DNA from: an uncultured Campylobacterota bacterium
GTDB lineage: Bacteria; Campylobacterota; Campylobacteria; Campylobacterales; Sulfurovaceae
NCBI GenBank assembly: GCA_937141405.1
Contig: CAKZQQ010000006.1
Location: 62,001 to 126,000 of the forward strand
Direction of reading: 5' to 3'
Length of the DNA stretch: 64,000 nt
Under the pieces are notes generated by a model that worked only from the letters and a program-made list of their open reading frames with translations, was not told the origin of the DNA and did not search any database. The translations under genes and the position numbers were made by a program. Shown here piece after piece: positions 1 to 64,000 of this stretch; the first letter of the stretch is position 1, and every line of letters starts with the position of its first letter.

Positions 1-909
1 ATTCGATATCGAGGATCGTCTGGTGGGATTATTACTCAAATCATTCAGTATCTGTTTGATATGAATAAAATAAATACATGTTTGGGTTTTAGATTTGAGG
101 GTGTAGAGCTTTTTAAGCCATATCTGCTTTACAAATATGATGATTATATACAATCTGGTTCAATCTATCATCATATTAACATTTATAACTTTTTAAAAGA
201 GAATATTAAAAACATACAACCACCACTTTTTTTAACTTGCCTGCCTTGTCAAATAGGACCAATTAGAAGATTGCTTTTAAAACATAATATTGACGCAGTT
301 ATGATAGCCCTTGTGTGCTCATCACAATTAGAGAAAGAAGCAACCTATTATTTTCTAGAAAAAAATAATATTGATATAAAAGAAGTAGAAGAGTTTAGAT
401 ATAGGGGTAACGGTTGGCCTTCAGGCATACAGTGTGTGGCAAGAGATAAAGAATATTTTTTTCATAATAACAATTCTAAGTGGATTGATATTTTCCATTC
501 CCAGATTTTTAATCTAAAAAAATGTTTTGCTTGTAAAGACACATTTGGTTTGGAGGCTGATATAAGCGTTGCGGATCCTTGGCTAAAAAGATATATAGAA
601 AATGATTCAATTGGTGCATCAATCGTTTTACCACACAGTAAGAAAGGTGGAGCGGTTATCCAGGCGATAATTAAAGATGGTCGTGTAAAACTGATAGAGT
701 TATTAAATAGTGATGAAGTAGTTTTATCACAAAAGGTTACATTGGTCCGAAAACATCTCTTTAAAAAGTATAGAATTGGAGAGAGTCTTATTATAAAAAT
801 GATAAGAACATCTTACTATAAGAAGATGTACTATAGAATAAGTACTTTACACCGAAAAATATTTTTTAAAATAATAGCTATAGCTAAAAGATTTCAAAGA
901 GAAAAATGA
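1..909 (+). CDS. FrhB/FdhB-like (coenzyme F420 hydrogenase beta-subunit family) protein, 5' partial
   Basis: The reading frame is open from base 1, so the start lies upstream and about 302 C-terminal residues are present. The first in-window residues (YRGSSGGIITQ) match the glycine-rich start of the FrhB_FdhB family. CLPCQIGPIRRLL, YRGNGWPSG and a CFACKD...ADISVADPW stretch match its Cys motifs and C-terminal domain. In polysaccharide loci these proteins commonly sit beside pyruvyl transferases, where a redox or flavin/Fe-S role is assumed but the reaction is unknown. The stop overlaps the next gene by 4 bases (ATGA), so the two are probably translationally coupled. The family call is firm; the role in glycan synthesis is inferred from context. 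Confidence 0.8.
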   Translation: MRYRGSSGGIITQIIQYLFDMNKINTCLGFRFEGVELFKPYLLYKYDDYIQSGSIYHHINIYNFLKENIKNIQPPLFLTCLPCQIGPIRRLLLKHNIDAVMIALVCSSQLEKEATYYFLEKNNIDIKEVEEFRYRGNGWPSGIQCVARDKEYFFHNNNSKWIDIFHSQIFNLKKCFACKDTFGLEADISVADPWLKRYIENDSIGASIVLPHSKKGGAVIQAIIKDGRVKLIELLNSDEVVLSQKVTLVRKHLFKKYRIGESLIIKMIRTSYYKKMYYRISTLHRKIFFKIIAIAKRFQREK

Positions 910-2117
910 TTATTACAATAATTAACCAACATACTTTAAATCATGGAGATGAAGCGGCTGCAAAAGCATTATATAAAGCCCTACATCATGATAAAATAGA
1001 AAAATTAAATATACTTCATACGATAACAGAGGCTGATTTATTCCAAGTTAAAAAATTAGTTTGTAATGATAAAAATCAAAACCATTATGCTATTTTACAG
1101 CTTAGGTTATTTGAGAAAGTAATACTAATTGCCTCTCTATTTTTCCCATATTTTTTAAGTCAAAAACTTATTCGATTAAGTAAAGCATTAAGCAAAGAGT
1201 TGGATATCATTAAATTTTCAAAGAAAATTATCAGTGCACCAGGAGGAGTCAATTTAGGTCCATATAAAGATTGGAGATATCTGTGGAGGCTATATGTTGC
1301 CATAAAGGAGAGAAAAGAGATAGCTGTATATTCTATCTCATATGGACCATTACCCGATATACCTTTTTTTCGTAAAAAAAGTCAATATGTGCTTAATGGG
1401 GTGAAATTTTTATCATTGAGAGATAAAAAAAGCCAAGAGTTTGCCAAACAGGCAAATATTGATTTTATTCCTGCAATCGATACAGCTTTCTTGTATAATG
1501 ATTATGATTCTGTCGATATTCCCTCTAAGTACCATTCATTAATCAAAAAGAATTTTATTGTCATAGTACCCAATGAGCTTTATATATGGCACCCAAATTT
1601 TAAAAATATAAAGCCAGAGATTTTGGATGATAAATATATAAAAATATTTAACTATTTTTTAGATAGAGGTTTTGATATTGTCTGTTTGCCTCAACTATTT
1701 GGTCGACAGAATGATAAAGATTATATGGCAAGAATTAAAAAACAGCTTGGGTCAGAAAATATACATATATTTAATGAACAGGACTCTTCGGATATACAAC
1801 AAGCTATTATTGCAAAATCTCAATTTGTTATTGGCGCTAGATATCATTCGATAATTTTTGCCATCAATAATAATATTCCATTTGTTTCATTGGCATATGA
1901 GCACAAAATGACTAATACCCTTGAGCTTTTAGGGTTACAAGAAAACAATATAATGATTGAAGATATGTTAGATAACGATGATTATATAGAAAAGATAGAT
2001 AATTTGTTTTCAAGGAGAGACGAAATAGCAAGAAAAGTTTGTATGGCTAGCGAAAAAGCACATAAAATAGCAACAACAACTTATGATATGTTTAAAAAGA
2101 ATTTTTTGATGAGTTAA
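906..2117 (+). CDS. Polysaccharide pyruvyl transferase family protein
   Basis: This 403-residue protein carries the family's N-terminal signature (INQHTLNHGDEAAAKAL), a central glycine-rich APGGVNLGPY segment and the C-terminal VIGARYHSIIFA...PFVSLAYEHKM block typical of CsaB/WcaK-like enzymes (PF04230). Such enzymes transfer a ketal-linked pyruvate from phosphoenolpyruvate to a sugar of a surface polysaccharide, giving an acidic residue; some members act on other acceptors. The ATG overlaps the stop of the FrhB-like gene by 4 bases. This pairing recurs in exopolysaccharide clusters. About 90 bases of AT-rich DNA with promoter-like TATATTATA runs follow, so the next gene may have its own promoter. 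Confidence 0.85.
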   Translation: MIITIINQHTLNHGDEAAAKALYKALHHDKIEKLNILHTITEADLFQVKKLVCNDKNQNHYAILQLRLFEKVILIASLFFPYFLSQKLIRLSKALSKELDIIKFSKKIISAPGGVNLGPYKDWRYLWRLYVAIKERKEIAVYSISYGPLPDIPFFRKKSQYVLNGVKFLSLRDKKSQEFAKQANIDFIPAIDTAFLYNDYDSVDIPSKYHSLIKKNFIVIVPNELYIWHPNFKNIKPEILDDKYIKIFNYFLDRGFDIVCLPQLFGRQNDKDYMARIKKQLGSENIHIFNEQDSSDIQQAIIAKSQFVIGARYHSIIFAINNNIPFVSLAYEHKMTNTLELLGLQENNIMIEDMLDNDDYIEKIDNLFSRRDEIARKVCMASEKAHKIATTTYDMFKKNFLMS

Positions 2118-2210
2118 TTTAAATTATCTATTTTGTGTTTCGTGTTTAATGTAGCACCTCTAATTCATATTTAGATATACTATATTATATATTAAATTTA
2201 CGGGAAAAAA

Positions 2211-2699
2211 ATGAGAGATAAATTATCTAATTTTATGTGTGTTGGAGTTCAAAAGGCATGCACAACAACACTACACGATATCTTCAAACAACACTCTAAG
2301 ATATTTTTACCAAAGATTAAAGAGATAAAATTTTTTCAATTGGATGAGAAATTCGATAAAGGTATAGAGTATTATAAGAATGAATTTTTTAGAGACCTAA
2401 AAGAAAAGAAAATATTAGGAGAAATAGATTCGAAGTATATGTATTTTAGAAGTAAAATGATTAATAATTTAGTGCATGGTAAGAGTTTCATTGGACGTTT
2501 TGTCGAAAGATTCATTGTCTCTAAAATATTTCAAACAAAAATAATAAGTTATATTGATTTTAAAAACGAAGAATATTTTTTATATAAAAAGTTGTCTAGT
2601 AAGCAAAAAGAGATATTAACGAATAAGTATTTCGAGAATGATATGATTAAAACTTCACAGCTTATAGGAAGAGATTTGTTGGATTGGTTGAGAGCATGA
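2211..2699 (+). pseudogene. Sulfotransferase with internal deletion (remnant)
   Basis: The frame codes for 162 residues; intact family members, such as the one at 9135-10001, have about 290. The N-terminus keeps the 5'-phosphosulfate-binding loop, but as VGVQKACTTTLHDIFKQH with Cys where Gly is expected (KAGTT). The tail (SSKQKEILTNKYFENDMI...LGRDLLDWL style) matches the family's C-terminus. After the GEIDSKYMYF segment, the whole middle with the 3'-phosphate-binding motif (LRxPxxRAYSH) is missing. The frame stays open across the join, so a shortened protein could be made, but it lacks half of the PAPS-binding site and is probably inactive as a sulfotransferase. Confidence 0.75.
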
Positions 2700-2776
2700 A
2701 TGCTAAAACCGATATATTAGTGGTTGCATGCAGCGATAAAAAAGTACTGAACAGAATAAATGATAAAAAGATTTAA
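2696..2776 (+). other. 26-codon open frame overlapping the sulfotransferase stop and the wzx start
   Basis: An ATG overlapping the stop of the sulfotransferase remnant (ATGA) opens a 26-codon frame that runs into the wzx start at 2760. It begins MNAKTDILVVACSDKK. It could be the remnant of a deleted gene or a coupling leader that carries ribosomes to the wzx start, which has no clear Shine-Dalgarno sequence. It may equally be chance. Confidence 0.2.
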
Positions 2777-4073
2777 AAACAAACTCTCAACAGATGTGCA
2801 TTTTAGTGAGCTTTTTCATGGTTCTTCCATAGCCTTCTTTATGCATCTTGTAGGATTGGTTGTTGGGTATATTTTTACACTGCTTGTTGCAAGGTGGTAT
2901 GGAGCAGATACGATGGGGTTATATACGCTCTCACTTACCTTGCTTAATATTTTTGTAACCATCGGTACTTTTGGATTTGGCAGTGCACTTGTAAAATTTA
3001 TTGCTGATTACAATTATAATGATAAGCCCTATTTGGCAAAAGAGATATATAAAAAAGTGATTATTTTTGTTATCCCCCTTGGACTATTACTCTCTCTATT
3101 ATTTTATATTTTCACAGATTATTTGGCTTTAGAAATATTTGATAATTCAAAACTGATACCATATTTTCATATTGCCGTTTTTGGGGTGCTTCCATTTATT
3201 CTTTTGACGATTAATACAGCTTTTTTTCGGGGGGTAAAAAATATTAAACTGTTTGCTTTTTTGGACAAAGTAGCGATTTTTATCTTTACTCCAATTTTGC
3301 TCGCAATAGCATATTATGGTTTAAATTTGGAGGGGATAGCAACGATAATTTCTAGAGTAATTGCTATCCTGCTTTTGTTGATTATGAGTTATGTGGCTCT
3401 TAGACGATATCATTATATATTTCGCTCGAGTGTACAGAAATTATTGAGCTATCGAGATATATTTCGTGTATCACTTCCGATGTTGCTTACAAATTCTCTT
3501 GTGCTTGTAATGAGTTGGACTGATATCATTATGCTTGGAATTTTCACAGATGAAGCAGAAGTAGGAATCTATAATGTTATCATCAAACTTGCTATGCTTG
3601 CTACTATTGCATTAATGGCAATAAATACCATTGCCGGCCCTAAATTTTCAGAACTTTATAGTCGAGAAGATGTGCAAGGGCTTAAGAAAACAGCTCAAAA
3701 TGCTACACGAATGGTATTTTATAGTTCATTACCCATAATTATAATAATTATTTTTTTTGCAAAGTATATTTTGGGTATTTTTGGTCAGGAATTCACAGTG
3801 GGGGCATATGCTCTTTGGATATTGATGACAGGACAGTTCATCAGTGTATGTAGCGGACCGGTTATGGTTTTGCTCAATATGACAGGCAAACAAATACCAT
3901 TGAATGTTGTTATGTTGGTTGCAAGTATTCTCAATGTTGTACTAAACTATTTTCTTATACCCATCTATGGTATCGAAGGAGCTGCAATTGCTACAGCCAT
4001 TTCACTTATGTTTAATAGGATTGTGCCTGTGATTTTGGTGAGAAGATATTATGGTTTTTTTATGTTTAGGTAG
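2760..4073 (+). CDS. Wzx-like polysaccharide flippase (MOP superfamily)
   Basis: This 437-residue protein is almost entirely hydrophobic, with roughly 12 predicted membrane helices. It starts with the amphipathic MIKRFKNKLSTDVHFSEL segment and the GSSIAFFMHLVGLVVGYIF helix usual for polysaccharide-biosynthesis exporters. Members move undecaprenyl-linked glycan repeat units from the cytoplasmic to the periplasmic face of the inner membrane. Here it would supply the ligase/polymerase at 6756 and possibly PglB. The start lies inside a 26-codon frame and lacks an obvious ribosome binding site. A hairpin at 4073-4105 follows immediately. Confidence 0.88.
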   Translation: MIKRFKNKLSTDVHFSELFHGSSIAFFMHLVGLVVGYIFTLLVARWYGADTMGLYTLSLTLLNIFVTIGTFGFGSALVKFIADYNYNDKPYLAKEIYKKVIIFVIPLGLLLSLLFYIFTDYLALEIFDNSKLIPYFHIAVFGVLPFILLTINTAFFRGVKNIKLFAFLDKVAIFIFTPILLAIAYYGLNLEGIATIISRVIAILLLLIMSYVALRRYHYIFRSSVQKLLSYRDIFRVSLPMLLTNSLVLVMSWTDIIMLGIFTDEAEVGIYNVIIKLAMLATIALMAINTIAGPKFSELYSREDVQGLKKTAQNATRMVFYSSLPIIIIIIFFAKYILGIFGQEFTVGAYALWILMTGQFISVCSGPVMVLLNMTGKQIPLNVVMLVASILNVVLNYFLIPIYGIEGAAIATAISLMFNRIVPVILVRRYYGFFMFR

Positions 4074-4105
4074 TCTAAAAAACAAGGGCAAAATTGTTTT
4101 TAGAC
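4073..4105 (+). terminator. Hairpin after wzx, probable terminator
   Basis: GTCTAAAAAACA (4073-4084) pairs with TGTTTTTAGAC (4095-4105) with one bulged A around a 10-base loop. It begins at the last base of the wzx stop codon. It lacks a strong 3' T-run beyond the stem's own T5, but its position and the promoter that follows at about 4126 suggest a transcription-unit boundary. Confidence 0.5.
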
Positions 4106-4125
4106 CATTTAAATGCAAAAAAAGT

Positions 4126-4131
4126 TATAAT
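4126..4131 (+). promoter_or_regulatory. -10 box of a promoter for the second glycan operon
   Basis: A perfect TATAAT sits 32 bases before the ATG at 4164, directly after the wzx hairpin. The region before it is A/T-rich with no good -35, as is usual for sigma70 promoters in Campylobacterota. It would drive the tightly packed genes from 4164 to 12193. Confidence 0.5.
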
Positions 4132-4163
4132 AAAAACAATAAATAATAAAGGTAAGTCTTTAT

Positions 4164-5069
4164 ATGTTAAAATCAAATCTTTGTATTGTTGGAGCTGCAA
4201 AAGCCGGCACGACATCCTTATATAGTTACCTTAATAATCATCCAAAGATTAATGCATCAATTATCAAAGAACCCCATTTTTTTAGCGATGACATTCGATG
4301 CAAAGACATTAGCCCAAAGCGCAAAAAGAGAACCTGTTTTAATCAAGAGAAATACTTTGCAAAAAAAATATTAACTCCAAAACATATTGCTTATATAGAG
4401 TCTCAGGATAACTATCTTAAACTTTTTGACCTTAGAGAGGATTATAGCTATTTCTTAGATGCAAGTACTGAGTATCTCCCCTCAAAGAGTACTGCAAAAA
4501 ATATTTATGGTTTTAATAAAGATGCCAAGATTATCATCTCTCTCCGACACCCTGCAGAGAGAGCATATTCGCATTTTTTGATGGATTTGAGCGGTGGAAT
4601 GCTCAAGAGTAAAGATTTTATAAAAGAGATAGAGAGACAGAGAAATAAAAAAAATAGAAATACTAATGGCAATTTGTATATAGAAAGAAGCTTGTATGCT
4701 CAGTAGATTAAGCGGTATATGGACATATTTCCAAAAGAAAATATCATGATAGTATTCCAAGGTGAGTTAAATAGGGATACTCAAAAAATTATGGACGGGA
4801 TATTTGATTTTCTAGATCTAGATTCTATCAAAGTAGATATAGAAAAAAGAGAGAATACCGGCAAGGTTCCTAAAAATTTCAGACTCAACAATTTTATGAT
4901 GAAATTTGTCTTTTTAAGAGATTTTATACCTCAAATGATAAAAGATAAAGTAAAGCTTTTATTGCAGACTTCCCAAAAACAAAAAATGAGTAGTGCCGAG
5001 AGAGAGTATATGTTGAGGTTCTTTGAAGATGATATTAAATCATTAAAAAATTGTTTAATAAGGAATTAA
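4164..5069 (+). pseudogene. Sulfotransferase interrupted by one in-frame amber codon
   Basis: Two consecutive open stretches in the same frame (4164-4706 and, after the stop, 4707-5069) together make one about 300-residue sulfotransferase. The first has the 5'-PSB loop (VGAAKAGTTSLYSYL) and 3'-PB motif (LRHPAERAYSHFLMD). The second has the family's IKRYMDIFPKENIMIVF segment and C-terminus. A single TAG at 4704-4706 follows SLYAQ, where intact homologues read on as LYxEQ(I/V)KRY. A one-base change from CAG to TAG explains it, and no frameshift is needed. The gene is probably a recent pseudogene or is rescued by suppression or readthrough; reinitiation at the ATG of 4719 could only give a C-terminal fragment. 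Confidence 0.8.
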
Positions 5070-5073
5070 GTAA

Positions 5074-6063
5074 GTGGCTCGCTTGAAAGAGAATAAAAAG
5101 GTTTATGTGGTAATCCTTAATTATAATTGTTGGAAAGATACGATTGAGTGTTTAGAGAGTGTACTTAAAAGTGATTACGATAATTATCAAATAATAGTTG
5201 TTGATAACAATTCAACAGATAATTCTTTGAGTCATATTATTAACTGGGCAGAAGGAAAACAAGGGATCAAATACACTGAAAACCTAAGCCTAGAAAGCCT
5301 GATCAAGCCACCCACTATGAAACCCTCGAAATATCTTTTCTACACAAAGGAGAAAGAGGTTGATGTAGTAAATCCATTGGTATTTATACAATCAGGAGAA
5401 AATAGAGGATTTGCTGCCGGAAATAATATTGCCTTAAAATATATTTTAGCAAACAACAATGATGGTTATATATGGTTTTTAAATCCAGATACCGTAATAG
5501 AAACACACTGTATAAGAGGTTTTGTAAATAAGATAAATAATCACAATAAAGTAATCTTAGGTAGTGTTATAAAGTATTACAAAGATCCTAGGAGAGTCTT
5601 GTTTTATGGAGGGCTTAGAGTCCATAAATTATTTCATGGAATCGAGAGAGTAGTAGATCGCCACAATATAGATAAAATAGATGCTATTTCCGGTGCATCA
5701 CTTTTTATCTCTGTCGCAAGCGTGCGACAGTTAGGTTTGCTACCTGAAGAGTATTTTATGTATTGGGAGGAGGTCCACTACTGCACGCAGGCAAAGAAGA
5801 TGGGCTATAAATTTGATATAGTAGAGCAAGAAAGTTGCTATGTTTATGACAAGACGGGTACAAATGCAAATTCAATGTACTTGAAGCAATATTTATATAT
5901 ATTGAATGGATTAAAATATTACAGATTTTTCTTTTCAAAAAGATTTTCTTTAATCTATTTTTCTTGTATATTGAAGTATATTCTAGCATTTGTAAGAAGT
6001 GATGCTAACACGAGGAAAGCGATTGGAAATGCTTTGAGAGATTATGCACTCGGAGGTAAATAA
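5074..6063 (+). CDS. Family 2 glycosyltransferase (rhamnosyltransferase-like)
   Basis: This 329-residue GT-A enzyme has the N-terminal VVILNYNCWKDTIECLESVL and the VVDNNSTDNS nucleotide-sugar-binding segment, then ENRGFAAGNNIAL and WFLNPDT as the DxD-type metal site, and EEYFMYWEEVHYCTQAKKMGY near the acceptor region. It would add one sugar to the lipid-linked repeat unit in the cytoplasm. The start is GTG at 5074, with AAGGA about 9 bases upstream and only 4 bases after the sulfotransferase stop. The sugar specificity cannot be read from the sequence. Confidence 0.88.
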   Translation: MARLKENKKVYVVILNYNCWKDTIECLESVLKSDYDNYQIIVVDNNSTDNSLSHIINWAEGKQGIKYTENLSLESLIKPPTMKPSKYLFYTKEKEVDVVNPLVFIQSGENRGFAAGNNIALKYILANNNDGYIWFLNPDTVIETHCIRGFVNKINNHNKVILGSVIKYYKDPRRVLFYGGLRVHKLFHGIERVVDRHNIDKIDAISGASLFISVASVRQLGLLPEEYFMYWEEVHYCTQAKKMGYKFDIVEQESCYVYDKTGTNANSMYLKQYLYILNGLKYYRFFFSKRFSLIYFSCILKYILAFVRSDANTRKAIGNALRDYALGGK

Positions 6064-6064
6064 A

Positions 6065-6754
6065 GTGCTAAGGAACATCATAGAATTGATAATTTCATCA
6101 ATTAAAGGTTCGGAGTATAAAATTGACAAAGAAGTCTCATTAGGATATCTGTTGTCCCTGTCAATGCAAAGATTCGTGATGTTGATAAGAGGAGGTGTTA
6201 TTTTTAAAACATTTAATCTTGTTTTTATAGGCTCAAACGTAACGATTAAAGAGAAATCAAAAATTAGATTTCAAAAAGGTTTGACGATCCAAAAAGATTG
6301 TTATATTGATGCGTTATCTAGGTTAGGTCTAAGGCTTGGTAAAAATGTGAGTTTTGCGCGAGGATGTGCGATCGAATGCACGGGGTCATTAAATCATATA
6401 GGACGCGGTTTATCTGTAGGCAATAATGTAGGTTTTAGTACAAACTGTTTTTTAGGATGTGCAGGTGGCATAGAGATTGGTGATGATACAATTATCGGAA
6501 ATTATGTAACACTTCACTCTGAAAATCATAATTATGATGACTTGAAAGTGGCTATTCGACTTCAAGGAGTTACTCGTAAAGGAATCAAGGTGGGTAAAAA
6601 TTGCTGGATAGGCGCAAAAGCCACGATACTAGATGGTGTGACGATAGAAGATGGGTGCATTATAGCGGCAGGAGCATTGGTGCAAAAAGGAACATATGAA
6701 GCCAACTGCATTTATGGTGGTATTCCGGCAAAAAAAATAGGCTCTAGATTTTAG
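6065..6754 (+). CDS. Hexapeptide-repeat O-acyltransferase (probably acetyltransferase)
   Basis: About 229 residues with left-handed beta-helix repeats (GRGLSVGNNVGFSTNCFLGCAG and on) and the catalytic His region LHSENHNYDD, ending in the ALVQKGTYEAN...YGGIPAKKIG closure typical of sugar or maltose-type acetyltransferases. It probably O-acetylates a glycan residue. I prefer the GTG at 6065 because GGAGG lies 8 bases before it and it directly follows the upstream stop; an in-frame ATG at 6044 would overlap that gene by 20 bases. The acyl group and acceptor are unknown. Confidence 0.82.
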   Translation: MLRNIIELIISSIKGSEYKIDKEVSLGYLLSLSMQRFVMLIRGGVIFKTFNLVFIGSNVTIKEKSKIRFQKGLTIQKDCYIDALSRLGLRLGKNVSFARGCAIECTGSLNHIGRGLSVGNNVGFSTNCFLGCAGGIEIGDDTIIGNYVTLHSENHNYDDLKVAIRLQGVTRKGIKVGKNCWIGAKATILDGVTIEDGCIIAAGALVQKGTYEANCIYGGIPAKKIGSRF

Positions 6755-6755
6755 G

Positions 6756-8012
6756 ATGATTTCTTTATTTCGTAATAACAACTACCTATATACACTCATT
6801 GTCTTTTTTGTGATTTTGTTTTTCGGAAAGTACCTTCACTGGAAATATCTTTCTGTACCAATTGGATTATTTGTTTTTTGTTATATGATCTATAATCGCT
6901 CTATTTTACCAAAGAGTTTAGATCTCTATGCGATACCATTAATCTTAGTTTTTCTTGGTTTATTCATGATAGATTTTGAAAACGGTACTCGGAATATATT
7001 GAGAGATATCTCCTATTATCTCAATCCCATTTTTCTATTGAGCCTCTCTTTTATAATGGCTTATAGGATTAAAAATATAGGTGAAGTTTTTCTGATAATG
7101 ATAACCTTAGGGGTTCTTTTTGCAATTATTCATATAGGGTGTATCGCATATGACCCTAGCTATCTTTTTGCAGAAAATATATTTCGCGATAAAGTGTTAA
7201 GTTCATATATCGTTCCACTTGCTTTGGCGATACTTTTGATAGATAGAAAATATGACTTTTTGAAAATAGGTAACAAGTTATTTTTTGTTTTTTTCGTAAT
7301 CCTTTTATCTTCGATGATCTTGAATTTTTCAAGAACTTTTATAGTCGTATCTTTCATCTTTCTTTTTTTTGGATTCGGTATTTTAAGAAATCGCATAAAG
7401 TTATTTATAGGATTTGCGTTGGTAACTATACTCGGATCTTTATTGATGTTTTGTGTGGTAACATATTTTCAAGATGCTCCAGAGGAAAGCATAATGCGGA
7501 AAATTGCAAAAAGTGTGCAAGAAACAATACCTCAAAATTACCATAAAAAAAAGGATATATGGCAATATTGGCGGGGCTATGAAACATATCGGGCTTACCT
7601 TGCTTTTAAAAATGATGGAGGTGTAAAGCAGAAGATATTTGGTTACGGTTTTGGTAAAAGCGCTAACCTTGGGCTTGAGATAAAACTAGGTGAAAATTGG
7701 TTTAGAAAGATTAGTGTTTTTCACAATGGTTACATAAATATTTTACTCAAAACAGGTATTCTTGGGCTCCTTCTATATCTTCTTTATTGGCTACTTATTA
7801 TCATAAGCAATTATAAATTCTTGCTATATGGAGACAATGAGCAACTTATTATAGGCTCACTTTTGATCGCTACAGCTTTTAGCTTTCTATTTATGACGCT
7901 TGTTGTTTCCGGATGGTTAAATAATAGTTCAAATGCACCGTTTTTGATGCTTATGGGAATGTTATATAATCTCAAATATCGTTTAGACATCACAAAGGAT
8001 CAATGTGGATAA
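6756..8012 (+). CDS. O-antigen ligase/polymerase family membrane protein (WaaL/Wzy-like)
   Basis: A 418-residue protein of about 10-12 membrane helices with one large periplasmic loop (about residues 235-325). The loop ends in the family motif FHNGYINILLKTGILGLLLY, where the His is characteristic of Wzy_C/WaaL enzymes. It either polymerises repeat units or ligates glycan to an acceptor such as lipid A; the sequence does not separate these. It begins 1 base after the previous stop and overlaps the next gene by 8 bases, so it is embedded in one operon. Confidence 0.8.
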   Translation: MISLFRNNNYLYTLIVFFVILFFGKYLHWKYLSVPIGLFVFCYMIYNRSILPKSLDLYAIPLILVFLGLFMIDFENGTRNILRDISYYLNPIFLLSLSFIMAYRIKNIGEVFLIMITLGVLFAIIHIGCIAYDPSYLFAENIFRDKVLSSYIVPLALAILLIDRKYDFLKIGNKLFFVFFVILLSSMILNFSRTFIVVSFIFLFFGFGILRNRIKLFIGFALVTILGSLLMFCVVTYFQDAPEESIMRKIAKSVQETIPQNYHKKKDIWQYWRGYETYRAYLAFKNDGGVKQKIFGYGFGKSANLGLEIKLGENWFRKISVFHNGYINILLKTGILGLLLYLLYWLLIIISNYKFLLYGDNEQLIIGSLLIATAFSFLFMTLVVSGWLNNSSNAPFLMLMGMLYNLKYRLDITKDQCG

Positions 8013-9105
8013 AAAAATAGTTTTCGTACATCTCCTCAATGATTATAGTGGAAGCCCCAAGGTTCTTTCGCAGGTTATAGATGTTACCAAAAAGCACAAT
8101 ATTGATTATGAACTCTTTATCGGCAATAAAAAAGGAGAAGGATTTTTATCTCTCTTCAAATCGCAGAGTTATTTTTACAAAAGATCAAACTATAGGATTT
8201 TGACACTCTTTTCTTATCTTTTTTCACAAGTTGTTCTTTTTTTTAAGATACTAAAATATAAAGATAAAGATGCATACATCTACATCAATACTATGCTTCC
8301 TTTTGGAGCTGCACTTGCAGGAAAGGTTATGGGGAAAGAGGTTATCTATCATATCCATGAGATATCGGTTACTCCAAATTTGCTCAAAGGATTTTTAAGA
8401 TTTATCATCCAAAAGACAGCTGCAAAAGTCTTTTTTGTATCTAAAGTATTTATGGAGCTGGAGCCGTTTAAAAATATCGAGCAAAGAGTGATTTATAACT
8501 CTTTACCCGATCTGTTTATGCAAGATGCAAAGCCATTTCAATACAAGTTTGATAGAGAAAAATTTAATGTACTTATGGTTTGCTCCATGAAGCGATATAA
8601 AGGAGTTTTTGAGTTTATAAAAATTGCTTCGGCTTGTAGCAAAGAGAAGCATATCAAATTTACTTTGATTTTAAATGTAAAAACAGATGATGAGATAAAC
8701 AGATATTTTGAAGAGATTAAGATCCCCGAAAACATCACTATGCTCAATGTTCAAAAAAATACTATTTTTTATTATAAGCGGGCTAATCTCTTATTGAATC
8801 TTGCAAGAGCTGATGAGTGGGTGGAGACATTCGGATTAACGATAATCGAAGCTATGGCATTTGGTATTCCTGCCATTGTTCCTCCTGTTGGCGGCCCTGC
8901 AGAGATAGTCACAGATAATCAGGAAGGCTATCAGATATCATCATACAATATCCAAGAGATTAGCCAAAAGATAATCAGCCTCTCAAAAGATAGAGAAAAA
9001 TGTATGCAATTATCGCAAGCAGCAAAAAAGAGAAGTAGTTTCTTTAGTGAAGAGAAGTTTGAAGAAGAGATATTATCGGGATTATCAGATGATTTTGGAA
9101 GATAA
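8005..9105 (+). CDS. GT4-family glycosyltransferase (GT-B fold)
   Basis: This 366-residue enzyme ends with the retaining GT4 signature EWVETFGLTIIEAMAFGIPAI followed by VGGPAEIVTD, where the ExxxxxxxE motif contacts the sugar nucleotide. The N-terminal half has the Rossmann-like KIVFVHLLNDYSGSPKVLSQ. It starts with GTG at 8005, overlapping the ligase gene by 8 bases, with AAAGGA upstream. It would act on the cytoplasmic face during repeat-unit assembly. The donor sugar is unknown. Confidence 0.87.
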   Translation: MDKKIVFVHLLNDYSGSPKVLSQVIDVTKKHNIDYELFIGNKKGEGFLSLFKSQSYFYKRSNYRILTLFSYLFSQVVLFFKILKYKDKDAYIYINTMLPFGAALAGKVMGKEVIYHIHEISVTPNLLKGFLRFIIQKTAAKVFFVSKVFMELEPFKNIEQRVIYNSLPDLFMQDAKPFQYKFDREKFNVLMVCSMKRYKGVFEFIKIASACSKEKHIKFTLILNVKTDDEINRYFEEIKIPENITMLNVQKNTIFYYKRANLLLNLARADEWVETFGLTIIEAMAFGIPAIVPPVGGPAEIVTDNQEGYQISSYNIQEISQKIISLSKDREKCMQLSQAAKKRSSFFSEEKFEEEILSGLSDDFGR

Positions 9106-9134
9106 AAAGTTTCTAAAAAAAAGGAGGAAACTTC

Positions 9135-10001
9135 ATGTTGCCTAATTTTTTAATAGTGGGTGCTCCAAAAGCAGGAACAACATCTCTGCATCAGTACCTC
9201 TCACAACATCCGGAAATTTTTATGAGCAACCCTAAAGAGCTTAATTTTTTTTCAAATCAAGAGATTAAAGAGCAAGAGCTGTATTATGATAATTTCAGAA
9301 TAAATAGTTTAGAAAGATATAAAGACATTTTTGCAGGCTCAATAGGGGAAAAAGCTATAGGAGAGGCAAGTGTGTCATATCTTTTTTACCCAAAGACACC
9401 TAAAAAGATAAAAGAGATTATTCCAGACGCAAAAATAATCATACTTTTGAGAGAGCCTATAAGCCGTGCATATTCGCATTATTTGATGGACTATAGATTG
9501 GGATATGTTAATCTCTCTTTTGATGATGTTGTTTTTAAAAGAAAAAAAGATAAAAATATAGATCTTTTTTACCAGCAGTATATCTTTTTGGGACTCTATT
9601 ATGAGCAAGTCAAACGATATATTGATATTTTTGGAAAAGATAGCGTAAGGATATATTTCCAAGATGATTTCAAAAATGATCCTGCGCATATACTTCTTGA
9701 TGTCTATAATTTTTTAGGTGTAGATTCTGGCTTTTGTCATGAAATAGAAAAAGAACATAATGTTTTTTCTATGCCTAAAAACAAGATTATATATTTACTC
9801 TATAGATCTTCTTTACGTTCTTTAATCGCATCGCTGCTACCGAGTAACATCAAAGAAAAAATTATAGAGATAACATTTGAAAAAAAACAAAAACCGAAAA
9901 TGAGTAAACAGACCAAAAAATATTTGTATGATATATATAGGGATGATATTGTAAACTTAGAAAAACTTATAGGGGTGGATTTGAATTCATGGAAACTATA
10001 A
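9135..10001 (+). CDS. Sulfotransferase, intact
   Basis: This 288-residue protein has both PAPS-binding elements: the 5'-PSB loop IVGAPKAGTTSLHQYLSQHP near the N-terminus and the 3'-PB motif LREPISRAYSHYLMD (R106 to S114). The family's RYIDIFGKDSVRIYFQDD and C-terminal region are complete. It would transfer sulfate from PAPS to a sugar hydroxyl of the glycan made by this locus. A strong AAGGAGG lies 8-9 bases before the ATG. It is the only one of three sulfotransferase genes here that looks functional. The stop overlaps the next gene by 13 bases. Confidence 0.88.
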   Translation: MLPNFLIVGAPKAGTTSLHQYLSQHPEIFMSNPKELNFFSNQEIKEQELYYDNFRINSLERYKDIFAGSIGEKAIGEASVSYLFYPKTPKKIKEIIPDAKIIILLREPISRAYSHYLMDYRLGYVNLSFDDVVFKRKKDKNIDLFYQQYIFLGLYYEQVKRYIDIFGKDSVRIYFQDDFKNDPAHILLDVYNFLGVDSGFCHEIEKEHNVFSMPKNKIIYLLYRSSLRSLIASLLPSNIKEKIIEITFEKKQKPKMSKQTKKYLYDIYRDDIVNLEKLIGVDLNSWKL

Positions 10002-12193
10002 GCAAAAAAAATATCATTTCTATCATTGATCATGTGGGTAAAAAAGCAGGGATGGATTACTATTCCGGTTCACTTGCTACAGGTCTTGCTAAGATTGGTT
10101 GTGATGTTGCTGTTTATAGTAATTTTGTAGGTTTAGATACCGATAGGGTTAGTTATTTTAAATACTTTGATAGTCATTCAAGTAGAGGACTCATTGTAAA
10201 AATATGGAAATTTTTTTCTGCTGCTTTTAAAGCAGCGAAGGGAGCGAGGAAAAGGAAAAGTGACCTTGTTATCATGCATCTTTTTTCAGCCAATATGGTT
10301 ACTTTCTTATTATTTTTGATTCCTAAAATTTTTAGGCTCAATATCGTAGTCATAGCTCATGATGTTTCAAGTTTTATAAATGGAGACAATAGATTTTTGC
10401 AAAAAATTATCTACAATGTTTTTGCTAATCAAATAGTTGTTCATAATGGGTTTTCAAAAAAAATGCTTTTAAAAAGTGTGAATATTAAAGATCCTTCTAA
10501 AATCGCCATCATAAAACATGGTGGCTACATGGAGCATATCAAACATAGATATACAAAAAATGAAGCCAGAAAAGAGCTTGGATTAAGTGAAGAGGGAAAA
10601 TATATACTCTTTTTTGGGCAGATAAAAAGAGTCAAGGGGCTTGATATCTTGATTAAAGCACTTAAAGAGACTCCGGAAGATATTAAGCTCATTATTGCAG
10701 GGAAACCACAAAGAGATGATATTGCATATTATGATAGATTGATAGATGAGCTTGCTTTACAAGATAGAGTTATAAAAATAATCCGATATATAGAAGATGA
10801 CGAGAGGGAGAAACTTTTTTTTGCAGCGGATGTCAATGTTTTGCCTTATAAGATTATCTATCAAAGCGGTGTGTTATTGATGGCAATGAGTTATGGTTTG
10901 CCGGTTATTGCTTCTAATTTAGAGCCCAATAAAGAGATTATCAGAGATAATGAAAATGGAATGTTTTTTAAAAATGAGGATGTAAAATCACTATCTCAAA
11001 AAATAAATCTATTTTTTGGCGAGAATGCTTTACGCAAGAAGATAGTCAAAAGCTCTATTGAAACAATAAAAGATCAATATGGTTGGGATACAATATCTGC
11101 AAAATATCTGCAATTGATAAAAAAAAGAGTAAGCATCATAGGCATTGTTGGTTTACCTGCACAGTATGGGGGGTTTGAGACACTTGCGCAGTATCTAGTC
11201 CGTTATTTGAGAGATAAGTATGATTTTACTGTGTTTTGCAGTGCAAAAAGTTATGAAGAGAGACTTGAAAGTTACGACGGTGCAAAATTACATTATGTAA
11301 ACTTGAATGCAAATGGGGCACAAAGTATCCCCTATGATATCATTTCGATTTTTAAAGCTTTACGATTGTCAGATACACTTTTAGTGCTAGGGGTGTCTGG
11401 TTGTACTATTTTGCCTTTCATCAAATTTTTTAGTCGTAAAAAGATAGTTGTCAATATAGACGGTTCAGAGTGGAAGCGAGAGAAGTGGGGAAGGTTTGCT
11501 CGTGTATTTTTAAAATTTTCTGAAAAGCTTGCAGTTAAATGGGCAGATATTATCATTAGTGACAATAGGGCAATACAAGACTATGTCTTTGACGAATATG
11601 GGGTAGAGAGCAAACTTATAACATATGGGGCTGATCATGTAAAAAAATTGCCAATCAGTGATGCTCTATTGGAAAAATATCCCTTTTTGAAAAACAGGTA
11701 TGCCTTTAGTATTTGTAGGATTGAACCAGAAAATAATATTCATCTTATCTTAGATGCTTTTAGCCAATACAGCAATATGGACTTAGTGATTGTTGGCAAT
11801 TGGCAAAATAGTAAATATAGCCGTTCTTTAAAAGTAAATTATTCACAATATGCTCATATCCATCTTCTTGAGGCTATCTATGATAGTGATATTTTGGGAG
11901 AGATTCGAAGCAATTGCTATCTTTACCTTCATGGACATAGCGCAGGTGGAACAAACCCTTCTTTGGTAGAAGCCATGTATCTTGGTTTGCCGATATTTTC
12001 TTTTGATGTTTCATACAATAGAGTGAGTACACAAGCAAAAGCGCGTTATTTTAAAAATGCAGTTGAACTTGCAACATTACTGCAAAATCTAGATACACAA
12101 AAGCTTAAAGATATTGCATCTGATATGAGAGACATTGCACACAGAGACTATATTTGGGAAAAAATAGCACATAAGTATGCCGATATATTTTAA
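9989..12193 (+). CDS. Two-domain glycosyltransferase: GT4 fused to a DUF1972/GT4 enzyme
   Basis: This 734-residue protein contains two complete GT-B units. Residues about 1-375 are a GT4 (FFGQIKRVKGLDILIKAL, then YKIIYQSGVLLMAMSYGLP and ASNLEPNKEII). From about residue 378 a second enzyme begins with the DUF1972 N-terminus VSIIGIVGLPAQYGGFETLA and carries FSICRIEPENNIHLILDAF, GHSAGGTNPSLVEAMYLGLP and FDVSYNR. Each half is normally a separate protein, so one chain may add two successive sugars. It overlaps the sulfotransferase by 13 bases and is the last gene before the pglB promoter. Confidence 0.85.
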   Translation: METISKKNIISIIDHVGKKAGMDYYSGSLATGLAKIGCDVAVYSNFVGLDTDRVSYFKYFDSHSSRGLIVKIWKFFSAAFKAAKGARKRKSDLVIMHLFSANMVTFLLFLIPKIFRLNIVVIAHDVSSFINGDNRFLQKIIYNVFANQIVVHNGFSKKMLLKSVNIKDPSKIAIIKHGGYMEHIKHRYTKNEARKELGLSEEGKYILFFGQIKRVKGLDILIKALKETPEDIKLIIAGKPQRDDIAYYDRLIDELALQDRVIKIIRYIEDDEREKLFFAADVNVLPYKIIYQSGVLLMAMSYGLPVIASNLEPNKEIIRDNENGMFFKNEDVKSLSQKINLFFGENALRKKIVKSSIETIKDQYGWDTISAKYLQLIKKRVSIIGIVGLPAQYGGFETLAQYLVRYLRDKYDFTVFCSAKSYEERLESYDGAKLHYVNLNANGAQSIPYDIISIFKALRLSDTLLVLGVSGCTILPFIKFFSRKKIVVNIDGSEWKREKWGRFARVFLKFSEKLAVKWADIIISDNRAIQDYVFDEYGVESKLITYGADHVKKLPISDALLEKYPFLKNRYAFSICRIEPENNIHLILDAFSQYSNMDLVIVGNWQNSKYSRSLKVNYSQYAHIHLLEAIYDSDILGEIRSNCYLYLHGHSAGGTNPSLVEAMYLGLPIFSFDVSYNRVSTQAKARYFKNAVELATLLQNLDTQKLKDIASDMRDIAHRDYIWEKIAHKYADIF

Positions 12194-12233
12194 AATTCAC
12201 AATACTTCAATCTCGCATTCATACTCTTCTTGT

Positions 12234-12239
12234 TATAAT
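12234..12239 (+). promoter_or_regulatory. -10 box for pglB
   Basis: TTGTTATAATTG contains a perfect -10 20 bases before the ATG at 12260. If used, transcription starts near 12246, which excludes the in-frame TTG at 12239 as the start codon. Confidence 0.5.
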
Positions 12240-12259
12240 TGTTCAAAAATAGAGATATA

Positions 12260-14398
12260 ATGAACCAAAAAATATCAATGCAAAATACACTTTTTCTTGT
12301 CGGAGTAGCTTTTATTTTTAGCTTTGCTATGCGACTTATTTGGGTTTATCAATTTAATGGTTATGAGCCATATATGTTCAACGGTCAATTTATGATTAGT
12401 ACAAATGACGGCTATCTCTATGCGGAAATTGCTAGAGATATTATTGCCGGAAATGAGCTTCATTACAGAGATGAAACAGCTTTAGCAATCTCTTATATGA
12501 CTGTTTTTTGTACGCAAATACTAAATGTTCCATTTGAGAGCGCAATTTTTTATATGAGTGCACTTTTCGGTTCTTTGATTGTTGTTCCTCTTGTCTTGAT
12601 TGGTAAAGCTTTAGAAAAAGTAGAAGTCGGCTTCATTGCAGCTCTTATTGCAAGTATTACATTAAGTTATTACAATCGAACGATGGTGGGGTATTTTGAT
12701 ACTGATATGCTCAATATAGTATTGCCAACACTTCTTATGTGGGCACTTTTGGTTGGGATTAAAAGTAAAGAACCCCGTTATATTCTCTACACTATTTTGC
12801 TAATCATACTATATCGCTGGTGGTATCCACAAAGCTTTTCTCTAGAGTTTGCTTTTGCTGGTATAGTTGTTCTCTACGCTATTTATAAGTATTATAAACA
12901 AAAAGAGGATGTATCTTTCGAATTTACACTGCTCGGTTTTATGTTACTTGCTATGGTTGGTGCGGATGGTCCGCTTGGACTAGGCGTTATTGCGCTCCTT
13001 TATATTTTTTATAAGGCAGGGTATTTAGAGAGATATACTATATATTTTTTCTTAGCTTCGGTAGGCATCTTTCTCCTTGCAGGTGGATTTGATCCTATTT
13101 TTGCTAAATTAAAAGGGTATATTTTTCAAAATTTAGCTAATATGGATGTCACGAGCCTTGAACTGCACTATTATGGAGCTATGCAGACAGTTAAAGAATC
13201 AAGCAGGATACCTTTTGATATATTTGCTAATCGTATCAGTGGACATGAAGTAGCATTTATGCTATCGATTGTAGGCTATATTTGGCTTTGTTTTAAACAC
13301 AAAAATATGTTGTTATCACTCCCTCTTGTAGGACTTGGATTTTTAGCATACTTTGCAGGCCTACGTTTTACAATCTATGCTGTCCCTCCTATGGCACTTG
13401 GCATAGGATATTTGATCTATAGAATTTCTAATTTTACTCCAAAACCAATAAATTATTTTTTAATGATACTGTTTACAGTCTTGGCGCTTACCCCGAACAT
13501 AATACATATCATTGGTTATAAAATCCCGACAGTTTTTAATAAAAACGAGGTGAAAGTTCTTGATCAAATGAAAAGCATTGCCGGCAGAGACGATTATATC
13601 GTTTCATGGTGGGATTATGGTTATCCTATTCGCTATTATAGTGATGTAAAGACAGTCCTGGATGGAAAATATCATACAGGAGCAGCGAATTTTTCATTTA
13701 GTTATGCCATGAAAAATTCACAAGAAATAGCTGCAGATATTTTGCGTGCTGATGTGGAGTATGAAGAGCAGCGAATTAAGAAATATTTAAAATACAAAGA
13801 TGCTATACAATCAAAGGAAGAAACGCTTGACCCAAACATTGTTCGTATGATTTTGGAGAGCGGATTTAAAGATGCCAATGATTTTTTAGCATATGTTGAG
13901 AGCGGAGGTGAAATCAAAATGCCTCCAAAAAGCAGAGAAGTTTATCTATTTTTACCAAATGATATGTTAGGCATTTTCCCGACTATTTCCAAATTTTCAG
14001 AGATTAATTTAATGAGCGGAGAGATGGAGAAAGAACCATTTTTCTTTATGACGCGTTATATGCAAGACAAAGGCAATTATATTGATTTAGGAAGAGGTGT
14101 TGCACTTGATAAGAATAGTACATCTGTATTGTTCGGCGATACTAAAGTTCCATTAAAGTATTTTATAACAACAAAATATGATAACGATATGCAGCTGCAC
14201 ATAAGCTCAGAAAAGATAAACCCTGATGGCGAATTATATGCTGTTTTTATGAGTGATTACCGACAGCTTTTACTGCTTGATGAAGAGATGTTTAACTCAA
14301 CATTCGTACAACTTTTTGTGCTAGAAAAATATGATGAAAAATATTTCCAACCGGTCATTGTAACGCCTTTTGCAAAAGTCTATAAGCTGATGAAATAA
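12260..14398 (+). CDS. pglB: PglB-type oligosaccharyltransferase (STT3 family)
   Basis: About 712 residues, close to Campylobacter PglB (713). The first two-thirds is a 13-helix membrane domain; the rest is a periplasmic domain with the STT3 signature WWDYGYPIRYYSDVKTVLDG. Acidic residues that bind metal and glycan are in place: NDG in the first periplasmic loop, and YFDTDML. The enzyme transfers a lipid-linked glycan en bloc to Asn in D/E-X-N-X-S/T sites of periplasmic proteins. It has its own promoter at the end of the glycan cluster. ATG 12260 is preferred over TTG 12239, which overlaps the -10. No pglA/C/D/E/F/K homologues are in view, so its glycan donor may be the product of this locus or may be made elsewhere. 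Confidence 0.92.
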   Translation: MNQKISMQNTLFLVGVAFIFSFAMRLIWVYQFNGYEPYMFNGQFMISTNDGYLYAEIARDIIAGNELHYRDETALAISYMTVFCTQILNVPFESAIFYMSALFGSLIVVPLVLIGKALEKVEVGFIAALIASITLSYYNRTMVGYFDTDMLNIVLPTLLMWALLVGIKSKEPRYILYTILLIILYRWWYPQSFSLEFAFAGIVVLYAIYKYYKQKEDVSFEFTLLGFMLLAMVGADGPLGLGVIALLYIFYKAGYLERYTIYFFLASVGIFLLAGGFDPIFAKLKGYIFQNLANMDVTSLELHYYGAMQTVKESSRIPFDIFANRISGHEVAFMLSIVGYIWLCFKHKNMLLSLPLVGLGFLAYFAGLRFTIYAVPPMALGIGYLIYRISNFTPKPINYFLMILFTVLALTPNIIHIIGYKIPTVFNKNEVKVLDQMKSIAGRDDYIVSWWDYGYPIRYYSDVKTVLDGKYHTGAANFSFSYAMKNSQEIAADILRADVEYEEQRIKKYLKYKDAIQSKEETLDPNIVRMILESGFKDANDFLAYVESGGEIKMPPKSREVYLFLPNDMLGIFPTISKFSEINLMSGEMEKEPFFFMTRYMQDKGNYIDLGRGVALDKNSTSVLFGDTKVPLKYFITTKYDNDMQLHISSEKINPDGELYAVFMSDYRQLLLLDEEMFNSTFVQLFVLEKYDEKYFQPVIVTPFAKVYKLMK

Positions 14399-14427
14399 AA
14401 GTGTTTATAGTTTTAACTCTAAACGCT
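14399..14427 (+). terminator. Weak hairpin between pglB and gltX
   Basis: AGTGTTTA pairs with TAAACGCT (one G-U pair) around a 12-base loop just after the pglB stop. There is no T-run, so termination is only possible. A TACAAT -10 for gltX follows at 14435-14440. Confidence 0.3.
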
Positions 14428-14466
14428 TATCTGCTACAATGCTCTATTTAAAAAAGAGGTTGATAT

Positions 14467-15849
14467 ATGATAGTGACTCGCTTTGCTCCAAGCCCGACTG
14501 GGTTTTTACATATCGGAGGTTTGAGAACTGCACTTTTTTCATGGCTATTAGCGCGTAAAAATGGGGGCAAATTTTTACTTCGTATAGAAGATACAGACCA
14601 AGCACGAAATTCAGAGGATGCGATGCAGGCGATTTTGCAAGCATTTGATTGGGTTGGTATGGATTATGACGGTGAAGCGCTCTACCAGTCAAAAAGATTT
14701 GACATCTATCAACAATATATCGATCAGTTATTGAATGAGGGCAAAGCCTATAAATGCTATATGAGTAAAGAGGAGCTTGATGCTTTGAGAGAAGAGCAGA
14801 TGGCACAGAAGATACGACCTCATTATGATAGAAGATATAGAGATTTTACAGGGACCCCACCTGCCGGGGTTGATCCGGTTATCCGCATCAAAGCACCACT
14901 TGAAGGGGTGATATCTTTTGAAGATGGCGTCAAAGGAGAGATAAACATAGCTGCGAGTGAAGTGGATGATTTTATTATCGCTCGAAGTGATGGTGTGCCG
15001 ACTTACAATTTTGTAGTCGCCATTGATGATGCACTCATGGGTATCACGGATGTTATACGAGGTGATGATCATCTCTACAATACACCTAAGCAGATAGTGA
15101 TATATCAAGCACTCGGTTTTGATTTACCTCGTTTTAATCATGTAGCTATGATTAATAATGAACAAGGTAAAAAGCTCAGCAAAAGAGATGGCGCAACGGA
15201 TGTTATGGAGTATAAAGCACAAGGATTTTTGCCGGAAGCACTTCTCAATTTCTTAGTGCGTTTAGGTTGGAGTCATGGGGATCAAGAGATATTTAGTATC
15301 CAAGAGATGATGGAACTATTTGATCCAAAAGATATCAACAAAAGTGCTTCGAGCTACAATCTCGATAAGCTTTTGTGGCTTAATAGCCACTACATTAAAG
15401 AGTGCAATAACGCAAGATTGATAAGACAGCTACAAGATTTCGGTATCAATCTCCAAGATGATTCAAAGAGAGATATCATACTTAAAGCAACAAAAGAGCG
15501 TGCAAAGACGCTTGTTGATCTCTCGCACCAGATACGCTTGCTGATAGAGAGCCCTCAAAAGTATGATGATAAAGCGCTTAAAAAAGCGTACAAAGAAGGC
15601 ACCGTTTCTATCCTCAACGATTTTATCGGTGTGTTAAAGAGCGAAGATCCTCAAAGCAAAGAGACATTTCATGATCTCTTGCAAAACTTTGTGGCACAAA
15701 AAGAGATAGGGTTTGGCAAGATTGCTCAGCCTTTGCGTTTGGCACTCATGGGTGAACTTAGTGGTGCCGGACTTGATGAGATTATGGAGATTGTAGGAAG
15801 GGATGAGGTGGTAAAAAGAATAGAAAACCTAATCTCACACGCCTCTTAA
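14467..15849 (+). CDS. gltX: Glutamyl-tRNA synthetase
   Basis: This 460-residue class I synthetase has the HIGH motif as HIGG (PSPTGFLHIGGLRTALF) and the KMSKS motif as KLSKR (residues 236-240). The C-terminal anticodon-binding helical domain is complete. It charges tRNA-Glu and, in bacteria lacking GlnRS, may also charge tRNA-Gln for amidation by GatCAB. Campylobacterota often carry two GltX proteins with divided specificities, and the sequence alone does not say which this is. AAGAGGT lies 6 bases upstream and a TACAAT -10 at 14435. The 3' end overlaps the convergent mqnA by 15 bases. Confidence 0.95.
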   Translation: MIVTRFAPSPTGFLHIGGLRTALFSWLLARKNGGKFLLRIEDTDQARNSEDAMQAILQAFDWVGMDYDGEALYQSKRFDIYQQYIDQLLNEGKAYKCYMSKEELDALREEQMAQKIRPHYDRRYRDFTGTPPAGVDPVIRIKAPLEGVISFEDGVKGEINIAASEVDDFIIARSDGVPTYNFVVAIDDALMGITDVIRGDDHLYNTPKQIVIYQALGFDLPRFNHVAMINNEQGKKLSKRDGATDVMEYKAQGFLPEALLNFLVRLGWSHGDQEIFSIQEMMELFDPKDINKSASSYNLDKLLWLNSHYIKECNNARLIRQLQDFGINLQDDSKRDIILKATKERAKTLVDLSHQIRLLIESPQKYDDKALKKAYKEGTVSILNDFIGVLKSEDPQSKETFHDLLQNFVAQKEIGFGKIAQPLRLALMGELSGAGLDEIMEIVGRDEVVKRIENLISHAS

Positions 15850-16473
15850 AAATATCTCAAGCGCTTTTTTCTCTTTTTTGCCGATACGATAGTGGATATG
15901 TTCTAGATACCATCTCGCTTCTTTTGGAGAGATGCCTCTTTTTTCTGCCGCTTTTTTGAGTATATATTGAGGGATTTTTACTTTTGTGTTTATAAACTCA
16001 TCCGCAATCTTTTTATAAAATGCATTGTTTTTGTTGTAACAGAGTCTTGCAAATACAAAGGGTAACCCTTTTTGTTTTTGCCATTCAAGCGAAAGATCAA
16101 GAGCCTCTTTGCCTTCGATGTAATATTTTAAAGCCTTATCACCGATTATCACTTCACCTTTGAGTCCAAGCTTTTTTGCCAAAAGATTTGAGCTTGCGGA
16201 GGCAGTATCCTCCTTCTCTCTTCCCTTCAAAAGCAAGACGCTATAGACCCTTCCTATACCTACGATGCCTGCATCTGTACATCGACACCCTTTAGATGTA
16301 GCAGATGAGATAAAGCCTGCATCGACTTTGCGTGAATGAAAGAGTCTGTTGATATCGCTTGGGACAGCTCTTTTTTTTCTAAGATTCATACGTGGAGCGC
16401 TCTGTTTGATTCGTTTTTTTAGAAATGTCTGAAAAGGTAATAGATTGAGATATTGTATCGAGCCGAAGTTCAA
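15835..16473 (-). CDS. mqnA: MqnA-type chorismate dehydratase (futalosine menaquinone pathway)
   Basis: This 212-residue protein has the MqnA N-terminus FGSIQYLNLLPFQTFLKK and a periplasmic-binding-protein-like fold with the DAGFISSATSKG and GIGRVYSVLLL blocks. MqnA dehydrates chorismate to 3-enolpyruvyl-benzoate, the first step of menaquinone synthesis by the futalosine route, the usual one in Campylobacterota. The family also contains MqnD, but the N-terminus and the internal blocks fit MqnA better. It is transcribed divergently from moaD from facing TATAAT boxes, and its end overlaps gltX. Confidence 0.85.
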   Translation of the reverse strand: MNFGSIQYLNLLPFQTFLKKRIKQSAPRMNLRKKRAVPSDINRLFHSRKVDAGFISSATSKGCRCTDAGIVGIGRVYSVLLLKGREKEDTASASSNLLAKKLGLKGEVIIGDKALKYYIEGKEALDLSLEWQKQKGLPFVFARLCYNKNNAFYKKIADEFINTKVKIPQYILKKAAEKRGISPKEARWYLEHIHYRIGKKEKKALEIFLRGV

Positions 16474-16495
16474 TTAAAGCTCCTTTTTAAGCCTA

Positions 16496-16519
16496 ATTAT
16501 ACCAAAGTACTTTTATAAT
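16496..16519. promoter_or_regulatory. Back-to-back promoters for mqnA and moaDE-moeA
   Basis: A minus-strand TATAAT (16501-16496) points to mqnA and a plus-strand TATAAT (16514-16519) points to moaD, only 12 bases apart. The two units must share upstream DNA, so their transcription could influence each other. Confidence 0.5.
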
Positions 16520-16541
16520 CAGAGCTTATTTAGGAGCATAT

Positions 16542-16763
16542 ATGATTACAATTGAATTTTTAGGTCCCATAGCTCAAGAAGATATAACCATCGAAGCGAA
16601 CTCTTTACAAGATGTAGCCGATTTTTTACAAAAGGATCCAAAGTTATCGCCATGGCTTGATAGCTTGGCAATAGCAATCAATGATAAACTTACAGATAGT
16701 TTAGATGCTCCACTCAATGATGGAGATAGGGTATCGCTCTTGCCTCCGGTGTGTGGTGGATGA
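16542..16763 (+). CDS. moaD: MoaD, small subunit of molybdopterin synthase
   Basis: A 73-residue ubiquitin-like sulfur carrier ending in the required Gly-Gly (SLLPPVCGG). Its C-terminal thiocarboxylate donates sulfur to cyclic pyranopterin monophosphate in complex with MoaE. It starts at ATG 16542 with TAGGAG upstream, and its stop overlaps the moaE start (ATGA), as expected for subunits made 1:1. Confidence 0.9.
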   Translation: MITIEFLGPIAQEDITIEANSLQDVADFLQKDPKLSPWLDSLAIAINDKLTDSLDAPLNDGDRVSLLPPVCGG

Positions 16764-17209
16764 TGTTAGAGATAATTGATGGACCACTTAGTCCAAAAGA
16801 GATACTTGCACAATGGTATGATGAGGAGTATGAGGCAAATTATGGTGCCTTTATTCCTTTTGTGGGTATTGTACGAGAAGAAGATGGGATAGAAGCACTT
16901 AGCTTTGATATCTACGAGCCGATACTTAAAAACTGGTTTGACTCTTGGCAAGAAAAAGCACGACAAAGAGGTGCGAAGCTACGGATGGCTCACTCAAAAG
17001 GGGATGTAAGGGTGCATGAGAGCTCCTATATAGCCGCTGTACTCTCTCCGCAAAGAAGAGCAGCGCTTGAGCTCATTGATGCGTTTGTAGAAGATTTTAA
17101 AGCAAATGCACCTATATGGAAATATGATGTGATACAAGGTGAACGCATATATGCAAAAAAGAGAAGCACGCCGATGAATGGTGCAGGGCTTTTAGCAAAA
17201 AAGGATTGA
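16760..17209 (+). CDS. moaE: MoaE, catalytic subunit of molybdopterin synthase
   Basis: About 149 residues with the MoaE blocks FVGIVREEDG, MAHSKGDVRVHESSYIAAV and KANAPIWKYDVIQGERIY, which includes the active-site lysine of the PIWK motif. With MoaD it converts precursor Z to molybdopterin. I take ATG 16760, which overlaps the moaD stop as ATGA; ATG 16763 or GTG 16751 are possible. It is followed 1 base later by moeA. Confidence 0.9.
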   Translation: MMLEIIDGPLSPKEILAQWYDEEYEANYGAFIPFVGIVREEDGIEALSFDIYEPILKNWFDSWQEKARQRGAKLRMAHSKGDVRVHESSYIAAVLSPQRRAALELIDAFVEDFKANAPIWKYDVIQGERIYAKKRSTPMNGAGLLAKKD

Positions 17210-17210
17210 T

Positions 17211-18422
17211 GTGGCATTTATAAGTTTTGAAGAGTCTCTAAAAATTTTAGATGCAATATCTATAAAAGAAAAAGTGACAATCGAGTTAGGTACCGCAGAA
17301 GCACTTGGTTTTGTGCTTGCCCAAGATATAACAGCGCAAGAAAACTCTCCGGCGAGTCCAACCTCAGCGATGGATGGATATGCCCTGGCATTTGAGGATA
17401 TGCAGCATGGAAAGCTCAAAGTATTGGGTGATAATCCGGCAGGTCAAGAGACAGCGACTATTTTAAAACGCGGTACATGTATCAAGACTTTCACGGGATC
17501 TTTGATGCCTAAAGGTACCGATACGCTTATCCCTATAGAAAATGTAGAGTATAAAGATGGATATATAGACATCAAAAAAGAGGTGTCTCGAGGTTTTAGT
17601 GTGCGAGAGGTTGGCGAGCACTATGCCAAAGGTGAACTCCTTTTGAAGCACGGCAGTTTGATAGATTTTATCCAGATAGGTTTGCTTGCAAGTCTTAATA
17701 TTGCAAAAGTCAAAGTATATGCAAAACCAAAGATAGGAGTGCTCTCAAGTGGAAGTGAGCTTTTGGAACTTGGAGAAGAACAGATAAGCAAGGCGCAGAT
17801 AAGAAGTTCAAATCACTATATACTAGAAGCTATAGTAAAAAAATATGGTGGCACTCCTACAAATTATGGTTGCATGCGAGATGATAAAAGCATCATAACA
17901 CACGCGATTAGCAAAGCACTTAGTGAAAATAGTATTGTTGTAACAACAGGGGGAGTGAGTGTTGGGGATTATGATTTTGTAAAAGATGTTGTCAAGGAGC
18001 TTGGCTTTGAAGTGCTTTTTCATGGAGTTATGATCAAGCCGGGCCAACATATTATGTTAGCACAAAAAGAGGATCAATTCATCTTGGCGCTTCCAGGCTT
18101 TGCTTATTCTGCTACTGTGACGGCACTTTTGTATCTACTGCCTTTGATAGCAAAGTTTATTTCTAAAAAGACGCAACTCAAAGAGATAACGGCGACGCTT
18201 CAAGAGCCTTTTTCTAAGAAGAGTAGCAATAAAAGTGAATTTAGTGCTTGCAATGTTGTCATCATTGATGGAAGGTATTATTGTAACTTTAGCGGTAAAA
18301 AAGAGGGTTCAAGTGCTATCTTAACCAATCTTTTATCTCCGTCGTCAGCCCTTTTGTATACAAACCCTCACGAGCCTCCAAAAGACTCAGGAGAGCCGGT
18401 ACGGATTTTGCTTTTTGATTAG
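17211..18422 (+). CDS. moeA: MoeA, molybdopterin molybdenumtransferase
   Basis: This 403-residue protein has the MoeA motifs SPTSAMDGYALAF (Asp in the metal-insertion site), TTGGVSVGDYDFVKDV and MIKPGQHIMLAQ. It inserts molybdate into adenylylated molybdopterin to make Mo-cofactor. The usual LPGNPVSA loop reads LPGFAYSATV, a notable variant near the active site. The start is GTG 17211 with AAGGA 5 bases before it, directly behind moaE. The Mo-cofactor would serve formate, nitrate or sulfite/polysulfide oxidoreductases elsewhere. Confidence 0.9.
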   Translation: MAFISFEESLKILDAISIKEKVTIELGTAEALGFVLAQDITAQENSPASPTSAMDGYALAFEDMQHGKLKVLGDNPAGQETATILKRGTCIKTFTGSLMPKGTDTLIPIENVEYKDGYIDIKKEVSRGFSVREVGEHYAKGELLLKHGSLIDFIQIGLLASLNIAKVKVYAKPKIGVLSSGSELLELGEEQISKAQIRSSNHYILEAIVKKYGGTPTNYGCMRDDKSIITHAISKALSENSIVVTTGGVSVGDYDFVKDVVKELGFEVLFHGVMIKPGQHIMLAQKEDQFILALPGFAYSATVTALLYLLPLIAKFISKKTQLKEITATLQEPFSKKSSNKSEFSACNVVIIDGRYYCNFSGKKEGSSAILTNLLSPSSALLYTNPHEPPKDSGEPVRILLFD

Positions 18423-18532
18423 GCGCTTTTTACAGGTTTTGCCTCTTTGATAAATAAGGCAAGCTCTGCGATCGTCACACAACCGGAGAGAAGTGCTTTT
18501 TCGATAAGTTTAAAATCTTTTTTATAGTTCAT
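18419..18532 (-). CDS. 37-residue small protein divergent from the S24 repressor
   Basis: ATG at 18532 (minus strand) follows AAGGGGAT by 6 bases and opens a 37-codon frame that begins MNYKKDFKLIEKALLSGC and ends KEAKPVKSA. It is predicted to be largely helical with a hydrophobic central face (VTIAELALFI) and is too short for most gene finders. I do not recognise it. Its TTGCAC -35 and TATACT -10 in the shared upstream region overlap a dyad at 18571-18589, so the S24 protein at 18659 may control it. Its 3' end touches the moeA stop. Confidence 0.45.
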   Translation of the reverse strand: MNYKKDFKLIEKALLSGCVTIAELALFIKEAKPVKSA

Positions 18533-18570
18533 AATATCCCCTTTGTTTTTCAAAGTATATACAAAATGCA

Positions 18571-18602
18571 ATATTTTGTGCAAAAATATGTCAAATTGTC
18601 AT
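18571..18602. promoter_or_regulatory. Candidate operator between the small gene and the S24 repressor
   Basis: The inverted repeat ATATTTT-GTGC-AAAAATAT (18571-18589) is followed by the direct repeat TGTCA-AAT-TGTCA (18589/90-18602). It lies in the 126-base gap between the divergent genes and overlaps the likely -35 of the small gene. A dyad here fits binding by the dimeric repressor encoded next door. Confidence 0.35.
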
Positions 18603-18658
18603 AATTTTAATAAAAATATGTTACAATGAGACAAATTTCTTAGAAAAAGGAGTGGAAC

Positions 18659-19312
18659 ATGGTTGATTTTTCTGAAATTATAGAAAAGATAAAAGATGTG
18701 ATCTCTTCTCATAAAGATTCAAAAAAGATATTCGATAAAGATGTTGCGGATATTTTAGGTATCCCCCAAGCCTCTTTTGCAACGATGAAAAAAAGAAACT
18801 CTATCCCCTACCAAGAGCTTCTTGAATTTTGTGCTACAAAAAAGATAAGTGCCAACTGGCTCTTTTTTGATCAAGCAGTTGATATGCTCAAAGAGGAGAC
18901 CGATAAGTTTTTCCAGATACGCTATTTTGCAGACATACGAGCAAGTGCCGGAGGTGGGGCAGAGGTTTTTGGCGAAGATTATGAGATGCTCAATGTTGAT
19001 CGTGCGATTATTGCAAATATGGTCGGATTTAACAATAAAAATCTAGAAGCGATTCATGTCGATGGAGAGTCTATGGAGCCGACATTGAGTGATGGTTCTA
19101 TCATATTTATAGATAGAGAACAGACCAATATCTCAAAAGATGGGATATTTGTAGCTTCTACAACGGCAGGACTCTTCATAAAAAGGATTCGTCAAAGAGC
19201 TGATGGGATGGTAGAGCTTATCTCTGATAATAAAGCCTATTCACCGGAGGTACTTACCTCGGATGAAGTTGCTATCGTTGGAAAAGTTGTCGGTAATATA
19301 GAGAGCCTCTAG
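18659..19312 (+). CDS. LexA/CI-like S24 transcriptional repressor
   Basis: 217 residues. The N-terminal HTH (about 1-65; FDKDVADILGIPQASFATMK) has the CI-repressor layout. Residues 90-217 form an S24 peptidase domain with GESMEP (nucleophile S138) and FIKRI (general base K175), spaced 37 residues as in LexA, and an ASAGGG stretch with a possible Ala97-Gly98 self-cleavage site. Such repressors cleave themselves when RecA is activated, so this may be a DNA-damage or prophage-derived switch. AAAAAGGAG precedes the ATG. It faces the 37-codon gene and is convergent with the DUF309 gene. A DNA-binding-only paralogue is at 43013-43276. Confidence 0.88.
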   Translation: MVDFSEIIEKIKDVISSHKDSKKIFDKDVADILGIPQASFATMKKRNSIPYQELLEFCATKKISANWLFFDQAVDMLKEETDKFFQIRYFADIRASAGGGAEVFGEDYEMLNVDRAIIANMVGFNNKNLEAIHVDGESMEPTLSDGSIIFIDREQTNISKDGIFVASTTAGLFIKRIRQRADGMVELISDNKAYSPEVLTSDEVAIVGKVVGNIESL

Positions 19313-19317
19313 AGTTT

Positions 19318-19623
19318 TTATAAGAGTTGTAGTTTTGTTGCAATCTGCTCTATGAGTTGGTAGATTTCATGATAACTCAATGCTGCTTCTTCTCTGTACT
19401 TGGTATAGCCCTTAAATACATTTAAGGCATTTATTTTAGCATTAGGTTTTGCTCTTTTGATATGCTCAAAAGCGATAGCTGCATTGATGAGTGCTTTAAG
19501 TGGCAGTGATGCATCATGGTCTCTCTTTTTTGTTTCTAGCCAAAGAGGCTCTAATGCTTCGTGTGCCTCAAAATAATCTTCATTTTTGATGTGTCGGCAG
19601 TACTCTTCGAGCTCTTTGTTCAC
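19318..19623 (-). CDS. DUF309-family small helical protein
   Basis: A 101-residue protein with the family motif EDYFEAHEALEPLWLETKK near the N-terminus and a helical ALINAAIAFEHIKRAK segment. DUF309 proteins have a conserved HE pair suggestive of metal binding, but their function is unknown. It is convergent with the S24 repressor (5 bases apart) and divergent from the DksA-like gene; the two starts are only 31 bases apart. Confidence 0.75.
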   Translation of the reverse strand: MNKELEEYCRHIKNEDYFEAHEALEPLWLETKKRDHDASLPLKALINAAIAFEHIKRAKPNAKINALNVFKGYTKYREEAALSYHEIYQLIEQIATKLQLL

Positions 19624-19654
19624 ACTTGTCCTCTTTTTGTGTTACAATGTTTGT

Positions 19655-19996
19655 ATGGATAAAGATAGTAGAGTTTTCCTTAAAGAACAGATAGTCTCAC
19701 AGATCGCTCACCTCAAAGAGCAGATAATAAAACTAGAAGAGAAGTGCAAGCCGATCACCCCTGATTGTTCGTTGGGCAGATTGACAAGACTAGAAGCAAT
19801 GGGTGAGAGTCATGTTGCAAACAGCATACTTGACGAATCAAGGTTGCGATTGACAAGGTTGCAAAACACATTAAGCAGGATCGATAGTGATGATTTTGGC
19901 ATCTGCATTGAATGTGAAGAGGAGATCGCTTTTGAGCGATTGAAGATTAGGCCGGAGAGCGTTCGATGTGTTGCTTGTGAGTCAAAAAGAGGTTAA
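19655..19996 (+). CDS. DksA/TraR-type C4 zinc-finger protein
   Basis: About 113 residues: an N-terminal coiled-coil (LKEQIVSQIAHLKEQIIKLEE...LQNTLSRI) and a C-terminal four-Cys zinc finger, CIECEEEIAFERLKIRPESVRC plus VACES. DksA proteins bind the RNA polymerase secondary channel and, with ppGpp, tune rRNA and stress promoters. I use ATG 19655; an upstream in-frame start at 19586 would run into the divergent gene. The TGTGTTACAATG box ends 8 bases before the ATG, so the mRNA may have almost no leader. Confidence 0.82.
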   Translation: MDKDSRVFLKEQIVSQIAHLKEQIIKLEEKCKPITPDCSLGRLTRLEAMGESHVANSILDESRLRLTRLQNTLSRIDSDDFGICIECEEEIAFERLKIRPESVRCVACESKRG

Positions 19997-20085
19997 TTTG
20001 AGTAAAAAAATGAGTTGTATTATTAAAGCATAGGTTTATATCGGCTTCGCTATACTCCGAGTAAAATATAACATTAGGCAGAAGT

Positions 20086-20478
20086 ATGAAAGTAGCAGTT
20101 CCTGTTATGGATGATTCACTAAAAATTGCAAGAAATGCAGGGCATACACCCTATTTTGCAATCTTTGAGATAGGTGGCGGAATGTTTAAGACCGTCGAGT
20201 TTAAAGAGTTAAGAGAAAATCCGAAGATGCAAGATGAAGAGGTCGATGAAGCAGATCATGTAGGTAGACATGTCTGTGATGCAGAAGATGATGTTGAGCA
20301 TGTAAAAGCACATTATACGATGGCAGAAGCGATTGAAGATTGTGACTATTTGGTAGTAAAGATGGCGTGCAAAAATACTGCCAATGCGATGAAGTCTTCC
20401 GATGTCAAGATCAAAAAATATAATGGCAATGAACTTTATGCCCCTCAAGCACTCGGTGCGATAAGCAACGAGCTTTAA
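20086..20478 (+). CDS. NifX/NifB C-terminal-domain family protein (FeMo-cofactor-type carrier)
   Basis: A 130-residue protein matching the dinitrogenase iron-molybdenum cofactor biosynthesis fold (PF02579): MKVAVPVMDDSLKIARNAGHTPYFAIFEI at the start, a His/Asp/Cys-rich middle (DHVGRHVCDAEDDVEHVKAH) and DCDYLVVKMACKNTANAM. Stand-alone members can carry metal clusters, and many are in organisms without nitrogenase. No nif genes are in the window. A TATAACATT box lies about 20 bases upstream. It converges on yciH. Confidence 0.75.
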   Translation: MKVAVPVMDDSLKIARNAGHTPYFAIFEIGGGMFKTVEFKELRENPKMQDEEVDEADHVGRHVCDAEDDVEHVKAHYTMAEAIEDCDYLVVKMACKNTANAMKSSDVKIKKYNGNELYAPQALGAISNEL

Positions 20479-20479
20479 G

Positions 20480-20809
20480 TTATTTAAAAGAGAATCCGAG
20501 CTTGCTTAGCTCCTCTTTGAGCTTTGCTTGCACCTCTCCTTGAAATTCTAGCGTATCATCTTTACTTGTTCCTCCGACACCAAGCATTTTTTTGAGCTTT
20601 TTAGAAAGCTCGCTCAGCTCTTTAGGTTCTAAAAAGAATGGTTTGACTATCGTGACACTTTTGCCTCGCCGCTTCTCTTTCGCAAAGTGAAGCCGATGCT
20701 CTTTTGGTGTTTTGATTTCTACTTTACTGCTATTGTTTGCTTTTGTTTTATTGTCGCTACTCCAGCTATCATCAAAATTTGCACCCATTTCAAAGAGATT
20801 TTTTTTCAT
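20480..20809 (-). CDS. yciH: SUI1/eIF1-family translation factor (YciH-like)
   Basis: 109 residues with the SUI1 fold at the C-terminus: KRRGKSVTIVKPF, ELSKKLKKMLGVGGTSKDD and LEFQGE. The conserved loop GVGGTSKD is characteristic. Bacterial YciH influences start-codon discrimination in vitro. ATG 20809 is preferred over 20833 because AAAGGAAC lies 8 bases before it. The first 20 bases overlap the end of nhaA, so the two are cotranscribed. Confidence 0.85.
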   Translation of the reverse strand: MKKNLFEMGANFDDSWSSDNKTKANNSSKVEIKTPKEHRLHFAKEKRRGKSVTIVKPFFLEPKELSELSKKLKKMLGVGGTSKDDTLEFQGEVQAKLKEELSKLGFSFK

Positions 20810-21983
20810 TGTGTTCCTTTTGCAAGATTGCAAATTTTAATATGATATATCCAAAGATAGCAGATATAAGAGTGCCAAGCAAAATAGCAAGTTTATCGGC
20901 GTATGCGAAAAGTCTATCATCGACAAATGCTAATGAGTCAACAAAAAGACTCATCGTAAAACCGATACCCGTAAGCACACTTACACCATAGAGCATAAGC
21001 CAGCTTGAATCTCGCGGCATTGAAGCGATTTTGAGCTTGATAGCAAGCCAACTCAATCCAAAAACACCAAGCTGTTTGCCTAAAAAAAGTCCAAGAGCGA
21101 TGCCTAAAGGTACATTGCCTAAAGCTTCATCTGCAGATAAGTTACGCATATCAACACCCGCGTTGACAAAAGCAAACATAGGAAGGATGAAAAAAGTAAT
21201 CCACGGATGTAATCCATGCTCAATCTCTTTTAATGGCGAGAAATCTTTTTTTGTTTCATCTTTGGCACTCAAAGGTATAGTGAGAGCAAAGAGCACCCCT
21301 GCGATTGTTGCGTGCACCCCAGACTTTAAAACGCTTACCCAAAGAACAAGACCCGCCATAAAGAAGATAGATTTTTTAGAAAATCCTAGCCGATTGAAGA
21401 GGATTAGAACAATCAATGAGGTAGAGGCTACATAGATAGAGAGCATTGAGAGTTCGGTTGTATAAAAAAGCGCGATGATAATGATTGCTCCAAGATCATC
21501 AATAATCGCAAGTGCCATCAAAAAGATTTTAAGTGAAACGGGTACGCGAGGTAGGAGCGATAAAATACCAAGTGCAAAAGCAATATCGGTTGCAGTTGGA
21601 ATTGCCCAGCCACGCATTGCGGTCGGATCGCCACCATTAAATAAAGTATAGATGAGAGCAGGGACGATGATCCCGCCAATTGCTGCAATCGCAGGAAGAA
21701 TTACTTGGCTAAAAGAGGAGAGATGTCCCTCTAAAATTTCCCGCTTTACTTCCAGCCCGATTACTAAAAAGAAAATAGCCATAAGTCCGTCACTAACCCA
21801 ATGATGGAGCGTTTTGTCTATATGAAGTGCCCCGATACGCACTTCTACCGGAACATGGAGAATAGAGGTGTATATATCTGAAAATGGAGAGTTTACCAAA
21901 AGCAGAGCGAGCAGGGTTGCAAAGATGAGTAAGATGCCACCTGCTGAGTCCGATTTTAAAAATGTATAAATTTTTTGCTTCAT
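20790..21983 (-). CDS. nhaA: NhaA Na+/H+ antiporter
   Basis: 397 residues, 12 predicted helices. The ion-binding Asp pair is present in ALAIIDDLGAIIIIALFYT, with LRGWAIPTATDIAFALG as the helix IV assembly and GIGFTMSLFVDSLAF near the end. It exports Na+ in exchange for 2 H+ at the inner membrane, fitting a marine or brackish habitat. The leader upstream contains a long two-part inverted repeat (22027-22125) that could control it. The 3' end overlaps yciH. Confidence 0.95.
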   Translation of the reverse strand: MKQKIYTFLKSDSAGGILLIFATLLALLLVNSPFSDIYTSILHVPVEVRIGALHIDKTLHHWVSDGLMAIFFLVIGLEVKREILEGHLSSFSQVILPAIAAIGGIIVPALIYTLFNGGDPTAMRGWAIPTATDIAFALGILSLLPRVPVSLKIFLMALAIIDDLGAIIIIALFYTTELSMLSIYVASTSLIVLILFNRLGFSKKSIFFMAGLVLWVSVLKSGVHATIAGVLFALTIPLSAKDETKKDFSPLKEIEHGLHPWITFFILPMFAFVNAGVDMRNLSADEALGNVPLGIALGLFLGKQLGVFGLSWLAIKLKIASMPRDSSWLMLYGVSVLTGIGFTMSLFVDSLAFVDDRLFAYADKLAILLGTLISAIFGYIILKFAILQKEHNEKKSL

Positions 21984-22026
21984 TGTTGATACTTATTTGT
22001 TAATGTTTATTGGGTTATTTTACAAA

Positions 22027-22125
22027 AAAGAGTCGATGTCTTGCTTAGTTTATTCAAAAAATCTTGTAAATTAGATGATGATTATAATTATGGTTATGAT
22101 GAGCAGATAAACTAGGCGACTCTTT
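22027..22125 (-). other. Structured element between the yaaA unit and nhaA (terminator or leader RNA)
   Basis: On the minus strand, AAAGAGTCG (22125-22117) pairs with CGACTCTTT (22035-22027), and inside it AGTTTAT (22113-22107) pairs with ATAAACT near 22046. The distal arm runs straight into six Ts, as in an intrinsic terminator, but about 80 bases separate the arms. It starts 2 bases after the 30-codon gene's stop and ends 43 bases before the nhaA ATG. It may terminate yaaA transcription, or form a regulated nhaA leader. I do not recognise a known riboswitch class. Confidence 0.4.
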
Positions 22126-22127
22126 AC

Positions 22128-22220
22128 CTAGTTAGAATCAAAAAATATACCAAGTACTACCATGAGCACAAGTAAAGAGATATAGATTTTATAGAGTGTC
22201 TCATCGCTTGGAAGTTTCAT
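22128..22220 (-). CDS. 30-residue single-span membrane peptide coupled to yaaA
   Basis: The yaaA stop TGA overlaps an ATG (ATGA, 22220-22217) that opens a 30-codon frame, MKLPSDETLYKIYISLL followed by VLMVVLGIFFDSN. About 18 hydrophobic residues form one predicted transmembrane helix with a charged N-terminus. The precise coupling and the clean hydrophobic segment favour a real gene. The family is not one I recognise. Confidence 0.5.
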   Translation of the reverse strand: MKLPSDETLYKIYISLLVLMVVLGIFFDSN

Positions 22221-22948
22221 GGCTCTATCCTATAGATAATCTCTGTTCTGTTTTTTCTTGTCTGTATCTCCTCGAGATGCAAATTTTCAATCTCAAGCGA
22301 CATAAAAGCATCAATGCTTGCTGCTTTGGCTTTAGCTATCTTTCTTAAAACCAGACCCCTGTAAGCCTTTGCCCAGTGGCTCACAACCTTACCATCTTTT
22401 ATAAATTTAAGTGTTGTATAGTTTTTTGCAGGGATATAAAATCTATCATAATATCCGGCTCTGATGTCGAGGATATCCTTATCTTCAAACTCGCTATCAA
22501 GCATCTCTTTTATGAGGGGTGCATAGTATCTATCTAGCTCTATCTCTTCTATGGCACTTCCTTGAGCAAGTCTATACTCAGGTATCTTGTTGCCTGCTTT
22601 GATTGGACCAAAGAGGTTTGAAAATATGATCACATTGTCATCTATATAGTGTTGCGCGTTTGCATCAAGCGAGTTATACTCTAGATGATCAAATGCCACA
22701 CCCGTGTATCTTTGCACTGCTTTTTTTGTTTTTGAGCCCAGAGCTATAGTCTGATAGTGGTGTATATCACTCTTTTTTTTGAGTTTAAAAATCTCTTTTG
22801 CTTTGCTTGTATCTTGGATGGCATCAGTATATCTTTGGCAGATGTATGCTCTTGATTTAAAAAGTGTTTCAAGCCATAGGGTGCTGAGATCGAACGCTTC
22901 ATCTCCGCCTTGGCTTTTTGTCTCGCTGGGTGCCAAAAGTATCTTCAT
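22217..22948 (-). CDS. yaaA: YaaA-family (DUF328) peroxide-stress protein
   Basis: 243 residues matching the family from MKILLAPSETKSQGG through YNSLDANAQHYIDDNVIIFSN and LFGPIKAGNKIPEYRL to HWAKAYRG. E. coli YaaA binds DNA and limits intracellular iron during hydrogen peroxide stress. It is the first gene of a unit with the 30-codon membrane peptide and lies downstream of metE in the same direction. Confidence 0.88.
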   Translation of the reverse strand: MKILLAPSETKSQGGDEAFDLSTLWLETLFKSRAYICQRYTDAIQDTSKAKEIFKLKKKSDIHHYQTIALGSKTKKAVQRYTGVAFDHLEYNSLDANAQHYIDDNVIIFSNLFGPIKAGNKIPEYRLAQGSAIEEIELDRYYAPLIKEMLDSEFEDKDILDIRAGYYDRFYIPAKNYTTLKFIKDGKVVSHWAKAYRGLVLRKIAKAKAASIDAFMSLEIENLHLEEIQTRKNRTEIIYRIEP

Positions 22949-22977
22949 AAATTGTATTTTAGCATTTTGTTATTAGG

Positions 22978-23043
22978 TTTTGCTCCTAACTTTGCGTGGG
23001 AATGAACAAGTATGCATGCCACCTCGGGGGAGGTGGAGCAAAA
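22978..23043. repeat. Nested inverted repeat between metE and yaaA
   Basis: An outer pair TTTTGCTCC (22978-22986) / GGAGCAAAA (23035-23043) encloses CCACCTC-GGGG-GAGGTGG (23019-23036). The two arms compete for the same GG bases, giving alternative structures. It starts 4 bases after the metE stop on the minus strand. It could terminate metE, although no T-run follows the inner stem, or be a copy of a small palindromic intergenic element. It is locally richer in GC than its surroundings. Confidence 0.45.
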
Positions 23044-23046
23044 ATA

Positions 23047-25305
23047 TTATCGAAAGCTTTTTGTAGCCTCTATCATATTTTCTAAAGCAGGAATAACCTC
23101 TTCAAATTTTCTTGTCTTGAGTCCACAATCAGGATTGATCCACACTTTCTCTTTTGGCAGAATCTCAAGCATTTGAGCTATCTGTCCTGTAAGCTCCTCT
23201 ACACTTGGTATCCGAGGAGAGTGTATATCATAGACGCCAAGTCCTATCTCTTTTGAGTAATTAACCTCTTTAAAGATTTGAAGGAGCGCATTGCCGCCTT
23301 TAGCAAGTTCGATACTAATCACATCAGCATCCATCGCCTCAATTGCATCTATGATGTCATCAAATTGACTATAGCACATATGGGTGTGTATCTGCGTTTT
23401 TGGCTCCGCACTGCTAACGGAGAGTTTAAAGCTATCAATCGCCCAACGCTCATAGGTACCGATGTCTATTTTTCTCAGAGGATACCCCTCTTTAAAAGCG
23501 GCTTCATCGACTTGAATTATCTTGATACCGCGTTTTTGTAGCTCATCGATCTCGTCACTAAGGCAGAGTGCTATCTGAGTAGCGATCGTACTTTTGGGTA
23601 GATCTTCACGCACAAATGACCAGTTGATGATAGTCACAGGCCCTGTGAGCATCCCTTTTACGGGCTTTGAAGTAAGACTTTGAGCATACGTTATCCAATC
23701 TACGGTGATATATTTCTCCATGCTCACATCTCCATAGAGTATAGGAGGTTTTACGCATCTTGCGCCATAACTTTGCACCCAGCCATTTTGACTAAAAGCA
23801 AATCCGTTGAGATGTTCGCCGAAATATTCGACCATATCATTTCTTTCAGGTTCGCCATGCACCAACACATCAAGCCCTATCTCTTCTTGCATAACGATAA
23901 CATCTTGGATGTAACCCTTGATGATTGCGTCATACTGCTCTTTGGAGATTAGGTTTTGTTTGAGGTTTTTTCTTGCATCGCGTATCTCTTTTGTTTGAGG
24001 GAAAGAGCCTATCGTTGTTGTTGGTAAGAGTGGATAGCCGATATCCCTTTTTTGTTTTACGATTCGTGTCTCAAATTGCTCTTCACGCTCCTCTTTTTTT
24101 ATCTCTGCTACTCTTTTTGCAACAAGCGGATTGTGTATCTTCTTTGATGCTCCAAGAGTGGCGATATCGTTTTTGTTTTTTTCTAAAAGGGCATCATCTC
24201 CTATCTCTTTTTGATCAAAAAAGATTCTAGAAATAAGAGCAAGCTCTTCTAGTTTTTGATAAGCGAAGCTCAGTGAATTTTTGATCTCTTCATCCATATC
24301 TATTTCAAATTCAAGAGAATAGGGCACATGTAAAAGCGAGCATGAGGTTGCAAGGATGATTCTCTCTTTTGAGATTATCTTTGCAACGGTATGCAAAAGA
24401 TGCAATGTTTTAGAGAGATCATTTTTCCAGATGTTTCTGCCATCGATGATACCCGCTACCAATACCTTATCACTTTGTGCGATAGTTTGCAGTGTATCAA
24501 GATTTTTAGATCCTCTAACAAGATCAAGCCCAATCCCCCAAATAGGAAGCTTAGCAAGTATGTGTGTGGCTTCATTGGAGTGCTCAAAATATGTTGCCAC
24601 AAGTAGTTTTATCTTGCTGCTTGCTTTGGCGAGTTTTGTATAGCACGGCTCTATCAAAGACAATACTTCCGGTGTAACATCACGCACGAAGATTGGATCT
24701 TCTATCTGTACTATCATCCCATCGCCGAGCGTAGCAATCTCTTTTAAAAGCTCCACATAAACATCCGTGAGACTATCTAGTAGTAGATAAGCATCACTTC
24801 CATCAACACATTTTGAAAGTGCCAGGAATGTTATAGGGGAGATGAGGTTTATCTTGGTTTCTATCCCAAGTGCCGATGCCTCCTTGTACTCTCTTATAAT
24901 CTTTGTAGCATTGAGTGAAAATTGCTGATTGGCACTTAATTCAGGAACTATATAATGATAGTTGCTACCAAACCATTTACTCATCGACATAGCCACACCA
25001 TCCTCATAGCCTCTTGCCATAGCAAAATATTTTTTCGTTGCATCTTCTATTTTTTGAAATCTCTGTGGAATCGCACCCACTAGGGTGATGGTATCGAGCA
25101 TCTGATCATAGTAGGAAAAATCGTTAGAACTTATATAGTTTATCCCACTCGCTTTTTGTTTTTGCCAGCTCTTTGCTTTGAGCTCTTTGGCAACCTCTTC
25201 TACGACACTAAAATCACACTCATTAGACCAGTATCTCTCAAGTGCAAATTTTAACTCTCTCTTTTCCCCGATTCTAGGGAATCCAATTACTAAACTTTTT
25301 GACAT
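23047..25305 (-). CDS. metE: MetE, cobalamin-independent methionine synthase
   Basis: 752 residues, the normal length for the two-barrel enzyme. The C-terminal barrel has the zinc-binding His/Cys in HTHMCYSQF and the Cys in WINPDCGLKTR, plus TTTIGSFPQTKEIR and VHGEPERNDMVEYFGE. It transfers a methyl group from 5-methyltetrahydropteroyl-polyglutamate to homocysteine. TAAGGAT lies 7 bases before the ATG. The 5' region is unusually long, and the only good minus-strand promoter is about 400 bases upstream. Confidence 0.95.
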   Translation of the reverse strand: MSKSLVIGFPRIGEKRELKFALERYWSNECDFSVVEEVAKELKAKSWQKQKASGINYISSNDFSYYDQMLDTITLVGAIPQRFQKIEDATKKYFAMARGYEDGVAMSMSKWFGSNYHYIVPELSANQQFSLNATKIIREYKEASALGIETKINLISPITFLALSKCVDGSDAYLLLDSLTDVYVELLKEIATLGDGMIVQIEDPIFVRDVTPEVLSLIEPCYTKLAKASSKIKLLVATYFEHSNEATHILAKLPIWGIGLDLVRGSKNLDTLQTIAQSDKVLVAGIIDGRNIWKNDLSKTLHLLHTVAKIISKERIILATSCSLLHVPYSLEFEIDMDEEIKNSLSFAYQKLEELALISRIFFDQKEIGDDALLEKNKNDIATLGASKKIHNPLVAKRVAEIKKEEREEQFETRIVKQKRDIGYPLLPTTTIGSFPQTKEIRDARKNLKQNLISKEQYDAIIKGYIQDVIVMQEEIGLDVLVHGEPERNDMVEYFGEHLNGFAFSQNGWVQSYGARCVKPPILYGDVSMEKYITVDWITYAQSLTSKPVKGMLTGPVTIINWSFVREDLPKSTIATQIALCLSDEIDELQKRGIKIIQVDEAAFKEGYPLRKIDIGTYERWAIDSFKLSVSSAEPKTQIHTHMCYSQFDDIIDAIEAMDADVISIELAKGGNALLQIFKEVNYSKEIGLGVYDIHSPRIPSVEELTGQIAQMLEILPKEKVWINPDCGLKTRKFEEVIPALENMIEATKSFR

Positions 25306-25317
25306 TATTTATCCTTA

Positions 25318-25680
25318 TTATATATGGTGTTTTATATTTGGTGATTTATGGATAATTTTTGGAGGATGAATACCGCTTCTTCTAAAGCTAAAATATTTGC
25401 AGTTACAATTTGATTTTTTTATTTTTTTTGCATTTTTTATGGATTGTTTGGCAATTTTAGTAAATATGCAATTGCACAAAGTTGGATTTTGCAATAAGAG
25501 AAGACAACTATTTTGTATATCTAAAGGAGGGTCTTCTTCCTCTTCGGCAGAGTCTTTGAAACAAAGGCTGTAGATCGATGCTATTTTGCTCACTTGCTTA
25601 TGCAGCGTTATATGTACGCAATGAGCAAGGATTGATTGCAGGGTAAAATATTTTTTGCCAAAGCCTCTAGGTGATTTCAA
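25318..25680 (-). CDS. Unrecognised 120-codon frame in the metE leader
   Basis: An ATG at 25680 opens 120 codons ending 12 bases before the metE start. The product is basic and Cys-rich, with an acidic DSAEEEEDPP stretch and a Lys-rich second half. I see no known domain. Against it: a weak ribosome site (AAAGG 13 bases upstream) and very A/T-driven composition near the end. In favour: it is far longer than chance frames expected in about 430 bases of AT-rich non-coding DNA, and it is cotranscribed with metE. Otherwise the stretch 25306-25700 is simply the metE leader; I see no SAM riboswitch. Confidence 0.3.
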   Translation of the reverse strand: MKSPRGFGKKYFTLQSILAHCVHITLHKQVSKIASIYSLCFKDSAEEEEDPPLDIQNSCLLLLQNPTLCNCIFTKIAKQSIKNAKKIKKSNCNCKYFSFRRSGIHPPKIIHKSPNIKHHI

Positions 25681-25707
25681 CTACGCTACCTTTTGTCTAT
25701 TTTGAGA

Positions 25708-25713
25708 ATTATA
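25708..25713 (-). promoter_or_regulatory. -10 box of the metE-direction promoter
   Basis: Minus-strand GGATATAATTC gives a TATAAT at 25713-25708, predicting a start near 25700. It lies 21 bases from the divergent tRNA-operon -35, so the two promoters share upstream DNA. Confidence 0.5.
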
Positions 25714-25733
25714 TCCTAAAAATTAAAAAACTA

Positions 25734-25762
25734 TTGACTTTTTAAGGCTTTTTAAATATAAT
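25734..25762 (+). promoter_or_regulatory. Strong sigma70 promoter of the tRNA-tuf operon
   Basis: TTGACT (25734-25739) and TATAAT (25757-25762) are separated by exactly 17 bases. The predicted start is near 25769, 30 bases before the first tRNA. Confidence 0.75.
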
Positions 25763-25798
25763 TGCGTTCCATTTTTAGTTTCTAAAATTGGTATGGGT

Positions 25799-25874
25799 GC
25801 TGGTGTAGCTCAGCTGGTAGAGCAGCTGATTTGTAATCAGCAGGTCGCGGGTTCGAGTCCCATCACCAGCTCCA
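25799..25874 (+). tRNA. tRNA-Thr (anticodon TGT)
   Basis: 76 bases including an encoded CCA. Acceptor GCTGGTG pairs with CACCAGC; the anticodon loop TTTGTAA gives TGT; the T-loop GGGTTCGAGTCCC is standard. It is first in the Thr-Tyr-Gly-Thr-tuf order also found in E. coli (thrU-tyrU-glyT-thrT-tufB). Confidence 0.97.
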
Positions 25875-25916
25875 TAAAAAAATTATCAGTGTTTGACCGG
25901 TATCAAAACAAATTGA

Positions 25917-26002
<86 letters not shown>

Positions 26003-26023
26003 TAATTTGTTACAAGAAATGAC

Positions 26024-26100
26024 GCGGGAGTAGCTCAGTTGGCTAGAGCGTCAGCCTTCCAAGCTGAGGGTCGCGGGTTCGAGTCCCGTCTCCCGCTCCA
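26024..26100 (+). tRNA. tRNA-Gly (anticodon TCC)
   Basis: 77 bases with encoded CCA. Acceptor GCGGGAG pairs with CTCCCGC; anticodon stem TCAGC/GCTGA encloses CTTCCAA, giving TCC. Confidence 0.96.
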
Positions 26101-26188
26101 TTTATACTGGGAGCTGTGTGATTATGATATTTTTTTAATCTGCATCATACCAAGCTTTCTTGTAAAATTTCTTGTGATTTTTATCGTT

Positions 26189-26216
26189 TTGACACAGTCA
26201 GACGCAATTTTATAAG
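26189..26216 (+). promoter_or_regulatory. Internal promoter before tRNA-Thr(GGT)-tuf
   Basis: TTGACA (26189-26194) and TATAAG (26211-26216) are 16 bases apart in the 126-base gap after tRNA-Gly. It may give extra transcription of the last tRNA and tuf. Confidence 0.5.
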
Positions 26217-26226
26217 GTTCGTAGTT

Positions 26227-26301
26227 GCCCAGGTAGCTCAGTGGCAGAGCACTTCCTTGGTAAGGAAGAGGTCGGCGGTTCAATCCCGCTTCTGGGCTCC
26301 A
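26227..26301 (+). tRNA. tRNA-Thr (anticodon GGT)
   Basis: 75 bases with encoded CCA. Acceptor GCCCAGG pairs with TCTGGGC (one G-T pair); anticodon stem CTTCC/GGAAG encloses TTGGTAA, giving GGT. Confidence 0.96.
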
Positions 26302-26309
26302 GCCAGCAG

Positions 26310-26377
26310 TATGGACAAAAATGTTTTTATATCATTTTGGTATCCAAAAAGTGGAGCCAAAAGCATTTTTGTCCATA
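26310..26377. repeat. 14-bp inverted repeat with inner hairpin between tRNA-Thr and tuf
   Basis: TATGGACAAAAATG (26310-26323) and CATTTTTGTCCATA (26364-26377) are exact complements around 40 bases. Inside, TTTTGG-TAT-CCAAAA (26335-26349) forms a second hairpin, and TGGAGCC (26353-26359) is complementary to the GGCTCCA at the 3' end of the upstream tRNA. It may be a processing signal, an attenuator or a small palindromic insertion. Confidence 0.6.
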
Positions 26378-26407
26378 TATTGGTTATGGGGTCTAAGTAA
26401 ATTCTGA

Positions 26408-26413
26408 TATAAT
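26408..26413 (+). promoter_or_regulatory. -10 box directly upstream of tuf
   Basis: TATAAT sits in the palindrome CTGATATAATATCAG (26404-26418), 34 bases before the tuf ATG. tuf may thus be expressed independently of the tRNAs. Confidence 0.55.
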
Positions 26414-26447
26414 ATCAGCCTAAATTTTAAAAAGCTAGGAGAAAAAG

Positions 26448-27656
26448 ATGGCTAAGGCAAAGTTTGAAAGAAATAAACCGCATGTTAACATCGGTACAAT
26501 CGGTCACGTTGACCACGGTAAAACAACTCTAACGGCTGCTATAACAGCTGTATTGGCTACAAAAAATGACTCTGCATTTATGGATTATGATAAGATCGAT
26601 AATGCTCCTGAAGAGAGAGAAAGAGGGATTACAATCGCTACTTCTCACGTAGAGTACGAAACAGACAAGAGACATTATGCTCACGTTGACTGCCCGGGGC
26701 ATGCCGACTATGTTAAAAACATGATCACAGGTGCTGCGCAAATGGATGGTGCTATCCTTGTTATCGCTGCGACTGATGGTCCTATGGCGCAAACAAGAGA
26801 GCATATCCTTCTCTCAAAGCAAGTAGGTGTTCCATATATCGTTGTATTCTTGAACAAAGAAGATCAACTAGATGACGCTGATAAAGAAGAGATGCTTGAG
26901 CTTGTTGAGATGGAAGTTAGAGAGCTTCTAAGTCAATACGATTTCCCGGGTGATGATACACCTATCGTTGCAGGTTCTGCATTTCAAGCACTTGAAGAAG
27001 CAAAAGCAGGTAATCTTGGACCATGGTCTGAGAAGATTATTGCACTTATGGATGCTGTTGATGAATACATCCCTGATCCTGTTCGTGAAACTGATAAAGA
27101 TTTCTTGATGCCGATTGAAGATATCTTCTCTATTCAAGGTCGTGGTACAGTTGTAACCGGAAGAATCGAAAGAGGAAAAGTGTGTGTAGGTGACAATATT
27201 GAGATCGTTGGTATCAAAGATTCTCAAAGCACAACCGTAACCGGTGTTGAGATGTTTAGAAAAGAGATGGATTGTGGTGAAGCCGGAGATAACTGTGGTG
27301 TTCTTATCCGTGGTATCGAAAAAGAAAATGTACAAAGAGGTATGGTTCTTTGTAAACCAAAATCAATCACTCCTCATACACAATTTGAAGCTGAGGTTTA
27401 TGTTCTAACAAAAGAAGAGGGTGGTAGACATACACCATTCTTTAACAACTATAGACCACAATTTTATGTGAGAACTACGGATGTTACCGGTTCAGTTCAG
27501 CTTCAAGCAGGAACTGAGATGGTTATGCCTGGTGATAATGTTAAGATCAATGTTGAACTCATCGCTCCAATCGCTCTCGAAGAGGGAACAAGATTTGCTA
27601 TCCGTGAGGGTGGTAGAACTGTTGGTGCCGGTGTTGTAACAAAGGTCATTGCATAA
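26448..27656 (+). CDS. tuf: Elongation factor Tu
   Basis: 402 residues with the G1 motif [10 protein letters not shown]2 RGITI, G3 DCPGH, G4 NKED and G5 GSA, then the two beta-barrel domains ending [14 protein letters not shown]. It delivers aminoacyl-tRNA to the ribosomal A site using GTP. AGGAGAAAA precedes the ATG. It follows four tRNAs and leads into rpmG-tRNA-Trp-secE-nusG, the classic order in Campylobacterota. Confidence 0.98.
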
Positions 27657-27716
27657 TCCCAACTTTAGCAACAAAGAGGCTTCTTGCCTCCTAGCTAAGT
27701 AGATAATGGAGATAAA

Positions 27717-27869
27717 ATGAGAGAGACTGTACATTTGGGTTGTGAAAAGTGCACTAGACGTAACTATCACACAACAAAAAATAAAAAAAATACGACTGAA
27801 AAACTTGCACTTAAAAAATACTGCAAGTGGTGCAAAGAGCACACAGTTCACAAAGAGATGAAGCTTTAA
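27717..27869 (+). CDS. rpmG: Ribosomal protein L33
   Basis: 50 residues, [18 protein letters not shown]...[16 protein letters not shown]. Two CxxC pairs (CEKC, CKWC) form a zinc site, so this is the zinc-containing C+ form. ATGGAGAT lies just before the ATG. It is below the usual ORF length cut-off but unmistakable. Confidence 0.95.
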
Positions 27870-27903
27870 GCTCATCCTTTCGGGTTAGTTTGATTTAGTT
27901 GTT

Positions 27904-27979
27904 AGGCCAATAGCTCAGTTGGTAGAGCACTGGTCTCCAAAACCAGGTGCCGGGGGTTCGAGTCCCTCTTGGCCTGCCA
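27904..27979 (+). tRNA. tRNA-Trp (anticodon CCA)
   Basis: 76 bases with encoded CCA. Acceptor AGGCCAA pairs with TTGGCCT; anticodon stem CTGGT/ACCAG encloses CTCCAAA, giving CCA. It lies between rpmG and secE, a usual place for it. Confidence 0.97.
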
Positions 27980-27997
27980 TAAAGAAGGTGATTGATA

Positions 27998-28177
27998 ATG
28001 AACAAAATTTCAACATTTATTGCGCATGCAAGAGACGAGATAAATAAAGTTATCTTTCCAACAAAGATGCAGGTTCGACAGGCATTTTTTGCGGTGATTT
28101 TAGTTGTTGTAGCTATTTCACTTTTTTTAGCATTGGTTGATTTGATTATGTCAAGCATTGTATCATCAGTAATATAA
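27998..28177 (+). CDS. secE: Preprotein translocase subunit SecE
   Basis: 59 residues with one membrane helix (AFFAVILVVVAISLFLALVDLI) after the conserved amphipathic ARDEINKVIFPTKMQV. It clamps SecY in the Sec translocon. ATG 27998 with AAGAAGGTG upstream is preferred over TTG 27992. Confidence 0.92.
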   Translation: MNKISTFIAHARDEINKVIFPTKMQVRQAFFAVILVVVAISLFLALVDLIMSSIVSSVI

Positions 28178-28185
28178 GGATTTAA

Positions 28186-28716
28186 ATGGCTTATCAATGG
28201 TATGCAATACAGACCTATGCTGGAAGTGAAAGATCAGTTAAAGAGTCAATTGAGCGATTAGCAAAAGATTATGGTTTGGAAGATAAAGTAGAAAGAATCG
28301 TTGTTCCTACAGAAGAGGTCATCGAAGTAAAAAATGGTGAGAAGAGAATCACAGAGAGATCACTCTATCCGGGTTATGCTTTCGCACATATAGATCTGGA
28401 TACCGATCTTTGGCATAAGATCCAGAGTCTTCCAAAAGTATCTAGATTTATCGGTGAACAAAAGACACCAACACCATTAAGCGATGCAGATATTAAGGTG
28501 ATACTTGAAAAGATGGAGAAAAAATCTGCTCCTAGACCAAAAATTGATTTTGAGATGGGAGAGATGGTTCGAATCATTGATGGACCATTTGCAAACTTTA
28601 CCGGTATGGTCGAAGAGTACGATCTTGATCATGGTAAGTTACGATTGAATGTATCTATATTTGGAAGAAATACACCGGTTGAAATCTTGTACACGCAAGT
28701 CGAAAAGATTATATAA
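28186..28716 (+). CDS. nusG: Transcription termination/antitermination factor NusG
   Basis: 176 residues: the NGN domain (WYAIQTYAGSERSVKESI; LYPGYAFAHIDL) and a C-terminal KOW domain (GEMVRIIDGPFANFTGMVEE). It binds RNA polymerase and links it to Rho or the ribosome. It follows secE by 8 bases, with AAGGA in the gap. Confidence 0.97.
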   Translation: MAYQWYAIQTYAGSERSVKESIERLAKDYGLEDKVERIVVPTEEVIEVKNGEKRITERSLYPGYAFAHIDLDTDLWHKIQSLPKVSRFIGEQKTPTPLSDADIKVILEKMEKKSAPRPKIDFEMGEMVRIIDGPFANFTGMVEEYDLDHGKLRLNVSIFGRNTPVEILYTQVEKII

Positions 28717-28744
28717 GAAGTTCATAACATAAAGAGGGAAAGAT

Positions 28745-29170
28745 ATGGCAAAGAAAATACAAACGAGTTTTAAGATGATTATACCTGCCGGTTCAGCGAA
28801 TCCATCGCCGCCGGTTGGTCCTGCATGTGGTCAAAGAGGTATAAACATTATGGAGTTTTGTAAAGCTTTTAATGAAAAGACAAAAGATATGATGGGATTC
28901 AATGTTCCTGTAGAGATCACTGTTTATACAGATAAGAGTTTTACATTTATAACAAAGCAACCGCCTGCAACCGATCTTATCAAAAAAGCTGCCGGTATCA
29001 AAAAAGGGACAGATAATCCTTTGTTGAACAAAGTTGCAAAGATAACAAAAGCACAACTTGATGAGATAGTCGAGAAAAAAATCGCCGATCTCAATACAGA
29101 CGACAAAGAGGTTGCTGCTAAAATCATCGCCGGATCATGCAGAAGCATGGGCGTTGAGATAGCGGATTAA
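28745..29170 (+). CDS. rplK: Ribosomal protein L11
   Basis: 141 residues with the L11 N-terminal [23 protein letters not shown] loop and the C-terminal rRNA-binding [12 protein letters not shown]. It is part of the GTPase-associated centre with L10/L12. GAGGGAAAG precedes the ATG. Confidence 0.97.
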
Positions 29171-29223
29171 GCATCAACTAACCACATGATGTAAAACGTG
29201 GGAGCAAATAAGCGGAGAAATAT

Positions 29224-29925
29224 ATGGTAAAGACAACAAAAAGACGAGAAGCATTACTAGCAAAAGTAGATAAGACAAAAGAGTATAGCGTGGAAGAAGC
29301 TATGACTATTTTGCCTGATCTTAAATCAGCGAAATTTGATGAGACGATCGAGATCGCACTCAACCTCAATGTAGATCCTAGACATGCGGATCAGATGATA
29401 AGAGGTTCTGTAGTCCTTCCTCACGGAACAGGGAAAACAGTGCGTGTAGCAGTTTTTGCAAAAGATGCTAAAGCAGATGAAGCAAAAGCAGCAGGTGCCG
29501 ATATCGTTGGAAGTGATGATCTTATAGAGCAGATCCAAAGCGGCACTATCAACTTCGATACGGTAATCGCAACGCCGGATATGATGGGTGTTATCGGAAA
29601 AGTAGCAAGAGTCCTTGGACCAAAAGGTCTTATGCCAAACCCTAAAACAGGTACAGTGACTATGGATGTAGCAACTGCTGTTAAAAATGCAAAAGGTGGA
29701 CAGGTAAATTTCCGTGTTGATAAAAAAGGAAATATCCATGCAGGTATCGGAAAGATAAGTTTTAAAGCTGATCAGATAAAAGAGAACTTTATCAAATTTA
29801 TCGAAGTAATCAACCGTGCAAAACCTTCTACGGCAAAAGGAAGATATATAACAAATGCTGCAATCTCATTAACGATGAGTCCTTCAGTGAAACTGAATAC
29901 TCTAGAGTTATTGGAGATTAAATAG
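29224..29925 (+). CDS. rplA: Ribosomal protein L1
   Basis: 233 residues with [22 protein letters not shown] and [15 protein letters not shown], the L1 signature. It builds the L1 stalk at the E site and can repress its own operon. The 53-base gap after rplK contains CCAC/GTGG arms around ATGATGTAAAAC (29182-29201), possibly an L1-binding hairpin. Confidence 0.97.
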
Positions 29926-30028
29926 TTTAACTATTTTATCTTGGCCAAAGAAAGCAGGGGTCGTTGACTTAAACGAGATTTTATCTCAGCCGCAAGGCAA
30001 GCCCTACTAGAGGTCGAAAGGAGAAAAG
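29926..30028 (+). promoter_or_regulatory. L10-type mRNA leader upstream of rplJ
   Basis: The 103-base gap between rplA and rplJ contains AAAGAAAGCAGGGG, paired segments GAGATTTTATCTC and the GCCGCAAGGCAAGCCC junction typical of the leader bound by the L10(L12) complex. Binding represses translation of rplJ-rplL. The call rests on position and motif resemblance. Confidence 0.6.
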
Positions 30029-30514
30029 ATGACAAAAGCAGAAAAACAACAACTTGTTGCCGAGCTTACAGACGGTTTTAAAGATGCCGGTGCCATTGTA
30101 GTTTGTGACTACAAAGGTATGGGTGTTAAAGATATCGAGTCTGTTCGTAAGATGGCAAGAGAAACAGATGCCAAAGTGAAGATTGTTAAAAATACTCTTG
30201 CTTCTATCGCTCTAGCAAATACAGAGCATGAGAAACTAGATTTTGTTGACATGAACATGGTTATCTGGGGAAGTGATCAAGTCGCTACTTGTAAAATCGC
30301 AGATAAAACTGCAGCTGATTTTAAAGAGAAATTTGCGATTAGATCAGCTTTGCTTGAAGGGAAAGTTGTCGATGTAAATACTGTTGTATCTATGGCGAAA
30401 CTTCCTGGCAGAGAAGAGCTTCTTGGTATGTTGCTTAATGTTTGGATGGCACCGATTAGAAATATCACAATCGGTCTTGATAGACTTGCAACAAAAAGAC
30501 AAGAAGAGGCATAA
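30029..30514 (+). CDS. rplJ: Ribosomal protein L10
   Basis: 161 residues with the N-terminal rRNA-binding domain (VVCDYKGMGVKDIESVRKMAR; VKIVKNTLASIAL) and a C-terminal helix that anchors L12 dimers. It follows a probable autoregulatory leader. AAAGGAG lies before the ATG. Confidence 0.96.
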   Translation: MTKAEKQQLVAELTDGFKDAGAIVVCDYKGMGVKDIESVRKMARETDAKVKIVKNTLASIALANTEHEKLDFVDMNMVIWGSDQVATCKIADKTAADFKEKFAIRSALLEGKVVDVNTVVSMAKLPGREELLGMLLNVWMAPIRNITIGLDRLATKRQEEA

Positions 30515-30578
30515 AAAGTTGGCTTTGGAGATTTTCTCCTTTCGATTGAATAAAAGAAAAAACTAAAAAGGATATAAA

Positions 30579-30953
30579 ATGGCAGTTACAAAAGAAGATG
30601 TAATGGAATTCATCTCAAACATGTCTGTACTTGAACTAAGTGAGATGGTAAAAGAGTTTGAAGAGAAATTTGGTGTATCAGCGCAAGCAACAGTAGTTGC
30701 AGCAGGCGGTGCAGCAGGCGAAGCAGCAGCAGCTGATGAGCAAACAGAGTTTACTGTAGTACTTGCAGCTACAGGTGATAAAAAGATCAATGTAATTAAA
30801 GTCGTAAGAGAAGTTACAGGTCTTGGTCTTAAAGAGGCAAAAGATGCTACCGAAAACACTCCGGCAGTTATCAAAGAGGGTGCAAGCAAAGAAGAAGCAG
30901 AAGAGATTAAAAAGAAATTCGAAGAAGCCGGAGCTACTTGCGAACTCAAGTAA
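30579..30953 (+). CDS. rplL: Ribosomal protein L7/L12
   Basis: 124 residues: an N-terminal dimerisation region, an Ala-rich hinge ([12 protein letters not shown]) and a C-terminal factor-binding domain ([20 protein letters not shown]...GLGLKEAKD). It recruits translational GTPases. A small hairpin GGAG/CTCC lies between rplJ and rplL. Confidence 0.97.
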
Positions 30954-30962
30954 AAACTACGC

Positions 30963-30983
30963 AACAAGGGGTCTTCCCTTGTT
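30963..30983 (+). terminator. Hairpin between rplL and rpoB (attenuator or RNase III site)
   Basis: AACAAGGG (30963-30970) and CCCTTGTT (30976-30983) form a perfect 8-bp stem with loop GTCTT. No T-run follows, so partial termination or processing is more likely, as between rplL and rpoB in E. coli. The rest of the 155-base gap shows nothing else. Confidence 0.55.
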
Positions 30984-31105
30984 CATCTCACATGGAGATA
31001 GCGATAAACTATTTAAGAGACATTCTCATACCCTCATTAGAAATAGTTTTTTTCTGTATCCACGGCCATGAAACTACAAACAAAAAACTTAAAAGACAAG
31101 GTTAG

Positions 31106-39788
<8,683 letters not shown>

Positions 39789-39789
39789 T

Positions 39790-39810
39790 ACGTCCCCACC
39801 CTTGGGGCGT
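39790..39810 (+). terminator. Hairpin after rpoC
   Basis: ACGTCCCC and GGGGCGT form a stem with a bulged T and loop ACCCTT, starting 2 bases after the rpoC stop. Only A-rich sequence follows, so termination may be incomplete. Confidence 0.5.
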
Positions 39811-39834
39811 AAGTAAAAATAAAGAAAAAATTGG

Positions 39835-39896
39835 TATAATACCTTCCATTTTTCTGCGCTTACAGCATACAAATATATACACAGAGTATCTATTTG
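39835..39896 (+). promoter_or_regulatory. rpsL-rpsG-fusA promoter and leader stem-loop
   Basis: TTGGTATAAT gives an extended -10 (39835-39840). Downstream, CAAATA-T-ATAC (39870-39880) pairs with GTAT-C-TATTTG (39886-39896) with one mismatch around loop ACAGA. The stem-loop lies in the leader about 50 bases before rpsL and might bind a ribosomal protein. Confidence 0.45.
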
Positions 39897-39945
39897 TGTG
39901 GTGTAACCACCCAGATTTTATGAACAAAAACAGAAAGGAAACATT

Positions 39946-40317
39946 TTGCCAACCATAAACCAGTTGATTCGCAAAGAGCGAAAAAAAGTGATTAAGAAAT
40001 CAAAATCACCGGCACTTGTAAAATGTCCTCAAAGAAGAGGCGTTTGTACAAGAGTATATACAACAACACCAAAAAAACCAAACTCGGCACTTAGAAAAGT
40101 AGCCAAAGTAAGACTTACGAGTGGTTTTGAAGTTATTTCGTATATCGGAGGCGAGGGTCACAACCTTCAAGAGCACTCAATCGTACTTGTAAGGGGCGGA
40201 AGAGTAAAAGATTTACCGGGTGTGAAATACCACATTGTTAGAGGTGCGTTAGATGCATCGGGTGTTGCCAAAAGAACAGTGGCGAGATCTAAATACGGCG
40301 CGAAAAGACCTAAATAA
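39946..40317 (+). CDS. rpsL: Ribosomal protein S12
   Basis: 123 residues with [20 protein letters not shown] and [17 protein letters not shown]. The lysines where streptomycin-resistance changes usually occur are the sensitive type. The start is TTG at 39946 with AAAGGAA 6 bases before it; no in-frame ATG fits the conserved PTINQLIR N-terminus. Confidence 0.97.
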
Positions 40318-40382
40318 TATATCTATTTTAGGTTTTAGTTTAAGCAGGTGTTATCGCTTATACCTTTTGGGATGACGCTTGA

Positions 40383-40880
<498 letters not shown>

Positions 40881-40891
40881 GGAGATAAATA

Positions 40892-42973
40892 ATGTCTAGA
40901 TCACATCCTCTTGAAAAAGTTAGAAATATAGGAATTGCAGCGCATATTGATGCCGGGAAAACAACAACAACAGAGAGAATCCTGTTTTATACGGGTGTTT
41001 CCCACAAAATTGGTGAGGTGCATGATGGTGCGGCAACAATGGACTGGATGGAGCAAGAGCAAGAGAGAGGAATCACGATCACATCGGCGGCTACTACTTG
41101 TCATTGGGAAGGTCATCAGATCAATATCATAGACACCCCCGGCCACGTTGACTTTACTATTGAAGTTGAAAGATCTATGCGTGTTCTTGATGGTGCTGTT
41201 GCTGTATTCTGTTCTGTCGGTGGTGTGCAGCCACAATCAGAGACAGTTTGGAGACAAGCAAATAAATATCATGTTCCAAGAATGGTTTTTGTCAACAAGA
41301 TGGACAGAACCGGTGCTGATTTTTATGAAGTTGAGAGACAGATAAGAGATAGACTCAAAGCAAATGCTGTGCCTATTCAATTGCCTATAGGTGCAGAGGA
41401 AAACTTCAAAGGTATTGTAGACCTAGTGACTATGAAAGCTACTGTATGGGGTGATGATCAGTCAAAAATGGGTCAAGAGTATGAGATTATTGACATTCCT
41501 GCTGATATGGTAGATAAAGCAAACGAGTATAGAGAAAAACTTATCGAAGCGATATCTGAGTGTGATGAGGTTCTTCTTGAGAAGTTTATGGAAGGTGAAG
41601 AGCTGAGTGAAGCAGAGATAAAAGCAGGGATTAAAAAAGCGACACTTGCTATTGAAATCATCCCTATGACTTGTGGAACAGCATTTAAAAATAAAGGGGT
41701 ACAAACACTTCTTGATGCTGTTGTTGCCTATCTTCCTGCTCCAACAGAAGTTGCCGATATCAAAGGTGAGTATGAAAATGGCGATCATGTTATCGTCCCT
41801 TCGACAGATGAGGGCTCAGTTGCAGGACTTGCATTTAAGATTATGACGGATCCATTTGTTGGACAGCTTACTTTTGTGAGAGTCTATAGAGGTGTACTCG
41901 AATCAGGAACCTATGTCTACAACACAACAAAAGATAAAAAAGAGAGAATCGGAAGACTTCTTAAGATGCACTCAAACAAGAGAGAAGAGGTAAATAAGCT
42001 CTATGCCGGCGAAATTGGTGCGGTTGTAGGTCTTAAAACTACACTTACGGGTGATACACTCTCAAGTGAAAAAGATAAAGTTATCCTTGAGCGCATGGAA
42101 TTCCCGGATCCGGTTATCTCTGTTGCGGTTGAACCTAAAACAAAAGCCGATCAAGAGAAGATGGGTGTTGCGCTAGGTAAATTGGCACAAGAAGATCCAT
42201 CTTTTAGAGTAGCTACAGATGAAGAGTCCGGTCAGACAATTATCTCCGGTATGGGTGAACTTCACCTGGAGATTCTTGTTGATAGAATGATGAGAGAATT
42301 CAAAGTAGACGCAGAAGTCGGCGCGCCGCAAGTTGCTTATAGAGAGACTATCAAAACTGCTATTGATAAAGAGTATAAATATGCGAAACAGTCAGGCGGT
42401 AGAGGACAATTTGGTCATGTATTCTTGAAGATTGAGCCACAAGAACCGGGTGCGGGTTATGAGTTTATCGATCAGATCAAAGGCGGTGTTATCCCAAAAG
42501 AGTATATCCCTGCTGTTAATAAAGGTATCCAAGAGGCTATGGATAGAGGTATCCAAGCCGGATATCCTGTCGTTGATGTAAAAGTGACTCTTTATGATGG
42601 TAGTTACCATGAGGTTGACTCTTCTGAGATGGCGTTTAAACTTGCAGGTTCTATGGGCTTTAGAGAGGGTGCTAGAGCAGCAAATCCTATTATTCTCGAA
42701 CCTTTGATGAAGGTTGAAGTTGAAGTCCCTGAGGACTATATGGGAGATGTTATCGGCGATATCTCAAAAAGAAGAGGTCAAGTGAATGGTATGAGTGAGC
42801 GAAGCGGTAATAAGATCGTTGATGCATTCGTTCCACTTGCAGAGATGTTTGGGTATTCAACTGATCTAAGATCGATGACACAAGGTCGTGCAACATACTC
42901 TATGGAGTTTGATCACTATGAAGAGGTTCCTTCAAATGTTTCTAAGGAAATCATCACAAAAAGAAACGGCTAA
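40892..42973 (+). CDS. fusA: Elongation factor G
   Basis: 693 residues with G1 [10 protein letters not shown]2 [12 protein letters not shown]3 DTPGHVDF and G4 NKMDR, then domains II-V ending in [17 protein letters not shown]. It drives translocation. It starts 11 bases after rpsG with AAGGAG. A perfect 10-bp hairpin ends the unit. Confidence 0.98.
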
Positions 42974-42985
42974 TAAGCCATAAAA

Positions 42986-43014
42986 GAAGCTCAAGCCATG
43001 AAGTCTTGAGCTTC
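42986..43014. terminator. 10-bp perfect hairpin between fusA and the convergent HTH gene
   Basis: GAAGCTCAAG (42986-42995) and CTTGAGCTTC (43005-43014) enclose 9 bases. On the minus strand the stem runs into TTCTTTTAT, a good intrinsic terminator. On the plus strand only CATAC follows. The stem reaches into the stop region of the minus-strand gene. Confidence 0.7.
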
Positions 43015-43276
43015 ATACTACGACTACGGTATTTCTTGTAGTCTCTCCATAAAGCATCCATTTCAGATCTATCTCATTATCGAAACAAAACTCAGCTAGC
43101 TCTTTATAGGGAATCTTTCCTCTTTTTTTGATAACAGCAAAATATTGCGGTTCGAGTTTGAGCAAAAGAGCGATATCTTTGTCGTATATTTTTTTACTCT
43201 TAGTGCACGTTTGTACCGTGAGTTTTATCCTCTTTATGATGTGGTCTAGTTTGATTATTTTCTCTTGATTGTTCAT
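43013..43276 (-). CDS. Small HTH protein, paralogue of the S24 repressor's DNA-binding domain
   Basis: 87 residues. KKIYDKDIALLLKLEPQYFAVIKKRGKIPY and the following ELAEFCFDNEIDLKWMLYGE align closely with residues 22-70 of the S24 repressor at 18659, but the peptidase domain is missing. It could bind related operators without being cleavable, acting as a modulator, or be autonomous. It lies last in a leftward series after gyrB and queF, separated from queF by 58 bases that include a TAAAAT box, so it may have its own promoter. Confidence 0.75.
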   Translation of the reverse strand: MNNQEKIIKLDHIIKRIKLTVQTCTKSKKIYDKDIALLLKLEPQYFAVIKKRGKIPYKELAEFCFDNEIDLKWMLYGETTRNTVVVV

Positions 43277-43334
43277 AACCTAATGGTAACAAATTTTAGG
43301 CGTTCACTTTAAAAATATGACTTTTTGAAATATT

Positions 43335-43724
43335 TTAATCAGTGTTAGTGCTATCTATTGTGATAAGGGTGTGAACATTGCCCCTAGGATTAAAATCAGC
43401 TACTATCTTTATCCATTTTGGCTCAAGATATTTCTTGAGTGTGTCATAGATCTCATTGGCTGTATTTTCATGGGAGATATATCTATCCATAAAGCTGTTG
43501 ATATAGAGTTTCAAAGCTTTGAGTTCTATCACTTTTTTATCCGGTCTATATTCGAGTTTTATGGTCGCAAAGTCAGGGTAGCCTGAACGTGGGCATTTAC
43601 ACATAAACTCAGGAAGTTCGATAGAGATTGTGTAGTTTTTTGGATGTTCATTGGGCCAGTAATTTTCATCTTTGCCTATGTCAAACTCAACAATCTCTTT
43701 TTCGCCATACTTCATACTAGACAT
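43335..43724 (-). CDS. queF: QueF, NADPH-dependent 7-cyano-7-deazaguanine reductase
   Basis: 129 residues, the short unimodal form. The active-site Cys lies in KCPRSGYPDFATI and the substrate region in SFMDRYISHENTANEI, ending FNPRGNVHT. It reduces preQ0 to preQ1 for queuosine in tRNA. The ATG at 43724 overlaps the gyrB stop by 8 bases; an ATG at 43715 is an alternative. Confidence 0.9.
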   Translation of the reverse strand: MSSMKYGEKEIVEFDIGKDENYWPNEHPKNYTISIELPEFMCKCPRSGYPDFATIKLEYRPDKKVIELKALKLYINSFMDRYISHENTANEIYDTLKKYLEPKWIKIVADFNPRGNVHTLITIDSTNTD

Positions 43725-46032
43725 CCAAATGTTTTACATCTTTTGCATGCGTTTCGATATAGTTTCTTCTCGGTTCAACTTCATCACCCATAAAGAGTGT
43801 AAAGACATCACTTGCAGTATCGAAATCATCTATTTTGACTTGCAATAGTACTCTATTTTCAGGAGACATCGTTGTATCCCAAAGTTGTTCCGGGTTCATC
43901 TCACCAAGACCTTTATATCTTTGGATGTAAGCGCCTTTTTTGCCTGCTGATTCTATCTTCTCAAGCTCGGCAAGCAAGTCGACATCTTTAAACTCATCCG
44001 TAACATGATCTTCGATCTTTTTATAGATATGAATCGCTTCATTATAGTGAGGATTTGAGAAGAGTTCATCATCGATCAAAAGCTCTTCAAGCCCATCATT
44101 TGTTTGTACAAAAAGATGAATTGCTTCACTATCTACTTTTTTATTGAGTATATTGTAGCCCAGTTTTTCTAGATATGTTTCGATTATCTTGAAGAGCTCT
44201 TTATTGGTCTCGCCTATTTGGTCAGGATTCTCTATGAGGTGACGGATAAGCTCAGGGAGGGCATATCTTTTTTCTATCTCTTTGAGTGTCATCTTATAGT
44301 GTGTGACCCATTTAAAGAGGTCAATGATGTCATTTTTCCCCATCGTACTTACTTCGTAATCAGATATTCCATTCTCTATCAAAAAGTGATTGAGCGTCTT
44401 TTCATCTTTGATGTAGGTCTCATTTTTCCCTTTTTTATATCTGTATAGTGGTGGTTGTGCAAGATAAAGATAGCCATTTTCAATGATAGGACGCAAAAAT
44501 CTAAAGAAGAATGTCATCAAAAGTGTTTGGATGTGACTTCCGTCTACATCGGCATCGGTCATGATGATTATCCTATGGTATCTTAGCTTCTCTTCATTAA
44601 ATTCATCGCCGATGCCACATCCAAGTGCTGTAATCATATTTTTAATCTCATCAGATTGCAATACCTTTTCAAGCCTTGCTTTTTCGACATTAAGTATCTT
44701 CCCTTTGAGTGGCAAGATAGCTTGAAATACTCTATCTCGCCCCTGTTTTGCAGAACCACCTGCCGAGTCACCTTCCACGAGATAGAGCTCACACTCTTCA
44801 GGTATTTTGCTTTGACAATCTGCAAGCTTCCCTGGAAGCGTTCCAATGCTCATAGAGTCTTTTCTTTTCACTAAATCTTTTGCTCTTTTTGCTGCATCCC
44901 TTCCTCTAGCAGCCAACAAGACATGATTCATGATCTCTTTGGCTTCTAACGGTATCTCTTCTAGGTATCTATTGAAATTGGCAGAGAAGAATTTTTGAAC
45001 AAGCGGTCTGACATAGCTTGAGCCTAATTTCCCTTTCGTTTGCCCTTCAAATTGCGGTTCAGGCACTCGAACAGAAACAATAGCGACCAATCCCTCTGCT
45101 GCATCTTCACCGGTAATTTTTGTATTTTTCTCTTTTGCGTTCGCATTTTTTTCTATATAACTTGAGAGAGATCTTGTAAGACCTGCTCTAAAGCCGGCTT
45201 CATGCGTACCACCATCGGGAGTTTTTATGTTATTAACAAATGAGAGGACTATGTCCGAATCAGCGTCATTGTACATGATAGCAATATCGATCTCTATATC
45301 TTCAACTTTGCCTTGAAAGAATTGAGCAGTTGAGAGAGGATTGTTTTTGTTCATATCCTCCGCAAATTGTTTGAGCCCACCCTCAAAGTGGAATTTTTCA
45401 GCAGTGCCGTCTCGCTCATCTTTGAACTCGATAGTTATCTTTGGGTTTAGATACGCAAGTTCTTTAAACCTCTTTATAAGAACAGCTGCATCAAATACGA
45501 CACCCTCTTTGAAGATAGTTGCATCAGGCCAAAACTCTATCCTGGTTCCTGTTTTTCTGCTTTTGCCCGTGCTGATAAGATCTTCTTGCGGAATACCCTC
45601 TTTGAACGACTGCTCATAAGTACTTCCTTCTCTTTGAACGGTAAGTTTAAGATCACTTGAGAGAGCATTTACAACAGAGACACCAACCCCATGGAGACCA
45701 CCGGATACTTTATAGGTATCTTTGTCAAATTTACCACCGGCATGCAAAACAGTCATAACAACTGTTGCTGCTGATATCTTTTCTGTTGGGTGTTCACTCA
45801 CGGGGATACCGCGACCGTTATCTTCTATAATCGCCGAACCCTCTTTTGTAAGTGTTACTTTGATGGTATCGCAATGGCCTGCCATAGATTCATCGATAGA
45901 GTTATCGACAACTTCATATACCAAGTGATGAAGACCTTTTGTGGATGTATCCCCGATGTACATCCCGGGTCTTTTTCTAACCGCTTCTAATCCCTTTAGA
46001 ACTTTGATATTACTAGCACCGTAATTTGCCAT
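43717..46032 (-). CDS. gyrB: DNA gyrase subunit B
   Basis: 771 residues: GHKL ATPase (VDNSIDESMAGHCD, GRGIPV, GGLHGVGVSVVNALS), TOPRIM (LVEGDSAGGSAKQGRDR, MTDADVDGSHI) and a C-terminal GyrA-binding region (QRYKGLGEMNPEQLWDTTM). It hydrolyses ATP for negative supercoiling. It is not next to dnaA/dnaN here but in a tsaD-gyrB-queF series. Confidence 0.97.
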   Translation of the reverse strand: MANYGASNIKVLKGLEAVRKRPGMYIGDTSTKGLHHLVYEVVDNSIDESMAGHCDTIKVTLTKEGSAIIEDNGRGIPVSEHPTEKISAATVVMTVLHAGGKFDKDTYKVSGGLHGVGVSVVNALSSDLKLTVQREGSTYEQSFKEGIPQEDLISTGKSRKTGTRIEFWPDATIFKEGVVFDAAVLIKRFKELAYLNPKITIEFKDERDGTAEKFHFEGGLKQFAEDMNKNNPLSTAQFFQGKVEDIEIDIAIMYNDADSDIVLSFVNNIKTPDGGTHEAGFRAGLTRSLSSYIEKNANAKEKNTKITGEDAAEGLVAIVSVRVPEPQFEGQTKGKLGSSYVRPLVQKFFSANFNRYLEEIPLEAKEIMNHVLLAARGRDAAKRAKDLVKRKDSMSIGTLPGKLADCQSKIPEECELYLVEGDSAGGSAKQGRDRVFQAILPLKGKILNVEKARLEKVLQSDEIKNMITALGCGIGDEFNEEKLRYHRIIIMTDADVDGSHIQTLLMTFFFRFLRPIIENGYLYLAQPPLYRYKKGKNETYIKDEKTLNHFLIENGISDYEVSTMGKNDIIDLFKWVTHYKMTLKEIEKRYALPELIRHLIENPDQIGETNKELFKIIETYLEKLGYNILNKKVDSEAIHLFVQTNDGLEELLIDDELFSNPHYNEAIHIYKKIEDHVTDEFKDVDLLAELEKIESAGKKGAYIQRYKGLGEMNPEQLWDTTMSPENRVLLQVKIDDFDTASDVFTLFMGDEVEPRRNYIETHAKDVKHLDV

Positions 46033-46108
46033 TTCTAACTCCGTTTTGTGGTTATGTAAAGATATTTATTTTATCTGAAAAGAGCTTACTAAGGGCTTGT
46101 ATTGAGGA

Positions 46109-47122
46109 TTATAAAAGCTTTCTATTTTTATCTTTTTTGCTCACAATGCTCTCTATCTTTGAAATTTCACAAAAATCTTTTTTCCCATACGCATCAAGTG
46201 CGTATCTTCCGACCATTGCGGCATTGTCAGAGCAGTATTGGAGTGCAACACTATGGAGTCTTTTGTTATGTTTTTTGCATAGCGTATCAAAAGCATCATT
46301 GATAGCTCTATTTGCAGCAACCCCACCCACGATAGCAAAATCTTCAATCTTCTCACGCTCAAATATCTTGTTACTCTTTTGCATAAGATGTGCAATGATT
46401 GTTTTTTGAAAAGAGGCTGCTATATCTCTTTTGTCTTGCATGGTGAGATTCTCAGCACCCCCGAGGGCTTCTATCTGCAATCGAACGGCATTTTTAAGAC
46501 CCGAGAGAGAAAATGCGATAAGTGGTGAGTTGATAAGCGGGATAGGAAAATTAAAACGATCTCTATCTCCCTCAATCGCCAATGCTTCTATAACCGGACC
46601 TCCCGGGTATCCAAGATGCATCATCTTCGCACACTTATCATAGCTCTCACCGATACTATCATCCATAGTTGTTGCAAGTATGGCTATTTTTTCATAACTC
46701 TCAACACGTAGGATCATCGTATGACCACCCGAGACAAGCAGTGCTAAAAATGGAAAAAAAGACTCTTTTTCTATAAAAAGTGAATAGATATGTGCCTTAA
46801 GATGATTGACTGCGATGAGTTGAAGCTCAAGCATACTTGCTAGGCTCTTTGCCATAGCAACACCTTCCATAAGCGTTACGCCAAGACCGGGCTCGTTTGT
46901 AACTGCGACGGCTTTGAGTGAGCCAAAATACTCTTTAGTTTCTTCCAAAATCTTTGGAAGTGTCACGGCATGGAGTCTAGAGGCAAGTTCGGGGACAACA
47001 CCCCCATATTTGGCATGCTCACTCTCTTGAGATATTTTCTTATAAAAGAGGAGTTTTTTTGTGCTTATCTCTGTAACAGCTATAGAGCTATCATCGCAGC
47101 TACTTTCAATGCTGAGTATCAA
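46109..47122 (-). CDS. tsaD: TsaD, tRNA t6A threonylcarbamoyltransferase subunit
   Basis: 337 residues of the Kae1/Qri7 family: N-terminal [13 protein letters not shown], the metal-binding [28 protein letters not shown] and [11 protein letters not shown]. It transfers threonylcarbamoyl to A37 of ANN-decoding tRNAs. Its ATG overlaps the hydrolase stop by 4 bases; gyrB follows after 76 bases. Confidence 0.95.
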
Positions 47123-47664
47123 AAATACTCCTTATATTTTACAAGGTTAAGTATCTGTGGCCACTCCCCAAAACCGCTGTCACTATTGATATGTCCTGCA
47201 TTTTTTAGCGTGATAAGATCAGCATTATATTTTTCGCTCATCTTTTTCGCTTCATCGATTTGTATATAGGGGTCACTGTCTGATGCTACTAGGTCAATCT
47301 TTTTAGCATAGAGCGTTTCAGGAAGGGTGAGTGGGAAAAAAGTGCTAATGGTTCCGATATCTGTCTCAATGCTTGGCGGAGCAACGAGGATGAGATGTTC
47401 AACGGTTTCGAGACTCTCTTGTGCGAGCCAAAACCAAAGTGTGCATCCAAGTGAGTGGCATACCACCGTTTTGGGTTTAAAATCTTCAAGAGATTTTTTT
47501 GCCAGTTTGAGCCATCTATTGCGTGAGGGATAGTGCGGGTTATCAAGTAGTGGAAAAGAGATAGTGCCATACTCATTTGCCAATTTTCCCGCAAGCCATG
47601 ATTGCCAATGCGGATAGTCGCTTCCGCCCCATCCATGCAATAAAAGTGTTTTAGGCGTTGACAT
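47119..47664 (-). CDS. RBBP9/YdeN-family alpha/beta hydrolase
   Basis: 181 residues. The family start [18 protein letters not shown], nucleophile CHSLGCTLW (Ser in SLG), Asp in VASDSDPYI and His in [15 protein letters not shown] form the catalytic triad. It is a cytoplasmic serine hydrolase with unknown substrate. It overlaps dxr by 14 bases and tsaD by 4. Confidence 0.85.
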
Positions 47665-48721
47665 AGTCTCTTACCTCTTTGTCTATCGCTATGATCTCTT
47701 CTAGGGTATTTGCTTTGAGAGAATCAAAACTTTTATAAGCATCCAATACAATATCACTCATCCCAAAAAAGCTACACTGTTCATTTTTAAACTTCAAAAT
47801 AGCCTCTTCATTTGCGGCGTTGATAACAACACCTAAGTGAGGATGTACAAGCAGATGATCTTTGATTTGCCAGATCGGGTAGCGACTACTTTGTATCTCT
47901 TGAAACTCTATCGCTCCGATTTTTGCCAGATCAAGCGGTGGCAGTATCGCTTCATCAATCTTTTGATTGAGTGCAAATGCGATAGGAAGTTTCATATCCA
48001 CATCTGCTAAATGTGCTGTAGTTGAGCCGTCTTTAAACTCTATAAGTGCGTGGATGATGGATCTTTTTTCTATAAGTGCGTCTATCTTGTCGGTATTAAA
48101 AAGCCACTTTGCCTCTAAGAGCTCAAAGAGTTTATTGGTCATAGTTGCACTATCGATTGTAATCTTGTCACCCATAGACCAGTTGGGATGATTGAGCGCC
48201 TCTTTAAAGGTCGCTTTTGCCATTTTATCGCTATCCCAATCTCTTAGTGCGCCGCCGCTAGCCGTGATATAGAGTTTACTAAACGCTCGCTCGTTTTGGA
48301 GGTACCAAAGTCCAAAATGCTCACTATCGATAGGAGTTATATTGCTGTGATCTATGAGTGCACCTGCTACGACAAGTGACTCCTTGTTTGCAAGGGCTAT
48401 CTTTTTGCCGAGTTCTTGTGCTCGTATAGTCGGAGCGAGCCCGGCAAATCCTACAAGTGCGTTGACAACTATTTCACTTTCACAAAGTGAGAGCATCTCC
48501 AAGATACCCTCACTCCCACAAAATACCCGCGCATGCTTTACTTTTTCTCTATCTTGTTCGTTTTTAATCGCTACATATTTTGGATGAAATTGTGCTATTT
48601 GCTTATTGAGTAATGCGATGTTATCGCCGGCACTTAGTGCCTCAACAACTCTATCGAATCTTGAGGCAATCTCAAGTGTATTGACCCCGATAGAGCCTGT
48701 TGAGCCAAGAAGAGCTATCAT
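47651..48721 (-). CDS. dxr: 1-deoxy-D-xylulose 5-phosphate reductoisomerase
   Basis: 356 residues with the NADPH loop LLGSTGSIGVNTLEI, LANKESLVVAG, the metal site DSEHFGLW, TASGGALRDW and NHPNWSMGDKITIDSATMTNK. It commits to the MEP isoprenoid pathway, which supplies undecaprenyl carriers. The start overlaps the cdsA stop by 4 bases. Confidence 0.96.
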   Translation of the reverse strand: MIALLGSTGSIGVNTLEIASRFDRVVEALSAGDNIALLNKQIAQFHPKYVAIKNEQDREKVKHARVFCGSEGILEMLSLCESEIVVNALVGFAGLAPTIRAQELGKKIALANKESLVVAGALIDHSNITPIDSEHFGLWYLQNERAFSKLYITASGGALRDWDSDKMAKATFKEALNHPNWSMGDKITIDSATMTNKLFELLEAKWLFNTDKIDALIEKRSIIHALIEFKDGSTTAHLADVDMKLPIAFALNQKIDEAILPPLDLAKIGAIEFQEIQSSRYPIWQIKDHLLVHPHLGVVINAANEEAILKFKNEQCSFFGMSDIVLDAYKSFDSLKANTLEEIIAIDKEVRDYVNA

Positions 48722-49488
48722 AGAAGAACAAGAGATCGAAGAGCGAGTATCATGATGACTGCACCAAAGAGATAGCCATCTATTCTATCTAAGATACCAC
48801 CATGTCCCGGAAGCAGATCGCCGCTATCTTTGACACCTGCCGTTCTTTTGAGGTAGCTTTCAAAAAGATCGCCAAATATTGCTGCGAGTGATGTCAAGAG
48901 TGTTACAAGAAAAGCAACAGTCAACGAGTAGTATCCGATGAGTAGTCCGATAGCAGTACCGACGACGGTAGCTATGAAAACCCCCCCTATAACACCCTCT
49001 AAAGTTTTATTAGGAGAGGTGTCACTAAATTTTGTTTTCCCGAACATCTTGCCGATAAAAAATGCTCCTGCATCCGTGATTGATACAGTTATAAGGAGCC
49101 AAAACATCGCATCAATCCCAAAATCCAAATAGAGTGTCAAGAAAAACAAAATCGCACTCACAGGGTATAAAAAGGGCAGGATCAGCTTTTTATCAAAATT
49201 ATGAAAATATGCCAAAGATGCAGCAAATATGATTGCGATAAGGAAAAAAAGATCATCAGGATTAGGATAGAAATAAGCACATATCCATATCACTGCCGCC
49301 CAAACATACGCTGAGGGAGCTTTAATCTTAAAGAGTTGCATCGATTCATAAAATGCAAACATATACACAACGCCCAAAAAGGCCCACATAAGAGTGAAAT
49401 TGTCGATCCACCCGATAATCCCTATGACAGCAAGAAGTCCAATGGCGGTGAACCATCGCTCTTGGTAGTCTGTAAAAAGTTGTTTCAT
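48718..49488 (-). CDS. cdsA: Phosphatidate cytidylyltransferase
   Basis: 256 residues, about 7-8 membrane helices, with the CDS signature SYLKRTAGVKDSGDLLPGHG followed by GILDRIDGYLFG near the end. It makes CDP-diacylglycerol at the inner membrane. AAAGGGGAT precedes the ATG. The cdsA-dxr pairing is common in bacteria. Confidence 0.95.
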   Translation of the reverse strand: MKQLFTDYQERWFTAIGLLAVIGIIGWIDNFTLMWAFLGVVYMFAFYESMQLFKIKAPSAYVWAAVIWICAYFYPNPDDLFFLIAIIFAASLAYFHNFDKKLILPFLYPVSAILFFLTLYLDFGIDAMFWLLITVSITDAGAFFIGKMFGKTKFSDTSPNKTLEGVIGGVFIATVVGTAIGLLIGYYSLTVAFLVTLLTSLAAIFGDLFESYLKRTAGVKDSGDLLPGHGGILDRIDGYLFGAVIMILALRSLVLL

Positions 49489-49548
49489 GGATCCCCTTTA
49501 GCTTTAAAAGCTCAAATCAAAATTGTTTGAATTATAACACAAAACGGC

Positions 49549-50889
49549 TCAACTTCTGATTTCAATCCCCTCTTTTGTTACACGAATGCTCTCATAATTG
49601 GTATAAAAAACATTGGAGCCTTCTTGAGGTTTGACAAATTTCCTCTTTGTATAATCCACGGTATATTCGCCCGCATTTTTTGTTGAGAAATCAACACAGA
49701 GCCTCGCAGATCGCATCAAGACTTCATTTGGGATGGATTGTTTGTCTGTTTTGATAATGACATGTGCAGAAGGGATACCTTGTATATGCATCCAGATATC
49801 GTTTGCTTTAGCTAAAGCAAGCAGTTTTTTATTTTCATTTTGGTTTTTCCCTACGATGATTTTGTAGCCTTGCACCCAAAAGACCTCTCCATCTTCATTT
49901 CTATTTTTCTCCTTCTTTTGTGCCGTTTTATGCGGTATAAAAGTTGAGAGCTCTTGCATATCTGAAGCTGTTGCAATCATTGTTTTCAATCTGTTTAAAA
50001 AGTCTATCTTACTCTCAAGATTTTCTCGTTCAAGATAGATATGTTTTGCTCTATTTTTTCTCTTTTTTGCCAATAGATAGAAGTGATCGGGTATTCTATT
50101 TTTGGGCGTATCGCTTGGAAGCTCTATCGTGATCTCATTACCCTCATAATCGAGAGTTTTTAGCACCTTATCAAAAGGCTGTATGGCATGAAGGTTCGCA
50201 AGCGTGATCCCTCCATAGAGCGTATATTTTTCTATCTCTTCTTTGAGCTTCTCTTTGTTTGGCAGTGCATCAAGACGCTTTAAGACTTTTTTGAGTTTTC
50301 TTTCAATCTCTGCTGTAAGATTTTGCTTTGTCGCATCTATCTTTTTTTGAGTAAGATCGCGGTAGTTTTGATCAACTATTTTTTCTATATCTTGATCACT
50401 CTGTGTCTCCTTTTGCTCTCTTTGTTTGAGTGGAAGTAGTGCGACTCCCGGGCGCACAACTCTAAATGATTTTGAAGCATCGATATGGCGGAGTGCTTCG
50501 ATGATTTGCTCATTTTCATCGAGCAGTATCACATTTGTGTGGCGTCCCGTAAATTCAAATTGGAGTTTTATCTCTTTTGATTTATAACTACTTTTACTCT
50601 CAAGATTGAACCGTAATACTCTATCATTTGCGACGATCTCGATGGAGCGAATCTTAGAGTGCGTTATGAGTGATTCAAGTGCATTATCAAAAGGAGCATT
50701 ATAGTTTTGCAAAAAGGGTTTTTGTGTGCTTCTATAGACCGTACTTTCACCTCTAGTCATCATAAAACCAAACTCATAGTCACGATCAAAACGCAATAAA
50801 ATAGTATTTTCACCTATGCGTTTTGCTTTCTGGATAGTTGTATATTGGCTGAGGTATTTTTGCAATAAGACCAGTTCGCTATATGTCAC
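49549..50889 (-). CDS. NFACT-family protein (RqcH/Fibronectin-binding A-like)
   Basis: About 446 residues. An NFACT-N domain (TYSELVLLQKYLSQYTTI...LQFEFTGRHTNVILLDE) is followed by a coiled coil (about 205-275) and a C-terminal NFACT-R domain (GYKIIVGKNQNENKKLL, ANDIWMHIQGIPSAHVII). RqcH relatives bind stalled 50S-peptidyl-tRNA and add alanine tails; Campylobacterota forms are shorter. GTG 50889 with AAGGAG 6 bases upstream is preferred. Farther in-frame starts, such as ATG 50922, would reach the divergent leuC promoter. Confidence 0.82.
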   Translation of the reverse strand: MTYSELVLLQKYLSQYTTIQKAKRIGENTILLRFDRDYEFGFMMTRGESTVYRSTQKPFLQNYNAPFDNALESLITHSKIRSIEIVANDRVLRFNLESKSSYKSKEIKLQFEFTGRHTNVILLDENEQIIEALRHIDASKSFRVVRPGVALLPLKQREQKETQSDQDIEKIVDQNYRDLTQKKIDATKQNLTAEIERKLKKVLKRLDALPNKEKLKEEIEKYTLYGGITLANLHAIQPFDKVLKTLDYEGNEITIELPSDTPKNRIPDHFYLLAKKRKNRAKHIYLERENLESKIDFLNRLKTMIATASDMQELSTFIPHKTAQKKEKNRNEDGEVFWVQGYKIIVGKNQNENKKLLALAKANDIWMHIQGIPSAHVIIKTDKQSIPNEVLMRSARLCVDFSTKNAGEYTVDYTKRKFVKPQEGSNVFYTNYESIRVTKEGIEIRS

Positions 50890-50929
50890 GCTCACTCCTT
50901 GGATTAGGCGGTATTTTACCATATTATGG

Positions 50930-50935
50930 TATAAT
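50930..50935 (+). promoter_or_regulatory. -10 box for leuC
   Basis: GGTATAATTCCCC gives TATAAT 27 bases before the leuC ATG. It lies between divergent genes. Confidence 0.5.
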
Positions 50936-50962
50936 TCCCCAATTTTTAATAAGGAAACTTTT

Positions 50963-52243
50963 ATGGAATCAACCATTACGGAAAAGATATTTTCAGCGCA
51001 TGCCAATCGTGAAGTCAAAGCAGGAGAGATCGTTCGTGTTGCTATCGATATGATTATCGGAAACGATATCACAACACCGATTTCTATCCGTGCTTTTGAG
51101 CAGAGCGGTGCAAAAAATCTGGCACGCCCTGAGAACTTTTGTATCGTAATGGATCACTATATTCCTGCAAAGGATATCGCTTCGGCCAATCAAGCGAAGA
51201 TTAGTAGAGATTTTGCCGCGAAGCATGATTTGAAGTATTTTTTTGACGAAAAAGATATGGGGATAGAGCACGCGCTTTTGCCTGAGAAAGGGCTTGTAAT
51301 CCCCGGCGATGTCATCATAGGAGCCGATAGCCATACCTGCACGCACGGTGCACTTGGAGCATTTAGTACGGGTATGGGTAGTACCGATTTGGCATTTGGG
51401 ATGATCACGGGAGGCAATTGGTTCAAAGTGCCTGAGTCTATCAAAGTAGAGCTTGTCGGCAAACCGGCAAAATGTATTTACGGTAAAGATATCATCTTAG
51501 AGGTGATTAGACAGATCGGCGTGGATGGCGCTTTATATAAAGCATTAGAATTTGTAGGTGAGGGCATAGCGCATTTGAGTATGGATGATAGATTTTCTAT
51601 CTGCAATATGGCGATCGAAGCGGGCGCAAAATCGGGCATCATAGCTGTTGATGATGTAACATTAGCTTATCTTGAAGAGAGAAAAACAGCTAATGGAGGC
51701 TTAAGAGATGAGCCAAAGATTTATCACTCTGATAGTGATGCGACATATGTACAAACTTTAAGAATCGAGCTTGATAAACTCTCTCCGGTAATCGCCTATC
51801 CGTTCTTGCCATCAAACGGCAAACCGATCGAGCAAGCCGTTGCCGATGATTTGAAGATTGATCAGGTGATGATAGGAAGTTGTACAAACGGAAGATTGGA
51901 AGATTTACGCATAGCAGCTTCTATCATGAAAGGCAAAAGAGTGGCTAAGTATACGCGCATGATCGTCACGCCTGCAACGCAAAAGATATTTATGCAAGCC
52001 GAAAAAGAAGGATTGATAGATATCCTTATAGAAGCAGGTGCTGTTGTGAGTAATCCGACTTGTGGGGCATGTTTGGGTGGTTATATGGGGATACTCGGTG
52101 ATGGTGAGCGTTGTGTTGCTACAACTAATAGAAACTTTGTGGGACGTATGGGTTCAAGAACGAGCGAGATATATCTTGCCAATTCAGCCGTCGCTGCTGC
52201 GAGTGCCATTGCAGGGAAAATCGTCGATCCAAGAGCTATCTAA
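50963..52243 (+). CDS. leuC: 3-isopropylmalate dehydratase large subunit
   Basis: 426 residues, the HacA/LeuC2-like length. It has GADSHTCTHGALGAFSTGMGS and the Fe-S cysteines in IGSCTNGR and NPTCGACLGG. With LeuD it isomerises isopropylmalate in leucine synthesis. ATG 50963 follows TAAGGAAAC. No leuD is adjacent. The 3' end is 3 bases from the convergent FAH-family gene. Confidence 0.92.
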   Translation: MESTITEKIFSAHANREVKAGEIVRVAIDMIIGNDITTPISIRAFEQSGAKNLARPENFCIVMDHYIPAKDIASANQAKISRDFAAKHDLKYFFDEKDMGIEHALLPEKGLVIPGDVIIGADSHTCTHGALGAFSTGMGSTDLAFGMITGGNWFKVPESIKVELVGKPAKCIYGKDIILEVIRQIGVDGALYKALEFVGEGIAHLSMDDRFSICNMAIEAGAKSGIIAVDDVTLAYLEERKTANGGLRDEPKIYHSDSDATYVQTLRIELDKLSPVIAYPFLPSNGKPIEQAVADDLKIDQVMIGSCTNGRLEDLRIAASIMKGKRVAKYTRMIVTPATQKIFMQAEKEGLIDILIEAGAVVSNPTCGACLGGYMGILGDGERCVATTNRNFVGRMGSRTSEIYLANSAVAAASAIAGKIVDPRAI

Positions 52244-52246
52244 TGC

Positions 52247-52855
52247 TTAGCGCGCTACGAAGCGTGCATCGATAATCACCTCTCCTTCGATATACACCTC
52301 AGCTCTAAATAGATCCCCGCTCTTATAGGTCGCGACCCCTTTGGGGGTACCGCTCATGACGATATCTCCATCTTCTAGGCTCATAAAACTTTGTATCTCT
52401 TGAAGGAGAGCGTCAGGTTTATGAATCATAAGTTCATAGTGAGCATGTTGCTGCAAAGTATCATTGCGGTAGAGTTTCATCTCAAGCGTTGTGATATCAC
52501 CTTTGAGTGGAACAAAATCACTCAAAACGGCGGAGTTGTCAAAGGCTTTTGCGCGCTCCCATGGGAGTCCTTTTGATTTGAGATACTCTTGCATTTTTGC
52601 TTTGGTGAGATCAAATCCAAAACCAACGGCAGCTAATCTTTTATCTTCAATTAAGAAACATACCTCGCCTTCAAAGCGGCAATCCTCTTGTATGAAGTAG
52701 AGTGTATCTGATATCGCTGAGTTTGGCTTGCAAAAGAGCACCGTCTCCTTAGGCGTCTCATTGCCGAGTTCTTGGATGTGCTCGGTGTAGTTTCTCCCTA
52801 CGCAGATGATCTTTGAGGGGATGAGTTTTTTATAAAGGTAGGTTATGGTTTTCAT
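52247..52855 (-). CDS. Fumarylacetoacetate hydrolase-family protein
   Basis: 202 residues with IICVGRNYTEHIQELGN, CRFEGEVCFLI (metal-binding Glu pair), KAFDNSAVLSDF and MSGTPKGV, the compact FAH fold of YcgM-like acylpyruvases or oxaloacetate decarboxylases. The substrate cannot be fixed from sequence. It lies downstream of purT on the same strand. Confidence 0.87.
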   Translation of the reverse strand: MKTITYLYKKLIPSKIICVGRNYTEHIQELGNETPKETVLFCKPNSAISDTLYFIQEDCRFEGEVCFLIEDKRLAAVGFGFDLTKAKMQEYLKSKGLPWERAKAFDNSAVLSDFVPLKGDITTLEMKLYRNDTLQQHAHYELMIHKPDALLQEIQSFMSLEDGDIVMSGTPKGVATYKSGDLFRAEVYIEGEVIIDARFVAR

Positions 52856-52904
52856 ATGAGAATTGTAACAGATTTATATTTATTTTTTTTCTATCAGTAA
52901 AATC

Positions 52905-52990
52905 GTCGTTTCGCAATTGTGCGGGCGTTGCTTCATGCTCCGATCTCCGATGATAGAGCCACGCAACTGCACAAGAAGTGCGAAAGCGAC
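52905..52990. repeat. Imperfect 86-bp palindrome between purT and the FAH-family gene
   Basis: Three matched segments are nested: GTCGTTTCGCA/TGCGAAAGCGAC (one bulge), TTGTGC (52917-52922)/GCACAA (52969-52974) and GTTGC (52927-52931)/GCAAC (52963-52967), with a GCTC/GAGC top stem. It begins 14 bases past the purT stop on the minus strand, so it may terminate purT or be a mobile palindromic element. It is richer in GC than its flanks. Confidence 0.55.
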
Positions 52991-53003
52991 AAGTTAATCG
53001 TGC

Positions 53004-54167
53004 TTATTTATCACTCATGCTATCGACAATTGCAAGTGCTCTTTTCTTTGCATTTTCCACTTCATCAAGTACAAGTGCAACAGCTAAGCGGCGACCTTTA
53101 TGTGATTCCGGCTTGCCAAAGACACGCACGAAGCTATCTTTACTAAAGGCACTTTCCGGGATATCAAGCACGGGGCTATGGCTCTCACTTTTTGCTTTAT
53201 ATGCCCCACTTGCTCCACTACCATAAAAGGTAAAATCAAGCGGTAAACCAAGCACAGCGCGCACATGCAATGCAAACTCGCTTTGACTTTGTGTGATGAG
53301 TGTTACCATTCCCGTATCATGTGGACGAGGAGAGAGTTCTGAAAAGTAGACTACATCATTTTTAACAAAGAACTCCACACCAAATATCCCTCTGCCACCA
53401 AGACCGTCCGTCACGGCTTTTGCCATCTCTTGTGCTTGTTTGAGTGCATTTTCGCTCATCGCCATAGGTTGCCAAGAGAGGATATAATCCCCATCTTTTT
53501 GCACATGCCCGATAGGCTCACAAAAGACGGTTTCATTTTCTGTTCGTACCGTCAAAAGCGTAATCTCATAATCAAAAGGGATAAACTCCTCGACGATGAG
53601 TTCACTCGCATCGCCTCTCGCTTCTTTTGCTATCTCCCATGAGCGCTCTATATCATCAGGAGTTTTTGCGATACTTTGTCCATGTCCCGAGCTACTCATA
53701 ACAGGCTTGATAACGCAAGGGTAACCAAGTGCATCAGCGGCTGCTCGAAGTTCATCCAAACTTTTTACAAATTGGTAGCCACTTGTTTTAAGTCCAAGAT
53801 TTTCAGAGGCAAAGACTCTGATATTTTTTCTATTCATTGTTTTATTGACCGCTTCAGCATTGGGGATCACATGATAACCTCTTGCTTCTGCTTCAAAGAG
53901 TGCTTCGATGTTAATCGCCTCCACTTCAGGGAGGATAAATGAGGGTTTCTCTTTTTCAATCACTTCTAAAAGCGCCTCTTTACTTTTCATATCTATAGCA
54001 TAGCTACGATTGGCTACAAGGTGCGCAGGGGCATTTTCATATCTATCGACAGCAACGACTTCAATCCCGAGTCTGCTTGCTTCGATGGCAACCTCTTTGC
54101 CGAGTTCGCCTGAGCCTAGGAGCATGATTTTGATGGCATTTTGTTGGAGCGGAGTAGTAAAGCGCAT
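53004..54167 (-). CDS. purT: PurT, formate-dependent glycinamide ribonucleotide transformylase
   Basis: 387 residues, ATP-grasp enzyme: N-terminal [50 protein letters not shown] (ATP lid) and [11 protein letters not shown]...[15 protein letters not shown]. It uses formate and ATP instead of formyl-THF in purine synthesis. The 180 bases upstream carry Fur-like sites facing exbB. Confidence 0.96.
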
Positions 54168-54261
54168 AGTAAATCCTCATTGAAATTATAGTAAAGATTG
54201 TATCGAAAATCAGATAAAAATCTTAGGCTTATGCATCAAGCACATATAAAATATCTCTAAA

Positions 54262-54337
54262 TTTGAAAATCATTATCAAAAATAAGTTTCAATTAAAAAT
54301 ATAAAGATATACTTCTAATTATGATAATCATTATTAT
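54262..54337. promoter_or_regulatory. Two Fur-box-like sites upstream of exbB
   Basis: TTGAAAATCATTATCAA (54263-54279) and ATTATGATAATCATTATTA (54319-54337), which contains the palindrome ATGAT-A-ATCAT, match the GATAAT/ATTATC hexamers of Fur boxes. They lie in the purT-exbB gap before the iron-uptake genes. Confidence 0.7.
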
Positions 54338-54360
54338 TTGTATAAAGGATGCTAAAGGCT

Positions 54361-54783
54361 ATGGAAGAGTTAAAAGATTATATTGAGTACGGTGTTATCG
54401 GTATTCTGATTGTTATGAGTATTTTCTCACTTACTGTTACGATAGAGAGACTTATCTATTTTAAAAGAGTTAAGCTGACTCAATTTAAAACGAAAAATGA
54501 GGCCGAGATAGGGCTTTCAAATAATCTCTCAATGCTTTCTATTATCGGCTCAAATGCTCCTTATGTGGGTTTGCTTGGGACGGTATTTGGCATTATGATC
54601 GTTTTTTATGATATGGGGATGAGTGAAGGGATTGACCCTAATGTCATCGTCATAGGACTTTCGATGGCGCTGAAAGTGACAGCAATCGGACTTTTGGTTG
54701 CCATCCCTTCAACCATGATCTATAGCGGCTATTTACGAAAAGTAGATAAATTGATGGCGAGGTGGGAAGATGAGGTCGCTTAA
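54361..54783 (+). CDS. exbB: ExbB/TolQ-type proton channel subunit
   Basis: About 140 residues with three membrane helices: YGVIGILIVMSIFSLTVTIER, then SIIGSNAPYVGLLGTVFGIMI and the long GLSMALKVTAIGLLVAIPSTM segment. This short form is usual in Campylobacterota. It couples the proton gradient to TonB with ExbD. ATG 54361 is preferred since AAAGG abuts ATG 54349 with no spacing. Fur-like sites lie upstream. Confidence 0.88.
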   Translation: MEELKDYIEYGVIGILIVMSIFSLTVTIERLIYFKRVKLTQFKTKNEAEIGLSNNLSMLSIIGSNAPYVGLLGTVFGIMIVFYDMGMSEGIDPNVIVIGLSMALKVTAIGLLVAIPSTMIYSGYLRKVDKLMARWEDEVA

Positions 54784-55147
54784 ACGCCAAGAGGGGATGA
54801 ATGTCGTCCCCTTCATCGACGTACTTTTGGTTTTGCTTGCCATTATTTTTGTTATCTCAAATTTTATAGCATTGGGCAAGATAGAGGTCAATCTTCCAAG
54901 TGCGAGTACAACAACAGAGATCAAGGAGACAAAGCATCATATAGCAATCACAAAAGATGGAGAGTTATTTTTTAATGATGAGAGTATCTCAAAAGAGGCA
55001 TTTGAAGAGAAAATTAAAGAGATAAAAAAAGAGGATATTGTGATTATCCGTTCTGATAAAAAGGCATTTTATGAGGACTTTGTTTTTGTGATTGATACAC
55101 TCAAAACACATCAGATAGACAAAATATCTATGGCGGTAGAAAAATGA
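54770..55147 (+). CDS. exbD: ExbD/TolR-type energy transducer subunit
   Basis: 125 residues with one membrane helix carrying the proton-relay Asp (VVPFIDVLLVLLAIIFVIS) and a periplasmic domain. It starts inside exbB (14-base overlap) with GAGGTGGGAAG upstream. The stop overlaps hemP (ATGA). Confidence 0.92.
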   Translation: MRSLKRQEGMNVVPFIDVLLVLLAIIFVISNFIALGKIEVNLPSASTTTEIKETKHHIAITKDGELFFNDESISKEAFEEKIKEIKKEDIVIIRSDKKAFYEDFVFVIDTLKTHQIDKISMAVEK

Positions 55148-55272
55148 ATGAGTATGTTGTGTTGGACTCAAAAGAGCTTTTTGGTTCAGGCAAGATTATA
55201 AAGATACTCCATAACGGAAATATCTATATTTTGCGTATTACCAAAGATAATAAATTAATTCTTACAAAGTAG
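55144..55272 (+). CDS. hemP: HemP/HmuP-family small hemin-uptake protein
   Basis: 42 residues, starting in the exbD stop (ATGA). SKELFGSGKIIKILHNGNIY followed by ILRITKDNKLILTK matches the HemP pattern (S-x-x-L-hG...I-x-H-x-G-x-x-Y-x-L-R-x-T-x-x-x-KLILTK). HmuP can act as an activator of hemin-receptor genes. It links this operon to haem use and is easily missed because of its size. Confidence 0.82.
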   Translation: MNEYVVLDSKELFGSGKIIKILHNGNIYILRITKDNKLILTK

Positions 55273-55282
55273 GGGGTTGTTT

Positions 55283-55921
55283 ATGAAAGAGCGATTTTTT
55301 TTAAAAAGTTTTATTCTTTCCATGGTTTTACATGTTGCATTGTTCGCCGGTTTTGTTACTTATGATAAACCTACAGTAACAAGTTTGCCGGCAAAAGTAA
55401 TCACCTTGAGTGTGGATATGTACACGCAAGAAGAGAAAAAAGAGATTGTAGAAGAAAAAATAGAAGAGAAGCAAGTTGAGCCTGAAACCATAAAGAGAGA
55501 CTCCATCGTACAAGAGCCCATAAAGCCGAAGAAAAAACCTAAAAAAATCGTAAAAAAACAAAAAAAAGTAGAAAAAAAAGTTGCAAAACCTCAAAATCAA
55601 GAACCACTTAATGAAATGCTAACTGCTTCAAAACAAAAAGATTTTGTTCGCACTAATTTTGGGATTATTCGTGATAAAGTTTTAAAAAATCTTATCTATC
55701 CGAGAATGGCAAAAAGGATGGGACATGTAGGTACTGTTGAGGCGACATTGGTTATCTCGAGAGATGGGAGGCTACTCAAATATTATATCACAAGAAGTTC
55801 CGGATCAAAATTTTTAGATAAAGCAGCAATGCAAGCACTCCAAAAGATAAAAAATGATACTTTTCCAAAACCTGCACAACAAACACGTATAGCGTTGCCT
55901 ATAGGATTTAAGCTTAATTAA
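55283..55921 (+). CDS. tonB: TonB energy transducer
   Basis: About 212 residues: N-terminal anchor (SFILSMVLHVALFAGFV, with the membrane Ser-His pair), a Glu then Lys/Pro-rich periplasm-spanning part (PIKPKKKPKKIVKKQKK) and a TonB_C domain (YPRMAKRMGHVGTVEATLVI). It energises outer-membrane receptors. ATG 55283 has GGGGGT 7 bases upstream; TTG 55277 is less likely. Confidence 0.92.
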   Translation: MKERFFLKSFILSMVLHVALFAGFVTYDKPTVTSLPAKVITLSVDMYTQEEKKEIVEEKIEEKQVEPETIKRDSIVQEPIKPKKKPKKIVKKQKKVEKKVAKPQNQEPLNEMLTASKQKDFVRTNFGIIRDKVLKNLIYPRMAKRMGHVGTVEATLVISRDGRLLKYYITRSSGSKFLDKAAMQALQKIKNDTFPKPAQQTRIALPIGFKLN

Positions 55922-55931
55922 GGATTAGGGT

Positions 55932-56471
55932 GTGATTGAGGTTTTTATTTTGGCATTTGCGTTGAGCATGGATGCCTTTGCTGTTTCTATAGGGCTTGGT
56001 GTTAAAGAGAAGAGCGATAGCGGAAAATTAGCGCTTCAAGCCGCTGCATTTTTCGGTATATTCCAAGCCATAATGCCTTTCATTGGCTATGTAGGCGGTG
56101 TAGGATTGACGCATTATATTCAAGGCTATGATACGCTTATTGCTTTTATTCTCTTATGTTTTATAGGCGCAAAGATGATCTATGAGGCTTTCGGAGAAAA
56201 TGTCGAAGAAGAGATCTCTTTGGTGTCCAATAAAGTGCTTTTGATGCTTGCTATTGCAACCAGTATCGATGCTATGGCAGCAGGTTTTAGTCTGCATCTA
56301 TTGAGCGTCAATATTTACCTCGCGCTTATGATTATAGGTTCTGTAACCTTTTTTATATCTATTTTAGGTGTCTATATAGGGCAAAAAGGTGGTGCTCAAT
56401 TTGAGAGTCAAGCAGAGATATTAGGCGGTGTCGTTTTGATAATGATTGCATTTAAGATACTGCTTTTTTAA
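55932..56471 (+). CDS. mntP: MntP-type manganese efflux pump
   Basis: 179 residues, six helices in two repeats, with Asp motifs LALSMDAFAVSIGLG and IATSIDAMAAGFSL typical of MntP. It exports Mn2+ across the inner membrane. The start is GTG at 55932 with TAGGG upstream, only 10 bases after tonB, so it is cotranscribed with iron uptake. No yybP-ykoY riboswitch is visible. Confidence 0.88.
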   Translation: MIEVFILAFALSMDAFAVSIGLGVKEKSDSGKLALQAAAFFGIFQAIMPFIGYVGGVGLTHYIQGYDTLIAFILLCFIGAKMIYEAFGENVEEEISLVSNKVLLMLAIATSIDAMAAGFSLHLLSVNIYLALMIIGSVTFFISILGVYIGQKGGAQFESQAEILGGVVLIMIAFKILLF

Positions 56472-56498
56472 AACCTCGATAATACTTTTAGAGCGAAA

Positions 56499-56557
56499 TA
56501 TAATCCTTTTAAAACAAAAAACATATTGATAATTGATATCAATTTCTGTAATATGTT
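56499..56557 (+). promoter_or_regulatory. Promoter with Fur-like palindrome upstream of the LolA-like gene
   Basis: TATAAT (56499-56504) is followed by TTGATAATTGATATCAATT (56526-56544), holding the perfect palindrome AATTGATATCAATT. An outer dyad AACATATT/AATATGTT (56520-56527, 56550-56557) flanks it. The operator lies just after the predicted start, where bound Fur would block transcription. Confidence 0.6.
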
Positions 56558-56582
56558 GAGAAAAAACGGGGATGTATATTTT

Positions 56583-57350
56583 ATGTTTAGAAAAATATTA
56601 TTAGTCATAAGTGTAGTTTCTTTCTCTTTCGCATTAACTCCTTTTGAAATCGCACAAAAAGTAAAAGAAAACTCAGACGGATACGGTAGCTCTAAAAGTA
56701 CCCTTGAAATGGTTTTGATAGATCAGACAAAAAACGAATCAAAAAGAGTGATGCATTCGCTTTCTTTTGAAAATAGAGACAAAAACGGTAAAGATGGCGA
56801 TAAATCTTTAATGGAATTTAAGATGCCCTTAGATGTAAAAGGGACAAAATTTTTAACACATGAGAAGATCGATAAAAATAATAACCAATGGTTGTATCTG
56901 CCTGCACTGAAGCGCATTAAGCGCATTACAAGTAAAAATAAAAGCGGTTCGTTTATGGGGAGTGAATTCTCTTATGAGGATATCGCCTCAAGAGAGCCTT
57001 CAAAATACGATTACTCCAAAGAGTATAAGGAGGTGGAGCTTAAAGGGGTTAAAAGCTATAAATATGAGCGTTATCCAAAAGATCAAAACTCAGGATATTC
57101 CAAGCAGATCGTTTGGGTGGATGCATCACGGTTTGTGGGCTTAAAAATCGAATTTTATGATAGAAAAAAAGAGCTTTTAAAAACGGCAACATATAGCAAC
57201 TATAAAAAAATAGGCGATACATATCGAGTCGGTAGCATATTTATGCAAAATCATCAAAATCATAAAAGTACGAAATTAAACTATCTTGAGGATGAGATTC
57301 ATCTTAATCTTGATGCTTCGCTTTTTACAAAAAGATATCTAAAAGATTAA
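56583..57350 (+). CDS. LolA-like outer-membrane lipoprotein-sorting protein (COG2834 type)
   Basis: About 255 residues with an N-terminal signal peptide (MFRKILLVISVVSFSFA) and a LolA-like half-barrel: DGYGSSKSTLEMVLIDQ, GTKFLTHEKIDKNNNQWLYL, PALKRIKRITS, GSFMGSEFSYEDI and WVDASRFVGLKIEFYDR. Such proteins sit beside MMPL-type RND pumps and are thought to carry lipids or hydrophobic molecules across the periplasm. ATG 56583 starts the signal peptide; an earlier ATG at 56526 lies in the operator. It follows a Fur-like palindrome. Confidence 0.85.
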   Translation: MFRKILLVISVVSFSFALTPFEIAQKVKENSDGYGSSKSTLEMVLIDQTKNESKRVMHSLSFENRDKNGKDGDKSLMEFKMPLDVKGTKFLTHEKIDKNNNQWLYLPALKRIKRITSKNKSGSFMGSEFSYEDIASREPSKYDYSKEYKEVELKGVKSYKYERYPKDQNSGYSKQIVWVDASRFVGLKIEFYDRKKELLKTATYSNYKKIGDTYRVGSIFMQNHQNHKSTKLNYLEDEIHLNLDASLFTKRYLKD

Positions 57351-57353
57351 CGG

Positions 57354-58505
57354 TTGAAGCGATTTCTTTTTTTCTCTTTTGCGGTGAGTGCTCTTTGTGC
57401 AAATGAGTTGGAGCTCAAAAGCTATATTGGATATGAGTATAAATCCTATCTTAAAAAGAGTGTAGACAAAAGAGATTATAACAGCGCTTTGACATTTCAA
57501 AATGAATTAAAATATTCGTTTGACAATTCAAGGCTCTACTCAAAAATAGATATTATAGAAGATACCGACGAATCGCAAAGAGATTATATTGACCTTACAG
57601 AATTTTATATTGTTGTTCCTTCGAGTAATTTTGATTTTTATTTTGGCAAAAGAGTGATTTTTTTAGGGAGTTTAGAGGCGTATAATATAGTAGACATCTT
57701 TAATCGCCAAAATTATCAACGCGATTCGCTTAGTGAGTATAAAAAAGGTGTATATCTAATAGGTATTAATTACTATTTTGAAGATGATTCGAGACTCAAT
57801 GTTTACATAAAAAGTTTCGAAGAAGATATAAAGTTCCTTTCTGAGAGCTCACCTTATTACCCTTTTGGTGCAAATACATACGACAAAAAACTTCTTTTTG
57901 CAAACGGCAACGAACAACCCTCTTTATTGCTGACATATGCAAAAACTTACGATGAATATATAACAGCAGATGTATGTTATGGGTTTTTTTACGGGTACGA
58001 TGATCATTTGTTTTCAAAAAAAAGCGGAAACAAATATCAAAGTATGCTGTTTCAAAGCATGAAATTTTTTACTTATGATACTTTTGTGGTAGGTGCGGCA
58101 CTTTTAAAATTAGAAGCAAGTTTTACAAAGATTCAAGATGATGCCCATTATGATCTTGATGATTTTTATGATATCGGTATCGGGGCTGAATATACGCTTG
58201 AGAGAATAATAGGCAATCATAATCTTGGGATTATAGTCGAATATTATAAAGCTGACGACCCGTTTACTTTTTTTGATAATGATCTTTTTTTTGCGCTCCG
58301 CTACTCACTCAACGATAAAGATTCCAGTGAATTTCTAGGAGGTATTGTCAAAGATTTACAAAGCGATGAGGTAAGTGCTTATGCAAAATATGAGGGAAGA
58401 TTGAGTGATATGTTCAAAATTAGCGCAGATATCAGATATCTTAAAGGTGAGAATTATCTCGATGAACATCTGCGTTTAGGATGTGAAATAAAATACTACT
58501 TTTAA
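57354..58505 (+). CDS. Outer-membrane beta-barrel protein of the RND cluster
   Basis: 383 residues with a signal peptide (KRFLFFSFAVSALCA), alternating aromatic/polar strands throughout and a C-terminal Phe-Tyr-Phe ending (LGCEIKYYF), the usual barrel-assembly signal. It has no specific domain I recognise, but resembles DUF1302/alginate-export-like barrels that partner MMPL pumps. It starts at TTG 57354, 3 bases after the LolA-like gene. Confidence 0.7.
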   Translation: MKRFLFFSFAVSALCANELELKSYIGYEYKSYLKKSVDKRDYNSALTFQNELKYSFDNSRLYSKIDIIEDTDESQRDYIDLTEFYIVVPSSNFDFYFGKRVIFLGSLEAYNIVDIFNRQNYQRDSLSEYKKGVYLIGINYYFEDDSRLNVYIKSFEEDIKFLSESSPYYPFGANTYDKKLLFANGNEQPSLLLTYAKTYDEYITADVCYGFFYGYDDHLFSKKSGNKYQSMLFQSMKFFTYDTFVVGAALLKLEASFTKIQDDAHYDLDDFYDIGIGAEYTLERIIGNHNLGIIVEYYKADDPFTFFDNDLFFALRYSLNDKDSSEFLGGIVKDLQSDEVSAYAKYEGRLSDMFKISADIRYLKGENYLDEHLRLGCEIKYYF

Positions 58506-58518
58506 CAAAGGAAACAAC

Positions 58519-60822
58519 ATGTTAGATAAAACAAGATTTGCGAAGGGTATCATCAAATATAGATGGGCTATCGTTCTACTGATACCCCTTTTGATTGTCT
58601 TACTTTTTGCTTTAAATATAAAAAATGCAGGGGTTGAAACCGATTTTAAGATGTGGTTTGATAAAGATTCAAAAGTGATGCAAAATTTTGAGCATTTTAA
58701 GCAGACTTTCGGCTCGGATGACAGATTGATGATAGCATTGAGAAATGAAAAAGGGATTTTTCAAAAAGAGACACTTGAAAGCATTCAAGATATAACTGAA
58801 GCGCTTTGGCAAACGAAATTCATTGCAAGGGTAGACTCGATTACCAACTATCAATATGTGCATGTAAGTAGTGATGATCCCGATGATATTATCGTGGAAG
58901 ATTTCATAGAAGATATCGATACGCTGAGTGATTTAGACTTGAAGGAAAAAGAGAAAATCGCCGTCAATGATGTGCAGACAAAAAATCTTTTGGTATCTGC
59001 AGACGGGAAATCGGCAGTTATAGTTGCTCGTATGGTATATTCTGAACACTTGAAGCCTGCCGATTATATTGCTTTACACAAAAGTGCAAATGCAATAATC
59101 GAACAAAATAGACTTCGCGGAGTAGAATATTATAGCATGGGAGTTCCTGCTTATACAAACGCCTTTATGAGCACGATTAATAGCAACGCCAAGATATTTT
59201 TTCCGGTGTTTCTTCTAGCTATTATTGCTCTACTTGCTCTTATCTTTAGAAATATTTGGGGAGTTGTTTTGCCAATTACGGTAGTGGTATTAACGATCTT
59301 GTTTATTGCCGGATTTACATTCGGACTAGGATATAAGCTCAACACTATCACATCGATGTTTCCTATATTTATTATCGCTATAGGTATTGCCGATTCAATT
59401 CATATATTTTGGGTATGGAAGCATAAACGCGAAGAAGGGGCGAACAATGAAGAGAGTGTTATTTTCTCCATAGAAAAGAATTTTATGCCCGCGCTCATTA
59501 CTTCATTGACGACATTTGCAGGGTTTATCTCTCTTGGTATTAGTAAGATTGTTCCCATGCAGGCATTTGGGATACTGCTTGCTTCAGGTGCGGTTATGGC
59601 ATTTTTATTGAGTATTTTGCTTTTACCTGCTTTTTTAAGCGTGATTCATCCAAAGATAAAAGTTAAAAAACAAAATACCGATAAATTAAAAGAGAGAGTT
59701 GCTCAATATACTCATTTTGTTGTAAGAAATGATGTAAGAATTATCATTCTAAGTGTTTTATTTATAGTTGTTTGTACAATCGGGATCAAAGATATAAGTA
59801 TTGATACCGATTTTGCCAAGCAGTTCGGAAAAGATACGCCCATTCGAAAAAGTGCTGAATTTGTTGAAAAAAATATAGGCGGAACCATTTATCTTGAGAT
59901 CATTGTCGATTCCAAAGAAAAATCGGGCGTCAATAATCCACGATTAATGAAAGATGTTGATAGATTTAGTGAAGCATTCATGAAGCGATATGAGAGAATA
60001 CGCCATGTGAGTTCTCTTTCTCAAGTTATCAAACGCTATCACAAGTTGATGAACGGTGATCAAGAGACATTTTATAAGATACCTAATTCAAAAGAGCTAA
60101 TCTCCCAATATATGCTTCTGTATTCTCTTTCATTGCCTCAAGGAATGGGTATTAACGATATGATGGATGTAGATGGTAGGTATCTTAGGGTTACTGCTAT
60201 GATGAATATCACGAGTGAAGCCAAAAAGCTTGAGATGTACAATTGGACAAGAAAATGGTGGAAGGAAAATAGTAAATTTAGCGCTACCCTAGAAGGATTA
60301 ACAATGATTAGTGGACATATGAGGATGGAATTGACAAATACGCTTATAACCTCTATCTCTTTAGCTTTAGTTTTTGTAACATTAATCTTTTGGCTTGCAT
60401 TTAGAAGTAAGTTTTTTATGGCAATTTCAACACTGCCGAATATCGCCCCTTTGCTTATTGCAACAGGGCTTACAGGATGGCTTGGAATCAACCTTGATCT
60501 TGGAATGGCGATTGTTTTTGTCGTAATCATAGGAATTGCAATAGACGATACGGTGCATTTTTTATCAAAATATAAAGCTGCAGTCAAAAAAGGAGAGAGT
60601 TTGATCGAAGCTATAGAGGAATCTTTGTTGCTTAGTGGGAGCGCAATAGTGATAACCACGGTTATTTTAGTCCTTGGTTTTGCGACTTTTTTGTTTAGCG
60701 ATTTTGCTATATATAGTAATTTTGGACTTCTTAGTAGTGTGGCACTCTCTTTAGCGATGCTCTTTGATCTTATGCTTTTACCGGCAATTATTAGTGTGAT
60801 AGAAAAAAGGAGAATAAAATGA
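58519..60822 (+). CDS. MMPL-type RND superfamily exporter
   Basis: 767 residues with two repeats of one helix, a periplasmic loop (porter domain) and five further helices. Charged helix residues lie in IIAIGIADSIHIFWVWKH and GIAIDDTVHFLSKYK. These proton-driven pumps move lipids or other hydrophobic substrates and belong to COG1033. AAAGGAAAC precedes the ATG. Its stop overlaps the MFS start (ATGA). With the LolA-like protein and barrel it could span the envelope. Confidence 0.88.
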   Translation: MLDKTRFAKGIIKYRWAIVLLIPLLIVLLFALNIKNAGVETDFKMWFDKDSKVMQNFEHFKQTFGSDDRLMIALRNEKGIFQKETLESIQDITEALWQTKFIARVDSITNYQYVHVSSDDPDDIIVEDFIEDIDTLSDLDLKEKEKIAVNDVQTKNLLVSADGKSAVIVARMVYSEHLKPADYIALHKSANAIIEQNRLRGVEYYSMGVPAYTNAFMSTINSNAKIFFPVFLLAIIALLALIFRNIWGVVLPITVVVLTILFIAGFTFGLGYKLNTITSMFPIFIIAIGIADSIHIFWVWKHKREEGANNEESVIFSIEKNFMPALITSLTTFAGFISLGISKIVPMQAFGILLASGAVMAFLLSILLLPAFLSVIHPKIKVKKQNTDKLKERVAQYTHFVVRNDVRIIILSVLFIVVCTIGIKDISIDTDFAKQFGKDTPIRKSAEFVEKNIGGTIYLEIIVDSKEKSGVNNPRLMKDVDRFSEAFMKRYERIRHVSSLSQVIKRYHKLMNGDQETFYKIPNSKELISQYMLLYSLSLPQGMGINDMMDVDGRYLRVTAMMNITSEAKKLEMYNWTRKWWKENSKFSATLEGLTMISGHMRMELTNTLITSISLALVFVTLIFWLAFRSKFFMAISTLPNIAPLLIATGLTGWLGINLDLGMAIVFVVIIGIAIDDTVHFLSKYKAAVKKGESLIEAIEESLLLSGSAIVITTVILVLGFATFLFSDFAIYSNFGLLSSVALSLAMLFDLMLLPAIISVIEKRRIK

Positions 60823-62006
60823 AAGAGATGAAGATACTAGTGATTGTAAATATTTTTTGTGTCTCAGCAATGATGGCATTTTTATCGGTAGTAGGACCGA
60901 TTACTAGAGAGTTAAATCTGCAAGAGTGGCATGCGGGTGTTACCGTTGCTATTGCGGGAGTTTTGTGGGTATTTTTTTCAAGATATTGGGGAAAGAAAAG
61001 CGACAAAACAGGTAGAAAACCAATTCTATTCTTAGGTGTCTTGGGTGTTGCGATCGGTTATTTTGCGCTTGCTGTCTTTGTAGATTATGCTTTAATATCT
61101 CCGCCTGTTATTTTTATTTCACTTGCTGTTCTGGTCATAACAAGAGGCATTATCGGCGTATTTTATGCAGCAATTACTCCTGTATCAAATGCTTTAATCG
61201 CAGATGAGATAGATGAGAAGCATCGAACACCTTACATAGCAAAACTTGGAGCATCAAACGGTATGGGTATGGTGCTTGGTCCGGCTCTAGGCGGTATGCT
61301 TGCTATCTACGGGTTGGCAGTACCTCTGTATGCTTTTGCTCTATTGCCGCTTATCGCAGCTTTACTCATTTTCTTTTTTATACCGACCGTGAAGATACAT
61401 AAAACAAAAGAGCCTCCAAGCCCTAAGATTTTAGACCCGAGACTTAGAGTGCCGATGCTTGCGGCTTTTCTAACAATGTATGCCGTTGTAACCTCTCAGG
61501 TGTGTTTGGGGTTTTTTGTTATTGATATTTTGAAGTTTGATATGACAAAGAGTGCTCAGGTAACCGGCTATATACTTTCTTCTGTCGGCGTAATGTTCAT
61601 TATCGCTCAGATACTTGTAAGTAGATTCAAAAATGTTACGCCTGTTCATTGGCTTCAATACGGTGCTCTAATCGCAATGTTCGGGTTTGTTTTCGTCTCC
61701 TTGAGCACAACACAACTTTTTTTAACAATCGGATTTTGCATTTCTACTTTTGGTATGGGGTTTATATTTCCTGCTTTTCAAACATTGGCAGTAAATTTAG
61801 TTGATAGAGAGGAGAGAGGTGCTGCTTCGGGTACCGTTTCTGCGGCGCAAGGACTAGGAATGATAGTTGGGCCGTTGGCGAGCACTTTTCTCTACGAGAT
61901 AAGTCCTATAACTCCATTTGCATTTGCAGCACTTGCATTTGGAGGGTTGTTATTTATCTCTTTTAAAGAGCTTAGAAGGGACAAGATAGAAGGTTGTATC
62001 GGATAA
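60819..62006 (+). CDS. MFS transporter
   Basis: 395 residues, 12 predicted helices, with motif A in the loop 2-3 (SRYWGKKSDKTGRKPILF) and GPALGGMLAIYG as motif C, typical of drug:H+ antiporters. Overlap with the RND gene (ATGA) puts it in the same Fur-linked operon, so siderophore or metabolite export is plausible. It is convergent with the ABC exporter, 28 bases away. Confidence 0.87.
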   Translation: MKEMKILVIVNIFCVSAMMAFLSVVGPITRELNLQEWHAGVTVAIAGVLWVFFSRYWGKKSDKTGRKPILFLGVLGVAIGYFALAVFVDYALISPPVIFISLAVLVITRGIIGVFYAAITPVSNALIADEIDEKHRTPYIAKLGASNGMGMVLGPALGGMLAIYGLAVPLYAFALLPLIAALLIFFFIPTVKIHKTKEPPSPKILDPRLRVPMLAAFLTMYAVVTSQVCLGFFVIDILKFDMTKSAQVTGYILSSVGVMFIIAQILVSRFKNVTPVHWLQYGALIAMFGFVFVSLSTTQLFLTIGFCISTFGMGFIFPAFQTLAVNLVDREERGAASGTVSAAQGLGMIVGPLASTFLYEISPITPFAFAALAFGGLLFISFKELRRDKIEGCIG

Positions 62007-62034
62007 AACATTTCTGTTTTAAAACTAAAAGAGT

Positions 62035-63804
62035 TTATATTGATTGGTTTTTAACGAATTGAAGATAATGCCCTTCTTCCTCTTTTAGCTCTTCATGACT
62101 TCCTGTTTGTACGATCTTTCCATCGTCTAATACGTATATTTTATCGACATTTTTTACCGTACTTAATCTGTGTGCGATTGTAATTACCGTTTTATCTTTC
62201 AAAAAATCTTTGAGATCATTGTATAGCTTTGTTTCCGTGTGTACATCAAGAGCCGAGGTTGATTCATCAAAGATAACAACAGCAGGATTTGCAATAATCA
62301 TTCTAGCAATCGATAATCGTTGTTTTTGTCCTCCGCTTAGCTTCATACCGTTGTTGCCGACTATCGTATCAAGCTGTTTTTCCATGTTTAAAATAGTTTC
62401 TGCAAGTTGAGCAACCTCTAAAGCCTTATAGATAGTCTCGTCACTTATATGAGTGTTTCCCATGGTTATATTAAAGCGTAAAGTATTGTTAAATAAAATC
62501 GGCATTTGTAAAACTAAAAACAGTCGATCTCTTAAACTCTTTTTATTGAGGGCATCAATACTTATATCATTATATGTGAGTTGGCCGCTTTTCTTCACAT
62601 AAAAACCTGCAATAATCTGAGCTAAAGTAGTTTTACCGCTTCCACTAGCACCGATTAATGCTACTTTCTCGCCGGCTTTTATTTCAAGTGAAATGTTTTT
62701 TAATATCTCTTTATTTTGATTATATGAAAAGTTGAGATCGGTTGCTTTTATATCAATTTGTTTTTCTGAAGGCAAAAGGGTATGAGTGCCGTTTGGTTCT
62801 TGTGTTAGTTTTAAAATTTTGTTTATTCTGCCAAGCGCCGCCATCGCTGTTGTATATGAATATTGCATAGATAGTAGATCTTGGACGGGTGTCATAATAA
62901 ACCAGATATATCCAAACATAGCAAACATCATACCGATAGATAAATCACTGTATGCAACCATAACTAAGCCGGCAGCCCTTAATAGCTCAAATGTCATTAA
63001 AAAAAGTGTAAATGAAAACCTTTCATAGGCTACACTCTTGTAGTTATAGTTGTTTGATGTTATTTGAATGTTTTTGGCTTTTGAAATAGTTGTATGGGTA
63101 AAGTATTCCTCTTTACTGCTTGCTTTGATCTGTCCAAAATGATTTAAGAACTCTCCAACATTATCTTGAAAATCTGCAATGGCTTGGTTTTCTTCTTTTT
63201 TCAATTCTCCGACCTGTTTTACAATATTTCTAGAAATAAACATTATGAGAGGCTGTATGATTATTATGAGGAGTCCCAATACGGGATGAATAGTAACGAT
63301 TACAGCCGCAACGGCAAACAAAGTGAAAATGGAAGTTATAAATCTACTAGCTCCTGAAATTATGAAGCTATCGAGCGTATTTACATCGGTAATTAGGTTT
63401 GCGCTCACCGTGCCACTTCCTAAACTTTCATATTCATTTATGGAAACGGTTTTAAGATGTTGTAGCAATCCTTCTCTTATTTTAAATGTGGTGTATTTGG
63501 CTATATTTGTAAAAATTTTCGTAATTAAAATCAAAAAAACATAATTAATAAACCTCAAACAAATCACGGTAAAGGTCACTATGGCAATATAATAAAATGC
63601 ATTTCCGCCTCCAAAGAAGTTGTTGATGTTGTTGACAAAAAAATCCGGTTTATTTAAGAGAACTTCATCAACAAGCATTGGGAGCATCAAGGGTATCGGC
63701 ACACTAATGAAAATTGATAATATGGTTACAAATTGCCCCACAATCAATAATTTCTTTTTCTTTAAAAGTAATCTCCATATGTATTTTAAGTCAATGAATT
63801 GCAT
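62035..63804 (-). CDS. ABC exporter, fused permease and ATPase
   Basis: 589 residues: six N-terminal helices (about 15-310), then an ATPase with Walker A LIGASGSGKTT, Q-loop LVLQMP, signature LSGGQKQR, Walker B VVIFDEST and the H-loop IAHRLST. It would work as a homodimer, since no partner half is adjacent in view. Substrates of this MsbA/lipid/peptide-type family are diverse. A Fur-like palindrome at 63932-63950 upstream suggests an iron-linked role such as siderophore transport. Confidence 0.88.
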   Translation of the reverse strand: MQFIDLKYIWRLLLKKKKLLIVGQFVTILSIFISVPIPLMLPMLVDEVLLNKPDFFVNNINNFFGGGNAFYYIAIVTFTVICLRFINYVFLILITKIFTNIAKYTTFKIREGLLQHLKTVSINEYESLGSGTVSANLITDVNTLDSFIISGASRFITSIFTLFAVAAVIVTIHPVLGLLIIIIQPLIMFISRNIVKQVGELKKEENQAIADFQDNVGEFLNHFGQIKASSKEEYFTHTTISKAKNIQITSNNYNYKSVAYERFSFTLFLMTFELLRAAGLVMVAYSDLSIGMMFAMFGYIWFIMTPVQDLLSMQYSYTTAMAALGRINKILKLTQEPNGTHTLLPSEKQIDIKATDLNFSYNQNKEILKNISLEIKAGEKVALIGASGSGKTTLAQIIAGFYVKKSGQLTYNDISIDALNKKSLRDRLFLVLQMPILFNNTLRFNITMGNTHISDETIYKALEVAQLAETILNMEKQLDTIVGNNGMKLSGGQKQRLSIARMIIANPAVVIFDESTSALDVHTETKLYNDLKDFLKDKTVITIAHRLSTVKNVDKIYVLDDGKIVQTGSHEELKEEEGHYLQFVKNQSI

Positions 63805-63931
63805 AAGCTCTCTCTTTCTGTTTTTCGGATTTTAATATAAAGCAAATATATTTCAAGCAAAGACAAAACAGCAATCCCCTCTAGAAGATGTACTTTAAGC
63901 CAAATTAAAGCAAAAATAAATTATTATTGAT

Positions 63932-63950
63932 TTTAATAATCATTATTAAA
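63932..63950. promoter_or_regulatory. 19-bp perfect palindrome, Fur-box-like
   Basis: TTTAATAAT-C-ATTATTAAA is a perfect 9-1-9 dyad with the Fur core AATAATCATTATT. It lies between the ABC exporter (minus strand) and a gene beginning at about 63959, so it could control both. Confidence 0.7.
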
Positions 63951-63958
63951 GATGAAAA

Positions 63959-64000
63959 ATGACAAGTCTTCCAAGGAAAAAACTTTTTGATATCGGTAAA
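63959..64000 (+). CDS. Start of an unidentified gene, 3' partial
   Basis: ATG 63959 opens a frame of 14 codons to the window end (MTSLPRKKLFDIGK). It sits 8 bases after the Fur-like palindrome and diverges from the ABC exporter. Nothing can be said about function. The ATG at 63952 in another frame stops after 12 codons. Confidence 0.35.
   Translation, partial: MTSLPRKKLFDIGK

Follow-up and report, generated by a model that had tools for sequence, protein, structure and literature searches.

A Campylobacterales gene cluster predicted to make a sulfated surface polysaccharide, with one intact sulfotransferase and two that look inactive

Introduction

We wondered whether the surface sugar chain of a marine-type Campylobacterales genome might be sulfated, and what the condition of three sulfotransferase genes within one of its glycan loci means for such a modification. 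Sulfated glycans are well known from animals, algae and some marine bacteria. The Campylobacterota include Campylobacter, Helicobacter and many hydrothermal-vent chemolithotrophs. The locus stands at the start of the window, a stretch of 64,000 nucleotides, and continues 5' of it. From its predicted genes and those directly upstream, we conclude that the surface sugar chain very probably carries sulfate.

Results and discussion

ST3 is an intact sulfotransferase

An initial annotation had placed sulfotransferases at 2211, 4164 and 9135, one without its centre, one with an amber codon and one intact, and coordinates, Pfam and alignments bore out all three. The intact gene, ST3 (9135..10001, on the + strand like every other window gene described here), encodes 288 aa and is predicted from Pfam, motifs and fold to be a PAPS-dependent carbohydrate sulfotransferase. 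Its product matches Sulfotransfer_1 (PF00685) with an E value of 7e-17 (62.1 bits against a curated cut-off of 22), covering positions 2-248 of the 255 in the model, and has a whole-length sequence relative in 3rnl, a bacterial sulfotransferase from Alicyclobacillus acidocaldarius (180 bits, E 6e-52). K12 of the 5'-phosphosulfate loop and the 3'-phosphate residues R106 and S114 are all present, as is the complete set of family-invariant residues. Folding ST3 without an alignment gave a pLDDT of 36 only; an alignment with 20 homologues was needed and yielded an AF2 model with a pLDDT of 87.2. This model matched 3rnl with Z 31.6 (rmsd 1.9, 238 aligned residues, ~39% structure-aligned identity) and 1nst, the heparan sulfate N-sulfotransferase NDST1, with Z 26.1. 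The sulfotransferase fold, named beforehand as a test of the annotation, was thereby upheld for ST3, the one protein of the three that was folded. Heparan sulfate N-/3-O-sulfotransferases in general (1nst, 1t8t, 3uan) share its fold and PAPS-binding layout (Z 24-26), but identity is 20-24% and vertebrate heparan sulfate would be unexpected here. The closest characterised relatives of ST3 act on amino-sugar chains.

ST1 and ST2 look inactive

ST2 (4164..5069) contains a single in-frame TAG at 4704-4706. Its N-terminal part (4164-4706) matches Sulfotransfer_3 (Pfam, E 5e-8) and holds both the PAPS-loop lysine and the 3'-phosphate Arg/Ser. The frame resumes unchanged behind the stop (4707-5069), and the two halves align with ST3 residues 4-157 (E 3e-20) and 159-279 (E 5e-16) with no frame change between them. 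Judged by these alignments, ST2 is a single sulfotransferase cut by one stop. Reassignment of TAG was considered and rejected because the codon is an ordinary stop that terminates 6 of the 35 long ORFs of the window.

ST1 (2211..2699) is recognisable from its alignment to ST3, the family HMM and a motif check as a sulfotransferase remnant whose frame is open; Pfam alone leaves it under the cut-off (14 vs 27 bits). It matches ST3 residues 2-85 (E 3e-12), and its last ~35 residues are matched weakly (E 0.003 pairwise; E 0.014 for the second family-HMM segment). The centre with the R/S 3'-phosphate-binding motif is missing without a frameshift, the PAPS loop reads KACTT with a changed residue, and invariant residues are missing. 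ORF inspection revealed a 26-codon ORF (2696..2776) that opens in an ATGA overlap with ST1. It had no convincing homologue in the related loci compared and is probably the remainder of a coupled gene that has been lost.

By sequence, then, ST1 and ST2 look inactive. Both could owe their lesions to assembly or consensus errors, so that the living strain would have three intact sulfotransferases. The genome is a draft of eight contigs, one event accounts for each lesion while the rest of the frame stays open, and ST2 has only one stop. We nevertheless regard such errors as quite unlikely, since ST1 has in addition the changed PAPS-loop residue and lacks invariant residues, the stump of a further lost gene lies behind it, and no frame-disturbing errors were seen. 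Still less probable is that the broken genes remain functional, ST2 as two chains or through amber readthrough and ST1 as a small protein with a regulatory or acceptor-binding role. Motifs are kept in both parts of ST2 and an ATG at 4719 opens a frame of 116 aa; against this stand the regular use of TAG as a stop, the lack of a suppressor tRNA among the five tRNAs of the window, the loss from ST1 of the R/S motif common to all homologues, and the absence of any centre-less relative from 399 genomes.

The annotation had spoken of copies in graded decay, suggestive of rapid antigen change. The three proteins do share motifs and one superfamily, but their aligned identities are only about 26-35%, which argues for different enzymes rather than decaying copies of one gene, and a recent duplication was rejected on the same grounds. 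What is left for rapid antigen change is the apparent inactivity of two of the three sulfotransferases and the presence of different genes upstream of pglB in the nearest relative; the argument is weak. Ages of the lesions would have to come from close orthologues of the decayed sulfotransferases, of which we found none, and a search for plasmid relatives of the ST1-ST2 stretch likewise returned none. Homopolymer phase variation was discarded as a cause, the locus having no G/C tract >6 and the lesions consisting of a premature stop codon in one gene and an in-frame loss in the other. On contig C5 visual inspection had suggested a fourth sulfotransferase, but neither Pfam nor the family HMM supported it.

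A PAPS cassette runs into the locus

A sulfotransferase depends on PAPS, and rmlACDB together with a full PAPS cassette (cysQ, cysC, cysD, cysN and a DUF2061-APS kinase fusion; L003:15433-19918) lie 5' of the window on the same strand and run straight into the locus, which puts the cassette and ST3 into one series of + strand genes. CysQ, CysC, CysD and CysN pass curated cut-offs. CysDNC and CysQ are also enzymes of sulfate assimilation, and the cassette might accordingly be an ordinary assimilation set that stands beside the glycan locus by chance, with sulfation minor or absent. We consider this extremely improbable. No PAPS reductase was detected genome-wide, the sole PAPS_reduct match being CysD itself, and no NIR_SIR match for a sulfite reductase was obtained, while positive controls worked for both; an assimilation operon comprising the two reductases was thus not found in this genome, whose 98% completeness makes their absence less than absolute proof. 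Many relatives, moreover, have the cassette grouped with glycan genes and sulfotransferases. As neither reductase is detectable, the cassette probably serves sulfation rather than cysteine synthesis.

Glycan genes of the locus

The window begins with a gene for an FrhB/FdhB-domain protein (1..909, its start 5' of the window; FrhB_FdhB_C, E 6e-19) beside a polysaccharide pyruvyl transferase family gene (906..2117; PS_pyruv_trans, E 2e-31). Between ST1 and ST2 lies a Wzx-type flippase (2760..4073; Polysacc_synt, E 2e-22), and ST2 is followed by a GT2 glycosyltransferase (5074..6063; Glycos_transf_2, E 2e-20), a hexapeptide-repeat acyltransferase (6044..6754; Hexapep, E 7e-18), a Wzy/O-antigen ligase family protein (6756..8012; Wzy_C, E 6.5e-9), which is probably the polymerase, and a GT4 glycosyltransferase (8005..9105; Glycos_transf_1, E 3e-27). 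A second Wzy_C protein with a better score is encoded elsewhere in the genome. A 13-base overlap joins the end of ST3 to the gene for a double GT4 glycosyltransferase with DUF1972 (9989..12193), the C-terminal half of which resembles the rhamnosyltransferase Cps2T but falls under the equivalog cut-off. Pfam thus confirmed the pyruvyl transferase, Wzx and Wzy/ligase noted near the sulfotransferases. The suggestion of a pyruvylated glycan fared less well: the 906..2117 protein passes the cut-off of the general family PS_pyruv_trans but scores far under those of the NCBIfam equivalogs (CsaB, 73 bits vs 213; WcaK, 59 vs 399), and pyruvylation is accordingly an annotation-level inference.

It is highly likely, judging from gene content, that the window holds the 3' half of a ~25-30 kb cluster for a Wzx/Wzy-type surface polysaccharide that is sulfated and probably contains rhamnose. 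The gene set comprises RmlACDB, the PAPS enzymes, CysQ, glycosyltransferases, flippase, polymerase and one intact sulfotransferase; the sulfated surface glycan proposed at the outset gains support from the fold and PAPS motifs of ST3, the glycan genes and the complete cassette upstream. RmlACDB would provide dTDP-L-rhamnose; CysD/CysN (ATP sulfurylase), CysC and the second, membrane-anchored APS-kinase-like protein would generate PAPS, and CysQ would clear the by-product PAP. In the cytoplasm, ST3 would use PAPS to sulfate a hydroxyl (or amine) group on an undecaprenyl-linked repeat unit, which Wzx would flip and Wzy then polymerise. ST1 and ST2 may formerly have sulfated other positions; with both now probably inactive, a lower degree of sulfation than in the ancestral glycan would be expected.

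A possible link to PglB

Directly after the last glycosyltransferase comes the gene for PglB/STT3 (12239..14398; STT3-PglB_core, E 7e-37, single hit, with a WWDYG motif in its translation), the sole oligosaccharyltransferase detected genome-wide. Campylobacter N-glycosylation (pgl) loci also have an adjacent PglB, whereas the present cluster contains Wzx/Wzy, rml, PAPS and sulfotransferase genes. Could this be a pgl locus, the glycan of which is transferred by PglB to give a sulfated N-linked glycan? In one relative PglB shares 69% identity with the protein encoded here; in the remaining nine genomes of the genus it reaches only 32-35%, although the adjoining GltX is at 73-86%. It looks as though pglB and its glycan had been swapped as a unit. 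The Wzy_C polymerase, however, points to a long chain, and pglB stands beside gltX in several same-genus genomes without a matching sulfotransferase cluster, so that adjacency alone says little. We therefore hold a pgl locus to be unlikely, and somewhat more doubtful still the specific scenario in which PglB attaches the sulfated oligosaccharide to Asn and variable sulfotransferase loss between strains tunes its charge. A Wzx/Wzy-type polysaccharide is the reading we retain.

Comparison with proven sulfated capsules

Vibrio sp. KMM 8419 produces a sulfated capsular polysaccharide with NMR-proven sulfated rhamnose, and its cluster likewise unites dTDP-rhamnose genes, cysC/cysN/cysD, three sulfotransferase genes and glycosyltransferases (PMC11641403). 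It differs in its ABC-transporter capsule export, its size of about 80 genes and its cys genes being second copies (PMC11641403), whereas the present genome has Wzx/Wzy, a DUF2061-APS kinase and no detected assimilation set, and only one of the three sulfotransferases is unbroken. In Cobetia marina KMM 1449, whose sulfated capsular polysaccharide is also NMR-proven, PAPS genes including cysQ cluster with rhamnose genes and a sulfotransferase, but cysN and cysC are fused, export is of the kps type and a sulfate permease is included (PMC11766843). In gene composition the cluster matches these chemically proven counterparts.

Distribution in Campylobacterales

This cluster design, already known from other marine bacteria, is common in Campylobacterales though unreported in the literature searched. 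Sulfated glycans had been called rarely described in Campylobacterota, and we indeed found no report of them in that literature, but the genes are not rare: sulfotransferases of the ST3 kind occur in 50 of 399 genomes of the order. Strong CysC (E below about 1e-58), on which the co-occurrence counts are based, was present in 41 of these 50 and in 35 of 350 others (Fisher 1e-25, uncorrected for relatedness), and in 21 genomes the two genes were at most 30 kb apart. Only strong CysC was counted because the wider set of APS_kinase matches (195/399 genomes) includes weak matches and short proteins, which are presumably Cj1415-like capsule kinases. A sulfotransferase mentioned in a Sulfurospirillum paper proved to refer to COG2897/COG0607, which we take to be rhodanese-type COGs, and not to the family of ST3. 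That about one genome in eight has a sulfotransferase, usually with a PAPS cassette, suggests that marine members may commonly have a sulfated envelope with negative charge. Such an envelope is directly testable in cultured strains, e.g. Malaciobacter halophilus and Sulfurimonas indica NW8N, which have the cluster layout described here. Where PAPS reduction is undetectable, as in the present genome, the PAPS supply could be removed cleanly, with cysteine synthesis unaffected.

Searching genome contigs with ST3 alone returned no relatives, and the conserved DUF2061-APS kinase was taken as the probe for related loci instead. The same layout is present in Sulfurimonas, Sulfurovum, Hydrogenimonas, Nautiliaceae and Malaciobacter, and the cassette adjoins rml, Wzx and sulfotransferase genes in named loci such as L141 of Sulfurovum sp. 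GLR145. An ST3-family gene lies within the sequence stretch examined in 20 of 51 cassette loci of at least 12 kb; as many loci are without one, PAPS from the cassette may also be used by sulfotransferases of other families.

Three divergent sulfotransferase genes lie in a surface-glycan locus

The initial annotation had described three sulfotransferase genes in a glycan locus, read as copies in graded decay. All three were correctly spotted and are confirmed on the + strand. ST3 (9135-10001) is complete, encodes 288 residues and matches Sulfotransfer_1 (Pfam, E 7e-17). ST2 (4164-5069) is one reading frame, interrupted once, by a TAG at 4704-4706; the part before the TAG aligns to ST3 residues 4-157 (E 3e-20) and the part after it to residues 159-279 (E 5e-16), with the frame unchanged between them. 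For ST1 (2211-2699), similarity to ST3 covers the N-terminal ~85 residues of the latter (E 3e-12), with a weak further match to its final ~35. A family HMM of homologues from the order aligns ST1 only at positions 22-113 and 243-278 of 289, the second segment being weak (E 0.014). R106, P108 and S114 (ST3 numbering), invariant in a 20-sequence alignment, are absent from ST1, and its PAPS loop reads KACTT versus KAGTT. A search of 399 genomes of the order Campylobacterales turned up no centre-less relative of ST1, whose best matches there are full-length sulfotransferases. One gene is thus intact and two are lesioned, but the notion of copies does not hold: their mutual aligned identity is ~26-35%, which on sequence grounds marks them as distinct sulfotransferases and not as one gene at successive points of decay.

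A 26-codon ORF (MNAKTDILVVACSDKKVLNRINDKKI, 2696-2776) shares an ATGA overlap with the stop codon of ST1 and extends into the wzx start. It is probably the stump of a lost gene, and its coupling to ST1 hints at the loss of a further gene in the interval between ST1 and wzx.

ST3 was modeled using AlphaFold2 with 20 aligned homologues (pLDDT 87.2, pTM 0.84) and compared by Foldseek and VIA-align. The top match was the bacterial sulfotransferase 3rnl (E 2e-20; Z 31.6, rmsd 1.9, 238 aligned), followed by heparan sulfate N- and 3-O-sulfotransferases (Z 24-26), and a PDB sequence search agreed. The predicted structure of ST3 falls inside the sulfotransferase fold; ST1 and ST2 are placed by sequence only.

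The locus encodes a PAPS cassette

Contig position 62001, the window start, falls within the cluster, and upstream genes on the same strand continue into the window in the order rmlA, rmlC, rmlD, rmlB, an epimerase-like gene, GT2, cysQ, cysC, cysD, cysN and a DUF2061-APS kinase gene. CysQ, CysC, CysD and CysN all score above the curated NCBIfam cut-offs, and the cys genes would jointly provide PAPS synthesis and PAP removal. Across the genome (1.75 Mb, 98% complete), CysD is the sole PAPS_reduct match and no NIR_SIR domain was found; both searches worked on control genomes. Read most simply, PAPS is produced here to supply sulfation.

The last upstream gene (contig C6:61193-61918; L003:19193-19918 in the compared stretch 5' of the window) fuses DUF2061, a small membrane domain, to APS kinase. 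As a second, membrane-anchored kinase, this fusion protein is present alongside the regular CysC in nearly all cassettes, and 11 sequences from the order show 84% mean column identity.

Vibrio sp. KMM 8419 and Cobetia marina KMM 1449 carry the same gene set. Their sulfated capsule structures were determined chemically (PMC11641403; PMC11766843). The Vibrio authors regard PAPS genes plus sulfotransferases inside a polysaccharide cluster as a hallmark of sulfated polysaccharide synthesis (PMC11641403). Context strongly supports a sulfation function. Although this cluster type is known elsewhere, it is seemingly unreported in Campylobacterota: such glycans had been called rarely described there, and the open-access papers searched gave no report of one.

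A proposed pathway for the glycan

The genes cover dTDP-rhamnose, PAPS, PAP removal, glycosyl transfer, flipping, polymerisation and one intact sulfotransferase. We propose that ST3 would sulfate the lipid-linked repeat in the cytoplasm, before export, and that ST1 and ST2 may formerly have added extra sulfation. The genome's only Bac_transf-type initiating transferase is on another contig. A second, better Wzy_C protein is encoded elsewhere, in what seems to be an LPS core region, so that the cluster's own Wzy_C protein more likely acts as the polymerase. The chain may be destined for lipid A, capsule or, through PglB, protein.

A 734-residue protein (9989-12193) joins two GT4 glycosyltransferases; its C-terminal half contains DUF1972 and is similar to the rhamnosyltransferase Cps2T. 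Beside the initiating transferase on contig C5, a 256-residue protein (L170:2110-2880) shows sulfotransferase-like motifs by eye (FVGLPFSASSA..., VVRDP) and matched neither Pfam nor the sulfotransferase family HMM.

Sulfotransferases and PAPS cassettes recur in the order

Sulfotransfer_1 matches occur in 50 of the 399 genomes (26 of 87 genera) and strong CysC in 76. Strong CysC was found in 41/50 sulfotransferase genomes versus 35/~350 others (Fisher p ~1e-25, uncorrected for relatedness), and in 21 of the 41 with both the genes lie ≤30 kb apart. Searching with the DUF2061-APS kinase yielded 80 loci. Some of their genomes also belong to the survey, which makes the two counts non-independent. 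The loci come from Sulfurimonas, Sulfurovum, Hydrogenimonas, Nautiliaceae, Nitratifractor, Sulfuricurvum, Malaciobacter and Arcobacter, and also from Cycloclasticus, Methylophaga and Flavobacteriales. The rml genes often adjoin the cassette, and an ST3-family gene is present in 20 of 51 loci at least 12 kb long. Sulfurovum sp. GLR145 (L141) repeats the layout as rmlACDB - cysDN - kinase - cysC - cysQ - wzx - ST - GT2.

Close kinase relatives (63-75%) are found in Flavobacteriales and in the marine Gammaproteobacteria Cycloclasticus and Methylophaga (L105, L109, L116, L121, L124, L126, L135, L152-L154). Most of them are accompanied by cysDNCQ, and their occurrence suggests transfer of the cassette between phyla.

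The locus appears replaceable

PglB (12239-14398) shares 69% identity with its nearest relative, from the genus member G004 (GltX 86%), and just 32-35% with the PglB of the other nine. Other genomes of the genus retain the pglB-gltX adjacency, with 73-86% identity in the adjoining GltX. The pglB gene may thus have been exchanged together with its glycan locus. In G004 the gene set upstream of pglB differs, with no sulfotransferase within the 1.7 kb present there and compared; its one sulfotransferase match lies elsewhere, among housekeeping genes. Cluster genes in the window have 26-34% GC versus 41% for gltX. The G004 differences, PglB divergence and AT-richness fit a replaceable glycan locus. 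The rapid surface-antigen change proposed from the lesions is plausible but unproven, since this variability gives no date for those in ST1 and ST2.

The G004 sulfotransferase gene (L063:4884-5783) is intact and stands alone beside serS, without a glycan cluster.
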